Assembly: GCA_017535665.1 (NCBI GenBank)
Contig: JAFXTS010000014.1
Coordinates: 1-64,000 of the forward strand
Source: Bacteroidales bacterium
GTDB lineage: Bacteria; Bacteroidota; Bacteroidia; Bacteroidales; WCHB1-69
Direction of reading: 5' to 3'
Length of the DNA: 64,000 bases
The notes under the pieces were generated by a model, which saw only the letters and a list, made by a program, of their open reading frames with translations, was not told the origin of the DNA and did no database searches. The position numbers and the translations under genes are program-made. The first letter of the stretch is position 1. Every line of letters begins with the position of its first letter. Below are positions 1 through 64,000 of the stretch, piece by piece.

Positions 1-572
1 CAAACTCTCCATCCTAATTAATTTCTTTCTTTTGTTTGTCTGTCCCGGCCTCGTCTTATCGCTTGAGTCTCTCAAAAGAATCTCTTGAGTGTTTGCTACA
101 TCATTCCATTCATTCAAAGAACAAATCCCCGTCGTTTTTCCTCTCCTCTTCCGCCCCTGCTTGGGGCGCGTCTCCCTACTGGCGCGCCGTTCGTGTGACG
201 CGCAAAACGGGATTGCAAAAATACTGCTTTTTCCATTCATACAACACCTATCTGCGTATTTTTTTCAAAAATTTTTCATTTCATTGATTATCAGTAAAAT
301 AATTTTCAAATTTTTCAAATTTTGACATCAAAATGAGCGAAAATTGGACAAATTTCGGAGTTTTTGGGGCTGTTGAGAGAGTTGATTTCGGAGTTTTTTG
401 GGAATTTGGGCGCAAAAACGTGTTTGAGGAGGGGGTGATGGCATCTCATTTTATCACCCACTATTCCTACCATAATATATAAATACGATTTTAACGCTTT
501 TTTGGAAATCTATTCCCCAAAAAAGTCGTATTTTTGCACCATTAAAAATTTATTCACCAAAACATTATTACT
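1..572. other. Gene-free left edge
   Basis: No convincing coding region is visible here. A minus-strand -7 box (TATTTTTG, complement of 215-222) points off the left edge, so the first ~200 bases may be the 5' untranslated region of a gene outside the window. A short direct repeat, TTTCGGAGTTTTT, occurs near 353 and 387. The right end holds the promoter of the next gene. Confidence 0.5.
529..536 (+). promoter_or_regulatory. -7 promoter box TATTTTTG
   Basis: An exact match to the Bacteroidota TAnnTTTG box, 36 bases before the start codon of the secreted protein at 573. A TTTG lies at 501-504, slightly farther away than the usual -33 spacing. Confidence 0.7.
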
Positions 573-1952
573 ATGAAAAGAATCTTTACCTTTGTGATGG
601 CCATGCTCTGCGTGAGCATGATGTTTGCCCAGAGCAACAAGTACGAGGTGGTAGGCGTACCCGCAGGTCCGGAAATGGATCGTAGCGACTGGTACGGCTG
701 GTACACCCAGAGCGGTTATGTACACGTACAGCCAGCTGAAAGCGAGTACATGCTATATATACCCGCTGGCACTTTTGAAACCGATGTGACCTTGGAGAAA
801 GTACGTTTCTACACCATCCCAAGTGAAAACATCACCAACTACACCGGAGATCCATTCACGCTGGATGTCAACTTCCAGATCAGAATTTACACGGGGTGCT
901 CCATCAACGGAACGACCTTCGATCCTGGCACAGTTGCACAAACGCAGATTTACAATCCCTCAAACGCAGGTGCTGAGGCTGGGATTCAGCTGGTTACCCT
1001 TAACCAACCCTTCACCGTTCATCCGACCGACAACGTCTGCGTGGCTATCTACTGCGATGACCGGTGTAGCATGGGATTATGCGATGACGATGCCGATTGC
1101 GCTGGTATCAACTTCGCCATGTGGCCGGAATATGACGCCAATGCATATCATCACTACTACTGGACTGGCGGGAACCCCGCTTGGGCATACGAAAATGCTA
1201 CCGTGGCCGAACACGACCCGTGGAACCTCTCCGTGTATTACAACGACGGTCTGCCCTACGTCCACAAATGCAACTTGTACGCCGAAATCTACGATCCGAA
1301 TGACAACCAGACCTATCCTGATGAAATCACAGCCCTTACGGTTGACCCCTATACTGACTCTATTTATTTCTATGGTGGAGTCTTTAACAAAGGCATTGAC
1401 ACCTCCATCAGCAGCTGCACTGTGAGCATTTACATGATTGACCAGAATCTGGGGAATGTCTATTTCTGGGAAAACGAAGCAGTGGGACAATATGACATTG
1501 ACACATTGGAAGTGAACTACGGTTGGCGTTTTGGCCCCTTCGGTCTCGTTGGTCTCTATGAAGGAACATTTTTAGATGACGCTGAAGGTCTTTCCTGGCC
1601 TCTACAGCTCTGCTTGAACATCGAACCCAACTTCACAGATCCTTCCACCTACATCGACCCCAATTTGGACGACAACACCTATTGCATTACCGTTGATTAT
1701 GACAATGGCATCCAGCCCTACAGCAACACGGTGAACGTGTTCCCGAACCCGGCCAGCACTGCCATCACCGTTGAGAATGTGGCAGGCGCTCAGATTTCCG
1801 TCTTCAACATCGCAGGACAGGAAGTTCTCTCTGTTGAAGCTGCTAACGCCAACGAAACACTCAATGTCAGCGCTCTTCCCGAGGGCATGTACATTGTGCG
1901 CGTGGTGAACGGCACCGAGGTCGGCACCAGCAAGGTCAGCATCGTGAGATAA
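573..1952 (+). CDS. Secreted protein with T9SS type A sorting domain
   Basis: 459 residues. Residues 1-19 form a signal peptide (MKRIFTF..., ending FAQ). The last ~75 residues, from VNVFPNPAS, are a type A T9SS C-terminal sorting domain, so the protein is expected to cross the outer membrane through T9SS and be anchored or released. The middle (about 20-380) is an acidic, aromatic-rich, probably beta-rich region with a cluster of cysteines near residues 155-180. I do not recognise a family there and assign no function. The gene has its own promoter and ends at a shared bidirectional terminator, so it looks monocistronic. Confidence 0.85.
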   Translation: MKRIFTFVMAMLCVSMMFAQSNKYEVVGVPAGPEMDRSDWYGWYTQSGYVHVQPAESEYMLYIPAGTFETDVTLEKVRFYTIPSENITNYTGDPFTLDVNFQIRIYTGCSINGTTFDPGTVAQTQIYNPSNAGAEAGIQLVTLNQPFTVHPTDNVCVAIYCDDRCSMGLCDDDADCAGINFAMWPEYDANAYHHYYWTGGNPAWAYENATVAEHDPWNLSVYYNDGLPYVHKCNLYAEIYDPNDNQTYPDEITALTVDPYTDSIYFYGGVFNKGIDTSISSCTVSIYMIDQNLGNVYFWENEAVGQYDIDTLEVNYGWRFGPFGLVGLYEGTFLDDAEGLSWPLQLCLNIEPNFTDPSTYIDPNLDDNTYCITVDYDNGIQPYSNTVNVFPNPASTAITVENVAGAQISVFNIAGQEVLSVEAANANETLNVSALPEGMYIVRVVNGTEVGTSKVSIVR

Positions 1953-1975
1953 TTGCTGATTCTTTTACAGAAACA

Positions 1976-2008
1976 AAAATCCCGAAAGCGACGCTTTCGG
2001 GATTTTTT
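1976..2008. terminator. Bidirectional intrinsic terminator
   Basis: Inverted repeat AAAATCCCGAAAGC / GCTTTCGGGATTTT with A- and T-runs on the two sides. It lies between the converging ends of the secreted-protein gene (+) and xseA (-), so it can serve both. Confidence 0.85.
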
Positions 2009-2026
2009 ATTTAGACGAAAACCCAA

Positions 2027-3271
2027 CTACTTCACCACCGACTTCACGGTTCCTTGATACAGCTTGGTTTCAATCTCCGAACCTGCCGGCAGCTGCGAAG
2101 CATCGGTGACGGGCTTGCCGTTATGTAGCGTAATACTAAATCCGCGCCTGAGGATGTTGGCCGGATCGAGCAGCTGCATCTTCTCCTCAAAATGGGAAAT
2201 TCGAGTGGACGCCACCGCCAAAATCTGCTTACTATATATATACACGTCAGACTGAGCCTTGTCGAGGGCAAAGTTCTCGGCTGTTAAACGGCGATGAAAC
2301 GACAGTTTGAAGTCGGCCTCGCACTGCGCCAAAGCTGCATTCTCGCGCTCGAGCATCCAGCGCACCGACTGTGCAAGCGCAGTCCCCAGCTCATCCAGCC
2401 GCTGCTCAAACTCCGCAAAACGGTTGATGAGGTAATAGGCCACCTCGGTAGGGGTAATCTTATTGGCAAAAGAAACGCTCTCGGTGATGGTTTCGTTGGT
2501 GGAATGCCCAATGCCCGACAGCACCGGCAGCGGGAAGGTCGCCACCCGATGGGCCAGCGCGTACTGGTCGTAGCAACTGAGCCCCACATCTCCTCCCCCA
2601 CCTCGGATGATGGCCACACAATCGAACTCCTCCTTCCGTTTCTCAATCAAGTCGAGTTGCTGGAGCATGGTATCCACAGCTTTATCACTCTGCAAAAGAG
2701 ATGGAAATAATTCTGTATCAAAATGATAACCCTGCTTATTTCTCTGCAAAGTCACCATAAAATCGCTATATCCTTTGCTGGTTTCAATGGAGATGACCGC
2801 AATACGCTGCGGCACCAACGGCATCGTAAGTTTTTTGTTGGCCTCGAAAACACCCTCCTGCTTCAGTCGGGCAATGGTTTGCAGGCGGTTACGGGCCATC
2901 TCGCCCAAAGTGAAAGCCGGCTCAATATTCTGGATGAAAAGCGCCAGACCATACTGCGGACTATATTGGATGGTAGCCAGACACAAAATGGTGATGCCAT
3001 CCTTGAGCGGTTCGCCCGTGATACGCAGGAAGTTATCGTTGATCCGTTCAAAATCATTTCGCCAAATCACCGCTCGCATCTGGGCTTTCACCTTATTCTC
3101 CTCCTTTTCCACCAGTTCAGGGAAACAATGTCCACTACGAGGGTAGCGGTTCAACTTAATCATCTCAGCCTGAACATAATAGGGATGCTTGTAGGTACGC
3201 TCAATCATCGACTGGATGCTTTGGCCGACCTGCGTGAGGGTATAGATGGGTTTGTCGTTAAAAGTAGGCAT
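2027..3271 (-). CDS. xseA: Exodeoxyribonuclease VII large subunit
   Basis: 414 residues. Catalytic subunit of exonuclease VII, which degrades single-stranded DNA to oligonucleotides in repair. An N-terminal OB-fold-like region (about 1-110) is followed by the catalytic domain with RGGGGDVGLSCYDQ (near 230) and GIGHSTNETI (near 265), which match the conserved glycine-rich and GIGH-E/T motifs of XseA. The C-terminal third is helical. It starts 8 bases after the DUF389 gene and is probably co-transcribed with it. The small subunit xseB is 27 kb away at 30304. Confidence 0.93.
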   Translation of the reverse strand: MPTFNDKPIYTLTQVGQSIQSMIERTYKHPYYVQAEMIKLNRYPRSGHCFPELVEKEENKVKAQMRAVIWRNDFERINDNFLRITGEPLKDGITILCLATIQYSPQYGLALFIQNIEPAFTLGEMARNRLQTIARLKQEGVFEANKKLTMPLVPQRIAVISIETSKGYSDFMVTLQRNKQGYHFDTELFPSLLQSDKAVDTMLQQLDLIEKRKEEFDCVAIIRGGGGDVGLSCYDQYALAHRVATFPLPVLSGIGHSTNETITESVSFANKITPTEVAYYLINRFAEFEQRLDELGTALAQSVRWMLERENAALAQCEADFKLSFHRRLTAENFALDKAQSDVYIYSKQILAVASTRISHFEEKMQLLDPANILRRGFSITLHNGKPVTDASQLPAGSEIETKLYQGTVKSVVK

Positions 3272-3278
3272 GGTCGAA

Positions 3279-4700
3279 TTAGTTGGCGGAAAGGATTCTT
3301 ACTTCGTCCACATCGAGCATGAAGAGCAGCTGTTGTTTCAGTTCGGCCTGGACAGCAGATCGGTTGGCTCCTTCTTTCCAAGTGACAACCACGGTAGTAA
3401 GGGTTTGATCGTCATTTTTATCTATCTGATAATCAATCATCTTACTAACAGATACTGCTGCAATACTTTCGGGATAACGCTCCCCTATGCGCTGCGATAG
3501 TTTTTTATAACTTTCGGCATCGCCGGAAAGGGTTGCGATTTGTGCATCCTGTTCCTTGATGACCCTGTCGCGTTCAGCGATCATCTGTCCCAATTGTCCG
3601 GCCTGAATCTCAGCATTGAAAACATTTCCCATCTGTTTGATTTTCAACTCAGTAGTATTCAGTCCGTAGTCATGGCGCATAACCGACCGCAGCGAATCTG
3701 CGAGCACGGGGGTAACCTCGCTGCCCACAATCGACAACGTGACCGTAGGATTGGATCTGTCGAACACTTTTTCCACATTCACCACTTGCTGGTTAGAGGA
3801 GAGGTGTTGACCGTCGCGAAGGTCGGTGACGAACTTGTTGACTTGGCTGTTGAACACCGACTCGCGCACCACATTGACAGCGGTGAAGAGGCTGGGAATC
3901 ATCACCATGATGGCGAGGATAATGACGATCCTTTTGACGATTTTCTCGCGGCGGGCATCCACGAATTTATGCTGGGGAAAATGGAGGTAGCGCACCATGA
4001 CGAAGGTGGCGAGGGCGATGAAGAAGGAGTTGATAAAGAAGAGGTAGGAGGCCCCGAAGGCGTACGAAAGTTGCCATGTGGCGATGCCATAGCCGGCGGT
4101 GCAGAGCGGCGGCATCAAGGCGGTGGCGATGGCCACACCCGACACCACCGTAAAAGGCAAATCCTTGCGGGAAGCGGCCACGATGCCGGCCAGTCCGCCG
4201 AAGGTGGCGATGAGCACATCGTAGATGGTGGGACGCGTACGGGCCAGAAGTTCCGACTGGGCATCGCCCAACGGCGACAGCAGGAAGTAGAGGGTGGAAG
4301 CCAACAGGCTGATAACCACCATCACCAGCAGGTTGCGAACCGACTTGCGCAGCAGTTCCATGTCGTAGATACCCACCGCAAGGCCCACCCCGTTGATAGG
4401 TCCCATCAGGGGGGAAATCAACATGGCGCCGATGATGACGGCGGTGGAGTTGACATTCAGTCCCACCGAAGCGATGATGACGGCGAAGCCTAACAGCCAC
4501 AAGTTGATGCCCTTGAATTCCACCGAGCGCTGTATGGAGGCCATGGTGGCTTCCGCATCGGTATCTTCCTGGATGCGAAAAAGCTTTTTAGTATAGAGGG
4601 CAGAGGCCCTCAGTTTTTCCCAAAAAGCCTTTCCTGAAAACTTTTGAGAATTTCCTTGAGGAACTCCATCTCGTTCGTTATTCTGATTATCCATATTCAT
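3279..4700 (-). CDS. DUF389 membrane protein
   Basis: About 473 residues from the start chosen here. The open frame extends upstream to 4835, but a minus-strand -7 box at 4731-4738 would place transcription start near 4724, so the ATG at 4700 (MNMDNQ) or 4694 is the likely start. The family signature NSTAVIIGAMLISPLMGPI and the following hydrophobic segments (about six between residues ~75 and ~270) match DUF389. A soluble C-terminal domain of ~200 residues with a coiled-coil-like stretch (MIAERDRVIKEQDAQI) follows. The molecular function of the family is not established. First gene of a two-gene unit with xseA. Confidence 0.85.
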   Translation of the reverse strand: MNMDNQNNERDGVPQGNSQKFSGKAFWEKLRASALYTKKLFRIQEDTDAEATMASIQRSVEFKGINLWLLGFAVIIASVGLNVNSTAVIIGAMLISPLMGPINGVGLAVGIYDMELLRKSVRNLLVMVVISLLASTLYFLLSPLGDAQSELLARTRPTIYDVLIATFGGLAGIVAASRKDLPFTVVSGVAIATALMPPLCTAGYGIATWQLSYAFGASYLFFINSFFIALATFVMVRYLHFPQHKFVDARREKIVKRIVIILAIMVMIPSLFTAVNVVRESVFNSQVNKFVTDLRDGQHLSSNQQVVNVEKVFDRSNPTVTLSIVGSEVTPVLADSLRSVMRHDYGLNTTELKIKQMGNVFNAEIQAGQLGQMIAERDRVIKEQDAQIATLSGDAESYKKLSQRIGERYPESIAAVSVSKMIDYQIDKNDDQTLTTVVVTWKEGANRSAVQAELKQQLLFMLDVDEVRILSAN

Positions 4701-4730
4701 CAATAAAAATAAAAAAATAAAATCAATGTG

Positions 4731-4738
4731 CAAAAATA
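4731..4738 (-). promoter_or_regulatory. -7 promoter box for the DUF389-xseA unit
   Basis: Minus-strand TATTTTTG followed by C, an exact TAnnTTTG match. It lies inside the longest open frame of the DUF389 gene and therefore argues for the internal start at 4700. Confidence 0.7.
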
Positions 4739-4793
4739 CAGAATTTTCACCAATAATCCCTTTCATTACAAACATCCTCCGAAAAAAAATGCT

Positions 4794-4801
4794 TACTTTT
4801 G
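4794..4801 (+). promoter_or_regulatory. -7 promoter box TACTTTTG
   Basis: Exact TAnnTTTG match, 67 bases before the start codon of the adhesin-like gene at 4869. It is arranged divergently with the DUF389 promoter. Confidence 0.65.
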
Positions 4802-4868
4802 CATTCGCATTCATATATAAGATAATTATTCGCATTTATCATTCAACATATTCTAAATCAATAACATT

Positions 4869-6509
4869 ATGAAAAAAATCTTTACTCTTATTGTACTCCT
4901 CTGTGCATGTTTTTTGGCCACACATGCCCAAACCATTCTGATGAGCGAGGGATTTGAAGACGGACTTCCCGAAACGTGGAACAACATCGACCAAGATGGC
5001 GACGGTTTTTCATGGGAGGTGCTGACGATGGATGAGGATGAGATTTCGGCCCACACCGGAAATGGGTGCATCACCTCATTATCGTTTGATAATGACGAGG
5101 TTGAAGCTCTGAATCCCAACAACTACCTCGTGACTCCGGCCATCACCATTCCCAGCAATCTCACAGCGGCTAACATGCCGATGCTCTCGTGGTGGGTTGC
5201 CGCACAGGACCCGGAATATCCGGCCGACTACTATGAGATCCGCATCTCCACGAGCGGAAACTCCGCCGACGACTTCTCCGCCAGCGCCGTCTATGCCGAA
5301 ATTCTTTCCACCGACGAGTGGGCCATGCACACGGTGGACCTCCGAAACTATATCGGACAGACCATCTACATCGCCTTCATCCACACCAACTGCTCTGACG
5401 AGTTCATGATGAAGCTGGACGACATTGCAGTTCTCTACTTCGACACTCCCGCCATCGTCACTACGCCCGACGTGCTGGACTTTGGCAGTGTAATGATCAA
5501 CACCACCTCCGCATCAATGCCGGTGAATGTCATCTCGGCCCTGCTCGACGGCACCATCAGCGTGAGTTGCGAATCACCCTTCTCCATCTCCATCAACAAC
5601 AACAATTTCAGCACCTCGCAGTCGATGACCGCCAATGTTTCCACCTCGCTGTTTGTGAGATACGAGCCGACTGCTGAAGGCACCGACGAGGGTGTCATCA
5701 CCCTGACCAACGGCGCCACTACCGCCACCATCAGCGTAAGTGGCCTTGCTGTCAACTGCGACAATGCTCTGCAACTTCCTTTTTATGAAGATTTTGAAAA
5801 TGAAATCACCCCCTGTTGGACGCTTCGCGACGCTGACCACGACGGCATGAATTGGATGTGGATGAACGACGGTTTCGGCCATGAGAGCGACGGCTACTAC
5901 CTCTCATATTCGTATGACGAGGAGGAATGGGAAGACCTTATGCCGAACGACTGGCTCATCACGCCACGCATCGCCATTCCGAGCACGGGTGCCCATATCA
6001 ACTGGTGGGCAGCAGCCTACGATGAAGGTTTTCCGGACAACAGCTATGAAGTGCGCGTTTCCACCACACAAGATTTCGAGAACAGCGAGGTCATCTACAG
6101 CGAGATGGTCACTACCGATGAGTATGGGCAGCGTTTTGCCAACCTCACCGGTTTTGAAGGACAGGAGGTCTATATCGCCTTCGTTCACAACACCAACACC
6201 AACCTGTATGAGGAGTCGTACGCCCTCGTTATCGATGACATCCGTATCGAAGAGGGTGTGGGCATCGAGGAGAACACTTGCAGTCCGGCACTTTCCGTGT
6301 ATCCCAACCCGGCCACGCAGATGCTGAACATCAAGGGCGAAGGATTTGAACGCTGCACGGTGGTGAACGCCCTCGGACAGACGGTCGTCAGCGAGCCGAT
6401 GGTGAATGGCGAGCTTCACCTCAACATTTCGCATCTCTCCAATGGGGTTTACTTTGTGAAATGCAGCGGCGACGGCACGGTAGAAACAGTCAAAATCATC
6501 AAGAAATAA
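4869..6509 (+). CDS. T9SS-secreted protein with two choice-of-anchor J (cleaved adhesin-like) domains
   Basis: 546 residues with a signal peptide at 1-20 (ends THAQ). Two repeats of the cleaved-adhesin / choice-of-anchor J fold are recognisable at about 26-190 and 300-455. Each opens with FE(D/N)...W..D.DGDG-like text, contains NYLVTPAI or DWLITPRI and WWVAAQD or WWAAAYDE, and ends with IYIAF.H and a DDI strand. Between them lies a beta-sandwich region. Residues from LSVYPNPATQ to the end are a type A T9SS sorting domain. Known relatives include adhesin domains of gingipains; carbohydrate or protein binding at the cell surface is an inference. The C-terminal 330 residues resemble those of the 7114-11250 protein. 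Confidence 0.88.
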   Translation: MKKIFTLIVLLCACFLATHAQTILMSEGFEDGLPETWNNIDQDGDGFSWEVLTMDEDEISAHTGNGCITSLSFDNDEVEALNPNNYLVTPAITIPSNLTAANMPMLSWWVAAQDPEYPADYYEIRISTSGNSADDFSASAVYAEILSTDEWAMHTVDLRNYIGQTIYIAFIHTNCSDEFMMKLDDIAVLYFDTPAIVTTPDVLDFGSVMINTTSASMPVNVISALLDGTISVSCESPFSISINNNNFSTSQSMTANVSTSLFVRYEPTAEGTDEGVITLTNGATTATISVSGLAVNCDNALQLPFYEDFENEITPCWTLRDADHDGMNWMWMNDGFGHESDGYYLSYSYDEEEWEDLMPNDWLITPRIAIPSTGAHINWWAAAYDEGFPDNSYEVRVSTTQDFENSEVIYSEMVTTDEYGQRFANLTGFEGQEVYIAFVHNTNTNLYEESYALVIDDIRIEEGVGIEENTCSPALSVYPNPATQMLNIKGEGFERCTVVNALGQTVVSEPMVNGELHLNISHLSNGVYFVKCSGDGTVETVKIIKK

Positions 6510-6530
6510 GCTATCCAACAATATTTTACA

Positions 6531-6562
6531 AAAACGGTCGTTATGATACGGCCGTTTTTTTT
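6531..6562 (+). terminator. Intrinsic terminator
   Basis: Hairpin AAAACGGTCGT / ACGGCCGTTTT with one G-T pair, followed by a T-run, just after the adhesin-like gene. Confidence 0.8.
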
Positions 6563-6580
6563 ATTCAAAAATCAATCAAT

Positions 6581-7045
6581 ATGAAAGCAACACGCATCTC
6601 CCTTCTGATTCTCATCCTATTATGTGCAATGGTTCCGCACACGCAGGCGCAGCAGGCTGGTGACAAGATTGTGGGCACCTATTATGTGAAGGATGACCAG
6701 TCGCCCGAGGAGGCTAAGATTAGGATATATCGCACTACGTCAGGCACCTATGCGGGAAAGACGGTATGGGTGAAGAACCCGAATTTCAAAGATGGCACCC
6801 CGAAACGCGACGTCAAGAATCCCGATCCCAACAAACGCAACACGCCAGCCGACCAGATTCAGATGTTGTTTCATTTCAAATATGATGCCAAGAAAAACGA
6901 GTGGGTGGATGGTGAGATTTACGATCCAGTACACGGCAAGTATTACAAGTGCAAGATGTGGTTTTCGGACGACAAGACCTTGCAGCTCAGGGGCTACATC
7001 GGCGTGCCAGCATTTGGCCGAACGATGTCTTGGAAGAAGTTGTAA
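6581..7045 (+). CDS. DUF2147 secreted protein
   Basis: 154 residues. The ATG at 6581 is preferred over a longer frame beginning at 6461, because the longer one overlaps the end of the previous gene and its terminator. The chosen start gives a clean signal peptide (MKATRISLLILILLCAMV..., ending TQAQ). The mature part has the DUF2147 pattern: GTYYVKDD near the start, Y-x-G-K-x-VWVKNPN, WVDGEIYDPVHGKYYKC and RGYIGVPAFGRTMSWKK at the end. DUF2147 proteins are small periplasmic or surface beta-barrel-like proteins of unknown role. A paralogue is at 41969. No -7 box is evident, so it may depend on read-through. Confidence 0.85.
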   Translation: MKATRISLLILILLCAMVPHTQAQQAGDKIVGTYYVKDDQSPEEAKIRIYRTTSGTYAGKTVWVKNPNFKDGTPKRDVKNPDPNKRNTPADQIQMLFHFKYDAKKNEWVDGEIYDPVHGKYYKCKMWFSDDKTLQLRGYIGVPAFGRTMSWKKL

Positions 7046-7065
7046 TTGTCTCTTTCAAGATATAA

Positions 7066-7098
7066 AAAAACGGCCAGTCTTTCGACTGGCCGTTTTCG
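7066..7098. terminator. Bidirectional intrinsic terminator
   Basis: AAAACGGCCAGTC / GACTGGCCGTTTT with a TTTC loop. It lies between the converging DUF2147 gene (+) and the large T9SS gene (-). Confidence 0.88.
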
Positions 7099-7113
7099 TT
7101 ATCAGTAAATCAA

Positions 7114-10100
7114 CTATTTCTTGATCACCTTAACCGTCTCCACTTCGCTGCCGTTGATGAGGCGTACGAAATAGACACCGTTGCTAAGTTCAGATACGTT
7201 GATCTGGGCATTGCCGTTCACCAGATTGTTGCTGATGACGGTCTGTCCGAGCATGTTCACCAACTGGTATTGCTCGAAGCCCTGAGCGCTAACATTGATG
7301 ACGTTGGTAGCCGGGTTCGGATAAACATTGATGTTGGACATCTCATTTTCCTCAACGCCAGTCAAACCAGCAGTAATGTTGATATCATCAAGGTTAAGAC
7401 GGAACAAATCTGAACAATCATTATGCACGAATGCAATATAGATGTTCTGATTAGCAAAATCAAGGTCCCAACTTTTCTTTACCCAAACAGTTGAAGAAAG
7501 GGTTTCATCAATGAGAACGGTATTGAAGTCACTGATATTGGTACCTGTTGTGGAAACCAAGACCTGATAATGCTCTTGCGGATAGCTGGGATCCTGAGGA
7601 GCGACCCAGAATTCGAGGTGAGCGCCTTCTTCAGGAATAGCGAGCTTGGGAGTAATCAACCAGTTGTCGGGGTTGAGAGCTCCACCACCGCTAACCCATG
7701 AAGCTGAGGTATAGAGGCCCGATCCACTGTGAGCATAGTCGGCATAGTCGGTCATCAGCTGCCAAGTGTAGCCGTCACCGTCATTGTCGATATTCGTCCA
7801 GCACTCTACGAGTTCTGCTTCAAAACCTTCGGTGAAGGGGAGAGTGGCACCCTCGCTGCAATCGAACACCTGACCATTCAAGTTGATGGTGGCGGTTAGG
7901 TCGCCTGAGGTGAGGGTAACGGTACCCGTATGCGAACCAGCAGCAGCATCGGCAGCGATTCTCACATAGAGAACCTCTTCCACATGGTTGGTATTGACTG
8001 CGATGGTGGCGGTGGTAGCGTAGGTGGCGCCATCAACAGACACCTCGAAGGGAGCTGTAACTTCAACCGCGATGTCGGCATCCAGCGTGTAAGCCTCCAC
8101 ATCGGAGGTAGCGGGAGAAGAGGGGCTACCTGCAATACCGCTGAGGGTAAGAGCGGTAGGATTGGCGGTCAGCATAGGAGCGTGGAGGAGTTCCCCACAA
8201 ACGGTGTCGCTGGCCAAGGAGAGGCACTGGGTAGTACCGTCGGTGTAGTAAGCCTTCACGAAATAGCAGTAAGTGCCAGGAGCCACAGTGTCGTTGTAAG
8301 AGGTCTCAGTGGTGGTAGCAAACTCGTGGACATTGCCGTTCTTGTATAGTCTGTACTCTACGAAGTCGGTAGTGTTTTCTGGGGCTTCCCAAGTGAGAGC
8401 CATATGGGTGTAGTCGGTGGGAACCACCTGGAGGTTGTTAGGAGCATCGCAGTCGGGAGCAATGATATGGAAAGTAACGGGAATCACCTCAGCACCCACG
8501 TATGGATTGTTGGTGGTGATGGTGAGGTTGGCGTAGTAGTCGCCCATCGGGTTGTTGCCATTGAAGTTGAGAGTAATGTCGGTGCTCTGACCGCCAGCGG
8601 CAATCTGACCGCTACCGGGGGTTACCGAGAGCCAGCCTGCATCAGCAATATCAAATACATTGATGATGTTGGGATCCTGCTGTGAGTTGGACATGATGAC
8701 GAACTTGCCAGGCACGAGGTCGGCGGTGCTGAATGCGCCACCAGCGGTACCCGTAACATCGGAGTTGATGGTGCTGATATCAACGGTGGTGTTGGTCAGC
8801 GCATTGTTGGCGATATCATACTGTACAAATACAGAGCCTTCGTTGGCCTGCGTGAAGAGCCAGAGGAAAGGACCACCAGCGGTATAGTTGTCGTAGGCGG
8901 AGCCGTAGGCACTCTCAATTGTGGTGGGACCCGTCACCAAAATATTGCCCGTACGGTCGATGAGGTAGAGGTCTGACCAGTTACCTACCCAGAAGCCGTC
9001 GTTTTCAGGGTCGTAGGAGCAGTGGCGGATAGCGCTCACCTGGGTGTTGATGGTGGAAACCAGCGTATGGTTAGCCAGGTCAAGTTGATAGAGGGAGCTG
9101 GAACTTGCACCAACATAGAAGTAGGTACCGTCGTAGGTAAGGTCGCGGCAGCCGCTAACGCCGGCGATGTCGAAGCCCTCAATCATATTGCCGTCGAGGT
9201 CGTATTTCACAAAAGTGTAACCACTGGTAGGAGTTGTCTGCCAACTGCAGGTGTAGATGTAGTTGCCGTCGGTAGCGATACCTTGCTGGCCTGCGGAAGT
9301 GGCATTCATGGTGGAGAGCAGATCCCATGCTGCGCGGGTGGGCTCACCCACGATGGTAGCGATGGTGGAGTTGAGGTCTGCGGTGGAAAGGCTCTTGGCT
9401 CTCTGAGCGGTGGTAAAGTTGTAGTTGGCGGCGGTATTCTCCTCCGAGCGGCCACGTACAAACTCCACACCGGTACTCCATGTAAGGTTGCCATCGCCAG
9501 TGTTGGCAACGGTGATGGGTGAGAACTGAGTATCGAGACCCTGGGTAGTCGTCACATCAATCGGGGCTGCGTAGGTCACTTGCAGACCAGGAGCCGTCAT
9601 GGCGAAATTGATGGTGGTATCGGAGAAGATGCCGGTGAAGGCGGTGCTGGCATTGTTGTAACCCGTAGCGTTCACCACGATGCTATAGGGGAAGGCTTCC
9701 ACGATGCTGTCTTTCTCATAATAGCCGGCAGCGTCGGTGGTAACCATTCCGCCATTCAAGCCGCTGATGGCGACATTAGCATTGGCGATCGGAGTGTTGG
9801 TGGCAGCCACTGTAATCGTACCGCTCACAGTATAGTAAGTGGGGGGAGTACAGGTGTTGTTGTAGGTCAGGAACGTACCAGCAGAAGGAGTACCTTCGCT
9901 CTGATAGACCAGAATACCGAAGCTGTTGGTGATGGTGAAGGAGCATTCGCTATCGTAATTACCTCCTACCCAGTTGAAGGTGTAAGTACCTACAGCGAGG
10001 GGAACCAGTTCAGTACCGCCAGTGCCGCTGCAGGTATAGGAACCCACGAGTGTATTGGTATTGTCGTAGATTTCGATGGCAGCGCCGTTCCAGCCGTCGC

Positions 10101-11250
10101 CCCATGAGTCCACCATTTCGAGGGTGAGTTCGCACATGTTTCCGACGAGGGCGGTAGCGGTGGCAGCGGCACCGTTTCCAGCTGCGTTAACGCCATAGAT
10201 GGAGTAGTGATAGGTACCGTCGGCGGGAATGGTGTTGTCGGTGTAGGTCATAGCGCCACCGATGGTCGGGTTGGCAAAACTATAGAGGAGGGTGCCGTTG
10301 CGGAAAAGTTCCACGCTGGTCAGTTCTTCTAAGTCATTGCCGCCCAGGTCAACCGTGGGGTTGGTCCAACTCAGGCTGGCGGAGAGGGTATGGTCGGCGG
10401 CGGGCACTGCGGTAAAGTCGGCGGGAGCAGCCGGACGCAGAGCGTCGGCAGCGCTGAAAGAAGCGACGGCAAAGCCAGAGACCTCATCTTCAAAATTGCC
10501 AATCAAAGTGATGGTATTGTTGTCGAGGTCAATGGAATAGAGCTGTGATTCTTCGGCAGTTGCGTTATAGGCAGCCCAGTAGGGGGTGTTGGTTTCGCGA
10601 TCCATGCTGATGTCCTGGATGTAGTTGACATCGAAGCCGGCGCTGATCAGCACCGTAAGGTCGCCGGTGGTCGTATTCAGTTCGCTGATAGCGTCTTCAC
10701 CACTATCAATCATCAGAAAACGGCCGTCGTTAGTGATGGTGAAGGCCAAAATCACATTTTCGGAGTTGATGGTGACCACGAAGGTAGTGTTACCGGTAGA
10801 AGGATCCACGGTGTAGAGGGTAGCGCCCTCAAGGTCGAAGCCATAGAATTGTCCGTCGGCGGGGTTATAGGCCACATCGTTAACACCGCTGGTATTGATG
10901 ATGTTAGCGGCGTGGGTGGTGGGGTCCATAGCGATCAGATAGCCAGAGGGATAGGTTGCGAGATAATAGGTGCCGTTGTAAAATTCGGCGCCGATGGTGT
11001 AATCGTCTGGAGTTGAGTAGCCCCAGTCGGTGGTGTTAGCGGGGGTGCCGAGGGTGAAGCCCACCTGGTCGGTGCAACCCATGCTAACCGTGGCGTCGGA
11101 AGTCAGCGAGCGCATGGCGGGTGACTGCACGGCATGATGGTTGGTTCTCGGAGCGAGGGTTACCTGAGCCACAGCAGGGGCAATCCCGCAGACAAGAATG
11201 CACAACATCATCGCCACAAAGCCTTTGAAAGATGTTGCTAAACTTTTCAT
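7114..11250 (-). CDS. Large multidomain T9SS-secreted protein
   Basis: 1378 residues. Signal peptide at 1-29 (ends AVAQ). Reading along: a propeller-like region of short repeats (about 55-270), a fibronectin-III-like domain (about 275-365), a segment with DSWGDGWNGAAIEIYDN, a carboxypeptidase-regulatory-like beta domain (VSGTITVAATNTPIANANVA, about 475-555), a second propeller-like region (about 640-850), an ASH-like beta domain, another fibronectin-III-like domain (about 940-1020), a choice-of-anchor J domain (about 1140-1300, NPDNWLITPKLAIP), and a type A sorting domain from INVYPNPATNVINV to the end. Boundaries are approximate. It is a cell-surface or released protein, probably adhesive; no catalytic motif was recognised. 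It has its own promoter and ends at a shared terminator. Confidence 0.87.
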   Translation of the reverse strand: MKSLATSFKGFVAMMLCILVCGIAPAVAQVTLAPRTNHHAVQSPAMRSLTSDATVSMGCTDQVGFTLGTPANTTDWGYSTPDDYTIGAEFYNGTYYLATYPSGYLIAMDPTTHAANIINTSGVNDVAYNPADGQFYGFDLEGATLYTVDPSTGNTTFVVTINSENVILAFTITNDGRFLMIDSGEDAISELNTTTGDLTVLISAGFDVNYIQDISMDRETNTPYWAAYNATAEESQLYSIDLDNNTITLIGNFEDEVSGFAVASFSAADALRPAAPADFTAVPAADHTLSASLSWTNPTVDLGGNDLEELTSVELFRNGTLLYSFANPTIGGAMTYTDNTIPADGTYHYSIYGVNAAGNGAAATATALVGNMCELTLEMVDSWGDGWNGAAIEIYDNTNTLVGSYTCSGTGGTELVPLAVGTYTFNWVGGNYDSECSFTITNSFGILVYQSEGTPSAGTFLTYNNTCTPPTYYTVSGTITVAATNTPIANANVAISGLNGGMVTTDAAGYYEKDSIVEAFPYSIVVNATGYNNASTAFTGIFSDTTINFAMTAPGLQVTYAAPIDVTTTQGLDTQFSPITVANTGDGNLTWSTGVEFVRGRSEENTAANYNFTTAQRAKSLSTADLNSTIATIVGEPTRAAWDLLSTMNATSAGQQGIATDGNYIYTCSWQTTPTSGYTFVKYDLDGNMIEGFDIAGVSGCRDLTYDGTYFYVGASSSSLYQLDLANHTLVSTINTQVSAIRHCSYDPENDGFWVGNWSDLYLIDRTGNILVTGPTTIESAYGSAYDNYTAGGPFLWLFTQANEGSVFVQYDIANNALTNTTVDISTINSDVTGTAGGAFSTADLVPGKFVIMSNSQQDPNIINVFDIADAGWLSVTPGSGQIAAGGQSTDITLNFNGNNPMGDYYANLTITTNNPYVGAEVIPVTFHIIAPDCDAPNNLQVVPTDYTHMALTWEAPENTTDFVEYRLYKNGNVHEFATTTETSYNDTVAPGTYCYFVKAYYTDGTTQCLSLASDTVCGELLHAPMLTANPTALTLSGIAGSPSSPATSDVEAYTLDADIAVEVTAPFEVSVDGATYATTATIAVNTNHVEEVLYVRIAADAAAGSHTGTVTLTSGDLTATINLNGQVFDCSEGATLPFTEGFEAELVECWTNIDNDGDGYTWQLMTDYADYAHSGSGLYTSASWVSGGGALNPDNWLITPKLAIPEEGAHLEFWVAPQDPSYPQEHYQVLVSTTGTNISDFNTVLIDETLSSTVWVKKSWDLDFANQNIYIAFVHNDCSDLFRLNLDDINITAGLTGVEENEMSNINVYPNPATNVINVSAQGFEQYQLVNMLGQTVISNNLVNGNAQINVSELSNGVYFVRLINGSEVETVKVIKK

Positions 11251-11305
11251 AATGAATAAATTAAATGAATAAATAAGTTTTAGTGTTTCATTGCAAGATA
11301 CTCTG

Positions 11306-11313
11306 CAAAAATA
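11306..11313 (-). promoter_or_regulatory. -7 promoter box for the large T9SS gene
   Basis: Minus-strand TATTTTTG followed by C, 56 bases upstream of the start codon at 11250. Confidence 0.65.
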
Positions 11314-11456
11314 GCACTATTTTGTAGAAAAAAGTCACATTTCTGAAGATTTTTTCCAGAAATTATTTCTTCAAATTGGATGCCAAAATATTGCATCAAT
11401 CACATTCTATCTCCAAACAATGTGATTAGGGGGTCTGGAGGTTGTAACGGGGTGTG

Positions 11457-12361
11457 TCACATTCGCTCACTCCTCAGTGCGGCCACCAGTTCATTACTGA
11501 TATTATTGCCTAATTGTTGGCACACATCCTGGCTCCAGCGTTGTGCCATGGCGATGCGCGAGGTCTGGTCGTCCATGCCCAACATCTTTGCATAAATATA
11601 ACCCGCATTGAAGTTGTCGCCCGCCCCTACGGTACTGACGGTTTCTATCGGCTGCACAGGATAAGTCTCGCAGCCCTCAGGCGTATAAACCCGTATCTGG
11701 CGCGCCCCGTCGGTCAGGATTAGCGTGTGGCAGTAGCGGCTCACGCGCTCATAAATGGCCTCGCCGTCCTTCAGTCCATAAAGGTACTCAAAGTCCTCCA
11801 TCGAGCCGCGGACCACATCCGCCAGTTGCATGTTCTCCTCAATGTTGGACATCACCTCTGGCAGGTCGGCGATATGGTTTTTACGGAAGTTAATGTCGTA
11901 ATAAAGCCAGGCGCCTGCTTCACGCGCCTTACGCAGCAACCCGCCCACCACAGGATGGATGGCCGGATTGATGGCGAAGAACGACCCGAATAGCACCACA
12001 TCGTCTTTGCTCATCTCGGGCAGCTTGCCGTCTAATGATACCGATGCATGATCCTTATAGAACACATATTGGGCATCGTTATGCTCATCGAGGAAGGCCA
12101 GTGAGATGTGCGATTGGACGTTTTGGTGGCGGCACACGTATTCCGGCGACACGCCATTCTCCTGCAAAAAGTTGCAGATCAGGTCGCCCACATGGTCGCC
12201 GCCGGCCTCCGTCACCATGGCGCAGTGCATGCCTGCCCGTCCCAGCGAGACGATACTGTTGAATGTTGAGCCGCCCGGCACTGCCTTCTGCGGCTGATCC
12301 TCCTTGAAGAGGATGTCAAATACAGTTTCTCCGATACCGATGATGCGAGAGGGGGGGGCAT
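11457..12361 (-). CDS. PfkB-family sugar kinase, start disrupted at a G8 run
   Basis: Ribokinase/fructokinase-family ATP-dependent kinase. The N-terminal PfkB signature PGGSTFNSIVSLGRAG and the C-terminal signature VSTVGAGDNFNAGY (anion hole GAGD with the catalytic Asp) are both intact. The substrate is not predictable. The family's first strand (IIGIGETVFDIL) is encoded in frame at about 12285-12348, but no start codon is in frame: a TAA lies just upstream, and the only good ATG (12359-12361) is separated from the kinase frame by eight G bases (12351-12358 on the + strand). A run of 6 or 9 would join them. Either this is a sequencing or assembly error, a phase-variable start, or a recent inactivation. 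The shortest in-frame alternative (GTG, 12281) would lose the substrate-binding strand. Confidence 0.8.
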
Positions 12362-12385
12362 TTTAAATAGCTGTTAATAATTTGG

Positions 12386-12445
12386 TTATATATGTTTTTG
12401 TCCGTTTTCCCATCTTCACTTACCAAATGACCGTCACATTAATCT
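12386..12445. repeat. Degenerate copy of the ATPase-promoter repeat
   Basis: TTTTTGTCCGTTTTCCCA followed by ACCAAATGACCGTCACAT. It matches 14203-14256 (TTTTTGTCCGTTTTTCCA ... ATCAAATGGCCGTCACAT) in the same orientation at roughly 80 percent identity. The two copies bracket the TSCPD gene and the AAA ATPase gene. Confidence 0.7.
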
Positions 12446-12450
12446 GCTGG

Positions 12451-12458
12451 CAAAAATA
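12451..12458 (-). promoter_or_regulatory. -7 promoter box upstream of the PfkB kinase
   Basis: Minus-strand TATTTTTG followed by C, about 90 bases upstream of the disrupted kinase start. Confidence 0.55.
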
Positions 12459-12502
12459 CATATTATTTTCAAAATATTGGGATGGACAAACTATAAATAT
12501 GT

Positions 12503-12760
12503 CTATGAATTTCTTTTCAATTGTTCCAGTGCCCGGCAGAGCTGGTCGGGACAGGAGGTAGGCTTGCCTCCGCAGCGGATGCCGTTGAGTTTTTGGATGA
12601 CATCGTCGATTTTCTGTCCTGTGACCAGCCGGCAGATGCCTTGGAGGTTTCCGTCGCATCCGCCCATGAAGAAGACCTGCTGGATGACGCCGTTGTCATC
12701 GACGGTAATGTCAATAAACTGCGAGCAGGTGCCTTGGGTTTTGTAGAGGGTGTGTTTCAT
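12503..12760 (-). CDS. TSCPD-domain (four-Cys TIGR03905-type) small protein
   Basis: 85 residues. The family motif TSCPDQL is at residues 68-74, with further cysteines at 12, 35, 44 and 63, as in small TIGR03905-type TSCPD proteins. The TSCPD domain is also found at the C-terminus of some class II ribonucleotide reductases; the role of the stand-alone form is not established. It begins 28 bases after the AAA ATPase gene and may be co-transcribed with it. The first ~17 codons are duplicated at 14250-14299 on the far side of the ATPase. Confidence 0.85.
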   Translation of the reverse strand: MKHTLYKTQGTCSQFIDITVDDNGVIQQVFFMGGCDGNLQGICRLVTGQKIDDVIQKLNGIRCGGKPTSCPDQLCRALEQLKRNS

Positions 12761-12788
12761 ATTTCTTTCATTTTTCTATCTAATTCAT

Positions 12789-14138
12789 TCAGACTATTCC
12801 CGCCAAATCCACATCATAGATAACTTCGCCGATAAGCTCTTTCCTCAGGTAGGCAACCATATAAATGGGCAGATAGACAATGTTTCCACTCGCACTCACA
12901 TTGTCATTGCAAAACACAAACGCCTTGGGAATCCCATAGTCGGTGTTGTCCATCACGTTGCAAAGGGCATTGTGGCGCTGGTAGTCTTTGCCCGACTTCA
13001 CTTCAATGGGCAGCGTGTGGCCGTTCTTCTCGATGATGAAGTCTAGTTCGCCTTGTTTTTTACTGTTGAAATAGTAGAGTTCGAAGCCATGTGCCTGCAG
13101 TTCCTGAGCCACCACATTCTCGAAGATCGAGCCGTAGTTGATGCCCTTCTCATTGTTGATGATACGCAACTGGATACCCTCGGCATACTGACATGCCAAC
13201 AGTCCAATGTCGTTTTGAAACAACTTAAACAGATTGCGGTTTCGAGATAGTTTCAGCGGCACCACAGGCTCTTCCACGTTATAGGTAGGCAGTGCCACAC
13301 CAGCATTTTTTAGCCACAGGAAACTATTCTCATAGCGCGAGAATTTCAGATTCTTGTTCAAGTCCTTCAGGATAAAGCGCTTGTTCTTGGCGTTCAGTTC
13401 CGATGGTATCAGGTCGAAAATCTCGTCGATATAAAGCTTGTTGTTATTGTCATATTTCGAAATGTCGCGCTTATAGAGTCTGATGATGGACTGCTGTTCA
13501 GCCATCACATCCTGTAGATTATGCGTATCGATATATTTTTGCACAGCCGCAGGCATGCCACCCACGATGAGATAGAGCCTAAACAGTTCCATCATCTTCT
13601 TGTGAACAAACTCGTCCACGGGCTTTTGCTCTTCAAAGGCCTTTTGCAGACTGTCAATCACCTGACTTGAAACCCCCATTGCCATAAAGAACTCTTCGAG
13701 ATCGAGCGGATACATTTCCTTCACGTCCATATACCCCACAGGCTCGGAACGCAAATTCTTCAGCTCCACGCCAAGCAGCGAGCCGCTCAAGATATAGCGA
13801 TAACTGCCCTCATCCACCAGAAACTTAATGGCTGTCACCATCTCTGGACACTCCTGCACCTCGTCAAAAAACACAAGTGTCTTACCGGCCACCAGTGGTG
13901 TACTGGTCAGCAGCGACAGCCTTACCAGTATATCCTGACTGCTTTTAGCTCCCTTCAGAACCTCTGCAGCATCGGGTTGATCTATGAAATTTATCTCCAC
14001 AAAGTTCTCGTAATGGGTCGTACCATATTGACGGATAGAGAACGACTTACCCGTCTGCCGAGCCCCAGTCACCAGCAGTGCTTTGTTTGTCCTAGTGTAA
14101 AACTGTTCTAAATAGCTGTCAATTTTTCGTTTAAGCAT
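12789..14138 (-). CDS. AAA ATPase with DUF4143 domain
   Basis: 449 residues. N-terminal AAA domain with Walker A GARQTGKS (about 25-32) and Walker B LVFFDEVQ (about 108-115); a sensor-like YILSGS follows. The C-terminal DUF4143 region (about 210-400) carries a D...E-x-K pattern (GELDFIIEKNG...LPIEVKSG), reminiscent of restriction-endonuclease-like folds. Proteins of this type occur in many scattered copies in Bacteroidota genomes; their function is unproven. The promoter is embedded in a repeat array and the gene is flanked by duplicated DNA, which suggests it arrived or moves as a cassette. Confidence 0.9.
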   Translation of the reverse strand: MLKRKIDSYLEQFYTRTNKALLVTGARQTGKSFSIRQYGTTHYENFVEINFIDQPDAAEVLKGAKSSQDILVRLSLLTSTPLVAGKTLVFFDEVQECPEMVTAIKFLVDEGSYRYILSGSLLGVELKNLRSEPVGYMDVKEMYPLDLEEFFMAMGVSSQVIDSLQKAFEEQKPVDEFVHKKMMELFRLYLIVGGMPAAVQKYIDTHNLQDVMAEQQSIIRLYKRDISKYDNNNKLYIDEIFDLIPSELNAKNKRFILKDLNKNLKFSRYENSFLWLKNAGVALPTYNVEEPVVPLKLSRNRNLFKLFQNDIGLLACQYAEGIQLRIINNEKGINYGSIFENVVAQELQAHGFELYYFNSKKQGELDFIIEKNGHTLPIEVKSGKDYQRHNALCNVMDNTDYGIPKAFVFCNDNVSASGNIVYLPIYMVAYLRKELIGEVIYDVDLAGIV

Positions 14139-14143
14139 ATCCG

Positions 14144-14242
14144 TGTCCGTTTTTCAAAATGCAAAAATACGCATTTTGTCCGTTTTCCCAACACAAAATG
14201 ATATATTTTTGTCCGTTTTTCCAACTTTGCCCATCAAATGGC
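14144..14242 (-). promoter_or_regulatory. 33-bp-spaced operator-like array with -7 box
   Basis: TGTCCGTTTT occurs at 14144, 14177 and 14210 (+ strand numbering), exactly 33 bases apart. Read on the minus strand the unit is AAAACGGACA. The -7 box TATTTTTG (complement of 14162-14169) of the AAA ATPase gene lies between the first and second copies. The spacing of about three helical turns around a promoter suggests protein binding; this is inference. Confidence 0.65.
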
Positions 14243-14249
14243 CGTCACA

Positions 14250-14299
14250 TCGATAAACTGCGAGCAGGTGCCTTGGGTTTTGTAGAGGGTGTGGGGCAT
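14250..14299 (-). pseudogene. Truncated second copy of the TSCPD gene start
   Basis: On the minus strand this stretch begins ATGCCCCACACCCTC and reads as the first ~17 codons of the TSCPD gene (HTLYKTQGTCSQFID), then diverges and stops after a few codons. A core of about 36 bases is identical to 12718-12753. It is a remnant, not a working gene. Confidence 0.8.
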
Positions 14300-14309
14300 A
14301 ATATCAATA

Positions 14310-16367
14310 TTAATCAAGTATTTCCAAACCTAATGATTTTAAGTATTCAAAAGTGCCATCATAAAATTCTGGCAATCTTGTATGGTCTTCAAAATCTCCT
14401 TTTGGCACACAAATGACCATACCCTGACGTGCGCGTGTAAGCAGGACACGATAAGCGTTCAACTGATAGGCTTTTCGTTCGCTTTTAATAATTCGATTCC
14501 ATTTATTTCCTCCATTAAACTCAAAAAAGTCCCAACCTTTCCCATTATACCTTAAATCTCCATCCCAAATAAGGCAAGTCCAATCCAACTCCAATCCTTG
14601 TATATCAAATTCACTGGCAGCATCTTCCAAAAATAAAGATGAGCGAACATCATTAATGTCGTCCAAAAACCAATGTACCGTATTAGGCTTACAACGGACA
14701 TCTATTGCCAGTGGTTTCAGTCGATATGCCTTTGAAGAAACCACCATACCATATCGTTCATTGCCGCGTGCGTGCTGTTTTAACCACGCTTTTGCTTTAT
14801 CTAAATCACGAGTCAGAACAATGGGATAACGATCTGATATTGCAGCATATGTCTGGCGAACTTTTTCAACATCGCCATCCAACAGATAATGCACCATGTT
14901 GGATAAACTTTCAGCACGAAAACTGCGCATTGAAACAGCAAGATGCAAGTCTTCTGAATAGGCAACGTGTGGATTGTTCTCCAATAAATCTTTTACCTTA
15001 CCCTCGGCATATTCCTTTGCTGTCAACTGGTTAGAAATGTACACCTGCCAGTGTGGAAATGTCTCATTCAGAGCACGAATCCATTCGCCAATACCTGCCT
15101 CGCCAGTATTGATTTCTTGACCTCCTCCAACAAGACAAACGATAACAGCCCAATCTTTCCGCTGGTCAAGCGACCAGATCAGGAATTCACCCTCCGACAT
15201 TGGGAAATCGGCAAATCCTTTCTTTCTTTTTAACCATGAAGCAATGTGTTCATTATCCCATGAGCGTTGTGCTTCATCAAAAATGGCAATATTTTCAACT
15301 TCGCCATAACCAGCTTTCTTGTCCTGTAATTCTTTATGCGGATCTATTTGCAATTCACCATTTACAACACGAATTTTCCCTAACATGTTGTCACGATAAC
15401 GATGAATGATTTGTATGAAACGCTTTACTTCCCTCTCTGCTTCTTTCTTCGTGATTTTTTTGCCAAGAGATTTCTCCTGTGCTTGTTTGTCACGCGTAAG
15501 AGCTTCAGTCAGAACAGCGACTAAAGGACCATTTCCAGACAGATAAACGGCCAAATCCTCGTCGGTTTCCTGTTGCACAGCGACATTTAATCCAACCAAT
15601 GTTTTGCCAGCTCCGGGAACACCTGTGACAAAGCAAATGCTTTTACCTCCACGAGACTTTGTTTCGTGAATGACTTTTTGCACATATTGAGTTGTACGCT
15701 TCAATTGCTCTCCCTCGGCATCATGGCGCGTGATATCTTCCACACTATGATTAAGATAAAGAGAACGCGCTGCTTCAATAATTGTAGGGGTGGGTGCATA
15801 ACGGCTTCGAGCCCAATCACTAATTGCTACAGAATAGGATATTACAGGAATGGTTTCTTCCAAAACCATTGAAAAGAGGTCTGTAAGATGTTCGGCGTTT
15901 GTTAAAAGAGGTTCATAGACACCGTCATTATAGTGTGATAATTGACACAAAGTAGAATGAGCATCACTTTCAGTAGCTACAAGAATCGGAATAATATAGC
16001 GGTCAGCACTCCCTTGATGGAAGTTCTTTAAATCAAGAGCATAATCCAAAACTTGGTCAACATCCTGATGAATGAACTCATTTTCACCTGCCTTAAATTC
16101 AATAACAAATACCCGTTCCCGCAACAACACAACAACGTCAATACGTTTACCCAATCGAGGAATAGTATATTCAAATAAAATCTCTGCACACTCATTCTCA
16201 TACGGCTGCAACACACGTTTCATGATTTGGATTTCTTGTTCCCATGCATATTTCTGCGTGGCAGCAGTATCCATTTCATCAGCACGTGACATTTTGCCAA
16301 AGATTTCATCCAATGAATCATTGATAAAATCAGAGAGTGATGATTTGTAGAAGTATCTGTTTATCAT
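14310..16367 (-). CDS. DUF2075 helicase with N-terminal nuclease-like domain
   Basis: 685 residues. The N-terminal ~200 residues contain RIDVVVLL...VFVIEFKAGENEF, a D...E-x-K arrangement typical of PD-(D/E)XK nuclease folds. The rest is a DUF2075 (Schlafen-like, superfamily 1) helicase core: Walker A GVPGAGKTL (about 247-255), Walker B IAIFDEAQRSW (near 368), LVGGGQEI, a DIQGLELDW segment and a C-terminal VLLTRARQG motif (SF1 motif VI). It is likely a DNA- or RNA-directed nuclease-helicase; a defence role is an inference from architecture and neighbours. Own promoter at 16396-16403; probably monocistronic. Confidence 0.85.
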   Translation of the reverse strand: MINRYFYKSSLSDFINDSLDEIFGKMSRADEMDTAATQKYAWEQEIQIMKRVLQPYENECAEILFEYTIPRLGKRIDVVVLLRERVFVIEFKAGENEFIHQDVDQVLDYALDLKNFHQGSADRYIIPILVATESDAHSTLCQLSHYNDGVYEPLLTNAEHLTDLFSMVLEETIPVISYSVAISDWARSRYAPTPTIIEAARSLYLNHSVEDITRHDAEGEQLKRTTQYVQKVIHETKSRGGKSICFVTGVPGAGKTLVGLNVAVQQETDEDLAVYLSGNGPLVAVLTEALTRDKQAQEKSLGKKITKKEAEREVKRFIQIIHRYRDNMLGKIRVVNGELQIDPHKELQDKKAGYGEVENIAIFDEAQRSWDNEHIASWLKRKKGFADFPMSEGEFLIWSLDQRKDWAVIVCLVGGGQEINTGEAGIGEWIRALNETFPHWQVYISNQLTAKEYAEGKVKDLLENNPHVAYSEDLHLAVSMRSFRAESLSNMVHYLLDGDVEKVRQTYAAISDRYPIVLTRDLDKAKAWLKQHARGNERYGMVVSSKAYRLKPLAIDVRCKPNTVHWFLDDINDVRSSLFLEDAASEFDIQGLELDWTCLIWDGDLRYNGKGWDFFEFNGGNKWNRIIKSERKAYQLNAYRVLLTRARQGMVICVPKGDFEDHTRLPEFYDGTFEYLKSLGLEILD

Positions 16368-16395
16368 TTAATTGTCACTTACCTATTTTGCCCTG

Positions 16396-16403
16396 CAAAG
16401 ATA
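16396..16403 (-). promoter_or_regulatory. -7 promoter box for the DUF2075 gene
   Basis: Minus-strand TATCTTTG followed by C, 29 bases upstream of the start codon at 16367. Confidence 0.65.
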
Positions 16404-16492
16404 CACATTTTTCCCCACATATCACCTCTGCCGCGGGGAGGTGTGCGAATAAATCTATGAATGTAGGTTTCTTTGTTGGCAAATTGGGGAAA

Positions 16493-18148
16493 TTAGTAGT
16501 CCCCCAACAACTCAATATCCACTTTCTGCACCTCGGGGTCGGACTGCAGGTAGTCGGGTACCTCGTGCGAGGTGAGGATGGCTATGTGATACCCCGCCGC
16601 CTTCAGCTTGCGGCAATCAGCCTCCTCGGGCGGGAAAGGATAACATAACGCATCGGTATAGAACATTGCCTCGGTAGGCGTGCAGTAATTGCCCCAGTCG
16701 TCGGTCCCCCGCACATTGAAAAGTATCGTGCGCTCGGGTAACATGCCCTTCAACTTGTCCAAATTCTCCTTATTGTGCGTCAAGACATACCAATACTCTT
16801 CATTGGGGGTGTGATAGTATCGGAACCACCCCATATTCATCTGATAGAGAGCAAAAAACGCGGTAGCCCCCACCAGCACCGTTCTTCGCAACCCTACCCG
16901 CCGCACATACCTCTCCCCTATCCGCCACAACTCCCACAGCAACATCCCCAACGACAAGAAACCCACAGCACAGAGACAGAAGGTGTAGGCCGGCATCTTC
17001 GTGGCCGCCACCGTAAAGAAACCATACACCAACAACACGAGCGTGAACACCGTGATACGATGGCTCCACTTGCGGCAACGCACCAGCAGCAGCGCAAATC
17101 CCGCCAACATGAGCAACAGATGCACCACCCGCTTGGCAGTGAAGCTGGCCGTTTCGCTCGTGACATAATCTTTATAGTCGCGATCCCCAATATAACGGTA
17201 TGGTATCGTGGTCAGGTAGAAGGTCTTTGCCTCCTGATGATCTTCCAATTCAAGGTAGAAGTGCTCTTTATTCAACTGTTTTTCACGCTCATAGTACGAA
17301 GGGAAAGCATGGCTGGTATAGATTTGCCACGGCAGGAAAACTGCCAGCGTGATAGCAGCAGCAGCCGCCATCTGTCCCACTTTCCACTCTCTGAGCCGGA
17401 AACGGTATTCCGACACGGTATAGATGCCCCACGCGGCATACACGAGCAGGCCCACCAACCATTTGGTGAGCACGGCGCAGCCCGAGAGCAGGGCAAACAC
17501 CCATACCCAGCGCCATTTCCGTCCACTATGCAAGTACTCCATCCACGCCCACAGGGAGGCGGTAACATAAAAGACGAAACAGACATTGTTGTGGTCCACG
17601 GCCCCATGACCTGACACCAGATCCAGCAACATAAAGGAGAAAGCAGCAGACAGAGCCGCAAAGTAACCCAGCCGGCGATCCACCAGCAGCGAACCGATGC
17701 GATACAAAAGAGGAATCATCAGGGTTCCCATGATGACGGAAGGCAGGCGAAGAGTGAACAATGAAACCCCAAACAGTTTGAAACAGAGGGCTATCTGCCA
17801 GAGGAAAAGCGGCTGTTTGTGCAGCCATATATACCCATGAGCCCAATCGTTTTCGGGCCAATTGGCATTATCGATAGGCCACTCATGGTAGAGTTTGGGG
17901 CAGAAGGGGTCATCCATACAGTTTTTGGCGACCAGCGCATGGAATCGTTCATCCCAACAATAGAGAAAAGGAATAGAGATGGCAGCGAATACGAACAGGC
18001 AGAAACCGCCCGCCGTAAGCAGCGCAACCGACCAGCGTTTCTTGTCGAAAGCGAAGCTGATGATGGAGGCCAAGGCCAGCAGCAAGCCTGCCAAAAGCCA
18101 CAACTTCTGGCTGACGGTATAGCCGTACAGGGAGAGGTAGTTGAACAT
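16493..18148 (-). CDS. GT39-type membrane glycosyltransferase
   Basis: About 551 residues from the ATG at 18148. The frame opens at 18175, but the -7 box at 18173-18180 overlaps that codon, so the internal ATG is preferred. Around 10-12 hydrophobic segments, and an early acidic motif WDERFHALVAKN (near residue 60) followed by HKQPLFLW, match the first periplasmic loop of ArnT/PMT-family (GT39) enzymes, which transfer sugars from polyprenyl-phosphate donors to lipid or protein acceptors. A soluble C-terminal region of ~100 residues follows. Donor and acceptor are unknown. The gene stands alone just after the terminator of the ribosomal protein operon. Confidence 0.8.
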   Translation of the reverse strand: MFNYLSLYGYTVSQKLWLLAGLLLALASIISFAFDKKRWSVALLTAGGFCLFVFAAISIPFLYCWDERFHALVAKNCMDDPFCPKLYHEWPIDNANWPENDWAHGYIWLHKQPLFLWQIALCFKLFGVSLFTLRLPSVIMGTLMIPLLYRIGSLLVDRRLGYFAALSAAFSFMLLDLVSGHGAVDHNNVCFVFYVTASLWAWMEYLHSGRKWRWVWVFALLSGCAVLTKWLVGLLVYAAWGIYTVSEYRFRLREWKVGQMAAAAAITLAVFLPWQIYTSHAFPSYYEREKQLNKEHFYLELEDHQEAKTFYLTTIPYRYIGDRDYKDYVTSETASFTAKRVVHLLLMLAGFALLLVRCRKWSHRITVFTLVLLVYGFFTVAATKMPAYTFCLCAVGFLSLGMLLWELWRIGERYVRRVGLRRTVLVGATAFFALYQMNMGWFRYYHTPNEEYWYVLTHNKENLDKLKGMLPERTILFNVRGTDDWGNYCTPTEAMFYTDALCYPFPPEEADCRKLKAAGYHIAILTSHEVPDYLQSDPEVQKVDIELLGDY

Positions 18149-18172
18149 GCGATGTATTACAATTACGACGTG

Positions 18173-18180
18173 CAAAGATA
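18173..18180 (-). promoter_or_regulatory. -7 promoter box for the GT39 gene
   Basis: Minus-strand TATCTTTG followed by CA, directly after the T-run of the rpsE terminator. It fixes the GT39 start at 18148. Confidence 0.65.
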
Positions 18181-18181
18181 C

Positions 18182-18211
18182 AAAAAAACTCCTTCAAAAG
18201 ATGAAGGAGTT
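18182..18211 (-). terminator. Terminator of the ribosomal protein operon
   Basis: Perfect 10-bp stem AACTCCTTCA / TGAAGGAGTT with a 5-base loop, followed on the minus strand by a run of T. It lies 30 bases after the rpsE stop codon and ends the operon there. Confidence 0.88.
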
Positions 18212-18241
18212 GGAATATTAGGAACTAAATAAAGTTCTGGA

Positions 18242-18760
18242 TTAGCCGTTGAAGACCTGGTCGAGGCCGATACCGCGCACTTGGGCAACGGTATAGGGAT
18301 CGCGCAGCTGGGCGAGGGCCTTGAAGGTAGCCTTCACCACGCTGTGGGGGTTGGAGGAGCCTTTCGACTTGGCCAACACGTTCTTCACGCCGACGCTTTC
18401 GAGCACTGCACGCATAGCACCACCAGCGATAACACCGGTACCGGGAGCTGCGGGTTTCATGAAAACGAGGGAGCCGCTATATTTGCCTTCCTGAGCGTGC
18501 GGGATGGTGCCGTTGAGCACGGGAACCTTGATGAGGTTCTTCTTGGCATCGTCAACGCCCTTAGCGATGGCGGCGGAGACTTCCTTGGCTTTACCGAGGC
18601 CGTAGCCCACGATGCCATTCTCGTTGCCTACCACCACGATAGCGGAAAAGCTGAATGTTCTACCACCCTTGGTAACTTTAGTTACTCTGTTAACTGCAAC
18701 CAATCTGTCTTTAAATTCGATATCGGTTGACTTTACTCTTTTGACATTTACATTTGACAT
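18242..18760 (-). CDS. rpsE: 30S ribosomal protein S5
   Basis: 172 residues. N-terminal double-stranded-RNA-binding-like S5 domain ([17 protein letters not shown]) and C-terminal S5 domain with [18 protein letters not shown]. Part of the small subunit's decoding and accuracy centre. Last gene of this rplV-rpsE operon; a strong terminator follows directly, although rpmD, rplO and secY normally come next. Confidence 0.97.
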
Positions 18761-18773
18761 AGTTACCTGAGAT

Positions 18774-19130
18774 TTAGAACGTTAAACCACCTTCTCTGGC
18801 TGCATCGGCCAAAGATTTTACTCTTCCATGATAAAGATAACCGTTACGGTCGAAGACCACGCTTTGGATACCGGCGGCCTTGGCCATTTCGGCGACTGCC
18901 TTGCCCACCATGGCGGCTTTCTCGCACTTCGTCACTTTTGCGTCGCGGATATCGGCGGCGGTGGAAGATGCGGAGACGAGCGTATGGCCGGCGAGGTCGT
19001 CAATCAGTTGTACATAGATGTCGCGGTTACTTCTGTAAACCGACATTCTCGGACGTTCGGGAGTGCCGCTGATAGTCTTGCGAACTCTCTGTTTAATCCT
19101 GTTTCTTCTATATATTTTCTTATTAGCCAT
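18774..19130 (-). CDS. rplR: 50S ribosomal protein L18
   Basis: 118 residues, normal length. Basic N-terminus, then [25 protein letters not shown] and the C-terminal [25 protein letters not shown] typical of L18, which binds 5S rRNA in the central protuberance. 13 bases before rpsE in the operon. Confidence 0.97.
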
Positions 19131-19148
19131 TGTACTAAATTTTTAAGA

Positions 19149-19706
19149 TTATTTATCAGCGGACTTACCGGCTTTCTTTCTAACCACTTCGCCCACGAAA
19201 CGGATACCTTTTCCTTTGTAAGGTTCAGGTTTACGATAGGAGCGGATCTTGTTGCAGACCTGTCCGAGGAGCTGTTTGTCGTTACATTTGAGGGTAACGA
19301 TGGGGTCCTTACCTTTCTCGGTGACTGCGTTGACTTCGATTTCTTTGGGGAATTCGAAGACGATGTTGTGGGAGTAGCCGAGTGACATGGTAAGCAGCTG
19401 GCCTTGTGCTTCAGCCTTGTAGGCGACGCCCACGAGCTGGAGTTTAGCCTCGAAGCCTTCGGAGACACCCTTCACCATATTGGCGAGGAGGGCGCGGTAG
19501 AGGCCGTGGAGGGCACGATGGCGACGCTGGTCGGTGGGGCGTTCCACAACGAGATGACCGTCTTCCACCTTAGCGGTGATATCGGGATCCATCTTCTGGG
19601 TCATTTCGCCACGGGGACCTTTAACGGTGACCACGTTGGATTTTTCGTCAACTTTAATTTCTACGCCTTTCGGGAGAGCGATGGGTAATTTTCCTATTCT
19701 TGACAT
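19149..19706 (-). CDS. rplF: 50S ribosomal protein L6
   Basis: 185 residues. Starts MSRIGKLPIALPKGVE; the C-terminal L6 signature appears as PEPYKGKGIRFVGEVVRKK. It binds 23S rRNA near the factor-binding site. Spaced 18 bases from rplR. Confidence 0.97.
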   Translation of the reverse strand: MSRIGKLPIALPKGVEIKVDEKSNVVTVKGPRGEMTQKMDPDITAKVEDGHLVVERPTDQRRHRALHGLYRALLANMVKGVSEGFEAKLQLVGVAYKAEAQGQLLTMSLGYSHNIVFEFPKEIEVNAVTEKGKDPIVTLKCNDKQLLGQVCNKIRSYRKPEPYKGKGIRFVGEVVRKKAGKSADK

Positions 19707-19721
19707 AATTCTTTCCTCCTA

Positions 19722-20120
19722 TTAGCTAATGTAACACAATACCTCGCCGCCGATGTGCTGGGCACGGGCTTCTTTGTCGGTCATCAGTCCACGGGAAGTG
19801 GAGACGATGGCGATGCCGAGGCCGTTCATCACGGACGGGAGTTCGTCGGCGCCGGAATACTGGCGGAGGCCAGGACGGCTCACGCGCTTAAGGGTGGCGA
19901 TGGCGGACTGCTTGGTGGCAGGATGGTACTTCAAGGCAATCTTGATGATGCCGGGATGTACGTCATCCACAAATTTATAATTCAGGATATAACCTTTTTC
20001 GAACAAAATCTTGGTAATCTCTTTCTTCGTTTTGGAAGTGGGGATTTCCACAATTTTGTGGTTGGCCATGATGGCGTTTCTCAATCTGGTCAAATAATCG
20101 GATATCGGATCTGTATTCAT
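19722..20120 (-). CDS. rpsH: 30S ribosomal protein S8
   Basis: 132 residues. Starts [16 protein letters not shown]; the C-terminal signature [20 protein letters not shown] is intact. S8 binds the central domain of 16S rRNA and in other bacteria represses this operon by binding its mRNA; no such leader was identified here. Confidence 0.97.
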
Positions 20121-20142
20121 AACTGTAATTCTCTTTTAAATG

Positions 20143-20448
20143 TTACCAACTAGCCTTTTTAACACCCGGAATCTGACCGGCCAAAGCCATTTCTCTAAAA
20201 TTGATACGCGACAAACCGAACTGGCGCATATAGCCTTTCGGACGGCCGGTGAGCTTGCAGCGGTTGTGCTTTCTGATAGGATTGGAGTTCGGCGGAAGCT
20301 GCTGGAGGGCCTTAACGGCGGCCTCTTTCTCCTCGGTATATTCGCTACCGGAGTTGATGATCTTCTTCAGCGCAGCACGTTTGGCAGCATATTTTGCCAC
20401 CATTCTCTCTCTCTTGAGTTCTTTTGCTTTTAATGATTCTTTTGCCAT
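20143..20448 (-). CDS. rpsN: 30S ribosomal protein S14
   Basis: 101 residues, the long form without the zinc-binding cysteine pairs (a single Cys, in [17 protein letters not shown]). The C-terminal [18 protein letters not shown] is typical of S14, a component of the small-subunit head. Confidence 0.97.
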
Positions 20449-20458
20449 ATCCTATCCT

Positions 20459-21016
20459 TTATTTTTGATTCTTAAACGGTAATCCAAATTCTTTCAGCAG
20501 GGCGAGGCATTCCTTGTCGTTCTTGGAAGTGGTGACGAAGGTGATGTCCATACCGTTGATCTTGGCCACCTTGTCGAGGTCGATTTCCGGGAAGATGATC
20601 TGTTCCGGAATGCCAAGGGTATAGTTGCCACGGCCGTCGAAGCCCTTGTCGCTGATACCGCGGAAGTCGCGGATACGCGGGATGGAGACGGAGATCAGTC
20701 TGTCGAGAAACTCGTACATGCGTTCGCCGCGGAGGGTCACACGCACGCCGATGGGCATACCTTTTCTCAACTTGAAGTTGGAGATATCCTTCTTAGACTT
20801 GGTGGCGACGGCTTTCTGACCGGCGATGAGGGTCATTTCCTGGACGCCCATGTCGATGAGTTTCTTGTCGGCGATGCCAAATTTGCCAAGGCCCTGGTTG
20901 AGGCAAATCTTCTGCAATTTGGGGACGCGCATAATGGATTTGAAACCGAACTGCTCTTTGAGTGCGGGAACGACTTCCTTGTCGTATTTTTCTTTATATC
21001 TCGGTACGTACGTCAT
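20459..21016 (-). CDS. rplE: 50S ribosomal protein L5
   Basis: 185 residues. The signature [17 protein letters not shown] and the C-terminal [19 protein letters not shown] identify L5, which binds 5S rRNA and contacts the P-site tRNA. Its start codon overlaps the rplX stop codon by one base (TAATG), so translation is probably coupled. Confidence 0.97.
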
Positions 21017-21333
21017 TATTTGATCTCCTCCCCTGATTTTTTAGAATATCTAACTAATTTACCATTGTCGCCCAGTCTTCTACCGATGCGGGTAGCGTTA
21101 CCTTTTCCGTCAACCACCATGAGGTTGGAGATGTGGATGGGGGCTTCTTTCTTAATGATACCGCCCTGAGGGTTCTTGGCGTTAGCTTTGGAGTGCTTTG
21201 ACACCATGTTCACACCCTCGACGATGGCGCGGTAGTTCTCTCTGTCCACCATCAAGACCTTGCCCTGTGAGCCTTTGGCGTCACCGGCGATGACCTTGAC
21301 CATGTCGCCTTTCTTAATGTGAATCTTGATCAT
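21016..21333 (-). CDS. rplX: 50S ribosomal protein L24
   Basis: 105 residues from the ATG at 21333 ([10 protein letters not shown]). The frame is open to 21357, but that would add an atypical N-terminal tail. The KOW motif is [19 protein letters not shown]24 is an early assembly protein at the polypeptide exit. Confidence 0.95.
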
Positions 21334-21392
21334 TGTTGTTTTGTTTTTAATTATCAATTGGTCTTTGTCAATTGTTCCTTTTTTATCTGCTG

Positions 21393-21761
21393 TTAGAGCA
21401 CCTCGGGGGCGAGGGAGACGATTTTGAGGTATTGTTTCTCACGGAGCTCACGAGCCACGGGTCCGAAGATACGGGTTCCGCGGAGTTCGTCTGCGCCGGT
21501 GAGCAGCACCACTGCGTTGTCGTCGAAGCGGATGTAGGAGCCGTCCTGTCTGCGGACGTGCTTTTTGGTTCTGACGACCACTGCCTTGGAGACGGTACCC
21601 TTCTTCACGTTGCCGGAAGGGATCGCGCTCTTGATGGCGACGACGATTTTATCGCCGACGCTGGCGTATCTTTTCTTTGTTCCGCCGAGGACGCGGATGC
21701 ACAATACTTCCTTTGCGCCGCTATTGTCTGCAACAGCTAATCTTGTTTCTTGTTGTACCAT
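21393..21761 (-). CDS. rplN: 50S ribosomal protein L14
   Basis: 122 residues, normal length. Starts [20 protein letters not shown]; the L14 signature region [15 protein letters not shown] is near the C-terminus. L14 sits at the subunit interface. Its start is 2 bases after the rpsQ stop. Confidence 0.97.
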
Positions 21762-21763
21762 AA

Positions 21764-22021
21764 CTATTTTGCTCTTTCAATGATTTCTACTAAACGCCAG
21801 CATTTGTTCTTGCTGAGCGGACGGGTTTCCATGACGCGAACGCGGTCGCCGATGTTGCACTCATTCTGTTCGTCGTGTGCCATCAGCTTGGTGGTTCTTT
21901 TGAGGAACTTGCCGTACTTGGGGTGTTTGAGCTTACGTTCCACGCTCACGACGATGGATTTGTCCATCTTGTTGCTGGTGACGAGGCCTTCTCTTACTTT
22001 TCTTCTATTTCTCTCTTCCAT
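21764..22021 (-). CDS. rpsQ: 30S ribosomal protein S17
   Basis: 85 residues. An OB-fold protein with [19 protein letters not shown] and the signature [21 protein letters not shown] primary 16S rRNA-binding protein. Confidence 0.97.
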
Positions 22022-22031
22022 GATGACTAAA

Positions 22032-22229
22032 TTATTTTGCTTCTAATTCGCGTCTGCGAAGTTCGGTTTTTAATCTGGCGATAGTGCGACGCTGTTCCTT
22101 GATGGTCTGCGGGTTCTCCAGCGGGGAGATGGCGTGCGACAGTTTCATCTTCGTCAGGCGCTCCTGCTCTTCCTTGAGTCTCTCCACCATATCGGCGGTA
22201 GAAAGGTCGGTGATCACTTGATGTTTCAT
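22032..22229 (-). CDS. rpmC: 50S ribosomal protein L29
   Basis: 65 residues, two-helix protein; [20 protein letters not shown] and [19 protein letters not shown] match L29. It lies near the polypeptide exit. Confidence 0.96.
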
Positions 22230-22238
22230 AGCTATCTC

Positions 22239-22664
22239 TTATTTTTCTTCTGAATAATCTCTTCTAACGACAAACTTGGTGGCTACGGGGAGCTTCTGTG
22301 CGCCGAGGCGGAGGGCTTCCTTAGCGACCTCGAACGGCACGCCGTCGGCCTCGAACATGATGCGGCCGGGGCTCACGCGGGCTGCCCAATATTCGGGGGT
22401 ACCTTTACCTTTACCCATACGAACACCGAGACCCTTGATGGTAATCGGTTTGTCGGGGAAGATGCGGATCCAGAGCTGACCTTCACGTTTCATGTAACGG
22501 GTGATGGCCTGACGGGCTGCCTCGATCTGGCGGGCGGTAATCCAATGCTGCTCCAAGGACTTGAGGGCGAATGAGCCGAATGCGATCTCGGCACCACGCT
22601 TGGTGATGTCTTTCATTCTGCCCTTTTGGGGTCTTCTATATTTAGTCTTTTTCGGTTGTAACAT
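22239..22664 (-). CDS. rplP: 50S ribosomal protein L16
   Basis: 141 residues. Starts [17 protein letters not shown]; the L16 signatures [16 protein letters not shown] and [20 protein letters not shown] are intact. L16 helps organise the aminoacyl-tRNA site. Confidence 0.97.
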
Positions 22665-22688
22665 GACTCGTATATATTTATATGATTA

Positions 22689-23417
22689 CTAATTTCTTTT
22701 CTCGCTTCTTCTTGCACGCGGTGCGCCAGTGCGCTCGTGTTTGCCGGCCTTGGCACCCTTCTTGCCCATCGGGGTCTGGAAAAGGTCTTTCTTACCGTAA
22801 ACAACACCGTTGCAGATCCACACCTTCACACCGATACCACCATAGGTAGTGTGTGCTTCGGCCAGTGCGTAGTCAATATCTGCGCGGAGGGTGTGGAGGG
22901 GGGTTCTACCCTCCTTGAAGTGCTCGGTTCTTGCCATTTCAGCGCCACCAAGACGGCCCGAGAGGGAGATCTTGATGCCTTCAGCGTTGGAGCGCATGGT
23001 GTTGCCGATGGCAGTCTTCACAGCCTTACGGTACGACACACGACCCTCAATCTGGCGGGCAATGTTCTGAGCAACCAATTCAGCATTCAAATCGGGGCGT
23101 TTCACCTCCGAGATATTGATCTGGATGTCCTTGTTCGTAATTTTCTTGAGCTCTTCTTTAAGTTTCTCAACTTCGGCGCCGCCTTTACCAATGATCAAAC
23201 CCGGACGGGCAGTGAAAAGCGTGACCGTGACTAACTTAAGTGTTCTTTCAATGTAAATTTTTGCAATACCGGCTTTGAACAGACGTGCGTTCAAATACTT
23301 TCTAATTTTGTCGTCTTCGACTATTTTACTGGCGAATTGCTTGCCGCCATACCAATTAGAATCCCATCCTCTGATTATACCTAATCTAAGACCTACCGGA
23401 TTAACTTTTTGACCCAT
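22689..23417 (-). CDS. rpsC: 30S ribosomal protein S3
   Basis: 242 residues. Starts [22 protein letters not shown] domain with [19 protein letters not shown]; the C-terminal S3 signature is [25 protein letters not shown] (quoted as two overlapping parts: [24 protein letters not shown]). It forms part of the mRNA entry channel. Confidence 0.97.
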
Positions 23418-23419
23418 AC

Positions 23420-23851
23420 TTACTCTGCGTTTTGTGTTTCTGTATTATTGTTAACTAAATTCTTGTCATCAATGATGATGGTGACGTGGTTGGAACGCTT
23501 GCGGATTCTGTGCGCCATACCACGGGGTGCCGTGCGGATTCTCTTCAACATGCGGCCACCGTCCACAACGACGGATTTCACATACAATTGCGCGTCTTCC
23601 AGACGGACACCTTCATTCTTCACTTGCCAGTTGGCAACAGCTGACTTTAAGAGCTTCAGGAGCTTCTGAGCGGCTTCTCTTCTGCTGTATTTCAGCACGC
23701 TCATAGCATAATCCACATCCTTGCCTCTGATAACATCAGCCATGATTCTCATTTTGCGCGGGGAAGTCGGGTTGTCCTGCAAACGGGCAACATATAAGTT
23801 TTTGTTCGCTTCTTTGCGCTTTTCTGCTGCTAATCTTTTTCTTGCACCCAT
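23420..23851 (-). CDS. rplV: 50S ribosomal protein L22
   Basis: 143 residues, slightly longer than usual because of an acidic, Asn-rich C-terminal tail. [17 protein letters not shown] and the hairpin [20 protein letters not shown] identify L22, which lines the exit tunnel. It is the first gene of this transcription unit. rpsS, rplB and the other S10-operon genes usually found upstream are absent. Confidence 0.96.
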
Positions 23852-24101
23852 TGTTTTTAATGTTTCTTTTATGGGTTATTGTCTTGACTTACAACACATT
23901 ACAAACATCAAGACCTTTCACCCTGATTTAATACTGAAATTGGGCGCAAAAATACTACTTTTTTTTGATAAAAAACACCTGTTGAAAAAAATTTTTAAAT
24001 TATTTATTTTCAGGCAGAAATGAGGGTGGAAAACACAGGAAGCACCGGGGAGAATATACCTATATATATATTATAGACAGATGAATTTTATTACCCGATA
24101 T
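23852..24101. other. Promoter and leader of the rplV-rpsE operon
   Basis: AT-rich intergenic region. A minus-strand -7 box (TATTTTTG, complement of 23947-23954) would give a leader of about 88 bases before rplV. I could not recognise a defined ribosomal-protein-binding leader structure. Confidence 0.55.
23947..23954 (-). promoter_or_regulatory. -7 promoter box of the rplV-rpsE operon
   Basis: Exact TAnnTTTG match followed by C on the minus strand, 96 bases upstream of rplV. It supports independent transcription of this ribosomal gene block. Confidence 0.65.
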
Positions 24102-25277
24102 TTATCTCTGAAGAATTTTCTGGAGTTCGCTGCGTTGTAGTTTTGATAATTTCTCGTGTTGCAATGCCCATTCACAGTATTGTCTTACCAAAGGATGTTG
24201 TTCGCAATTACTTGACAATGACCATACTAATGATTGATAACACAAATATTTAACGGCGAGGGCGGCATCCTTTTCGGACACATTTTCCCAATCCTTGATT
24301 TTTTCCAGAACATTCTTATACTTTGCATAATCTAACAACTGAATAAGCCTTAGCACAGGTTGATAGCTGCCACTGGCCATAAAAGTGCCCCAAAGCATGT
24401 CAAATACTATAGGCGAATAGACATCTCCATAAATATCAATATCGGGAATGGAATCAAAAGAGGCCATCACTTCCTGCCCTGCAGTGTCCAAAGAGCTACG
24501 GAAATCCGCATCGCCCAGTCCGAGACGGTGAATAAGAATAAGAAGATATTGCTGTGTATCATTGTTTTTATAGGCATCGTAATCCAACAGTTGGGGATAC
24601 AAAAAAGTATTGTGTCGATAAATTTCCATCATCATGCTAAGAAAAGGCAAAGATGATTCTACGAAGTCAATCATTCCACTCTGACTCGCATAAAGAAAAC
24701 ATGCTAAAGCTTGTTCTGGATGCGGATCAAGGTGATATCGATCCATCCACTCAATCATCGATTGTTCATCAAATGAAGTGACATCATACGATGGCAACGT
24801 GGTCAGAAAGACTTCTGACTCGAGTTTTTTTGACACATTAGCCATATTGTCCTTCACTACTACCTTTATACGATACTTCCCACAGGAGGACTCTTTGGGA
24901 AATGCCAGATTCACGACATGACGGCTCAGATAAGGACTGGAGGATTGTAACTTCTCTTTCAACACAGGCAAATCCGTCAATTGCATATAGAGAGAATTAT
25001 CAGGGCTGAACACTTCCAGCGAAAAAACCACGTCGGCCTTTTTCTTAGCATTAATCTGATAGTCAGACACAACAACTGAAATGTACAATGTCTGTTCGTG
25101 GAATACAGTATCAGATACTGGTATGTAGGACACAGAAGGACTGGACGAGCACCCCCATTTCTGGCGGAAGGAGTAGTCAGTAGTTTGCAGAATAAATCCA
25201 TCAATGGCCCAACAGGGCAATGTCACCATAATTAATGTAAATAAGGCCGCAATTTTGAGAACCAATCTATTTAACAT
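24102..25277 (-). CDS. Exported protein of unknown function
   Basis: 391 residues with a signal peptide (about 1-24, ending CWA). The first ~165 residues after it look like a beta-sandwich: alternating hydrophobic strands, LYISVVVSDYQINAKKKADV, and a C-terminal KYRIKVVVKDNM strand. From about residue 170 on the protein is helical (SMIEWMDRYHLDP, PVLRLIQLLDYAKYKNVLEK) and could be a helical-repeat domain. No family was recognised. It is a single gene with its own promoter and lies upstream of the ribosomal operon in the same orientation. Confidence 0.75.
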   Translation of the reverse strand: MLNRLVLKIAALFTLIMVTLPCWAIDGFILQTTDYSFRQKWGCSSSPSVSYIPVSDTVFHEQTLYISVVVSDYQINAKKKADVVFSLEVFSPDNSLYMQLTDLPVLKEKLQSSSPYLSRHVVNLAFPKESSCGKYRIKVVVKDNMANVSKKLESEVFLTTLPSYDVTSFDEQSMIEWMDRYHLDPHPEQALACFLYASQSGMIDFVESSLPFLSMMMEIYRHNTFLYPQLLDYDAYKNNDTQQYLLILIHRLGLGDADFRSSLDTAGQEVMASFDSIPDIDIYGDVYSPIVFDMLWGTFMASGSYQPVLRLIQLLDYAKYKNVLEKIKDWENVSEKDAALAVKYLCYQSLVWSLSSNCEQHPLVRQYCEWALQHEKLSKLQRSELQKILQR

Positions 25278-25322
25278 ACTTCAAGGATTCAGTGGGTAGG
25301 GTGAATAACGAATTCAAGTTTG

Positions 25323-25330
25323 CAAAAATA
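25323..25330 (-). promoter_or_regulatory. -7 promoter box for the exported protein at 24102
   Basis: Minus-strand TATTTTTG followed by CA, 46 bases before the start codon at 25277. Confidence 0.6.
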
Positions 25331-25421
25331 ATCAATTTTAGAGAAATTATATCACTATCTTTTTGTTGAAATTTTTTAGCAATTCAATATTTTAATATTA
25401 ACACAATACTATTATTTGTTA

Positions 25422-25429
25422 TATCTTTG
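25422..25429 (+). promoter_or_regulatory. -7 promoter box TATCTTTG for the RhuM gene
   Basis: Exact TAnnTTTG match, 43 bases before the RhuM start codon. Confidence 0.65.
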
Positions 25430-25471
25430 CAGTCATAAAATTGCTCGGATATTCTAAAAATCATCTCAAGC

Positions 25472-26281
25472 ATGAACAACAACGAAATCATTCTCTATCA
25501 GCCGGATGGAAGCATCTCTTTAGAGGTGCGAGTAGAAGATGAAACCGTATGGCTTACGCAGGCGCAAATGTCGGAACTCTTTCAGAAAGACAGGACTGTC
25601 ATTACAAGGCACATCAATAACATTTTCAAGGAGGGTGAGCTGGATTTTGAAAGCAATGTGCATTTTTTGCACATTGCAAATTCAGACCGACCAATAGGAC
25701 TATACAACTTGGATGTTATTATTTCGGTGGGGTACCGTGTAAAATCGAAAGTGGGTACGCAGTTCCGTCGCTGGGCTAACTCTGTGTTAAAGGATTATAT
25801 CCTGCGCGGATATGCTGTCAACCAGCGCATTGAACAGTTGGAGCAGCGTGTATCAGAGCACGATCAGAAAATCAATTTCTTCGTCCGCACTGCCCTGCCT
25901 CCCACCCAGGGCGTGTTCTTCGACGGTCAGATTTTCGATGCCTACGTCTTTGCTGCTGACCTCATCAAATCCGCAAAGGGAAACATAGTTCTGATTGATA
26001 ATTACATCGATGAATCCGTCTTACTGCTGCTTTCAAAAAGGGAATCCGATGTGTCTGTCCGAATCCTCACACGGAAAATTTCGCAAGTGCTAGCAGCCGA
26101 TCTGTCCAAGCACAACCAACAGTATCCGCCCATCTACATTGAAGAATCATCACGCTATCACGACCGTTTTCTCATCATCGACGGCATGGTTTACCATATT
26201 GGCGCGTCGCTGAAGGACCTCGGCAAGAAATTGTTTGCTTTCTCCAAACTAGATATTCCAGCGGAATGGTTGGTGTTGTAA
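25472..26281 (+). CDS. RhuM-family protein with C-terminal PLD-like domain
   Basis: 269 residues. The N-terminal RhuM domain (about 1-125) starts NNEIILYQPDGSISLEVRVE, with an HTH-like WLTQAQMSELFQ and YNLDVIISVGYRVKS...FRRWANSVLKDY. A short coiled coil follows (about 118-135). The C-terminal half carries a phospholipase-D-like motif, HDRFLIID...GAS (near 231-248), in which the usual HxK is HxR, so catalysis is doubtful. RhuM proteins are widespread and associated with mobile DNA; their function is unclear. A close paralogue with an internal deletion lies at 48303-48859. Confidence 0.85.
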   Translation: MNNNEIILYQPDGSISLEVRVEDETVWLTQAQMSELFQKDRTVITRHINNIFKEGELDFESNVHFLHIANSDRPIGLYNLDVIISVGYRVKSKVGTQFRRWANSVLKDYILRGYAVNQRIEQLEQRVSEHDQKINFFVRTALPPTQGVFFDGQIFDAYVFAADLIKSAKGNIVLIDNYIDESVLLLLSKRESDVSVRILTRKISQVLAADLSKHNQQYPPIYIEESSRYHDRFLIIDGMVYHIGASLKDLGKKLFAFSKLDIPAEWLVL

Positions 26282-26289
26282 TGGCTCCC

Positions 26290-26445
26290 CACACACACCC
26301 TGTTCTTCCGCGGCATAGTTCCCGTCCGGTACTATCTTCCTGCCAGAGTGCCGCGGTATGGGCGCTGCTCACCCATACCCCAGATTGCGGCCTGACGGCC
26401 TTATCTGGGGTTACGAAGATGTCGTCCCTTCGGGACGAAGGTGAA
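26290..26445 (+). repeat. Structured ~150-bp repeat, copy 1
   Basis: Begins GTTCTTCCGCGGCATA and contains CTATCTTCC, GTGCCGCGGT, then a long hairpin CCCCAGAT...ATCTGGGG and a second hairpin GTCGTCCCTTCGGGACGAAG. The same string of anchors and hairpins recurs inverted at 59640-59775 with different stem sequences. It lies just after the RhuM gene. Confidence 0.75.
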
Positions 26446-26468
26446 TTGCATCCTTCCGTCTGATATCG

Positions 26469-26496
26469 GTAGAGACGCGATGAATCGCGTCCCTAC
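26469..26496. repeat. REP-like palindrome
   Basis: GTAGAGACGCGATGAATCGC followed by GTCCCTAC, a near-perfect palindrome between the structured repeat and nfo. Related palindromes are at 38674 and 46291. Confidence 0.75.
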
Positions 26497-26535
26497 AAAT
26501 GTATAAATTACCCCACGCAGCCAGCAGTTCTCCGT

Positions 26536-27378
26536 TTACCGGCTCAATTCCTGCAAGAGGGCGACCTCTTCCGCCCAGAGGGTTTCGTCGGGGGTCTCCA
26601 AGATAAAGGGGATGTGGTCGAAGCGGGCATCCTTCATGATGCGCTCGAAGAACTCCATACCCAGCAGCCCTTTTCCTATGCTGTCGTGACGGTCCACACG
26701 GCTGCCCAACTCTTTCTTGGTATCATTCAAATGAATGGCTCTCAGATACTTCAGTCCTACTACCTCGTCAAATTCGCGCCACGTGGCCTCATAGCCCTGG
26801 GCAGTCTTGAGGTCGTAGCCGGCGGAATAGGTGTGGCACGTGTCGATGCAGATGCCCACCCGCGTCTTGTCGTCCACCTTGCGGATGATGTGCGCCAGAT
26901 GCTCGAAGCTGAACCCCACATTACTCCCCTGTCCGGCCGTGTTCTCAATGACGGCCGTCACCCCGCTGGTCTGTGCCAACGTGAGGTTGATACTCTCGGC
27001 GATACGGTCCAGACAGGCCTCCACCGACATCAGCTTGAGGTGACTGCCGGGGTGGAAATTCAGCATGGTGAGACCGAGCTGCTCGCAGCGCTGCATCTCG
27101 TCAAGGAAAGCAGCACGCGACTGCGGCAGTTTGCTGTCGTCAGGCTGTCCGAGGTTGATGAGGTAGCTGTCGTGCGGCAAGATAAAATCGGGGGTGATGC
27201 CCGCCGCTTTACAATTCTCGCGGAACTGGGTGATGCTCTTTTCGGTCAGCGGCGGGGAGGTCCACTGCCGTTGGTTTTTGGTGAAAAGGGCGAAAGCGTT
27301 AGCGTTCAGCTGCGCGGCGGCGAGGGGGGCGTTCTCCACACCTCCAGAGGCACTCACATGGGGTCCGATATGTTTCAT
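26536..27378 (-). CDS. nfo: Deoxyribonuclease IV (AP endonuclease)
   Basis: 280 residues from ATG 27378 ([14 protein letters not shown]). The frame is open to 27411, but the -7 box at 27399-27406 places transcription start downstream of that. Zinc-ligand motifs of endonuclease IV are intact: [54 protein letters not shown] and ILETPDE. It cleaves DNA 5' of abasic sites in base-excision repair. Divergent from ftcD. Confidence 0.96.
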
Positions 27379-27396
27379 GGGTGTTGATTTTAAGTT

Positions 27397-27439
27397 TGCA
27401 AAGATACACAAATTTTCCTAACAATTTTGTATCTTTGCA
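27397..27439. promoter_or_regulatory. Symmetric divergent promoters of nfo and ftcD
   Basis: Minus-strand -7 box TATCTTTG (27399-27406) for nfo and plus-strand TATCTTTG (27430-27437) for ftcD form a 12-bp inverted repeat, TGCAAAGATACA / TGTATCTTTGCA. Confidence 0.7.
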
Positions 27440-27472
27440 GCCGCAAATTGACAAATCAAAACATTATATAAT

Positions 27473-29170
27473 ATGAAACAACTGATTGAATGCGTACCTA
27501 ATTTCAGCGAGGGCAGAAACCTCGACATCATCAAACAAATCACCGACGAAATCGAGACTGTGGAAGGCATCAGCCTGTTGGATGTGGATCCCGGTGCTTC
27601 CACCAACCGCACGGTGGTGACTTTCGTGGGCGAGCCCCACGACGTGATGGAGGCCGCTTTCCGCGGCATCCGTAAAGCACAGGAACTCATCGACATGCGC
27701 GGCCACCACGGCGATCACCCGCGCTTCGGCGCCACCGACGTTTGCCCGTTCGTGCCCGTTTCCAATATCACCATGGAAGAGACCGCCGAATTTGCCCGTC
27801 AGCTGGCCAAGCGCGTGGGCGACGAACTCAGCATTCCGGTGTTCTGCTACGAGAACTCCGCCTTCAAGCCGGAGCGCCGCAACCTTGCCAACTGCCGTCA
27901 GGGCGAATATGAAGCGCTGAAAGAGCGTATCTGCACCAAGGAGTGGAAGCCCGACTTCGGTCCCAACAAGTTCACGGAGAGTGTGGCCAAGAGCGGTGCC
28001 AGCGCCATCGGTGCCCGCGATTTCCTCATCGCCGTCAACTTCAACCTGAACACCACCTCTACCCGCCGCGCCAACGCCATCGCGTTCGACGTGCGCGAGA
28101 AGGGTCGTCCGAAGCGTGAGGGCAACCCCATCACCGGCAAGATTATGAAAGATGCCAACGGCGAAAACATCATGATCCCTGGCACGCTGAAAGGCACCAA
28201 AGCCATCGGCTGGTTCATCAAGGAGTATGGCATCGCACAGGTGTCGATGAACATCACCAGCATGCGCGAGACTCCGTTGCATGTGGCCTTTGAGGAGGTT
28301 TGCCGCAAGGCCGGCGCCCGCGGCATCCGCGTCACCGGTACCGAGATTGTGGGGCTCGTGCCCAAGTCGGCCCTGATTGATGCCGCCGACTACTTCCTCG
28401 CCAAGCAGCAGCGCTCGCTCGGTATCGACGAGGCCGAAAAGATGAAAATCGCCATCAAGTCGATGGGCCTCGACGACCTCAAGCCGTTCGTTCCCGAAGA
28501 GAAGGTGGTGGAATACATGATTGCCGACAAGAGCGGCAACCGTCTGGTGGACATGACCTGCGAGGGGTTTGCCAACGAGACCGCTTCCGAAAGTCCGGCT
28601 CCTGGCGGCGGCTCCATCTCCGCCTACATGGGTGCACTCGGCGCAGCGCTCGGCACCATGGTGGCCAACCTGTCGGCCCACAAGCCCGGCTGGGACGCCA
28701 AGTGGAAAACCTTCTCCGAGGTAGCCGTCAAAGGTCAGCAGATCAAGGAAGACCTCATCCATCTGGTGGATGAAGATACCAACGCTTTCAATATGATCAT
28801 GAACGCCTTCGGTCTGCCGAAGGGCACTGAAGAGGAGAAGGCCGCCCGCAAGGCTGCCATCCAGGAGGCGACCAAATACGCCACCGAGGTTCCGTTCCGC
28901 ACGGTGAAACGCTCCTTCGACGTGTTTGACATCTGCGAACAGATGATCAAGAAGGGCAACCCGAACTCCGTGACCGACGCCGCTGTGGGTGTGCTCTGCG
29001 CCGAAGCCGCTGTGACGGGTGCTTACCTGAACGTGAAAATCAACGCCTCTTCGCTGGCCGACAAGGAGTTCGCCAACCAGATTGTGGGCGAGGCACACGA
29101 CTATGTGATGAAAGCCCGCAGAAACAAACAGCGCCTTATCAACTTGGTGGACAAGCGTTTGGATTTCTAA
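27473..29170 (+). CDS. ftcD: Glutamate formimidoyltransferase / formimidoyl-THF cyclodeaminase
   Basis: 565 residues, bifunctional. The transferase part (about 1-325, starting LIECVPNFSEGRN, with GHHGDHPRFGATDVCPF) moves the formimino group from formiminoglutamate to tetrahydrofolate in histidine breakdown. The cyclodeaminase part (about 355-560, ESPAPGGGSISAYMGALGAAL) releases ammonia and forms methenyl-THF. The fused arrangement matches the animal enzyme and many Bacteroidota. First gene of a run ftcD-murG-xseB-OMT-trmD; no other histidine-degradation gene is nearby. Confidence 0.95.
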   Translation: MKQLIECVPNFSEGRNLDIIKQITDEIETVEGISLLDVDPGASTNRTVVTFVGEPHDVMEAAFRGIRKAQELIDMRGHHGDHPRFGATDVCPFVPVSNITMEETAEFARQLAKRVGDELSIPVFCYENSAFKPERRNLANCRQGEYEALKERICTKEWKPDFGPNKFTESVAKSGASAIGARDFLIAVNFNLNTTSTRRANAIAFDVREKGRPKREGNPITGKIMKDANGENIMIPGTLKGTKAIGWFIKEYGIAQVSMNITSMRETPLHVAFEEVCRKAGARGIRVTGTEIVGLVPKSALIDAADYFLAKQQRSLGIDEAEKMKIAIKSMGLDDLKPFVPEEKVVEYMIADKSGNRLVDMTCEGFANETASESPAPGGGSISAYMGALGAALGTMVANLSAHKPGWDAKWKTFSEVAVKGQQIKEDLIHLVDEDTNAFNMIMNAFGLPKGTEEEKAARKAAIQEATKYATEVPFRTVKRSFDVFDICEQMIKKGNPNSVTDAAVGVLCAEAAVTGAYLNVKINASSLADKEFANQIVGEAHDYVMKARRNKQRLINLVDKRLDF

Positions 29171-29189
29171 TCTTTTAATATAAAAAGCT

Positions 29190-30293
29190 ATGAAACAGCG
29201 TTTTATCATATCGGGCGGTGGCACCGGCGGGCACATCTTCCCCGCCATCGCCATTGCCAACCGAATCAAGAAAGTGGTGCCGGAGGCAGAAATCCTGTTC
29301 ATCGGCGCTTCCGACAAGATGGAGATGCGGCGCGTACCCGATGCCGGCTACAAAATCGAGGGACTGCACATCTATGGCATCTCCCGCGACTTGTCGCCAC
29401 GCGGCATCTGGAAAAACATCAAACTGCCGTTTGTGCTGATGAAGGCCAACCGCCGTGCCAAGGAGATCATCCGCAACTTCAACCCCGACGTGGCTATTGG
29501 CGTGGGCGGTTTCGCCAGCTATGCCGCGCTGAATGCCGCCAACCAGTTAGGCATTCCTACGCTCATCCAGGAGCAAAACTCCTATCCGGGTGTCACCAAC
29601 AAGCGGCTCGCCCCAAAGGTGAAGAAGATCTGCGTGGCCTACGACGGACTGGAGCGGTTCTTCCCCGCCGAGAAAATCGTCAAGACCGGCAACCCCGTTC
29701 GCGACGAGATTCTACACATTGAGAAAAAGAAGCCCGAGGCATACCAGTTCTTCGGACTCACCCCGGGCAAGAAAACCCTGCTGGTGGTGGGCGGCAGCCT
29801 GGGTGCCAAGACCATCAACCGCACCATGGCAGAGAATGCCAACAAGTTGAAAAACATGGGTATACAGGTACTTTGGCAGACCGGCGAAGCGTATTACAAG
29901 CAGAACCAGATGGAGCTGTCGATGCTGCAAAACGACCAGCTGCGCATCGTGCCTTTCATCAAAAATATGAACGACGCCTACGGCATTGCCGACATCATCA
30001 TCTCACGGGCGGGTGCGTTGGCCATTGCCGAGCTGAGTATTCTCGGAACGCCCACGATTCTGGTGCCGTTCCCGTATGCCGCCGAAGACCATCAGACCAA
30101 GAATGCGATGGCCTTGGTGGACAAGGGCGCTGCACTGATGGTGAAGGACAGCGAGGCCGGCGAAAAGCTCATTCCCACCTTAGAGAACCTGCTGAACGAT
30201 GCTCAAAAATGCGAGGAGATGGCGCAAAACATGGCACAGTTCGCTCTGCCACAGGCCATTGACGCCATTGTGGAGAATATTCTCAACTTGTAA
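29190..30293 (+). CDS. murG: UDP-GlcNAc:lipid I N-acetylglucosaminyltransferase
   Basis: 367 residues. Adds GlcNAc to lipid I to make lipid II at the inner face of the membrane. Glycine-rich loop SGGGTGGHIFPAIAIAN at the N-terminus, GVGGFASYAALNAA, VVGGSLGAKTINRTM, and the donor-site segment SRAGALAIAELSILGTPTIL...HQTKNA. 19 bases after ftcD and 10 before xseB. Confidence 0.97.
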   Translation: MKQRFIISGGGTGGHIFPAIAIANRIKKVVPEAEILFIGASDKMEMRRVPDAGYKIEGLHIYGISRDLSPRGIWKNIKLPFVLMKANRRAKEIIRNFNPDVAIGVGGFASYAALNAANQLGIPTLIQEQNSYPGVTNKRLAPKVKKICVAYDGLERFFPAEKIVKTGNPVRDEILHIEKKKPEAYQFFGLTPGKKTLLVVGGSLGAKTINRTMAENANKLKNMGIQVLWQTGEAYYKQNQMELSMLQNDQLRIVPFIKNMNDAYGIADIIISRAGALAIAELSILGTPTILVPFPYAAEDHQTKNAMALVDKGAALMVKDSEAGEKLIPTLENLLNDAQKCEEMAQNMAQFALPQAIDAIVENILNL

Positions 30294-30303
30294 CCAACAG
30301 CTT

Positions 30304-30489
30304 ATGGAAAAACAGCCCACCTACACCGAAGCCTACAACGAGCTTCAGAGCATCGTAAAAAAGATGGAGAACGCCGACATCTCGGTTGACGAACTCACCA
30401 AAAATATTGAGCGCGCCCTCCAGCTCATCCGCATCTGCAAGGAGAAGTTAGGAAAGACCGAGGAGGAGGTGAACAAGATCATGAGTTAG
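30304..30489 (+). CDS. xseB: Exodeoxyribonuclease VII small subunit
   Basis: 61 residues from ATG 30304. The longer upstream frame lies inside murG and is rejected. TYTEAYNELQSIVKKMENAD and ISVDELTKNIERALQLIRIC are typical of XseB, a two-helix subunit that binds XseA in several copies. The xseA gene is elsewhere (2027-3271). Confidence 0.93.
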   Translation: MEKQPTYTEAYNELQSIVKKMENADISVDELTKNIERALQLIRICKEKLGKTEEEVNKIMS

Positions 30490-30492
30490 CCC

Positions 30493-31128
30493 ATGGAGCA
30501 GGAAGCGTTGGAAGAGTATTGTGAGGCGCACTCCACCCCGCAGTCGGAGCTGCTGTACCGGCTCACCCGCGAGACGCACCAGAAGGTGATGAACCCGCGG
30601 ATGCTGTCGGGGCACCTGCAAGGCATGCTGCTGACGATGCTTTGTCGGATGATGCGCGCGCGGCGGGTACTGGAAATCGGCACCTACACGGGCTACTCGG
30701 CACTCTGTATCGCCGAAGGACTTGCCGACGACGGACTGCTCCACACCATCGAGGTGAATGAGGAACGGGAGGATATGATTCGCCGTTATCTGGCGCAATC
30801 GCCCTACGAGGATAAAATCCAGCTGCACATCGGCGACGCGCTACAAGTGATACCCACCTTGCAGGAACAGTGGGACATGGTGTATATCGATGGCGACAAA
30901 GAGCAGTACACCGACTATTACGAGATGGTGCTGCCGCAGGTGCGAAAAGGTGGCATCATTTTGGTTGATAATGTTTTGTGGGGAGAGAAGGTGATACATG
31001 AAATACGCAGTGGCGACAAGGACACGAAGGCGGTTTGCGCATTCAATGAGCATGTGCAGTTCGACGAGCGCGTCACCAATTTCATCCTTCCGGTGCGGGA
31101 TGGCGTGATGTTTATAGAAAAATTATAA
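30493..31128 (+). CDS. Class I SAM-dependent O-methyltransferase
   Basis: 211 residues. Motif [20 protein letters not shown] (near 57-75) binds S-adenosylmethionine; [25 protein letters not shown] and [13 protein letters not shown] match the caffeoyl-CoA/catechol-type O-methyltransferase family (with the metal-binding D..D-N pattern). Substrate unknown. It begins 3 bases after xseB and ends 2 before trmD. Confidence 0.9.
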
Positions 31129-31130
31129 CG

Positions 31131-31814
31131 ATGAGAATAGACATACTGACACTTTTCCCTGAGATGTTCACGGGAGTTTTCTCGCAGTCGATTTTGAAGC
31201 GGGCGGTCAACAAGGGACTGTTGGAGCTGCACACGCACGACATCCGCGACTACACGAAGGACAAGCACCGCAAGGTGGACGACTATCCTTTCGGGGGCGG
31301 TGCCGGAATGGTGATGATGGTGCAGCCCATTGCCGACTGCATCGCGGCGTTGAAGGCAGAGCGGAAGTACGACGCCGTGCTGTTTATGGCACCCGACGGA
31401 CAGACCTTCAACCAGGCGAAGGCCAACCAGATTTCGATGTACGAGAATGTCATCATCCTGTGCGGCCATTACAAGGGGGTGGATGAAAGAGTGCGTGAAC
31501 TATTTGTGACAGAAGAAATTAGCATCGGTGACTACGTATTGTCGGGTGGTGAAATTGCCGCCATGGCGATTGTGGATGCCGTGGCACGGGTGATCCCCGG
31601 GGTGATTGGCGATGAGAGCTCAGCCCTCACCGACTCGTTCCAGGACGGCCTGTTGTCGCCGCCGGTTTACACCCGTCCGGCCGACTACGAAGGTCACTGT
31701 GTGCCAGAGATTTTGCTGTCGGGCAACCAGCGGCTCATCGACGATTGGAAGTTGGAACAGCAGCTGGCTCGCACCAAAAAACGCCGCCCCGATCTGCTGG
31801 ACAAAATGGAGTAG
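31131..31814 (+). CDS. trmD: tRNA (guanine-37-N1) methyltransferase
   Basis: 227 residues. Trefoil-knot SPOUT enzyme: [52 protein letters not shown] and the knot motif [15 protein letters not shown], all diagnostic of TrmD. m1G37 prevents +1 frameshifting at proline codons. The usual rimM/rplS neighbours are absent; here it is tightly linked to the O-methyltransferase gene. Confidence 0.97.
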
Positions 31815-31844
31815 GACAATATTAATTTCTGTCAATATTCAAGA

Positions 31845-32486
31845 ATGAAAAAGATTGTAATTATAGATGGCGGTCCCAGAAAGAACATGAACACGGCGGC
31901 TATGATCGAGGCCTTCACCCGTGGCGTAAAGTCGGTAGGTGAAGAGATTGACGTCAAGCGCGTATTCCTTTATGACATCGACTACAAAGGGTGCTACAGT
32001 TGCCTGGCCTGCAAACTGAAAGCCACTCCTTTTCGTGATGTATGCGCCTACAAGGATGGTCTGACGGACACCCTCCGCGAGACCGCCTACGCCGACGGGG
32101 TAGTGTTTGCATCGCCCATCTTTTACAGTCGCGTGACGGGCCAGTTGGAGAGTTTCATCGAGAGGCTCACCTTCCCGTGGCTTTCATACGATGACTACAG
32201 CATGCACCCTCCCAAGCGCATTCCTGCCGCCATCATCTACACCATGAACGACATCTCCGCCGAACGCCGCAACCTACAGTCGTTGGAGATGCTGTTGGGC
32301 GGATTCTACGGGGAGCGTCCCGAGAGAATTGCGGCCTGTAACACCTATCAGGTGAAGGACTACGACCGGTATGCCATGGCCAGTTTCCCAAAAGAGAACA
32401 AGGAACTCTGGCGTGCCGAGCATTGGGAGCAGGATTTGCAGCAGGCTTACGAAGCCGGCCAACGCATGGCTGCGAAAATTCTTTAG
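31845..32486 (+). CDS. Flavodoxin-fold NADPH-dependent FMN reductase family protein
   Basis: 213 residues. The FMN-binding start is KKIVIIDGGPRKNMNTAAMI; SPIFYSRVTGQLESFIER is the second phosphate/flavin loop. A cysteine cluster, GCYSCLACK (near 49-57), is typical of the iron-sulfur-flavoprotein-like branch. Probable electron-transfer or quinone/azo-type reductase; substrate unknown. 30 bases after trmD; may be read through from it. Confidence 0.85.
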   Translation: MKKIVIIDGGPRKNMNTAAMIEAFTRGVKSVGEEIDVKRVFLYDIDYKGCYSCLACKLKATPFRDVCAYKDGLTDTLRETAYADGVVFASPIFYSRVTGQLESFIERLTFPWLSYDDYSMHPPKRIPAAIIYTMNDISAERRNLQSLEMLLGGFYGERPERIAACNTYQVKDYDRYAMASFPKENKELWRAEHWEQDLQQAYEAGQRMAAKIL

Positions 32487-32508
32487 CCCCATCCATTTTC
32501 ATTTCATC

Positions 32509-33603
32509 TTATGGTACTTCACGTGCCAGTCGGTCCGAAAGCTGACATAAGGCACGGGTGATGTGCTGTCGCTCGCGGGCAGGCAGGGCATCGAAACGGT
32601 TGAGGTTCAGCTGGAAAAACTGCTCCAGCACCTCGCGGCGCAGGCGACTTGCCACGCTGGCAGACAGCTTCGCTGAGGGTGCCCTTCCCATCTCTTTCCG
32701 CACACGGCAGAGCAGTTCCGGACTGAAAAGGGCTCGCAGTTCGGTGAGCATGTCGGCGCACTCGGCACTGACGGGAGGAACATCGCCCCGAGCACTGGGC
32801 AATGAATGGGTAGCAGTGTCGGAATGATGGGCCGAGTGCACCGCTGACCTATGGCGCGAGTTGACATTTTTGAGCAGCACGCGCTCGCCAGCAGGAGTGA
32901 AGATCGGCGTCAATGGGCGGATGACCATGCCCTCGCACCAGTTGTTGCGGAGCGGGGGCAGGTCGAGCCAGTCGGGCAGACGCGTAGGGAAGGCGTTCGG
33001 GTAGCGCAGGCATTCATCGAGACTGCCTTGGAAGAGGGTGCGGGCATGGAAGATGCCGAGACTTTCGAACAGCCGGTTACAGACCGCCACTGAGAGGAAG
33101 TTGTGACCACTAATATCACACCCAAAATCCTTTACACCAACACTATGCATCTCCCCTACTGCCTGCCTCCTCACACTGATATCGTAGGCATAGAACCCGT
33201 AATCTGGCGCATAGTACACTCCTGTCCGCGCCGGCACACGTCCCTTACAGCGCGCCACCGATGGGTGCGGGTACTCCCCGCCAAACAGCTCTCCAAAGAC
33301 ATTCACGCTGCGCACATCCGGGAAGAGCTGCCGGACGTGCGCATACAGTCTGAAGAGTCGGGGGCGATATCGCTCCGCCAAGCCAGCGAGCCCTGCCGAC
33401 AGCACCTCCTCCTTTTCCTCGTCGTCATTCAACGCCGACAACCATACAAAAGACACATCCTGCCCATCACACCCCATCCGAACAGGCATCCCACACACCT
33501 TTTCCTGCACCACAAACCCCACATCTTCACCCGCCTCCTCATCAACCCACCTGACAAAAGAGGCATCGCGCACATCCCTCAACTTCAGACAACTCCTATA
33601 CAT
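32509..33603 (-). CDS. Rnl2-type RNA ligase
   Basis: 364 residues from ATG 33603. The nucleotidyltransferase motifs of T4 Rnl2-like ligases are visible: motif I VVQEKVCG with the adenylated Lys at about residue 35, motif III VNVFGELFGG (Glu near 105), motif IIIa YGFYAYDI, motif IV EGMVIRP (Glu near 224), motif V VLLKNVNSR (Lys near 245). A ~100-residue helical C-terminal domain follows. It is expected to seal nicked or hairpin-bridged RNA with ATP. No polynucleotide kinase, Hen1 or RtcB-type partner is adjacent, so the biological substrate is unknown. Confidence 0.82.
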   Translation of the reverse strand: MYRSCLKLRDVRDASFVRWVDEEAGEDVGFVVQEKVCGMPVRMGCDGQDVSFVWLSALNDDEEKEEVLSAGLAGLAERYRPRLFRLYAHVRQLFPDVRSVNVFGELFGGEYPHPSVARCKGRVPARTGVYYAPDYGFYAYDISVRRQAVGEMHSVGVKDFGCDISGHNFLSVAVCNRLFESLGIFHARTLFQGSLDECLRYPNAFPTRLPDWLDLPPLRNNWCEGMVIRPLTPIFTPAGERVLLKNVNSRHRSAVHSAHHSDTATHSLPSARGDVPPVSAECADMLTELRALFSPELLCRVRKEMGRAPSAKLSASVASRLRREVLEQFFQLNLNRFDALPARERQHITRALCQLSDRLAREVP

Positions 33604-33651
33604 TATCAAATTATTAATCTATTAACTTATATTTATCTTATTTTAACTTTA

Positions 33652-33659
33652 CAAAGATA
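33652..33659 (-). promoter_or_regulatory. -7 promoter box for the RNA ligase
   Basis: Minus-strand TATCTTTG, 49 bases upstream of the ATG at 33603. Confidence 0.6.
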
Positions 33660-33896
33660 CGATAGATTTTTCAAAAATAACACATTATTTAAAATTTTTA
33701 TTACACTAATTATCAATCATTTATTTTTACAAATAAGGGATGATGAAAAAAATTTTCAGAGTCAAAACTGCAATTTTCGGAGAATTTTTATTGTTAATTA
33801 TACATTAATATCAATTTTCACTTTCTACATAAGCATCCACAAAAAAAATTTCCCAAAGTACGCCCCTAAAACACTCTGTTTTTCAATGCAAAATTG

Positions 33897-33904
33897 TATT
33901 TTTG
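33897..33904 (+). promoter_or_regulatory. -7 promoter box for the lipoprotein-rodA unit
   Basis: TATTTTTG followed by CC, 33 bases before the ATG at 33937, which sets the true start of the lipoprotein. Confidence 0.65.
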
Positions 33905-33936
33905 CCAACGAATTTCAAATAGAAAAATCCCTCAAA

Positions 33937-34605
33937 ATGAAACGATTACTTTACGCAGTTATCCTGACTGTACCCTTATTGTTGACCGCCTGTGCATCGT
34001 ACTACCAGGTCTATCATCTGGAGGGCGAAGAGAATTTCCGCACCAACCGTCACGAGATGCGATATGACGGCAGTCACTGCGTTGTATCGTACGACTTTTG
34101 GCAAGACCATGGCTCTCTGTCATTTACACTCCAAAACACCTCTGACCAAACCATGCACCTCTACCTTGACGAGTGCTTCTTGGTGAGAAATGGTCACGCT
34201 GCCGATTTTCTGCAATTGCCTATTACAGACGGAGATATGGAATTTTCTGGGAAAGTGGTCTCTATCCCCCCACACACCTACCGCCATTTCAGCTGTCCCG
34301 ACATCGAGAGCCACATCATGGAATTCTGCGATGTGGAACTCTGTCCCTCGCGCGAACTGATTCACACCACCTTCTTCACCCGCGAAACTTCACCCCTGCA
34401 ATTTGGCGTACGTCTCACCTATTCTTTGGGGCAGAACGAGCAAAAACTTCTGATAACCAACAGTTTCTATGTAAATGAAGTGACCAACTATCACAAGCGC
34501 AACTTCGAGCAAGTGCACTACGACACACTTCGAAATTGCCACGAAGAGGAGTATCTGCCCGTGCAAGACATTCGCTCCGCCGACAAGTTTTACATCGAAT
34601 ACTAA
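33937..34605 (+). CDS. Lipoprotein of unknown function
   Basis: 222 residues. The ATG at 33937 gives a lipoprotein signal peptide with lipobox LTAC (Cys near residue 19); the upstream extension of the frame is not credible. The mature part is about 200 residues, rich in aromatic residues and predicted strands (HCVVSYDFWQDHGSLSFTL, LQFGVRLTYSL). No family recognised. First gene of a unit that continues with the polyprenyl synthase, mrdA and rodA, so a role at the cell envelope is plausible but unproven. Confidence 0.82.
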   Translation: MKRLLYAVILTVPLLLTACASYYQVYHLEGEENFRTNRHEMRYDGSHCVVSYDFWQDHGSLSFTLQNTSDQTMHLYLDECFLVRNGHAADFLQLPITDGDMEFSGKVVSIPPHTYRHFSCPDIESHIMEFCDVELCPSRELIHTTFFTRETSPLQFGVRLTYSLGQNEQKLLITNSFYVNEVTNYHKRNFEQVHYDTLRNCHEEEYLPVQDIRSADKFYIEY

Positions 34606-34631
34606 ACCATAACCTTCACAAATACAGCTAC

Positions 34632-35594
34632 ATGGATCAACTTACCGATTTCTTTAAAAACATCACGTTAGACAAAGAACCCCAAAACCTGTACGAACCC
34701 ATCTACTACACCTTGTCGCAAGGTGGAAAACGACTTCGTCCAAGATTAGTGCTGATGTCGGCCGAACTGTTCGGCGGCAAGGCTGAACTCGCCCTCTATC
34801 CGGCAGCGGCTTTCGAAATGCTGCACAACTTCACCCTCATCCACGACGACATCATGGACGATGCGCCCATCCGTCGCGGACAGCCGACCGTATATCGCAA
34901 GTGGAACGGCAATATCGCCATCCTGTCGGGCGATGCCCTCGCCACCCTCGCCCTGCAAACCATCCTCGAGACCCCCTCCACGCCACAAACCGCCCTCGCC
35001 CTGTCGAAACTGCTGGCACAGACCTCCGTGGAGATTTGCGAAGGTCAGCAGAAAGACCTCGACTTTGAAACCACCGACCAGGTAACCCTCGATGATTACG
35101 TCAACATGATTCGATACAAGACCGCAGTTCTGCTGGCCGGATGTCTGAAAGCCGGTGCCATTGTGGCGGATGCAACCCCTGATAACCAGCAACTTATATA
35201 CGAATACGGCATCCAACTCGGTCTGGCCTTCCAGCTCAAGGACGACCTGCTCGATGTGTATGGCGATGGGACTGTCTTCGGAAAGAAAATCGGAGGCGAC
35301 ATCCGCGAAAACAAGAAAACCTACTTGTATCTCAATGCTTTACAAGATGCTGATACTGAACAGAAAGAGCGGTTGCTGCATTATTTCTCCTCCACCGACT
35401 TCGATGATCAGGAAAAATTTGAGGCGGTGAAAGCCATTTACAACCAAACCGACATTCAGCACAAAACCGAACAACAGATAGAGATTTATCTTCAAAAGGC
35501 ACTTGATAATCTCGAAAAGATTGAGATAGAGGATGATAAGAGAAAAGAGCCTTTCCGCAACCTCGTTCGCGAGCTGAGACAACGCAACAAATAA
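34632..35594 (+). CDS. Polyprenyl (prenyl diphosphate) synthase
   Basis: 320 residues from ATG 34632; a longer frame overlapping the lipoprotein is rejected. First Asp-rich motif HDDIMDDAPIRRG (near 77-89), GGKRLRPRL upstream, KTAVLLAGC, and second motif FQLKDDLLDVYGD. It makes trans-prenyl diphosphates from IPP and an allylic starter. Chain length (farnesyl, geranylgeranyl or octaprenyl) cannot be read reliably here. 26 bases after the lipoprotein and 6 before mrdA. Confidence 0.92.
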   Translation: MDQLTDFFKNITLDKEPQNLYEPIYYTLSQGGKRLRPRLVLMSAELFGGKAELALYPAAAFEMLHNFTLIHDDIMDDAPIRRGQPTVYRKWNGNIAILSGDALATLALQTILETPSTPQTALALSKLLAQTSVEICEGQQKDLDFETTDQVTLDDYVNMIRYKTAVLLAGCLKAGAIVADATPDNQQLIYEYGIQLGLAFQLKDDLLDVYGDGTVFGKKIGGDIRENKKTYLYLNALQDADTEQKERLLHYFSSTDFDDQEKFEAVKAIYNQTDIQHKTEQQIEIYLQKALDNLEKIEIEDDKRKEPFRNLVRELRQRNK

Positions 35595-35600
35595 AACGTC

Positions 35601-37430
35601 ATGAATCCTCTATCACAACAACGAAAAATCATCATCATCGGCAGCATGCTGCTCATCGCGCTTGCGTGCGTGCTGAAGCTGTTCAGCCTGCAGGTGGTGA
35701 ACAACCGCTACAAGGAGGCCGCCGAGCGCAACGCCATCCGCGAGGTCACCATCACCCCGCCGCGCGGACTCATCTACGACCGCAACGACTCGCTGCTGGT
35801 GTACAACGAGGCCGCCTACGACCTGATGGTCATCCCCAAGAATGTGCAGCCGTTCGACACGATGGACCTGTGCCAGTCGATCGACATCACCAAGGAGGAG
35901 TTGTGTCAGAAGTTGGAGAAGGCGCGCACCTACTCGCCGCTGCTTCCCTCCATCATCAAACAGCAGATGAAGAAGGAGGACTACGGCGTGCTGCAGGAGA
36001 AGATGCATAAGTTCCCCGGTTTCTTCGTGCAGAACAGAATCTTACGTTCCTATCCCGTGCCCATCGCGGCGCACATTCTCGGGTATATCGGCGAGGTGAC
36101 CGACCAGCAACTCACTTCCGACAACTACTACCAGTTGGGCGACTACATCGGCATCAGTGGCATTGAGAAGTCGTATGAGGAAGAGCTGCGCGGAAAGAAG
36201 GGGAAGCGGATGGTGCTGGTGGATGTGAACAACCGCGAACAAGGGCCTTACAAAGATGGGAAAGCCGATGTCGCGGCGGTGGCCGGCCAAAACCTGTGGA
36301 GCACCCTCGACCTCAAGCTGCAGGAGTACGGCGAAAAGCTGCTGCAAGGCAAGAAGGGCAGTATCGTGGCCATCGAGCCGGCAACGGGCGAGATTCTCTG
36401 TATCGTCTCCATGCCCTCCTACGACCCCAACCTGCTGGTGGGGAAGGACCGCGGCAAGAACTATGCCGCTCTCAACCAGGACCTTGACAACACCCCGCTG
36501 TTCAACCGTGCCCTGAAGGCCTGCTACCCGCCCGGCTCCACCTTCAAACTCGCCAACGGACTGATCGCGCAGCAGGAGGGTGTCATCAACCGGTACACCT
36601 ACTACAGTTGCGGCGGCGGCTACTCGTACGGCGGTCACCGACTGAAATGTCACAGCCACGCCGGCTCCGACCTCGTGGACGCAGTGCGCTGCTCTTGCAA
36701 CGCCTACTTCTGTCGCGCCTTCTACAACACCATCAGCAACAACAAGTTCCACTCCATACAGGAGGGCTACCAGACTTGGAAAGACCACATCAACAAGTTG
36801 GGCTTCGGCCAGAAATTTAATACCGACCTGCCCTACGAATCGAAAGGCATTATTCCGAGTGTGGAGTATTTCGACAAGCGGTACAACGGTCACTGGAATG
36901 GTAACTCCGTGATTTCCATGGCTATCGGACAGGGCGAGGTGGGTAGCACCCCGCTGCAGATGGCCAACCTCGTGGCCATCATCGCCAACCGCGGGTTTTA
37001 CTACAAGCCCCATGTGGTGAAGGCCATCGGCTCGAAAAACAACCCCAACATGCGTTACTCGGAGCGGATGGAAAGCGGCATCAGCCGTCCCTACTTCGAC
37101 CCCATCATTGATGGTATGAAGCTGGTTATCAGCAGCGGTACCGGTCGTTTGGCGCAGGTGGAAGGTGTGGAGATGGCCGGCAAGACCGGAACAGCGCAGA
37201 ACCCTCACGGAGCCGACCACTCGGTTTTTGCCTGCTTCGCGCCGGTAGATCAGCCCAAGATCGCCATCTTCGTGCTGGTGGAAAACGGCGGATGGGGCGG
37301 TGTGCTTGCAGCCCGCATCGCCAGCCTGATGACCGAGATGTACCTCTTCCGCGAAGTGAAACAGACCGAAAAAGAACAAGCTGTTCTTTCCCATTATATC
37401 ACCTACGCAAAAGCCCGACATGCTAACTGA
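35601..37430 (+). CDS. mrdA: Penicillin-binding protein 2, transpeptidase
   Basis: 609 residues. One N-terminal membrane helix (about 10-30), the dimerisation domain with TPPRGLIYDRND, then the transpeptidase domain with the catalytic motifs PGSTFKLANG (SxxK), CSCNAYF (SxN) and KTGTAQNP (KTG). Cross-links peptidoglycan during cell elongation together with RodA, whose gene overlaps it by 11 bases. Confidence 0.96.
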   Translation: MNPLSQQRKIIIIGSMLLIALACVLKLFSLQVVNNRYKEAAERNAIREVTITPPRGLIYDRNDSLLVYNEAAYDLMVIPKNVQPFDTMDLCQSIDITKEELCQKLEKARTYSPLLPSIIKQQMKKEDYGVLQEKMHKFPGFFVQNRILRSYPVPIAAHILGYIGEVTDQQLTSDNYYQLGDYIGISGIEKSYEEELRGKKGKRMVLVDVNNREQGPYKDGKADVAAVAGQNLWSTLDLKLQEYGEKLLQGKKGSIVAIEPATGEILCIVSMPSYDPNLLVGKDRGKNYAALNQDLDNTPLFNRALKACYPPGSTFKLANGLIAQQEGVINRYTYYSCGGGYSYGGHRLKCHSHAGSDLVDAVRCSCNAYFCRAFYNTISNNKFHSIQEGYQTWKDHINKLGFGQKFNTDLPYESKGIIPSVEYFDKRYNGHWNGNSVISMAIGQGEVGSTPLQMANLVAIIANRGFYYKPHVVKAIGSKNNPNMRYSERMESGISRPYFDPIIDGMKLVISSGTGRLAQVEGVEMAGKTGTAQNPHGADHSVFACFAPVDQPKIAIFVLVENGGWGGVLAARIASLMTEMYLFREVKQTEKEQAVLSHYITYAKARHAN

Positions 37431-38673
37431 TAATCAATCCGTTACATCAAAGGGCATTGACCCTTACCTCATCATCATCTACGTGGCGTTGGTCATCGTG
37501 GGGTGGCTCACCATCTACTCGTCGTCCTACGACCCGCAGGCTGAGTTCACCCTTTTCAACCTCGACCAGAACTATGGACGGCAACTGATCTGGATCATCA
37601 TATCGGCCGTTTTCGCCATATCCATCCTCATTGTTGACGGCAAATTTTTCTACAATAACGCATACATTATATATATAATATTCATGCTACTGATTTTGTC
37701 GGTGCTGTTTCTCGGTACCGATATCAACGGGGCGAAGGCATGGATAAAGATTGGTGCGTTCAGCATCCAGCCCATCGAGTTTGCAAAGTTTGCCACTGCA
37801 TTGGCGTTAGCCCGTTTTTTTAATGAAGGAAAGACCGACAACCAGCGGCGGCATATCTTTCTGCTTGCCTTCGTCTTCATACTGGTACCGGCCGGCATCG
37901 CCATCTTGCAGAAAGACACCGGTTCCGCGCTGGTATTTTTCGCCTTCATCATCATGTTTTACCGCGAGGGTTTCAACTCGTGGCTGATGCTGATGGGCAT
38001 TCTCATAGTGGTGACCTTCGTCTTCACGCTGATGTGGAACGAACTCTATACCATCGCATTTCTGCTGGTGGTACTCTGCATCTCCTGTTTCTTTGTGAAG
38101 GGGAACAAGAAAAAACTGTTCCGCAATGTCGGCATTTTCGCCGGATTTGTGGCGTTGGTATTCGCTGTTAATGTGGCCTACACCAACGTGTTGCAGCCTC
38201 ATCAGCGGCAACGCATCGACACCATCTTCGGGAAGAGCATCGACCCGAAGGGTGCCGACTTCAACCTGAACCAGTCGAAGATTGCTATCGGCTCGGGTGG
38301 TTTTGCAGGGAAAGGCTACCTCAACGGCACGCAGACCAAGCTCAACTTTGTGCCGGAGCAAAGCACCGACTTCATCTTCTGCGGCATCGGCGAGGAGTGG
38401 GGCTTTATCGGCAGCATTGCCATTTTCGCTCTCTTCCTCACCCTGATCATCCGCATCATACAGCTGGCGGAGCGGCACAAGAGCACCTTTGTGAGGGTGT
38501 ATGGCTACGGAGTGGCCTCGGTGTTGTTCTTCCATCTGGTCATCAACATCGGCATGACCATCGGTCTGATTCCGGTCATTGGCATCCCGCTGCCGTTCAT
38601 CAGCTACGGTGGCTCCTCGCTGTGGGGATTCACGCTTCTGCTGTTTATCTTTATCAGAATTAATGCGGAATAA
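37420..38673 (+). CDS. rodA: Rod-shape peptidoglycan glycosyltransferase
   Basis: 417 residues, SEDS family with ~10 membrane segments. Family landmarks: NGAKAWIKIGAFSIQPIEFAK is split here as NGAKAWIKIG and SIQPIEFAK; LPAGIAILQKDTGSALV-like VPAGIAILQKDTGSALV (catalytic Asp region); EQSTDFIFCGIGEEWGF; and the C-terminal GIPLPFISYGGSS. Polymerises lipid II together with PBP2. Its start lies within the end of mrdA, indicating translational coupling. Confidence 0.96.
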   Translation: MLTDNQSVTSKGIDPYLIIIYVALVIVGWLTIYSSSYDPQAEFTLFNLDQNYGRQLIWIIISAVFAISILIVDGKFFYNNAYIIYIIFMLLILSVLFLGTDINGAKAWIKIGAFSIQPIEFAKFATALALARFFNEGKTDNQRRHIFLLAFVFILVPAGIAILQKDTGSALVFFAFIIMFYREGFNSWLMLMGILIVVTFVFTLMWNELYTIAFLLVVLCISCFFVKGNKKKLFRNVGIFAGFVALVFAVNVAYTNVLQPHQRQRIDTIFGKSIDPKGADFNLNQSKIAIGSGGFAGKGYLNGTQTKLNFVPEQSTDFIFCGIGEEWGFIGSIAIFALFLTLIIRIIQLAERHKSTFVRVYGYGVASVLFFHLVINIGMTIGLIPVIGIPLPFISYGGSSLWGFTLLLFIFIRINAE

Positions 38674-38699
38674 TAGAGACGTGATGCATCGCGTCTCTA
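38674..38699. repeat. REP-like palindrome after rodA
   Basis: TAGAGACGTGATGCATCGCG followed by TCTCTA, an almost perfect palindrome beginning at the rodA stop codon. It may also act as a transcript-end stem. Same family as 26469 and 46291. Confidence 0.78.
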
Positions 38700-38722
38700 C
38701 AATTATTTTTGACCATAACAAG

Positions 38723-38751
38723 AAACCCTGCCTCGGGGAGAAGCAGGGTTT
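38723..38751. terminator. Possible terminator between rodA and rpsT
   Basis: Stem AAACCCTGC / GCAGGGTTT with an 11-base loop. It lies between converging genes; the T-run after it is weak on both strands. Confidence 0.5.
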
Positions 38752-38774
38752 CCAACGTCATTATGAAAACAAAA

Positions 38775-39026
38775 CTACAGGTTGTTGATTTTTTTCATCA
38801 AACCTGATTTAAGGTTGGCTGCTTTGTTTCTATGGATGATACCCTTCTTGGCTAATTTGTCAATTAAGGAAACCACCTTCGGAAGCTGCTGCTCAGCTTC
38901 AGCCTTAACGGTGATCATCTTAATGTCTCTCAGCGCATTACGCATAGTTTTTGCATAATAACGATTAGCCAGTCTCTTGCTATTGTTGGATCTGATTCTC
39001 TTTAATGATGACTTGTGATTTGCCAT
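38775..39026 (-). CDS. rpsT: 30S ribosomal protein S20
   Basis: 83 residues, lysine-rich helical protein starting MANHKSSLKRIRSNNSKRLA and ending with IHRNKAANLKSGLMKKIN, typical of S20, which binds 16S rRNA. Monocistronic with its own -7 box at 39084-39091. Confidence 0.96.
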   Translation of the reverse strand: MANHKSSLKRIRSNNSKRLANRYYAKTMRNALRDIKMITVKAEAEQQLPKVVSLIDKLAKKGIIHRNKAANLKSGLMKKINNL

Positions 39027-39083
39027 TTCTTCTCTATTTTTCTCTGATTTTTCTTACTTGTATTACCTCAAAATTTTGGACTG

Positions 39084-39091
39084 CAAAAATA
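39084..39091 (-). promoter_or_regulatory. -7 promoter box for rpsT
   Basis: Minus-strand TATTTTTG followed by C, 58 bases before the rpsT start. Confidence 0.65.
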
Positions 39092-39173
39092 CAACTTTTT
39101 TTTATTCCAATATACACTTTGAAAAATTTTTTAAAATAAATATGGAAAGCCTCAAAAATCAAGGAAAAAGGCG

Positions 39174-39181
39174 TAATTTTG
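39174..39181 (+). promoter_or_regulatory. -7 promoter box for the acyltransferase-upp unit
   Basis: TAATTTTG followed by C, 64 bases before the start codon at 39245, divergent from the rpsT promoter. Confidence 0.6.
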
Positions 39182-39244
39182 CCTCGCAGTATTGGCGAAA
39201 TTTTCAGTTGATACCATGCTGTACCCAAACAAATTGAGAACAAA

Positions 39245-40180
39245 ATGATTCGTTTTTACCGACATGAGGAGATTGACCGTACGCGATGGGACGCCTGCGT
39301 TGAGGCATCGCCGGCGGCCACGCTGTTTGCCAGTTTCGATTTCCTGTCGGTGGCGAATCCTGAATGGGCGGCGCTCGTCGAAGATGACTACACAGCGGTA
39401 ATGCCGCTCCCCTGGCGGAGCAAATTCGGCATGAAATATGTGTATAACCCATTCTATTTCTCCCGTCTCGGCATCTTTTCGGCAGAAGCTGTCACTTGTA
39501 AGAAGGTCGCTGAATTTCTCCAAGCAGTGCCGAAATCTTTCGTGTCCATCGACATGAATCTCAACGAAAGTGTTCCTGACGAGGCATCTGTTCCGAACGG
39601 GCATCTCAAAGTGTCGCACCGGCTCGACCTGAACCAGCCGTACGAAGTCATCTGCAAAGGGTACGGCAGCAACCACAAGCGCAACATCAAGGCGGCACGT
39701 GCCTTTGGGTTGGTCATCAACGAATCCATCTATGCGGAGGATGTCATCACCTTATACCGCGGCAGCCGGCGTGGCAGTGGCAAAAACGTACGGATGCAAG
39801 ACGGTGACTATGACATTTTCCTGGAAGTGTGCGAGTTGGCGCGACAGCGAGGGCTCACCGACGTGTGGGGCGTGCGCGACAGCGACGGCATCCTATTGGC
39901 GGGTGCGGTGTTCTTGCGCGATTACGATCGCGTGTGGTTTTGGGCATCGGGCCGCGAGGAGGAACGCGCCGACCGCAAGGCCATGTTCTTCCTGATGGAC
40001 GAATACATCCAGCAACATGCCCAGCAGCCGCTCGTGCTCGACTTCAATGGTTCGAGCACCGAGAGCGTGGCCCGCTTCTATGCGGGTTTCGGCAGTCAGC
40101 GCTATACCTTCCCGGCCCTTTCTGTACTCTGCAACAGTTGGGCCAAACCTCTCCTTCATCTTTATAGAAAAATCAAATAA
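39245..40180 (+). CDS. FemAB/GNAT-like acyltransferase
   Basis: 311 residues. Overall pattern of a tandem GNAT-fold (FemAB-like) protein: an N-terminal acyl-CoA/tRNA-acceptor-like half with WDACVEASPAATLFASFDFL, a linker with NHKRNIKAARAFGL, and a second half with AGAVFLRDYDRVWFWASG and LDFNGSSTESVARFYAGFG. Proteins like this transfer amino-acyl or acyl groups; the substrate here is unknown. Possibly co-transcribed with upp, 12 bases downstream. Confidence 0.75.
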   Translation: MIRFYRHEEIDRTRWDACVEASPAATLFASFDFLSVANPEWAALVEDDYTAVMPLPWRSKFGMKYVYNPFYFSRLGIFSAEAVTCKKVAEFLQAVPKSFVSIDMNLNESVPDEASVPNGHLKVSHRLDLNQPYEVICKGYGSNHKRNIKAARAFGLVINESIYAEDVITLYRGSRRGSGKNVRMQDGDYDIFLEVCELARQRGLTDVWGVRDSDGILLAGAVFLRDYDRVWFWASGREEERADRKAMFFLMDEYIQQHAQQPLVLDFNGSSTESVARFYAGFGSQRYTFPALSVLCNSWAKPLLHLYRKIK

Positions 40181-40192
40181 AATCCACATAAC

Positions 40193-40861
40193 ATGAAACA
40201 AGTCAAGAATTTAGGCCTCGAAAACACCGTTTTCAACCAGTACATTGCCGAGTTGCGCGATGTGAACATCCAGAAAGACTCGATGCGCTTCCGTCGCAAC
40301 TTGGAGCGATTAGGCGAAATCTTTGCTTACGAGATTAGCAAAACCTTTGAGTATAAGCCCGTTGAGGTGACCACTCCGCTGGGTATCAAGCCGATGAAGC
40401 TTATGGCTGAGCAGCCTGTGCTGGCCACTATCTTGCGCGCCGGACTGCCCTTGCACGAAGGAATGCTTCGTGTTTTCGACCATGCCGACAACGCTTTCAT
40501 CTCCGCTTTCCGTAAGCACTACATGGACGGCACTTTCGACATACAGATTGACTATATGTCGGCACCCGACATGGACGACCGCATCCTCATCATCTGCGAC
40601 CCGATGCTGGCCAGCGGACAGTCGATGGTGTGCGCCTACAATGAAATTATGGCACAGGGGAAACCCAAGTATATCCATATTGTGTCGGTCATTGCCAGCA
40701 CCGACGGGGTGAAATACTTGCAGGAGAACCTGCCCGACACCGACTGCACGATATGGCTCGGAGCCGTTGACGACGAGCTGACCGCGCAGTCGTACATCGT
40801 GCCTGGTCTCGGCGATGCTGGCGACCTCGCTTTCGGTTGCAAGAGCGATTCAATAGTGTAA
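40193..40861 (+). CDS. upp: Uracil phosphoribosyltransferase
   Basis: 222 residues, slightly longer than the common ~208. It converts uracil and PRPP to UMP (salvage). The PRPP-binding loop appears as ILIICDPMLASGQSMV (near 123-138), the flexible arm as LRAGLPLHEGMLRVF, and the C-terminal uracil-binding segment as YIVPGLGDAGDLAFG. Located upstream of argF and the pyrimidine synthesis genes. Confidence 0.93.
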   Translation: MKQVKNLGLENTVFNQYIAELRDVNIQKDSMRFRRNLERLGEIFAYEISKTFEYKPVEVTTPLGIKPMKLMAEQPVLATILRAGLPLHEGMLRVFDHADNAFISAFRKHYMDGTFDIQIDYMSAPDMDDRILIICDPMLASGQSMVCAYNEIMAQGKPKYIHIVSVIASTDGVKYLQENLPDTDCTIWLGAVDDELTAQSYIVPGLGDAGDLAFGCKSDSIV

Positions 40862-40881
40862 ATTTGTAGAAAAAAAATCGT

Positions 40882-40889
40882 ATTTTTGC
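40882..40889 (+). promoter_or_regulatory. -7 promoter box for argF
   Basis: TATTTTTG followed by C, 66 bases before the argF start codon. No obvious arginine-operator was recognised. Confidence 0.65.
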
Positions 40890-40955
40890 CGCCGCTTGTT
40901 TGAGCGATGAATAGATTATTATTAATTATTATAAATCATTAAAAATTAAATTATT

Positions 40956-41957
40956 ATGGCATTCAACCTTAGAAACAGAAGCTTTTTGAAATTGTTAGAT
41001 TTCACCCCGAAAGAGATTCAATACCTGCTGGATCTGGCTCGCGACCTGAAACGCGCCAAATATGCCGGCACCGAGCAGCCCACCATGAAGGGCAAGAACA
41101 TCGCCCTGATTTTCGAGAAGACCTCCACCCGTACTCGTTGCGCTTTTGAAGTAGCTGCCTACGACCAGGGCGCACACGTGACTTACCTCGGCCCCAGCGG
41201 CTCACAGATTGGTGTGAAGGAATCGATGGCTGACACCGCCCGCGTGCTCGGCCGCATGTTCGATGGTATCGAATACCGTGGTTTCAAGCAGGATACCGTT
41301 GAGGAGTTGGCCAAACATGCTGGCGTGCCCGTATGGAACGGTCTTACCAACGAGTTCCACCCCACCCAGATCCTTGCCGACTTCCTCACCATGAGCGAGC
41401 ATGTTGACAAGCCCCTCAACCAAGTGACCTACGCTTACCTCGGCGATGCCCGCTTCAACATGGGTAACTCACTGATGGTCGGCGGTGCCAAGATGGGTAT
41501 GGATGTGCGCATCGTGGCTCCCAAGAAACTCCAGCCCAGCAAGGAACTCATCGACACCTGCAAGAAAATCGCCAAAGAGACCGGTGCTAAGATTACCGTT
41601 ACCGATGATGTGAAGAAGGGTGTGAAAGGCTGCGACTTCCTCTATACCGACGTTTGGGTATCGATGGGCGAGCCCGCCGAAGTGTGGAAAGAGCGTATCG
41701 ATATGCTGAAACCTTATCAGGTGAACAAAGAGACGATGGCCCTCACTGGCAACCCGAAATGCAAATTCATGCACTGTCTGCCCGCTTACCATAACCTCGA
41801 AACCCAAGTGGGTCGCGACGTTCACAAACAGTTCGGTCTGGACGGCATCGAGGTTACTGAAGATGTCTTCGAGTCAGAGGCTTCCATCGTTTTCGACGAG
41901 GCTGAGAACCGTATGCATACCATCAAGGCTGTGATGGTGGCTACTTTGGGTGACTAA
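40956..41957 (+). CDS. argF: Ornithine carbamoyltransferase
   Basis: 333 residues. Carbamoyl-phosphate site [15 protein letters not shown] (STRTR near 55-59), then [19 protein letters not shown], the HPTQI segment, and the ornithine-specific SMG loop in DVWVSMGE and the C-terminal FMHCLPAYH (catalytic Cys). The SMG loop favours ornithine over N-acyl-ornithine or aspartate. Makes citrulline in arginine synthesis and competes with PyrB for carbamoyl phosphate. Followed 11 bases later by a DUF2147 gene. Confidence 0.94.
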
Positions 41958-41968
41958 TATTTTATAAT

Positions 41969-42391
41969 ATGAAAAAAATCGCTGTCATTCTCTTCGCACT
42001 GTTGATCGGTGGTTCGTTCGGCTTGAGCGCACAGAGCAAAGCCGATGCCATCTGCGGCTATTATTACGCCAAAGACCCCTTCTCCAAAGAGGGCAGTCAG
42101 GTGAAAATCTACAAGGCCAAAGACGGCACCTACGAAGGCATCGTATGCTGGGTGGAGAATCCCGCCAAGAAAAACTACCTCAACTACAAGTTTCTCACGG
42201 GCTTCACCTACAATGCCAAAGAACAAGAGTGGCAGAACGGAAAGATTCATCATCCCGGCAATGGCAAGACCTACAAGAGCTACATCAAGCTGAATAATGG
42301 CGACATTAAAGTACGTGGCTATGTGGGATTCTCGCTACTGGGCATGACCATGACATGGCCGCGCGAATCGAAACAACGAACCCAAAAATAA
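41969..42391 (+). CDS. DUF2147 secreted protein
   Basis: 140 residues. Signal peptide 1-22 (ends LSAQ). The mature part follows the DUF2147 pattern: ICGYYYAKDPFSKEG, YEGIVCWVENPAKK, WQNGKIHHPGNGKTYKSYI, and VRGYVGFSLLGMTMTWPR at the end. Paralogue of the gene at 6581. Located between argF and pyrC and followed by a terminator; probably co-transcribed with argF. Function unknown. Confidence 0.87.
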   Translation: MKKIAVILFALLIGGSFGLSAQSKADAICGYYYAKDPFSKEGSQVKIYKAKDGTYEGIVCWVENPAKKNYLNYKFLTGFTYNAKEQEWQNGKIHHPGNGKTYKSYIKLNNGDIKVRGYVGFSLLGMTMTWPRESKQRTQK

Positions 42392-42395
42392 ATTC

Positions 42396-42428
42396 AATGC
42401 CCCGCCGCTTCTGACGGGGCATTTTTTC
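42396..42428 (+). terminator. Intrinsic terminator after the argF unit
   Basis: AATGCCCCG / CGGGGCATT stem followed by TTTTT, immediately after the DUF2147 stop codon. Confidence 0.85.
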
Positions 42429-42450
42429 ATTATCTTCAAGACATTAAATT

Positions 42451-43728
42451 ATGGCAGAAAGAATACTGATTAGCAAAGCACAAGTAGCTGACAACAACGG
42501 ACTTCATAGGGTAGATGTGTTGGTGGAGGATGGTCGTATCGCGCAGGTTGCGGAGGCGATACCAGTACCTGACGGCGCACGTATCATTGATGCGGAAGGA
42601 CTGTTGTTGAGTTACGGCTTTTGCGACCTGCACGTACATTTTCGCGAACCTGGGCAGGAGGCGAAGGAGACCATCCGCACTGGCTCGATGGCGGCGGCGC
42701 ACGGCGGCTATACGACCGTTTGCACCATGCCGAACCTTTCGCCCGCACCCGACGCGCCTGATACGCTCTCCATCGAGCTGCAGCGCATCCACGACACCGC
42801 CGTGGTGGAGGTGCTGCCCTATGCCACGCTCACGCGCCAGCGCGCCGGCAAGGAGCCCGTTGACATGGCGGCGCTGAAGCACCAGGCCGTCGCCTTCTCC
42901 GACGACGGCAGCGGCATTCAGACCGACGAGGTGATGCGCGCCCTGATGCGGCAAGCCGCTGAGGAGGGCGTCATCATTGCGTCCCACTGCGAGGACAACA
43001 CGCTGCTGCACGGCGGCTACATCCACGACGGCGACTACGCCCGCCGCCACGGGCACCGCGGCATCTGCTCCGAAAGCGAGTGGGGCCAGATTGCCCGCGA
43101 CCTGGCCATCGCCCTCGAGACGGGCTGCCGCTACCATGTCTGCCACATCTCCACCAAGGAGAGCGTGGAACTGATCCGACGCTACAAAGCCCTCGGCGCG
43201 AAGGTGACCTGCGAGACCGGTCCGCACTACCTCACCCTCTGCGATGAGGACCTCCAAGAGGAGGGCCGCTACAAGATGAACCCGCCACTGCGCAGTGCCG
43301 CCGACCGCGCCGCGCTGATTGCCGGCTTACAAGATGGCACCATCGACGCCATCGCCACCGACCACGCCCCTCATACCGCCGAGGAGAAAAGCCGCGGACT
43401 GGAGAAGAGTCCCTTTGGGATTGTGGGCCTCGAGACCGCCTTCCCCATCCTGTACACCCACATCGTGCTGCCCGGCATCATCACCTTGCCGCAACTCATC
43501 GACCTGCTGTGCCAGCGGCCGCGGAAAATCTTCGGTATTGGTGGCGGTTTGCAGCCCGGTGAGCCCGCCGATTTCACCCTCTTCGACCTCACCCACGAGT
43601 ACACCATCCGCTCCGCCGACTTCCTGTCGATGGGCAAGGCCACCCCGTTCGAAGGGTGGACAGTGAAAGGCCGCTGTATGCTGACCTTGAAAGACGGAAA
43701 GGTAGTGTATCGTGCAGATATTAGGTGA
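42451..43728 (+). CDS. pyrC: Dihydroorotase
   Basis: 425 residues, class I (long) dihydroorotase: zinc-binding DLHVHFREPGQEAKETIRTG (near 65-84), VCTMPN, ASHCED, CHISTKESVELI, ETGPHYLTL, YKMNPPLRS and IATDHAPHT (catalytic Asp). Cyclises carbamoyl aspartate to dihydroorotate. No clear TAnnTTTG box lies between the argF-unit terminator and the start, so it may depend on read-through. GC-rich compared with its flanks. Confidence 0.95.
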   Translation: MAERILISKAQVADNNGLHRVDVLVEDGRIAQVAEAIPVPDGARIIDAEGLLLSYGFCDLHVHFREPGQEAKETIRTGSMAAAHGGYTTVCTMPNLSPAPDAPDTLSIELQRIHDTAVVEVLPYATLTRQRAGKEPVDMAALKHQAVAFSDDGSGIQTDEVMRALMRQAAEEGVIIASHCEDNTLLHGGYIHDGDYARRHGHRGICSESEWGQIARDLAIALETGCRYHVCHISTKESVELIRRYKALGAKVTCETGPHYLTLCDEDLQEEGRYKMNPPLRSAADRAALIAGLQDGTIDAIATDHAPHTAEEKSRGLEKSPFGIVGLETAFPILYTHIVLPGIITLPQLIDLLCQRPRKIFGIGGGLQPGEPADFTLFDLTHEYTIRSADFLSMGKATPFEGWTVKGRCMLTLKDGKVVYRADIR

Positions 43729-43811
43729 TGACCTGCAACTATCAACAGCCCAAACTGCAATTTTGTGAATAAATATTTTTCAACAAAACAAGAAAGCGAA
43801 AAGAAAATTTG

Positions 43812-43819
43812 TATTTTTG
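43812..43819 (+). promoter_or_regulatory. -7 promoter box for the pyrK leader
   Basis: TATTTTTG followed by C. Transcription would start near 43825, only a few bases before the leader ATG at 43828. Confidence 0.65.
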
Positions 43820-43827
43820 CAGCCAAT

Positions 43828-43905
43828 ATGTACCAAAGAGAAAGAACACCGGAAATTCCTAATACAGCGCTGAGCTGTAAGGATTTTCGTTTTTTTATTG
43901 TATAA
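43828..43905 (+). CDS. Putative 25-residue leader peptide of pyrK
   Basis: ATG at 43828, stop TAA at 43903-43905. The peptide begins MYQRERTPEI and ends DFRFFIV. The final codons (GAT TTT CGT TTT TTT ATT) are U-rich in the mRNA, and the stop codon overlaps the first bases of the terminator stem. A ribosome finishing this ORF would therefore cover the stem. With transcription start near 43825 the mRNA would be nearly leaderless for this ORF, which is the main doubt about its translation. Confidence 0.5.
   Translation: MYQRERTPEIPNTALSCKDFRFFIV
43851..43896 (+). promoter_or_regulatory. Candidate pause hairpin and T-run in the pyrK leader
   Basis: GAAATTCCT pairs with AGGATTTTC (one T-T mismatch), enclosing a second stem TACAGC / GCTGTA; seven T follow at 43890-43896. 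This would be a UTP-sensitive pausing site just before the attenuator. Confidence 0.55.
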
Positions 43906-43934
43906 GTGACTTATTTTTAAGTCACTTTTTTTTT
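43904..43934 (+). terminator. Attenuator terminator before pyrK
   Basis: Perfect 10-bp stem AAGTGACTTA / TAAGTCACTT with a TTTT loop, followed by seven T beyond the stem. It ends 10 bases before the pyrK start codon, so transcripts must pass it to express pyrK and pyrD. Confidence 0.85.
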
Positions 43935-43944
43935 GTAAAGAAAG

Positions 43945-45572
<1,628 letters not shown>

Positions 45573-45573
45573 T

Positions 45574-46287
45574 ATGGCAAAAGACGTAATCATCGCATTA
45601 GATTTCAACACAGCGGAAGAAACCTTGAAATTTTTGGAAGGTTTCAAAGATTTGCATCCCTACGTAAAAATCGGTATGGAGTTGTATTATGCGGAAGGGC
45701 CGGCCATGGTGCGAGAGCTGAAACGCAGAGGCTACCACGTGTTCCTCGACCTGAAGTTGCACGACATTCCGAACACGGTGCGCAAGTCGATGAAAGTGCT
45801 GGCGGGCATGGGCGTTGACATCTGCAACCTGCATGCGGCGGGCACCACGGCGATGATGCGGGCCGCCTTGGAGGGACTGACCGAAGGCAGCAACGGCGGA
45901 CAGCGTCCCTTGCTGATTGCAGTGACGCAGCTCACCTCCACCAGCGAGGAGGTGATGCGCAAGGAGCTGCTGATCGACCATCCGATTGGGGAGACGGTGC
46001 GCCACTATGCCATGAACGCCCGCGAGGCGGGTCTCGACGGGGTGGTATGTTCGCCGCTCGAGGCCGGCATCGTGAAGGAGGCGTGCGGCAGCCACTTCCT
46101 GACCGTGACACCGGGCGTGCGCTTTGCCGACTCGTCCACCGACGACCAGTCGCGGGTCACCACGCCGGCACGGGCGCGCGAGCTGGGCTCTGACTACATC
46201 GTGGTGGGCCGCCCCATCACCCAAGCCCCCGACCCCGTTGCCGCCTACCTGCGGTGCAAGAAGGAATTTTTGGGAATGGAAAATTGA
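45574..46287 (+). CDS. pyrF: Orotidine 5'-phosphate decarboxylase
   Basis: 237 residues from ATG 45574, 1 base after pyrD. The short (class I, E. coli-like) form: IIALDFNTAEE, VKIGMELYY, the catalytic FLDLKLHDIPNTV (D-K-D), TPGVRFADS and YIVVGRPIT. Converts OMP to UMP. Many Bacteroidota have a longer form of ~270 residues, so the short type is worth noting. Confidence 0.94.
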   Translation: MAKDVIIALDFNTAEETLKFLEGFKDLHPYVKIGMELYYAEGPAMVRELKRRGYHVFLDLKLHDIPNTVRKSMKVLAGMGVDICNLHAAGTTAMMRAALEGLTEGSNGGQRPLLIAVTQLTSTSEEVMRKELLIDHPIGETVRHYAMNAREAGLDGVVCSPLEAGIVKEACGSHFLTVTPGVRFADSSTDDQSRVTTPARARELGSDYIVVGRPITQAPDPVAAYLRCKKEFLGMEN

Positions 46288-46290
46288 AAC

Positions 46291-46318
46291 GTAGAGACGT
46301 TGCGCGCAACGTCTCTAC
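46291..46318. repeat. REP-like palindrome between pyrF and pyrE
   Basis: GTAGAGACGTTGCGCGCAAC followed by GTCTCTAC, a perfect palindrome. It could act as a stem that separates pyrF from pyrE in the transcript. Confidence 0.8.
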
Positions 46319-46320
46319 AT

Positions 46321-46351
46321 TCAACGAATCAACGAATCAACAAATCAACAT
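46321..46351 (+). repeat. 8-bp tandem repeat before pyrE
   Basis: TCAACGAA, TCAACGAA, TCAACAAA, TCAACATC in tandem, ending 7 bases before the pyrE start codon. A similar array precedes pyrB. Confidence 0.7.
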
Positions 46352-46357
46352 CATATC

Positions 46358-46969
46358 ATGAAATCACAAGAAATTGCATCTGAACTCTTGAAAATCGGGG
46401 CGGTGTTTTTGCGTCCTGACGACCCGTTTACCTGGGCCAGTGGAATCAAAAGTCCCATCTACTGCGACAACCGGCTGGTGCTGTCGGCGCCGACCGCACG
46501 GAAGAAGGTGGAGCAGGGCTTGGCGGAACTGGTACGCGAGCACTATCCCAACTGCGAAATGCTGATGGGTACGGCCACGGCGGGTATCGCCCATGCCGCC
46601 ATCGTGTCGGAGTTGCTGAACCTGCCGATGGGCTACGTGCGCTCCTCTGCCAAGTCGCACGGTCGCACCAACCGTATTGAAGGCAAGATGGAGGCCGGCA
46701 CCCGCGTGGTGGTCATCGAGGACCTCATCTCCACGGGCGGCAGTTGCATCGAAGTGGTGGACGCGCTCCGAGAGGCCGGTGCCGAAGTGCTGGGCGTCAT
46801 CAGCATCTTCACCTACGGTTTGAAAGCCGCCACCCACAACTTTGCGGAAGCCAAAACCGAGTACCACTCCCTCTCCAACCTCGACGCACTGGTGGAAGTG
46901 GCCATCGCCGAGAAATACATCACACCCGAACAAAAACAGACGGTGCTTGAGTTCCGGAATAATTTATGA
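46358..46969 (+). CDS. pyrE: Orotate phosphoribosyltransferase
   Basis: 203 residues. The PRPP-binding motif VVVIEDLISTGGSCIEVVDA (near 113-132) and WASGIKSPIYCDNR match bacterial OPRTases; the flexible loop is SSAKSHGRTNRIEG. Forms OMP from orotate and PRPP. Downstream of pyrF after a REP palindrome. Confidence 0.95.
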   Translation: MKSQEIASELLKIGAVFLRPDDPFTWASGIKSPIYCDNRLVLSAPTARKKVEQGLAELVREHYPNCEMLMGTATAGIAHAAIVSELLNLPMGYVRSSAKSHGRTNRIEGKMEAGTRVVVIEDLISTGGSCIEVVDALREAGAEVLGVISIFTYGLKAATHNFAEAKTEYHSLSNLDALVEVAIAEKYITPEQKQTVLEFRNNL

Positions 46970-47059
46970 GGAAAAGATGAAAAGATGAAAGGATGAATGA
47001 CAGGTTGCCACCTTTACCTTAACTTCTTCACTTTTTAACTCCTTAACTCAAAATCACCA

Positions 47060-47090
47060 TCAACGAATCAACAAATAAACAAATAATAAA
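47060..47090 (+). repeat. 8-bp tandem repeat before pyrB
   Basis: TCAACGAA, TCAACAAA, TAAACAAA, TAATAAAA in tandem, ending about 11 bases before the pyrB start; matches the pyrE leader. The 90 bases before it hold low-complexity GATGAAA-type and CTTAACT-type repeats. Confidence 0.65.
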
Positions 47091-47101
47091 AACCAATCAT
47101 T

Positions 47102-48184
47102 ATGAAACATTTAATCGACCCTACCGACATCACGGTAGAAGAAACTGATGAAATCATCCACCTTGCGCTGGATATTATCGCTAACCCGAAAAAGTATGCA
47201 GAGCACTGCAAAGGCAAAAAGTTAGCCACTCTGTTTTATGAGCCGAGCACCCGTACTCGTCTGAGTTTCACGGCGGCCATGATGGAGCTGGGCGGCAACG
47301 TGCTGGGCTTCTCCGAGGCAGCCAGCTCCTCCACCGCCAAGGGCGAGTCGGTACAGGACACCGCCAAGACGGTAAGCTGTTTCGCCGACCTCATCGCCAT
47401 GCGTCACTTCATTGAGGGCGCACCGCTCGCCGCCTCCAAAGTGTCGGGTGTGCCGATCATCAACGCCGGCGACGGCAGCCACAGCCACCCCACCCAGACC
47501 CTCACCGACCTGCTGACCATCACCCGCGAGCTCGGCCGTCTCGACAACTTCACCATCGGCTTCTGCGGCGACTTGAAGTTCGGCCGTACCGTTCACTCCC
47601 TCATCAAATCGCTTTCCACCCGTTCCAATGTCAAGGTGGTGCTGATTGCCCCGCAGGAACTGCGTCTGCCCGGCTACATCCGTCACGATGTTTGCGAGCG
47701 CCTCGGCGTTGAGTACAAGGAGGTTAGCACGATGGAAGAGGTGATGCCCGAGCTGGATGTGCTCTACATGACCCGCGTGCAGAAGGAGCGTTTCTTGGAT
47801 GAAGATGAGTTCGACCGCGTAAAAGACAGCTTCGTGCTGGATCGCAAAAAGATGGCCCTCGCCAAACGCGACATGGCCGTTCTGCACCCGCTGCCGCGTG
47901 TGAACGAAATCCTCACCGAGGTGGACTCCGACCCGCGTGCCGCCTACTTCCGTCAGGTAGAAAACGGAAAATTTGTCCGTATGGCTTTGATTTGCAAATT
48001 ATTGGATTGGAAAAACGACCCCGAGCACGACACTCCCATCCATTACGAAGCCTTCGAGGATAAGACCCGTTGCTGCTCCAACGCTAAGTGTATCAGCAAC
48101 TTGGAAAAAGTTCCGTTGTTGTTCCGTCACACCGAAAACGGTCCCGACCGTTGTATTTATTGCGATAACAAACCGAGGGAATAA
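47102..48184 (+). CDS. pyrB: Aspartate carbamoyltransferase fused to a PyrI-like zinc domain
   Basis: 360 residues. The catalytic part (1-305) has [11 protein letters not shown] (STRTR at 49-53), the SSSTAKGES loop (75-83), HPTQT (129-133) and HPLPRVNEI (262-270), i.e. the complete ATCase active site. An extra C-terminal stretch carries Cys325-x4-Cys330-x20-Cys351-x2-Cys354. That is the spacing pattern of the zinc domain of the separate regulatory chain PyrI (x4, about x23, x2), and the local text around the second Cys (CIS..E.V) also resembles PyrI. The ~95-residue allosteric nucleotide-binding domain of PyrI is not present in this protein, and no pyrI gene is in the window. Confidence 0.93.
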
Positions 48185-48236
48185 TGCGGCGTCATTCAAC
48201 GGAAATCAAAGGAAACCGTCTGATATATTGACGTTT

Positions 48237-48265
48237 GTAGGGCTGTCATATTATGGCAGCCCTAC
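48237..48265. repeat. Hairpin repeat, copy 1
   Basis: GTAGGGCTGTCATA then TTATGGCAGCCCTAC, a palindrome followed by ...GCGGGATTTGTGCG. A near-identical copy is at 49074-49102. The pair brackets the RhuM pseudogene. Confidence 0.78.
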
Positions 48266-48302
48266 AATTTATAATGCGGGATTTGTGCGACGATAGCAAA
48301 CA

Positions 48303-48859
48303 TTACATCACCAGCATTTCCGCAGGAACATCCAGCTTGGAAAAGGCAAACAATTTCTTGCCCAGATCCTTCAAAGAGGCACCGACATGATAAACCGTGC
48401 CGTCGATGATGAGGAAGCGGTCGTGGTAGCGTAAAGCTTCTTCGAAAGTTCATTTACATGATTCTCGATTCTGTCCATTCTTTGATACATCGCAAAACCC
48501 CGATACAGATATTCCTTCAGCACTTTTGTGGCCCAAATTCGAAAACTTGTGGCCTGATGAGAATTCACACGATAGCCCACTGCAATTATCATATCCAAAT
48601 TGTAAATGGAAGTCGCACGGCTAATAGAGCGGTTCCCCTCTTTTTGAACTATTTCCATTTTGGAAACAGTTGCCTCTGCCTGCAATTCTCCTGAATCAAA
48701 AATATTTTTTATGTGTTTTGAAATGGCGGGCACAGCAGTACCGTAAAGTTGCGCCATTTGCTTTTGTGTCAGCCATATTGTTTCGTTCTCCACCCGTACT
48801 TCCAAAGATATGCTTCCATCTGGCTGGTAGAGAATAATTTCATTGTCGCTCATGGTCAA
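48303..48859 (-). pseudogene. RhuM-family gene with internal deletion
   Basis: The N-terminal ~120 codons (NEIILYQPDGSISLEVRVEN...) are intact and similar to the RhuM gene at 25472. At about 48434-48446 the frame joins, out of phase, to the last ~45 codons of the same gene type (RYHDRFLIIDG...VGASLKDLGKKLFAF). About 100 codons of the PLD-like half are missing, and a GAAGAAG stretch at the junction suggests deletion between short repeats. As read, translation ends after 162 residues with a frameshifted tail. The promoter (complement of 48895-48902) is intact. Confidence 0.85.
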
Positions 48860-48970
48860 GATAGTATTAGAATATTTGAGTGATATTATGGCTGCAAAGA
48901 TACAACAAAATTTAACATTTTGCTAATATTAAATTTTGTCGCCTTGAAATTTGGTAGGAAATATTTATGC

Positions 48971-49047
48971 CCGCACACCTACGGCGTGCGGATTTCGCCG
49001 TGTATATGCCGCTTCGCTACCGTTCCCCGCACACCTACGGCGTGCGG
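48971..49047. repeat. Twin CCGCAC...GTGCGG hairpins
   Basis: The same 21-base hairpin (CCGCACACCTACGGCGTGCG plus G) appears at 48971-48991 and 49027-49047, 56 bases apart, with a CGCTTCGC-containing spacer. Confidence 0.75.
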
Positions 49048-49073
49048 CATTAATGGGAACGACCGATGTAGAT

Positions 49074-49102
49074 GTAGGGCTGTCATACGATGGCAGCCCT
49101 AC
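49074..49102. repeat. Hairpin repeat, copy 2
   Basis: GTAGGGCTGTCATA then CGATGGCAGCCCTAC, followed by AACGCAGGATTTGTGCG. It differs from copy 1 (48237) only in the loop and a few flanking bases. Confidence 0.78.
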
Positions 49103-49240
49103 AAACGCAGGATTTGTGCGGTGGGGGAATCGCACAGCGGCCTGCGGGCAAATATAATATTAGCTTCCGCAGCTCGCTGCGGTGGCGGAAGGGTAAACAA
49201 TATCAATAATCAGATTGATGGTCGTCACACTTATACAAAA

Positions 49241-49954
49241 TCATTGGTCATTTATGGCTGATGTCTTTACTTTCTTCTCCAACCCATAACCCATCTTACG
49301 CAATACCTCTTTGTAAATGTCATCAAAGCATCTGCTAAAAGGACTAAAATAAATCTCATCAATAAAATCAAGCGAGGAAACCTTAACTCGTTTACAATCA
49401 GCCTTACTATCATTGAAACATATTAGTCTCATTTCGTTTTCATATTGATATGCTTGCAATTTTGTAGTTAGTCGAAATAAATCAACTTTCTTTTGTGTTA
49501 CTTGACAAGGATTAACTTCTTTAGCAATATTTATAGAGCCGTAACGAACCATTCTAATGAAAATATCATCGGACGTGGCTCCTTCCTTTATTGCTTTTTC
49601 CAAATGGCTGACTGTGGTTTTAATGGCAACTCCAGATTTCGCATTAGACAAATAAATTTTCCATAGTGCATATGATTCGTTTCTTGATAAAGTCCAGCAA
49701 TTAATGAACGAACGCTCTTTAATAGTATCATCTGTTGATATTGTCGATGTGTCAACCTGCACATTCTGACTCATGTATTCTTTTATTCTTTCAATGTTCG
49801 TTGATGATATGTAACATTCATTCTTATCTGTCATTTCTGATGTTTTTGACAAATATAATTCCTTCGTGATCAACAAATCAAAAAATTTATCCCATGATAG
49901 ATATTTCCATATCACACGATTGCCTCTGATTTCTTTGTTATTTCGAATTACCAT
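49241..49954 (-). CDS. DUF2971 protein
   Basis: 237 residues. IWKYLSWDKFFDLLITKELY at the N-terminus, FINCWTLSRNESYALWKIY (the CW...ES.A.W pattern), SGVAIKTTVSHLE, and a YENEMRLICF segment match DUF2971. The family is of unknown function and often sits in accessory or defence-rich DNA. AT-rich compared with the pyr genes. It starts 14 bases after the stop of the collagen-like gene and may be co-transcribed with it. Confidence 0.82.
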   Translation of the reverse strand: MVIRNNKEIRGNRVIWKYLSWDKFFDLLITKELYLSKTSEMTDKNECYISSTNIERIKEYMSQNVQVDTSTISTDDTIKERSFINCWTLSRNESYALWKIYLSNAKSGVAIKTTVSHLEKAIKEGATSDDIFIRMVRYGSINIAKEVNPCQVTQKKVDLFRLTTKLQAYQYENEMRLICFNDSKADCKRVKVSSLDFIDEIYFSPFSRCFDDIYKEVLRKMGYGLEKKVKTSAINDQ

Positions 49955-49967
49955 TTCATTCGACTTT

Positions 49968-52900
49968 TTAATCCTTCACACAACGCACAGAATAATAGTA
50001 TTCCTTATTAAGGCCACGTCTTTGAACGAAAGCTCTATCGTAATACAAAGTTCGTCCATATGCTCTATCGCTGCTTTCATCCGTAGCACTCCAGAAATAG
50101 GCAATATCGCCAAAGTTCGCAAAATAGCCGCTACCGGAGGTTTCATAGCAGCCGGCAGGCAGCGCACTGAAGCCTGTCGAGTTGCGGTTGGGTGCCGACC
50201 GGTTGCCTGCGGCATTGGCATTGTAAGAGGTGTGCCACCCTATGTTGCCCGAGAGCTTGGCAGCGATAGTGTCTCTATCTTCAACACTGTTGGCATTGCT
50301 CAGTCTCATGCCCGCCGCCATCTCCATCTGCTTCCACTCCGCATCGCTCGGCACATGCCACCCTGTGGGGCAGATGCCCTGCACCCCGCTCGGGATGGAA
50401 CTGCTGGAAGAAAAATAACCCATCACTGCTGCCCAGTTGTACAGTAAGCCGTACGTAGGGGTGTTGGATGAAGAGTTGTTAGGATTACGCCACCCTGAAA
50501 TATAGGTGCCGTCGGCATAGCTTGTGGTGCGTAAATTCTCCTTCATCCAGCATTGAGTGCCAATCAGCACTGTGTTATAAGTGTTGCCGTTCCTGTCGGT
50601 CACAGTGGCTGTACCGCAAGCAAAAGATCCGGCCATGGCTGCTTGTTCCAATGAGTCAATCCTATCCAACAGAGCTTGGATGTCATCGGGATTCAGGTTG
50701 TAGCTACTCAACGAGTCCCGTGTCAAATACCCTGCATCATTGTTGAAAGTGGAAACCTCTGTGGGAATACTGGGAATGTCAGGTCTATCCGTCAAATCAT
50801 TGTAACTGCCGCTGAAACCCGCAGGCAACTTCACGAAACTGCCGCCTGTCAGGTAAATGGTGTCGTTGCTAATGCTCAAAATCTGCTGCTCGGTGAAAGA
50901 GGTGAGGTAGCCAGCGTCATTCGTGAAAGAGGACACATTGGATGGAATCGCAGCACTGGTAATATAGTTAGCATCATTTGTGAAAGAGGACACGTTTGTA
51001 GGCACTGTCGGGATTGCGGGAATAGAATCCATTGTAATATAGCCAGCATCGTTGGTGAAAGCAGAAACATTGGCCGGAATAGCCGCCTCGGTAATATAGT
51101 TTGCGTCATTTGTAAAAGCAGACACATTCGTCGGTACCGTGGGAATCGTCGGCTTGTTGGTTAGGTCATTGTAACTGCCGCTAAAGAGTTCGGGCTTGTT
51201 GGTCAGACTGTTATAGTTACCATCGAAACCTGCGGGCAGCACGGCATAACCGCCATTGCTCAAATAGATGGTGTCGTTGCTAATGCTCAACACTTGATAA
51301 GCAGGGATGTCCTCAGAGGTAATATAGTTGGCATCGTTGGTGAAGGCACTCACATTGGTCGGCACCGTCGGAATAACCGGGATGGAATCCATCGTGATGT
51401 AGCCAGCGTCATTGTTAAAAGCAGAGACATTGGTGGGAATGTCAGCTTCCGTTACATAGTTGTTGGTAACTAAATCATTCTGCGTAATGTAGTTGTTGTT
51501 GGTCAATGTGCTTTCCGTTATATAGCCTGCATCGTTCGTGAAGGCGGAAACATTGGTCGGAACAGTCGGAATGGCGGGCTTATTCATGATCTGCGCTGCC
51601 CCGCTGGTGGCGTTCCAGTCAGCGTTCACTTGTTCAGGGACTTGCGCCAACGTAATGTAATTCGCATCATTGGTAAAGGCCGAAACATTCGTCGGGATAT
51701 TGGCAGCCTCTTGCACCGTGGCTTGGGTAAGGTAGCCAGCATCGTTCACAAATGCACTCACATTTGTCGGTACAGTCGGAATGGCAGGAATGGAATCCAT
51801 CGTGATGTAACCGGCATCATTGGTGAAAGCAGAAACATTGGTGGGAATGTCAGCTTCCGTTACATAGTTGTTGGTAATCAGGTCGTTCTGCGTAATGTAG
51901 TTATTGGTGGTCAATGTGCTTTCCGTTATATAGCCTACATCGTTGGTGAAGGCACTCACATTGGTCGGCACGGTTGGAATGGCAGGGATGGAGTCCATCG
52001 TGATATATCCCGCGTCGTTGGTGAATGCGGAAACATTGGTCGGAATATTGGCGGCCTCCTGCACGGTGGCAGAAGTGAGATACCCGGCGTCATTGGTAAA
52101 GACAGAAATATTGGTGGGGATTGCTGCATTGGTGATATAGCCGGCATCGTTGGTGAATGCACTCACATTGGTTGGAATGGCAGGCACAGAGTCCATCGTA
52201 ATGTAACCCGCATCATTAGTGAAGGCACTTACATTAGTGGGAATGTCTGCTTCGGTCACATAGTTGTTGGTAATGAGATCGTTTTGGGTAATGTAGTTGT
52301 TGGTGGTCAAGGAACTTTCCGTCACATAACCTGCGTCATTCACAAAGGCAGACACGTTAGTCGGAACGGTCGGGATGGCTGGAATGGAGTCCATCGTAAT
52401 GTAGCCAGCGTCATTGGTGAACGCGGAGACATTGGTCGGAATATTGGCGGCTTCCTGTACGGTTGCAGTCGTAAGATATCCAGCATCATTCACAAAAGCA
52501 GACACGTTGGTTGGCACAGTCGGGATTGCGGGAATGGAGTCCATTGTGATATACCCGGCATCGTTGGTGAATGCGGAAACATTGGTTGGGATGTCGGCTT
52601 CCGTCACATAGTTGTTGGTAATGAGATCGTTTTGGGTAATGTAGTTGTTGGTGGTCAAGGAACTTTCCGTCACATAACCTGCGTCATTCACAAAAGCAGA
52701 CACATTAGTCGGCACGGTCGGAATTGCAGGAATGGAATCCATTGTAATGTAACCCGCATCGTTAGTAAAGGCGCTCACGTTTGTCGGAATCGTAGGAACA
52801 GAATCCATGGTAATGTACCCTGCATCATTGGTGAAAGCACTTACATTTTCAGGGATTTGCGGAATCTGCGGCGTATTAGTGAGGTCGTTGTAGTCGCCAC

Positions 52901-53720
52901 TGAATCCAGCGGGCAGCGTAACTGTGTTCCCATCCGAAATCGTCAGATTGTTTCCTTCCAGTGAGAGCGTCTGCGCTACACCCACGCCGGGTTCACCCTG
53001 CGGACCAGCGGGACCTTGTTCACCTTGCGGACCAGCAGGACCTTGCTCACCCTGAGGACCAGCAGGACCCTGTTCACCTTGCGGACCAGCAGGACCCTGT
53101 TCACCCTGCGGACCGGCAGGACCTTGTTCACCCTGAGGACCGGCGGGACCTTGCTCACCCTGTGGACCGGCGGGACCTTGCTCACCTTGCGGACCGGCAG
53201 GACCTTGCTCACCCTGCGGACCGGCAGGACCTTGCTCACCCTGTGGACCGGCAGGACCTTGCTCACCCTGTGGACCGGCGGGACCTTGCTCACCCTGCGG
53301 ACCGGCGGGACCTTCGCCATTGCCAGAAGTTGCCGCATACAATGCATACGGCACGCTCAACAACTGCTGCGTGCCTTCGATGGTGTAATTGGTGCCGCCA
53401 TTCGGATCGGTTTCGGTTTTCAGAAAATACGGACCGTCAGCCCAGTCAATAGTGGCGAAATCACCATTCACCACCGTGCCGCCGCCAATCTCCAGCGTCA
53501 TCAAGCCATTGGCATTGGTGACCGTGGTGTGCGTCTCCTGATAAACCATCGTGCCATTCGCACCGCCTTGCAAGATGGAGATTCGCACACCCACATTGCC
53601 ACGAACAAGCGTGTTGCTTTCATTGCGAACCACCGCCTGATAGGTGAATTTCTGCGGGGCTTGGGCAAAAAGCAGCATCCCCATGAAAAACAAAACGATA
53701 AAGGATAAAAATTTCTTCAT
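49968..53720 (-). CDS. Collagen-like / repeat surface protein with FISUMP domain
   Basis: 1250 residues. Signal peptide 1-20 (ends FAQ). Domains in order: an N-terminal beta domain (about 20-130, [13 protein letters not shown]...LSVPYALYA); a collagen-like stretch of 12 units of GPAGPQGEQ (about 138-245); a long series of 20-30-residue modules built on [15 protein letters not shown](MDSIP) (about 270-1020), with inserts [11 protein letters not shown] and LPAGF.G.YNDLT; a short coiled coil ([16 protein letters not shown]); and a C-terminal FISUMP (Fibrobacter major paralogous) domain (about 1060-1250, [39 protein letters not shown]). No T9SS sorting domain is evident. The layout resembles trimeric fibres or phage tail fibres ending in a binding head. 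Confidence 0.88.
50990..52880 (-). repeat. Tandem modules coding [13 protein letters not shown]
   Basis: About 25-30 degenerate units of 60-130 bases within the surface-protein gene, each coding NVSAF(T/V/N)NDA(G/N)Y(I/L/V)T. Units are similar enough for recombination to change copy number. Confidence 0.8.
52991..53314 (-). repeat. Twelve 27-bp collagen-coding units
   Basis: 27-bp units with pattern GGACC(A/G)GC(A/G)GGACC(T/C)TG(T/C)TCACC on the + strand, coding GPAGPQGEQ on the minus strand. Differences between units are almost all synonymous, which shows selection on the Gly-x-y protein repeat. Confidence 0.9.
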
Positions 53721-53758
53721 AATTATGCATTCTTAATGATTAAATTCTGAATAATGTA

Positions 53759-54238
53759 TTATTGAGCCATCTTGACAACCTTGAAAGTTTTCAGTACCTG
53801 TTTCTCGCTCACTACATTCACAAAGTACGTACCTGCGGCAAGGTCTAACATCGGGATTTCGGTATTTTCTCCCTCTATCTTCTTCACAAACAAAATTTTA
53901 CCATTCATATCAAACACTCTCACTTCCCCCTCCAATTGTTCATTGTTCATTGTCAATTGCACATTCCCAACCGTCGGGTTCGGATAGACTATCGCATTCA
54001 GGACAATGCCCGGATAGTCGTCAATTCCGATAATCTGGATCTCATAGGGTTGCTGCACTCCTTCATAAATGGTGGTGCTGCCGTCGCTGTTGGCCTGCAC
54101 GGCGACTTGTCCAACAGTGTACGAAACCGTCACACTGCCATCTGTGGCATCACCGCCGAAAGGCACGATGACGGACTGGGCGGAAAGACCCATCACTGAC
54201 AATATCATTAATGATAGAAAACTGTAAAAATTTTTCAT
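53759..54238 (-). CDS. Small T9SS type A sorting-domain protein
   Basis: 159 residues. Signal peptide 1-21 (ends LSAQ). A short N-terminal part (VIVPFGGDATDGSVTVSYTV, QVAVQANSDGSTTIYEGVQQ) of a type common next to T9SS substrates in Bacteroidota is followed by a type A sorting domain from NAIVYPNPTVGNV to KTFKVVKMAQ. No catalytic domain. Its own -7 box is at 54305-54312. The large collagen-like gene starts 38 bases downstream and is probably in the same transcript. Confidence 0.83.
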   Translation of the reverse strand: MKNFYSFLSLMILSVMGLSAQSVIVPFGGDATDGSVTVSYTVGQVAVQANSDGSTTIYEGVQQPYEIQIIGIDDYPGIVLNAIVYPNPTVGNVQLTMNNEQLEGEVRVFDMNGKILFVKKIEGENTEIPMLDLAAGTYFVNVVSEKQVLKTFKVVKMAQ

Positions 54239-54282
54239 GTATTTGTTTTATGTTTGTATTGCTTGAATTTCAGTTAGTTGTA

Positions 54283-54471
54283 TGCCGTTTTCGCTCTTCG
54301 GTCACAAACATAAAAAATCGTGAACTTCATTTATTCGCACTTGAGGTTCTCGACTACCTGTATCACAAATAAGAAAGCTCACGATTGCTCGCGAGCGTTT
54401 CTCGTCTTTCCTTTCTGTGATACATTTGAAATTGTCGAGATTTCAAGTGGGAAAAAGAAAAGCGAAAACGC
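54283..54471. repeat. Large imperfect inverted repeat
   Basis: Left arm CACTTGAGGTTCTCGACTAC plus CTGTATCACA (54338-54367) pairs with 54416-54449 (TGTGATACATTT...TCGAGATTTCAAGTG). Outer arms CGTTTTCGCT and AGCGAAAACG pair as well. The tip contains GCTCGCGAGC. It would form one long hairpin of nearly 190 bases. Confidence 0.7.
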
Positions 54472-54489
54472 TTTATTATAAATCTGTTG

Positions 54490-54509
54490 AGACAACGCAT
54501 GCGTTGTCT
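54490..54509. repeat. Perfect 20-base palindrome
   Basis: AGACAACGCATGCGTTGTCT, similar in style to the REP-like palindromes elsewhere in the window. Confidence 0.75.
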
Positions 54510-54571
54510 GTACTTATTTTTATTCTATTCTATAGGCAGATGGTTTGGTGGATAATGAATTACTTAATCAA

Positions 54572-54617
54572 GCGGCAAAGATACAAAAAATGTTCAGAAT
54601 TTTTGTATCTTTGCCGC
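54572..54617. promoter_or_regulatory. Palindromic divergent -7 boxes
   Basis: GCGGCAAAGATACAAAAA and TTTTTGTATCTTTGCCGC form an 18-bp perfect inverted repeat with a 10-base loop. Each arm contains TATCTTTG; the plus-strand box (54606-54613) serves the SprB-repeat gene. Confidence 0.7.
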
Positions 54618-54638
54618 GTTAAACTGAAAAAAACGGCA

Positions 54639-57600
54639 ATGCTACAGAATATCACATCAAAACTGCGCAGCTGGCTTATCATGGCCGGCTGCCTTTTTTG
54701 TTGTGTGACGGCGGCGGCACACAAACACGACTCGCTGACCACGGGCGACTTGGAGTTCATCGCCAACCTCGGACAGTGGGAGCAGCAGGTGCTGTTCAAG
54801 GCCCCCATGCACGGCGGCGCCTTCTTCGCCGAACGCGACTGTTTCACCATCGTGGTGCTGTCGCCCCAGCAGCTGGACGCTTTCTACGAGGCCAAATTCA
54901 ACCCCGATGCCAAGGTGTCGAAATGGATGGACGCTGCAGCATACAAAGTTCATTTTTTGAATGCCAATGATGATGTGAAGATAGAAGGTTGGGAGAAAAA
55001 GGTGGGGCATTATAACTATTTTATTGGGAAAGATACTTCCAAATGGAAAAGCGAAGTTCCTCGTTATCACGAAGTTAAATATAATGATTTATACTCAGGA
55101 ATTGATTTGCTGCTCACCCAGTCGGGAAGTCAGATGAAGTATGAATTCACTATAGCCCCTGGCGTTTCACCCTCTCTTATCCAGATGGACTACGACGGTG
55201 TGCAGAACCTGTCGGTGAACAAGGGCGACTTGGTGGTGACTACGGCGGTGATGCAGATTTTGGAGCTGAAGCCGTACGCCTACCAGATAGCAGCCGACGG
55301 CAGCCGCACGACGGTGGAATGCCGCTATCAGGTAAATCGCAACCGGCTCACCTTCGAGGTGGGCGACTACGACCCCACCCGTCCGTTGGTCATTGACCCC
55401 ACCCTGATTTTCGCATCCCTGTCGGGTTCTACTGCCGACAACTGGGGCTACACGGCCACCTTCGACAAGGAGGGCAACCTCTACTCGGGCGGCAACGCCT
55501 TCAGCGTGGGCTACCCCGTCAACACCGGCAGTTTCCAGGTGAACTACGGCGGCGGGGCCACCGACATCGCCATCTCGAAATTCGATGCGGGCGGTTCTTT
55601 CCTGCACTATACCACCTACTTGGGCGGCAACAGCGCGGAGGTGCCACACAGCATGTTTGTGAACGAGAATAACGAGCTGTACGTCTATGGTACGACCAGC
55701 TCCACCAACTTTGCCGTCACACCAGGTGCTTACGACACCACCTTCAACGGCGGCGACGACTATACCCTCACTAGCACCGTAATTTTCGAGAACGGCTCCG
55801 ACATCGTCATTGCCAAGTTCAGCGACGACGGCTCCCACCTGCTGGCCTGCACCTACGTGGGGGGCAGCCGCAACGACGGACTGAACACCGTGACCGACCT
55901 GCGAAAAAATTATGCCGATGAGGTGCGCGGCGAAATCATCCTCGATGAACAGAGCAACGTGTATGTGGCCTCCTGCACACAGTCGGTCAACTTCCCTGTG
56001 ACCGCCGGCGTACTCGATTCCACCTACAACGGCTCGCCACAGGACGGCTGCATCGTGAAGTTCAGCCATGACCTCTCCACCCTGATATGGGGCACCTACA
56101 TTGGAGGCAGCGCCAACGATGCGGCCTATAGTCTGGTGCAGGCCTCCGACCACTCGCTGTACGTGTGCGGCGGCACTACCTCCACCGACCTGCCCACCTC
56201 CACCACGGCCTACCAGCCGCAGTACGGCGGCGGCGACAACGACGGCTTCGTGGTGCATATCAACCCCAACGCCACCCAGATTCTTCATCTTACCTATTTA
56301 GGAAAAAACAATTACGACCAGGCCTATCAGGTAAAACTCGACCGCTTTGACCATCCGCACATTTTCGGTCAGACCTACGCCAGCGGCATGGCATGGGTGT
56401 ATAACGCACAATGGTACATCCCCAATGGCGGTCAGTTCCTCACCAAGCTTTCCCCGGCGCTCGACACCATCGTGTGGTCCACCGCCTTCGGCACCGGCAA
56501 CCTCGGATTGGACATCTCGCCCACTGCCCTTCTCGTAGATTTGTGCAACAACATCTACCTGTCGGGATGGGGCAGCCAGACCACCAACTTCGGGCAGGGC
56601 GGCACCAGCGGAATGCCCATCACCGCCGATGCCTACCAGACCACCACCGACAACAACGACTACTACTTCCTCTGTATCACCGACGACGCCTCCGAAATCG
56701 TGTACGGCACCTTCTTCGGCAGCAGCGACGCCCGCGAGCATGTGGATGGCGGTACGAGCCGGTTCGACAACAAAGGACGTATCTACCAGGCCGTTTGCGC
56801 GGCCTGCGGTGGTCACCACTTCCCCGCCACGCCCGGCGCCTACGCAACCAACAACGGCAGTTATAACTGCAACATCGGGGTCATCAAGTTCGACTTCAAC
56901 CTGCCGGCCGTTGTCGCCGACTTCTACATCCCCAACACCGTATGCGCCCCCATCAACCTCGAGTTCCACAACACCTCCCAGCGCATCAGCGACTCCACTA
57001 CCTTCCACTGGGACTTCGGCGATGGCACCACCTCCACCGAAGAAAATCCCACCCATTATTACACCCAATCAGGCACTTACACCATCACCTTGGTGGCCCA
57101 AGACGCCGGCAGTTGCAACTTCGCCGACTCCATCTCGCGCCAGGTGGTCGTGCTCTCCAACTCCAACATCACCCTCTACGAAACGGGCTTCTGCGACGGC
57201 GAGTATGTGCAGATCGGCATCCCGCCATCCGGCAACGCCAACCTCACCTACAACTGGTCGCCCACTACCGACCTCTCCAATCCCACCATCTCCAACCCTA
57301 TCGCCAGCCCGTCGGCCACCACCACTTACCAACTCTTCATCACAGACGGCGTGTGTTGGGATACCATCACCCAGACCGTAGTGGTAGAAGACCTTGTCAT
57401 CAGCGCGGGTGACGACCAGGTGGTTTGTCTCGGCGATGCCGCCACCCTCACGGCCACCACCAACGGCACAGCCACCTCGTACGAGTGGGCCACCGACCCG
57501 CATTTCACCCACATCCTCAACCCCTCCACCACACAATCTACCATCACCGTAACCCCCACATCTACTACCACTTACTACCTCCGTGTGCGTGGTACATACT

Positions 57601-59546
57601 GCGAAGCTACCGATGAGGTGACCGTGCAAACCTCGTATTTTGAGGTGATGCCGCCCGACGACTACATCGTGTGCTACGGCGACAGCATCCAGATTGCCGC
57701 CACCGCCGACCAGCCCGGCAGCTACACCTACAGCTGGCAACCCACCGGCTCCATCGTGAGCGGTGCGAACAGCGGCAGCCCGTGGGTACGGCCTTTGGAG
57801 AGTACCACCTACAGCGTCACCATCACCAACGAGTATGGATGTACCGCTACTTCCAGTGTCTCCGTCAGCATCCGCCAGTATGAGGCCGTGGCCGACCTTA
57901 CCGCGGCATCCTGCCATGGCAGTCACGACGGAGCCGTCAGCCTCACCGTTACCGGTGGCACACCTCCCTACTTCTACCTGTGGTCCAACGGGGCCACCAC
58001 TCCCAGCCTTACGCAGTTAGGAGCAGGCACCTACACCGTCACCATCACCGATGACACGGGTTGTAGAGGAGTGGATTCGTTCACCATTATACAGCCGCAA
58101 CCCATTGTCATACAAGAAGTAAGCATTACCCCCGTACCCTGCGACCAGGCCTGTAACGGCAGCATTACCGTGGCGGCCAGCGGCGGCACCGCTCCCTACA
58201 GTTTCCAGTGGCTGCATGGCGGCAGCGGCAGCACGGTGGGCAGCTTGTGCGCGGGCCTTTATACCGTGAATGTGACCGATGCACACCAGTGTCCGGCCAG
58301 CGCCTCCTTCATGGTGGCCGACACCTCGCAGCACCATATCGACTACACCGTTACGCCCATCTCCTGTAGCGGCGACTGCAACGCCGCCATTGCGGTGACA
58401 CCCGACTTCGGCGGAAGCAGTTACCAGATTGTGTGGAACACCACGCCCGAGCAGACCGGCGACAGCATCACAGGATTGTGTGCGGGAGTGTATGAGGCCG
58501 AGATTTCCGTAGGCGGCAACTGTCATTACCAGATGTACTTCCAAGTGGAGGAGCGCGTGCCGATAGAGCTGACGCATGTGTTTGTGCAGCAGCCCAGCTG
58601 TTATGGCGACACCGACGCCTTCATCCACATTGATGCCACGGGAGGCACCCAACCCTATACCTATATGGTGAACGGCAGCGAGTGCGGTGCCACCATCACC
58701 GAACTCGCCCCCGGCACGTACGCCATCACCGTGCTGGATGCGGGCAACTGCCGTATCGACACCATGGTCAGCATCCCGCAGACAGAACCGTTGCAGCTCA
58801 GCGCAACGGTGGTGCGCCCGCCATGTCCGGAAGTGTGCAGCGGCGCCATCGACCTGACGGTGACTGGCGGCACCTACCCATACCGCTATTCGTGGAACAA
58901 CAACGCTGCCACACAGGATATTACGGGGCTGTGTGCGGGAGAATATACCGTGACCGTGACCGACAACCGCGACTGCCTCGCACAGCTGCCCGTCACGGTG
59001 ACCGACTCGTCGCACTTTCCCACACCCATCGAAGCGTGGATAGACGATGACACCCTCTATGCCGGGCAGCAGACCACCCTGCACGCCACCGACTTAGGAG
59101 GCGGGTTCGGCTACCAGTGGGAGCCTTCGGCGGGACTGGAAACCCCGACGGCACCCAACACCACGGCCACTGCCATCACCACTACCGACTACGTGGTGCA
59201 TGTGACCGACGATGCGGGCTGCGAGCTCACCGACACCGTGCATCTGCTGGTGCGCGAGGTAATTTGCGACGACCCGTACGTGTTTGTGCCCAACGCCTTC
59301 ACGCCGAACGGTGACGGCAAGAACGACATCCTGCGGGTGCGCAGCGACATTGTGATAGAGGTAAACCTGCAGATTTTCGACCGCTGGGGGGAGAAGGTCT
59401 TCGAGACCAACGACCTCGACACCGGCTGGGATGGCACCTTCCGGGGTGAGCCGTGCGAGCCGGGAGTTTACGACTATTTCATGAAAGTAAAATGTTTCGG
59501 CGAGATTAAGACCCTCAAGAAAGGGAACGTTACGCTGATAAGGTAG
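54639..59546 (+). CDS. Giant T9SS protein with SBBP propeller, PKD and SprB repeats
   Basis: About 1635 residues from ATG 54639. The frame is open from 54417, but the -7 box at 54606-54613 makes the earlier start unlikely. A signal peptide (LIMAGCLFCCVTAAAH) is followed by an N-terminal domain typical of this protein group (DLEFIANLGQWEQQVLFKA, about 30-255), SBBP-type propeller repeats (about 260-780, TYIGGSANDAAYSLVQASD), a PKD domain (WDFGDGTTSTEENPTHYYTQ), two Ig-like domains, and at least five SprB-like repeats (TAASCHGSHDGAVSLTVTGG). The C-terminus is a type B (gliding-motility type) sorting domain: FVPNAFTPNGDGKNDILRV...FDRWGEKVFET. Expected to be a surface adhesin or motility-type filament protein. 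Confidence 0.9.
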   Translation: MLQNITSKLRSWLIMAGCLFCCVTAAAHKHDSLTTGDLEFIANLGQWEQQVLFKAPMHGGAFFAERDCFTIVVLSPQQLDAFYEAKFNPDAKVSKWMDAAAYKVHFLNANDDVKIEGWEKKVGHYNYFIGKDTSKWKSEVPRYHEVKYNDLYSGIDLLLTQSGSQMKYEFTIAPGVSPSLIQMDYDGVQNLSVNKGDLVVTTAVMQILELKPYAYQIAADGSRTTVECRYQVNRNRLTFEVGDYDPTRPLVIDPTLIFASLSGSTADNWGYTATFDKEGNLYSGGNAFSVGYPVNTGSFQVNYGGGATDIAISKFDAGGSFLHYTTYLGGNSAEVPHSMFVNENNELYVYGTTSSTNFAVTPGAYDTTFNGGDDYTLTSTVIFENGSDIVIAKFSDDGSHLLACTYVGGSRNDGLNTVTDLRKNYADEVRGEIILDEQSNVYVASCTQSVNFPVTAGVLDSTYNGSPQDGCIVKFSHDLSTLIWGTYIGGSANDAAYSLVQASDHSLYVCGGTTSTDLPTSTTAYQPQYGGGDNDGFVVHINPNATQILHLTYLGKNNYDQAYQVKLDRFDHPHIFGQTYASGMAWVYNAQWYIPNGGQFLTKLSPALDTIVWSTAFGTGNLGLDISPTALLVDLCNNIYLSGWGSQTTNFGQGGTSGMPITADAYQTTTDNNDYYFLCITDDASEIVYGTFFGSSDAREHVDGGTSRFDNKGRIYQAVCAACGGHHFPATPGAYATNNGSYNCNIGVIKFDFNLPAVVADFYIPNTVCAPINLEFHNTSQRISDSTTFHWDFGDGTTSTEENPTHYYTQSGTYTITLVAQDAGSCNFADSISRQVVVLSNSNITLYETGFCDGEYVQIGIPPSGNANLTYNWSPTTDLSNPTISNPIASPSATTTYQLFITDGVCWDTITQTVVVEDLVISAGDDQVVCLGDAATLTATTNGTATSYEWATDPHFTHILNPSTTQSTITVTPTSTTTYYLRVRGTYCEATDEVTVQTSYFEVMPPDDYIVCYGDSIQIAATADQPGSYTYSWQPTGSIVSGANSGSPWVRPLESTTYSVTITNEYGCTATSSVSVSIRQYEAVADLTAASCHGSHDGAVSLTVTGGTPPYFYLWSNGATTPSLTQLGAGTYTVTITDDTGCRGVDSFTIIQPQPIVIQEVSITPVPCDQACNGSITVAASGGTAPYSFQWLHGGSGSTVGSLCAGLYTVNVTDAHQCPASASFMVADTSQHHIDYTVTPISCSGDCNAAIAVTPDFGGSSYQIVWNTTPEQTGDSITGLCAGVYEAEISVGGNCHYQMYFQVEERVPIELTHVFVQQPSCYGDTDAFIHIDATGGTQPYTYMVNGSECGATITELAPGTYAITVLDAGNCRIDTMVSIPQTEPLQLSATVVRPPCPEVCSGAIDLTVTGGTYPYRYSWNNNAATQDITGLCAGEYTVTVTDNRDCLAQLPVTVTDSSHFPTPIEAWIDDDTLYAGQQTTLHATDLGGGFGYQWEPSAGLETPTAPNTTATAITTTDYVVHVTDDAGCELTDTVHLLVREVICDDPYVFVPNAFTPNGDGKNDILRVRSDIVIEVNLQIFDRWGEKVFETNDLDTGWDGTFRGEPCEPGVYDYFMKVKCFGEIKTLKKGNVTLIR

Positions 59547-59639
59547 AAGGGAGGGCGCGGGCCAGAGACGCACCTCTTATCGTTATGTTCATTTTCTTTT
59601 CGATTGCAAAAAGAAAACCTGCAAGGCATGTCATTGTCT

Positions 59640-59775
59640 GTCCCGTGTGCCGAAGGCACACAATTTCAGTAACCCCACACGTCAGTGTGGGGTAGGAATG
59701 AGCGGTACGGCCAACCGCGGCACGCTAACTGGAAGATAGAACCTGACGGGGTGTATGCCGCGGAAGAACGGGCAG
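59640..59775 (-). repeat. Structured ~150-bp repeat, copy 2
   Basis: Read on the minus strand: GTTCTTCCGCGGCATA, CTATCTTCC, GTGCCGCGGT, then hairpins CCCCACAC-TGAC-GTGTGGGG and TGTGTGCCTTCGGCACAC. The anchors match copy 1 at 26290-26445, but both hairpin stems have different sequences that still pair. Confidence 0.75.
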
Positions 59776-59855
59776 CAAGTTCTATTTATATAACTTTTCA
59801 GGCTGAATCTATACAAAAATAATTCTTTCCCATGCATTGAAAACTGTTTTTTCTC

Positions 59856-59863
59856 TACTTTTG
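59856..59863 (+). promoter_or_regulatory. -7 promoter box for the Sel1-repeat gene
   Basis: TACTTTTG followed by CC, 26 bases before the ATG at 59889. Confidence 0.65.
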
Positions 59864-59888
59864 CCGAAGTAAAAGGGGGTATAAAAGT

Positions 59889-61802
59889 ATGATAAAAATC
59901 AATGATATTGACGATTTAATAGCGCGAGCAAAACAAGGGGATGCTGAAGCACAATGCCAACTTGCCTATTGTTATGGTGCAGGGGTTAAAATCGAAAAAT
60001 CTAAAGAGAAAGCCGCTTATTGGATTTGTAAAGCAGCAGAACAAGGATATGAAAGAGCGATAGCATTAGCATACGAAAATGGTTTTGGCGTAGAGATTTC
60101 TTATGAGAAAGCTGCAGAATGGTACACGAAAGCAGCCGAGAAAGGTGATCTTAATGCTCTAAATAATCTTGGTCTCTATTATAAATATGGGGCTGGTGTT
60201 GAGGAGTCCTACGAGAAAGCCGTTGAATGTTTCTCCAAGGCTGCAGCGCAGGGGTTCGCATGGTCGCAGTACAATCTCGCTGACTGCTATCACTATGGGT
60301 GGGGGGTGAAAAGATCTTATTTGAAGGCTTTTGAATGGTATCTAAAGGCGGCAGAACAGGGGTGTGCAGGGGCGCAGTATGAACTTGGAAAGTGTTACTT
60401 AGACGGACGTGGTGTTTTGCAATCCCTTAAGAAGGCCTTTGAATGGTGCCTCAAAGCGGCAGAACAGGGGTGTGCAGACGTGCAATACGAGGTGGCTAAA
60501 TTATACAAATATGGTCAAGGTATTGAACAATCCTATGAGAAGGCTGTGGAGTGGTACACCAAGTCAGCAGAGCAAGGTTATGTAACGGCACAATACGAAC
60601 TCGGTCTATGTTATTACCATGGCTGGGGCGTTGAGAAATCATACGAAAAAGCCGTGGAGTGGTACACCAAGGCGGCGGAGCAGGAGTGTGCAGATGCGCA
60701 AAACGATCTCGGTGTTTGTTTTGAATATGGCCGAGGTGTGTGCCAATCGTATGAGAAAGCCGTGAAATGGTATGAAGAAGCAGCCGATCACGGAGATGTA
60801 ACGGCACACTACAATCTCGCTGTATGCTACAAATATGGCAAATGGGTGGAGCAATCATACGAGGAAGCCATATATTGGTACACCAGCGCGGCAAAAATGG
60901 GGTATGCAAGGGCTCAGTTTTGTCTCGGTCTTTGTTATGACAATGGTCAAGGTGTTGAGAAATCACCCGAAAAGGCTATGGAATGGTATGCCAAAGCTGC
61001 AAAGCAGGGCTATACAATAGAGCAATACAATCTCGATCTCTACTACGACAATGACAAGTGTGTTGAGCGATCCTTTGAGGAGAAATTGATGCAGTGCCCA
61101 ACAGTGGACACTCTGCACTACGGGAGTGCGGAGAGACGTAGTGCCATCAAATACGAGCATGGGCGTGGGGTGGAACAATCTATAGAAAAGGCGGTGGAAT
61201 TGTACACTGAAGCAGCGGAGTTGGGTGACGCGAGTGCGCAGTGTTATCTTGCTGGCTTCTACAGAGATGGCAAGGGTGTAGATCAATCATGGGGAAAAGC
61301 AGCGGAATGGTACACTAAGGCAGCGGAGAGGAATCATCCATTTGCACAGTTCTTTCTCGGTCTTTGCTACTATGAAGGCAAAGGTGTGAAGCAATCGTAT
61401 GAGAAAGCTGTGGAATGGTACTTAAAGGCGGCGGAGCAAGGTGTTACTTCGGCGCAATACTATCTTGCGGAGTGTTACCTATTAGGAGCGGGAGTAGAGC
61501 TATCTTATGAGAAAGCTGTGGAATGGTACACCAAAGCGGCAGAGCAAGGAGATAGAAAAGCTCAGTGTAATCTTGCTTCCTGCTACTACTATGGTTTGGG
61601 GGTGGAACAATCGTGGGAGAAGGCTACGGAATGGTACACCAAGTCAGCAGAGAAGGGGTATGCAATGGCGCAATACTATCTTGCCGAGTGCTACCAATAT
61701 GGTCGAGGGGTGGCGCAATCGTATGAGAAAGCCGTGGAATGGTTTACCAAGGCGGAAAGAGGCGGCTACGTCAGTGAGGAATCCAGCCGATTGATACATT
61801 GA
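59889..61802 (+). CDS. Sel1-like repeat protein
   Basis: 637 residues, made almost entirely of about 17 Sel1-like (SLR) repeats of 36 residues: A(Q/E)YELGLCYYHGWGVE-(K/Q)SYEKAVEWYTKAAEQG. SLR arrays form helical solenoids that bind proteins. No signal peptide or membrane segment, so cytoplasmic. One unit (about residues 395-430, EKLMQCPTVDTLHYGSAERR) has lost the consensus. No catalytic domain; likely a scaffold or adaptor. Near-identical units suggest recent expansion. Confidence 0.9.
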   Translation: MIKINDIDDLIARAKQGDAEAQCQLAYCYGAGVKIEKSKEKAAYWICKAAEQGYERAIALAYENGFGVEISYEKAAEWYTKAAEKGDLNALNNLGLYYKYGAGVEESYEKAVECFSKAAAQGFAWSQYNLADCYHYGWGVKRSYLKAFEWYLKAAEQGCAGAQYELGKCYLDGRGVLQSLKKAFEWCLKAAEQGCADVQYEVAKLYKYGQGIEQSYEKAVEWYTKSAEQGYVTAQYELGLCYYHGWGVEKSYEKAVEWYTKAAEQECADAQNDLGVCFEYGRGVCQSYEKAVKWYEEAADHGDVTAHYNLAVCYKYGKWVEQSYEEAIYWYTSAAKMGYARAQFCLGLCYDNGQGVEKSPEKAMEWYAKAAKQGYTIEQYNLDLYYDNDKCVERSFEEKLMQCPTVDTLHYGSAERRSAIKYEHGRGVEQSIEKAVELYTEAAELGDASAQCYLAGFYRDGKGVDQSWGKAAEWYTKAAERNHPFAQFFLGLCYYEGKGVKQSYEKAVEWYLKAAEQGVTSAQYYLAECYLLGAGVELSYEKAVEWYTKAAEQGDRKAQCNLASCYYYGLGVEQSWEKATEWYTKSAEKGYAMAQYYLAECYQYGRGVAQSYEKAVEWFTKAERGGYVSEESSRLIH

Positions 61803-61938
61803 TGGAAGATTCACTTCGTGTCAGTGGCACACCATGATACGTGTGTCTTGCTCACGCCCCACATGATATGAGGGCACCTCTAGGAGCTTGTTAAACGCTA
61901 AACTATTTATTTCTCCGATTTTTAACGCACCAGTAATA

Positions 61939-62613
61939 TCACCAATAGATTTTTTCTTCTAGGTCAGAAACGACATCATGTAAATATGTAATATCACTCT
62001 CTGCCTCATCCACCCTTTCACCTAAATCATCATTATCTCTTTCTATGGTGTTAAACTGTTTGTCTATATCTTTGATTTTTTTGTGTACAGCTTCTAATCT
62101 CGGATAAATAGGGAAATCATGAGAAATAGATATTTCGTGAGAAGCACAAAAATCCTCCTTATTTTCTACAGGAGAACACTCATCATCAAACAAAAATGTA
62201 GTAGAAGAATATCCGTTATCACTACAAAAAAAGCAATTCATTGTTTTATATTCATCATATTCTTCCAGAGGACCGAAGTGAATTATTTCACAATCTTTCA
62301 ATTCTTTCTTAATAATACGATGCGCTTTAAGTGTATTGTTGCTTGATACGATAATAAAAAGTGTTATAAATGATATAAAAAATGCTATAAAAACGATAGT
62401 TGTTAGGGTATGTGTTTTTGCCTTGTTATATATTATTTTTGCTTGCTCAACAATAAATTCTTTAACGGAAATTGCAATTCCTTTTTTCTTGGCTTTAGAG
62501 ATCAAGAAAACAATTAGATAGATGAACCCAATTAGTAAACTTAAAACTAAAACATGTAGTACTCCTCTTATAAAAGCATCAATAAATCGGTCATTAATAC
62601 TAAGATATACCAT
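61939..62613 (-). CDS. Membrane protein with C-terminal coiled coil
   Basis: 224 residues. Two hydrophobic segments (about 15-38 and 68-90) separated by a basic loop, then a cysteine-containing soluble region (MNCFFCSDNGYSSTTFLFDD) and a C-terminal coiled coil (about 165-222, KIKDIDKQFNTIERDNDDLG). No family recognised. AT-rich. Own -7 box at 62651-62658. Lies between the Sel1 and WG repeat genes. Confidence 0.7.
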   Translation of the reverse strand: MVYLSINDRFIDAFIRGVLHVLVLSLLIGFIYLIVFLISKAKKKGIAISVKEFIVEQAKIIYNKAKTHTLTTIVFIAFFISFITLFIIVSSNNTLKAHRIIKKELKDCEIIHFGPLEEYDEYKTMNCFFCSDNGYSSTTFLFDDECSPVENKEDFCASHEISISHDFPIYPRLEAVHKKIKDIDKQFNTIERDNDDLGERVDEAESDITYLHDVVSDLEEKIYW

Positions 62614-62650
62614 AATAAAAAACTAATTATTTTTGTTGATTTTGAAATTG

Positions 62651-62658
62651 CAAAAATA
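62651..62658 (-). promoter_or_regulatory. -7 promoter box for the membrane coiled-coil gene
   Basis: Minus-strand TATTTTTG followed by C, 38 bases before the start codon at 62613. Confidence 0.6.
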
Positions 62659-62861
62659 CCACTTTTCTAATTACCCGTTTCTGCGGGAGTAAAGCTTTAG
62701 TATTTTTGAAGACGCTGTCAATCTTTGTCTCGATATTTTTTAACGCTGCTTCGGAAGAATTGTGGTCTCTTCGGGAAGCGGCTCTGGTTCTCTTATGCCT
62801 TGACATTCTTTAGTGTAAGCTTTTTATCCGAAAGTAGTTGCTTTTGTAACGGCTTTTTTTA

Positions 62862-62869
62862 TACTTTTG
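62862..62869 (+). promoter_or_regulatory. -7 promoter box for the WG-repeat gene
   Basis: TACTTTTG followed by C, with a TTG 21 bases upstream (62838-62840) that could serve as the -33 element; 25 bases before the ATG at 62894. Confidence 0.6.
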
Positions 62870-62893
62870 CAAGGCGAAACTATATTTATAACA

Positions 62894-64000
62894 ATGAAAA
62901 TATTTAGATTTTTTTTGATCTGTGCGACTATAGTCACCTTGAATTCATGCAATTATAGTCAGAACGATAAAAGTGATGCAAATAAAACGCAAAGAGTGGA
63001 AAAAAATGAATATGAATTCGTTATCGAACCACAATTTGATATTGCATATCCTTTTTATGATGGGGATTTGGCAGAGATTGTTATAAATGGTATTAATGGG
63101 AAATGTGGGTTTATAAACAAGACTGGGAAAATTGTTATTATACCACAATTTGATTATATTTCTCATTTTGCCTCAGGAATAGCAGCAGTTAGAGTAGGGG
63201 AAAAATGGGGATATATTGACACGGCTGGGGAAATTGTCATCAAACCACAATTTGACTATGCATATCCTTTTTATGAATCTTACGGAGGTTTGGCAGAAGT
63301 TAAAATTGGGGGAAAAAGGGGCTATATTGATACGAATGGCAATTTTGTCATTGGACCATATGATTACATTGGCTCTTTTTCAAAAGAATTGATGGCAGTT
63401 AGGATTGTTGGAAAGTGGGGATACGTTGACAAGACTGGAAAAATTGTCATTAAACTGCAGTTTGAAGATGCAAGAGGTTTTTCTGAAGGCATAGCAGCTG
63501 TTAAAGTCGGGGAAAAGTGGGGATATATTGACACGACTGGAAATATTGTCATTAAACCGCAATTTGATGATGCAGAAAGTTTTATTGAAGGTCTTGCAGC
63601 TGTCAAAGTAGGGAGAAAATGGGGATATATCAATACGACTGGTAATTTTGCAATTAATCCCCAATTCGAAATTGTCCATTGTTTTTCAGAAGGGATAGCA
63701 AGGGTTCAAGTAAAAAATCTCTGGGGGAAGAAATGGGGATGCATTGACAAAAATGGGGTATTTGTTGTTAAACCAAAATTTAGTTCGATTGATCCTTTTA
63801 ATGGTGAAGGTAGGGCTTTAGTAGTGGTAAAAAAATTATGGGGTAAAAAATATGGATATATAGACAAAACTGGGGAATATGTTGTCAAACCGAAATTTGA
63901 TGGTATTAGTTCATTTTATGAGGGTTTGGCTAAAGTGCGTATTGGAGATAAATGGGGATATATGAACAAAGCTGGGGAAGTTGTTATTAAACCACAATTT
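62894..64000 (+). CDS. WG-repeat lipoprotein, cut by the window end
   Basis: At least 369 residues; the frame is open to the last base. Starts MKIFRFFLICATIVTLNSC, a lipoprotein signal peptide with its lipobox Cys near residue 19. The rest is a tandem array of WG (beta-sheet) repeats: (K/R)WGYIDTTGNIVIKPQFDDA..F.EGLAAVKVG (quoted with gaps), at least 9 in the window. WG repeats are structural and occur in surface and periplasmic proteins of Bacteroidota; function unknown. AT-rich like its neighbour. Confidence 0.88.
   Translation, partial: MKIFRFFLICATIVTLNSCNYSQNDKSDANKTQRVEKNEYEFVIEPQFDIAYPFYDGDLAEIVINGINGKCGFINKTGKIVIIPQFDYISHFASGIAAVRVGEKWGYIDTAGEIVIKPQFDYAYPFYESYGGLAEVKIGGKRGYIDTNGNFVIGPYDYIGSFSKELMAVRIVGKWGYVDKTGKIVIKLQFEDARGFSEGIAAVKVGEKWGYIDTTGNIVIKPQFDDAESFIEGLAAVKVGRKWGYINTTGNFAINPQFEIVHCFSEGIARVQVKNLWGKKWGCIDKNGVFVVKPKFSSIDPFNGEGRALVVVKKLWGKKYGYIDKTGEYVVKPKFDGISSFYEGLAKVRIGDKWGYMNKAGEVVIKPQF

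Follow-up and report, generated by a model that had tools for sequence, protein, structure and literature searches.

Transcription of the pyrK-pyrD-pyrF-pyrE-pyrB genes of a Bacteroidales bacterium is probably controlled by a UTP-sensing attenuator that works through translation, like that of pyrBI, and lies in the leader preceding pyrK in the window, that is, the whole 64,000-nucleotide stretch of DNA that was analysed. In Escherichia coli pyrBI, low UTP slows RNA polymerase within a leader rich in U, which allows the ribosome behind it to block the terminator. In the window, a promoter, a short open reading frame (ORF) and an intrinsic terminator stand in this pyrBI-type order before a pyrimidine operon, and the geometry and composition of the leader appear to satisfy the requirements of such a device. 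Ribosome-controlled termination is strongly supported by comparison with relatives, and UTP is the presumed signal. The leader does not belong to the enterobacterial pyrBI family by sequence, but it is, as far as its sequence tells, pyrBI-like by design.

Anatomy of the leader and its promoter

The elements on which the original prediction was built, namely a -7 box, a 25-codon ORF, a hairpin followed by T7 and a 10-bp terminator, were all recovered in place (Table 1), as was the overlap between the leader TAA and the first bases of the terminator stem. The ORF (43828-43905) encodes the peptide MYQRERTPEIPNTALSCKDFRFFIV, followed by the stop codon, and pyrK starts at 43945, 17 bases past the stem and 10 past the terminator T-run. 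The folding energy of the 120-nt leader is -33.2 kcal/mol (z = -5.3), and none of 200 shuffled sequences folds equally well. Hairpin 1 together with T7 itself looks like an intrinsic terminator, and its role could be that of a pause hairpin, or of a first attenuator or terminator, which translation would also disrupt; the U7 tract at 43890-43896 is proposed to be the UTP-sensitive pause region.

Table 1. Leader elements and pyrimidine genes in the window
Feature	Position	Strand	Remark
-7 box TATTTTTG	43812..43819	+	Fits Bacteroidota sigma-A consensus TAnnTTTG
Predicted transcription start	43824..43826	+	Deduced from position of -7 box; 2-4 nt 5' of leader ATG
Leader ORF, 25 codons, ATG to TAA, near-leaderless	43828..43905	+	Kept in congeners
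Hairpin 1, inside leader ORF	43850..43889	+	-16.3 kcal/mol; clade-specific
T7 (U7) tract after hairpin 1	43890..43896	+	T7-T8 in 5/5 leader-bearing genomes of the genus
Terminator stem-loop AAGTGACTTATTTTTAAGTCACTT, perfect 10 bp	43904..43927	+	-11.3 kcal/mol; candidate attenuator
U-run of terminator	43928..43934	+	Sequence
pyrK, dihydroorotate dehydrogenase electron transfer subunit	43945..44673	+	Identity confirmed
pyrD, dihydroorotate dehydrogenase	44667..45572	+	Identity confirmed
pyrF	45574..46287	+	Identity confirmed
pyrE	46358..46969	+	Identity confirmed
pyrB with C-terminal PyrI zinc domain	47102..48184	+	Identity confirmed

The TAnnTTTG motif is twofold enriched in the window (64 versus 33), and the box at 43812 is likely to be the only promoter of pyrK-pyrD-pyrF-pyrE-pyrB, because it is the sole plus-strand copy between 40889 and 54248. 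A plus-strand TAnnTTTG search of 43820-48184 found none, and thus no promoter of this type fits between the terminator and pyrK. With the sole promoter 5' of the terminator and none that fits 3' of it, transcription of pyrK must pass the terminator. In Flavobacterium, the TAnnTTTG consensus lies at -12 to -5 (PMC9723704), a spacing that places the start in the window at about 43824-43826 and leaves a 5' untranslated region (UTR) of some 2-4 nt.

The likely last gene of the operon is pyrB, whose product carries a PyrI-type zinc domain (PF02748) scoring 23.2 bits, just below the cut-off of 23.4, as compared to 29.9 in the related locus L031. It is without the allosteric N-terminal domain of PyrI, and by its domain content the aspartate transcarbamoylase of the window may have lost nucleotide feedback. 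Between pyrF and pyrE lies a perfect 28-base inverted repeat, GTAGAGACGTTGCGCGCAACGTCTCTAC (46291-46318), present in one copy in the window. Shortly 5' of pyrC, at 42396-42423, is a strong hairpin with a T-run, with no TAnnTTTG between this hairpin and pyrC; pyrC of the window may be transcribed from the argF side by read-through. Further downstream, the minus strand (49968-53720) encodes a protein of 1250 residues that contains collagen-like repeats, an extended series of repeats resembling one another and a Fibrobacter succinogenes major domain.

A model for UTP-dependent read-through

According to the model, transcription would start 2-4 nt 5' of the leader ATG. When UTP is ample, RNA polymerase would outrun the ribosome through the U-rich end of the leader ORF, the terminator (and perhaps also hairpin 1 with U7) would fold, and transcription would stop before pyrK. 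When UTP is low, polymerase would stall in the U tract and the ribosome would advance to the leader stop codon, where it would cover the 5' arm of the terminator, so that the operon is transcribed. The peptide itself would be unimportant. Translation of the leader ORF, pausing of polymerase and blocking of the stem by the ribosome are all presumed steps, and the model would require close coupling of ribosome and polymerase in Bacteroidota.

Work in an E. coli test system provides a yardstick for the placement of the stop codon. There, a stop 5 nt before the terminator cuts termination from about 90% to less than 10%, a distance of more than 27 nt from stop to stem abolishes the effect, and pyrBI is the named precedent (PMC4824070). 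By this distance rule, the stop placement seen in the leaders, including 76 of the 88 loci described below, would let a ribosome at the stop codon mask the terminator. The pause in E. coli pyrL is independent of NusA and, apparently, of a hairpin (PMC9291695), which fits the finding that f113, the Alistipes-type family considered below, has no pause hairpin that is conserved.

Several observations count against the model. One is that the leader ATG, given the predicted start, lies nearly at the 5' end; leaderless mRNAs make up 3.7-5.5% in two Bacteroidota with mapped starts (PMC9723704, PMC7366714). This difficulty had been raised as the main doubt in the original prediction, and it persists mainly for the genus of the window, since most Alistipes-type ATGs lie 18-26 nt 3' of the -7 box, and most of those leaders therefore have ordinary 5' UTRs and are not leaderless. 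Also unfavourable are the variable ORF end in the window clade (genomes G012 and G007), a terminator that stands alone in G010, three genomes with no attenuator (G005, G011 and G006), and the scarcity of covariation in the window clade.

The leader within the genus

Comparison with relatives had been put forward as a test of the element, and among the 13 genomes of the genus that were compared, five keep the leader, T-tract and terminator directly 5' of pyrK, the leaders of the other four being 85-97% identical to that of the window. All five retain the -7 box, the 8-nt spacing, the ATG, hairpin 1, the T7-T8 tract and the terminator, and they do so even though the gene 5' of the leader varies among them. 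The 25-codon ORF is present in three of the five. In G012, an extra T brings the stop to codon 24, 9 nt before the stem; in G007, an extra A extends the ORF to 50 codons, through the terminator, like E. coli pyrL. The comparison favours the original prediction, and in both variants the ribosome would, by position, still be on or near the stem. Covariation, the other expected sign of conservation, amounts to one compensatory change in hairpin 1 (in G008) and none in the terminator; this is not significant, and with so little covariation in the window clade the criterion does not decide. G008 is also the nearest relative, and its pyrC (L163) has one in-frame TGA in the assembly.

In three further genomes (G009, G001 and G003), pyrC and pyrK are adjacent and the leader is found 5' of pyrC. 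The order there is TACTTTTG, 8 nt, ATG, exactly 25 codons, and a stop 8-10 nt before the stem of a terminator (CGGCTTG..CAAGCCG-T8) that differs from that of the window and is followed by pyrC. These ORFs are unrelated in sequence to the pyrK leader ORF, and their peptides, MKTTPRFLMRLPETKCPLCLNFCFF, MKTTHLITVYSFLTSRHQNLNFLFI and MKTTALFWERYCETDSLRCWMIYLF, have little in common past the first four residues. Non-homologous leader ORFs of the same geometry, before pyrC in congeners and in the Alistipes-type family, support the earlier suggestion of a pyrBI-like logic. In G010, the terminator before pyrC is retained without a -7 box or a 25-codon ORF, and no attenuator was found in G005, G011 or G006.

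Beyond the genus, a search of 104 genomes of the family with the leader DNA returned the leader itself, the four congeners and a 27-base match in G004 that is away from any pyr gene; other genera of the family have a different type of PyrC, and no leader was seen in them. Spread of the window-clade leader as a conserved RNA was considered and rejected. A covariance model searched against 393 genomes of the order gave no such leader among the twelve best hits beyond its own, most of which were single terminators of the ordinary kind at the ends of genes, and since none of the hits inspected is a leader, the element has not spread in this form.

A shared operon in the Alistipes-type family

The PyrC of the window is at most about 40% identical to the PyrC of other genera in its own family but shares 63% identity with the PyrC of L031, which is related to the PyrC of family f113. 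This family includes records deposited as Alistipes sp. (genomes G639, G606, G643, G674 and G662, corresponding by identical coordinates to the genomes of loci L033, L080, L032, L100 and L036). In a maximum-likelihood tree, nine of 11 PyrC sequences of the genus fall inside the f113 group with strong support, apart from the rest of their family. Because the PyrC of the genus nests with the Alistipes-type family, the leader-bearing operon is common to both, and the notion that the device evolved for pyrK-pyrD(-pyrF) in this bacterium alone does not hold. The Alistipes-type operon reads pyrC-carA-carB-pyrK-pyrD-pyrF-pyrE-pyrB, with a leader of the same design at its start.

Upstream regions of 91 Alistipes-type pyrC genes were taken, and a -7 box together with a start codon is present in 88 of them. 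In 76 of these 88, the ORF stops between -15 and +12 nt relative to the terminator stem; in six more, the stop lies 30-42 nt past the stem start, the ORF spanning the terminator as in E. coli, and in the remainder the first start codon opens a very short ORF (five loci) or a long one (one locus). After removal of similar leaders, the placement is found in 45 of 56 leaders in frame. The other two frames give 3 and 11, and 2000 shuffles give a mean of 6.0 (sd 2.2, maximum 15). Stricter thinning gave a comparable outcome (16 of 23, against 2.3 +/- 1.4 in shuffles). Frame +2 is also somewhat above the shuffles among the non-redundant leaders, perhaps because the U-rich end abounds in stop codons. 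ORF length ranges from 26 to 58 codons, and the stop stays at the stem.

These leaders grow richer in U toward the terminator: the U fraction is 0.22 at a distance of 81-90 nt from the stem and reaches about 0.55 in the last 20 nt. Over the last 30 nt before the stem it is 0.49, against 0.32 +/- 0.01 in shuffled leaders, and ordinary 3' terminators have 0.22-0.30 U upstream. In the leaders of relatives, pN/pS is 0.58 in frame and 1.05 and 0.78 out of frame, values that suggest a reading frame that is kept and a peptide that is weakly constrained. These values, and the openness of this one frame, favour translation of the leader ORFs in the relatives.

Specificity of the arrangement

A blind scan for a -7 box, an ORF, a terminator at the ORF end and then a gene of 150 codons or more had a single match per sample: pyrK in 410 kb of the 2.56-Mb window genome, and pyrC in a 400-kb sample of genome G574 from f113. 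Of 82 regions upstream of pyrB, drawn from across the order, eight (G211, G208, G143, G162, G267, G181, G284 and G170, from six further families) show the same arrangement, with the stop between -15 and +45 of the stem, and the others have no terminator or a terminator without such a leader. Strong terminators also stand directly 5' of pyrC in clostridial loci (L041, L064, L066, L096 and others). No leader ORF by the criteria used here and no Rfam PyrR element was found at those clostridial loci, which perhaps carry another kind of pyr attenuator.

Alternative explanations

The same anatomy could answer to translation capacity or growth rate, through ribosome availability or the stringent response, and not to UTP. 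The anatomy by itself shows that a ribosome near the stop would block the terminator, and the leader peptides carry no specific cue, both of which leave room for such a signal; it is nonetheless unlikely, because in the two 400-kb samples the design occurs at pyrimidine operons only, precedes pyrK, pyrC and pyrB alike, and is enriched in U exactly where a UTP pause is needed. Far less probable is classical amino-acid attenuation, in which stalling of a ribosome at codons for a single amino acid is accompanied by formation of an antiterminator. A leader ORF and a terminator are indeed present, and the pathway uses glutamine and aspartate as substrates, but pairing of a terminator arm with the upstream leader was not detected (mean z 0.11, with 2 of 51 leaders below -2), no repeated control codon or recurrent amino-acid run was found across the leaders, and the peptides are unrelated even inside the genus.

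Control of the terminator by a PyrR-like protein or a riboswitch, with the ORF as a by-product, has in its favour that PyrR runs Firmicutes pyr operons by attenuation, that the genes here are related to clostridial ones, and that the window clade keeps hairpin 1. It is hardly credible given that no PyrR was found in the window genome (scores of 27 and 23 bits, where the cut-off is 138), that neither the window nor the leaders of 20 related loci gave an Rfam match, and that Alistipes-type leaders, the terminator apart, share no conserved structure (fold z -0.76) and yet keep the reading frame strongly. Equally improbable is that the stem-loop is the terminator of the upstream gene and the ORF arose by chance. 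Intergenic terminators are common, and many relatives have one ahead of pyrB with no ORF; here, however, the -7 box is 5' of the terminator and none fits 3' of it, the preceding gene varies among congeners that keep the leader and terminator, and the geometry is far beyond chance.

Relation to known attenuators

The UTP-sensing attenuator favoured here shares with E. coli pyrBI (pyrL) a short U-rich leader ORF that ends at an intrinsic terminator just ahead of the first pyr gene, as well as an unimportant peptide and no need for an antiterminator. A comparison by eye shows no similarity in the peptides, the terminators or the order of genes, and there is no Rfam match. The attenuator favoured here further differs in its operon (pyrK-D-F-E-B or pyrC-carAB-pyrKDFEB) and Bacteroidota promoter, and in the near-leaderless start of the window genus and the extra hairpin-U7 of the window clade. 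The ORF here mostly ends on reaching the 5' arm of the stem or within it, and not past the terminator, whereas pyrL of E. coli MG1655, in the same pipeline, has 44 codons and a stop 44 nt past the stem start. Firmicutes PyrR attenuators likewise have a terminator before pyr genes, and their structural genes are related, but the leaders described here are without PyrR and without an antiterminator, and have an apparently translated ORF. The trp and his type of leader attenuator, suggested for amino-acid operons in Bacteroidota (in Flavobacterium; PMC9723704), has a leader ORF and terminator in the same phylum, unlike the present leaders in that these lack control codons and an antiterminator and precede pyrimidine genes. 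Short ORFs have also been noted in 5' UTRs of Bacteroides thetaiotaomicron (PMC7366714).

Implications for pyrimidine control in Bacteroidota

The design is apparently convergent with the enterobacterial form in another phylum, and widespread there. Bacteroidota mostly do without Shine-Dalgarno initiation. On balance, it seems somewhat better supported than not that UTP-sensing leader-ORF attenuation is a main form of pyrimidine control in parts of Bacteroidales, standing before pyrC, pyrK and pyrB, independent of the enterobacterial form, probably of more than one origin, and working with leaderless or Shine-Dalgarno-free leaders. That such leaders work in this way would, if true, imply close ribosome-polymerase coupling in the phylum.

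In agreement with the original prediction, which knew of no pyrBI-type attenuation in Bacteroidota, no description of pyrimidine attenuation in the phylum was found in the literature searched (subscription papers not covered). Pyrimidine control in Bacteroidota appears undescribed in that literature, and the leader is a concrete, widely conserved candidate switch, convergent with an enteric mechanism known from textbooks, and it gives clear mutational predictions. If the model is true, ribosomes must follow polymerase closely, and transcription-translation coupling in Bacteroidota would become directly testable.
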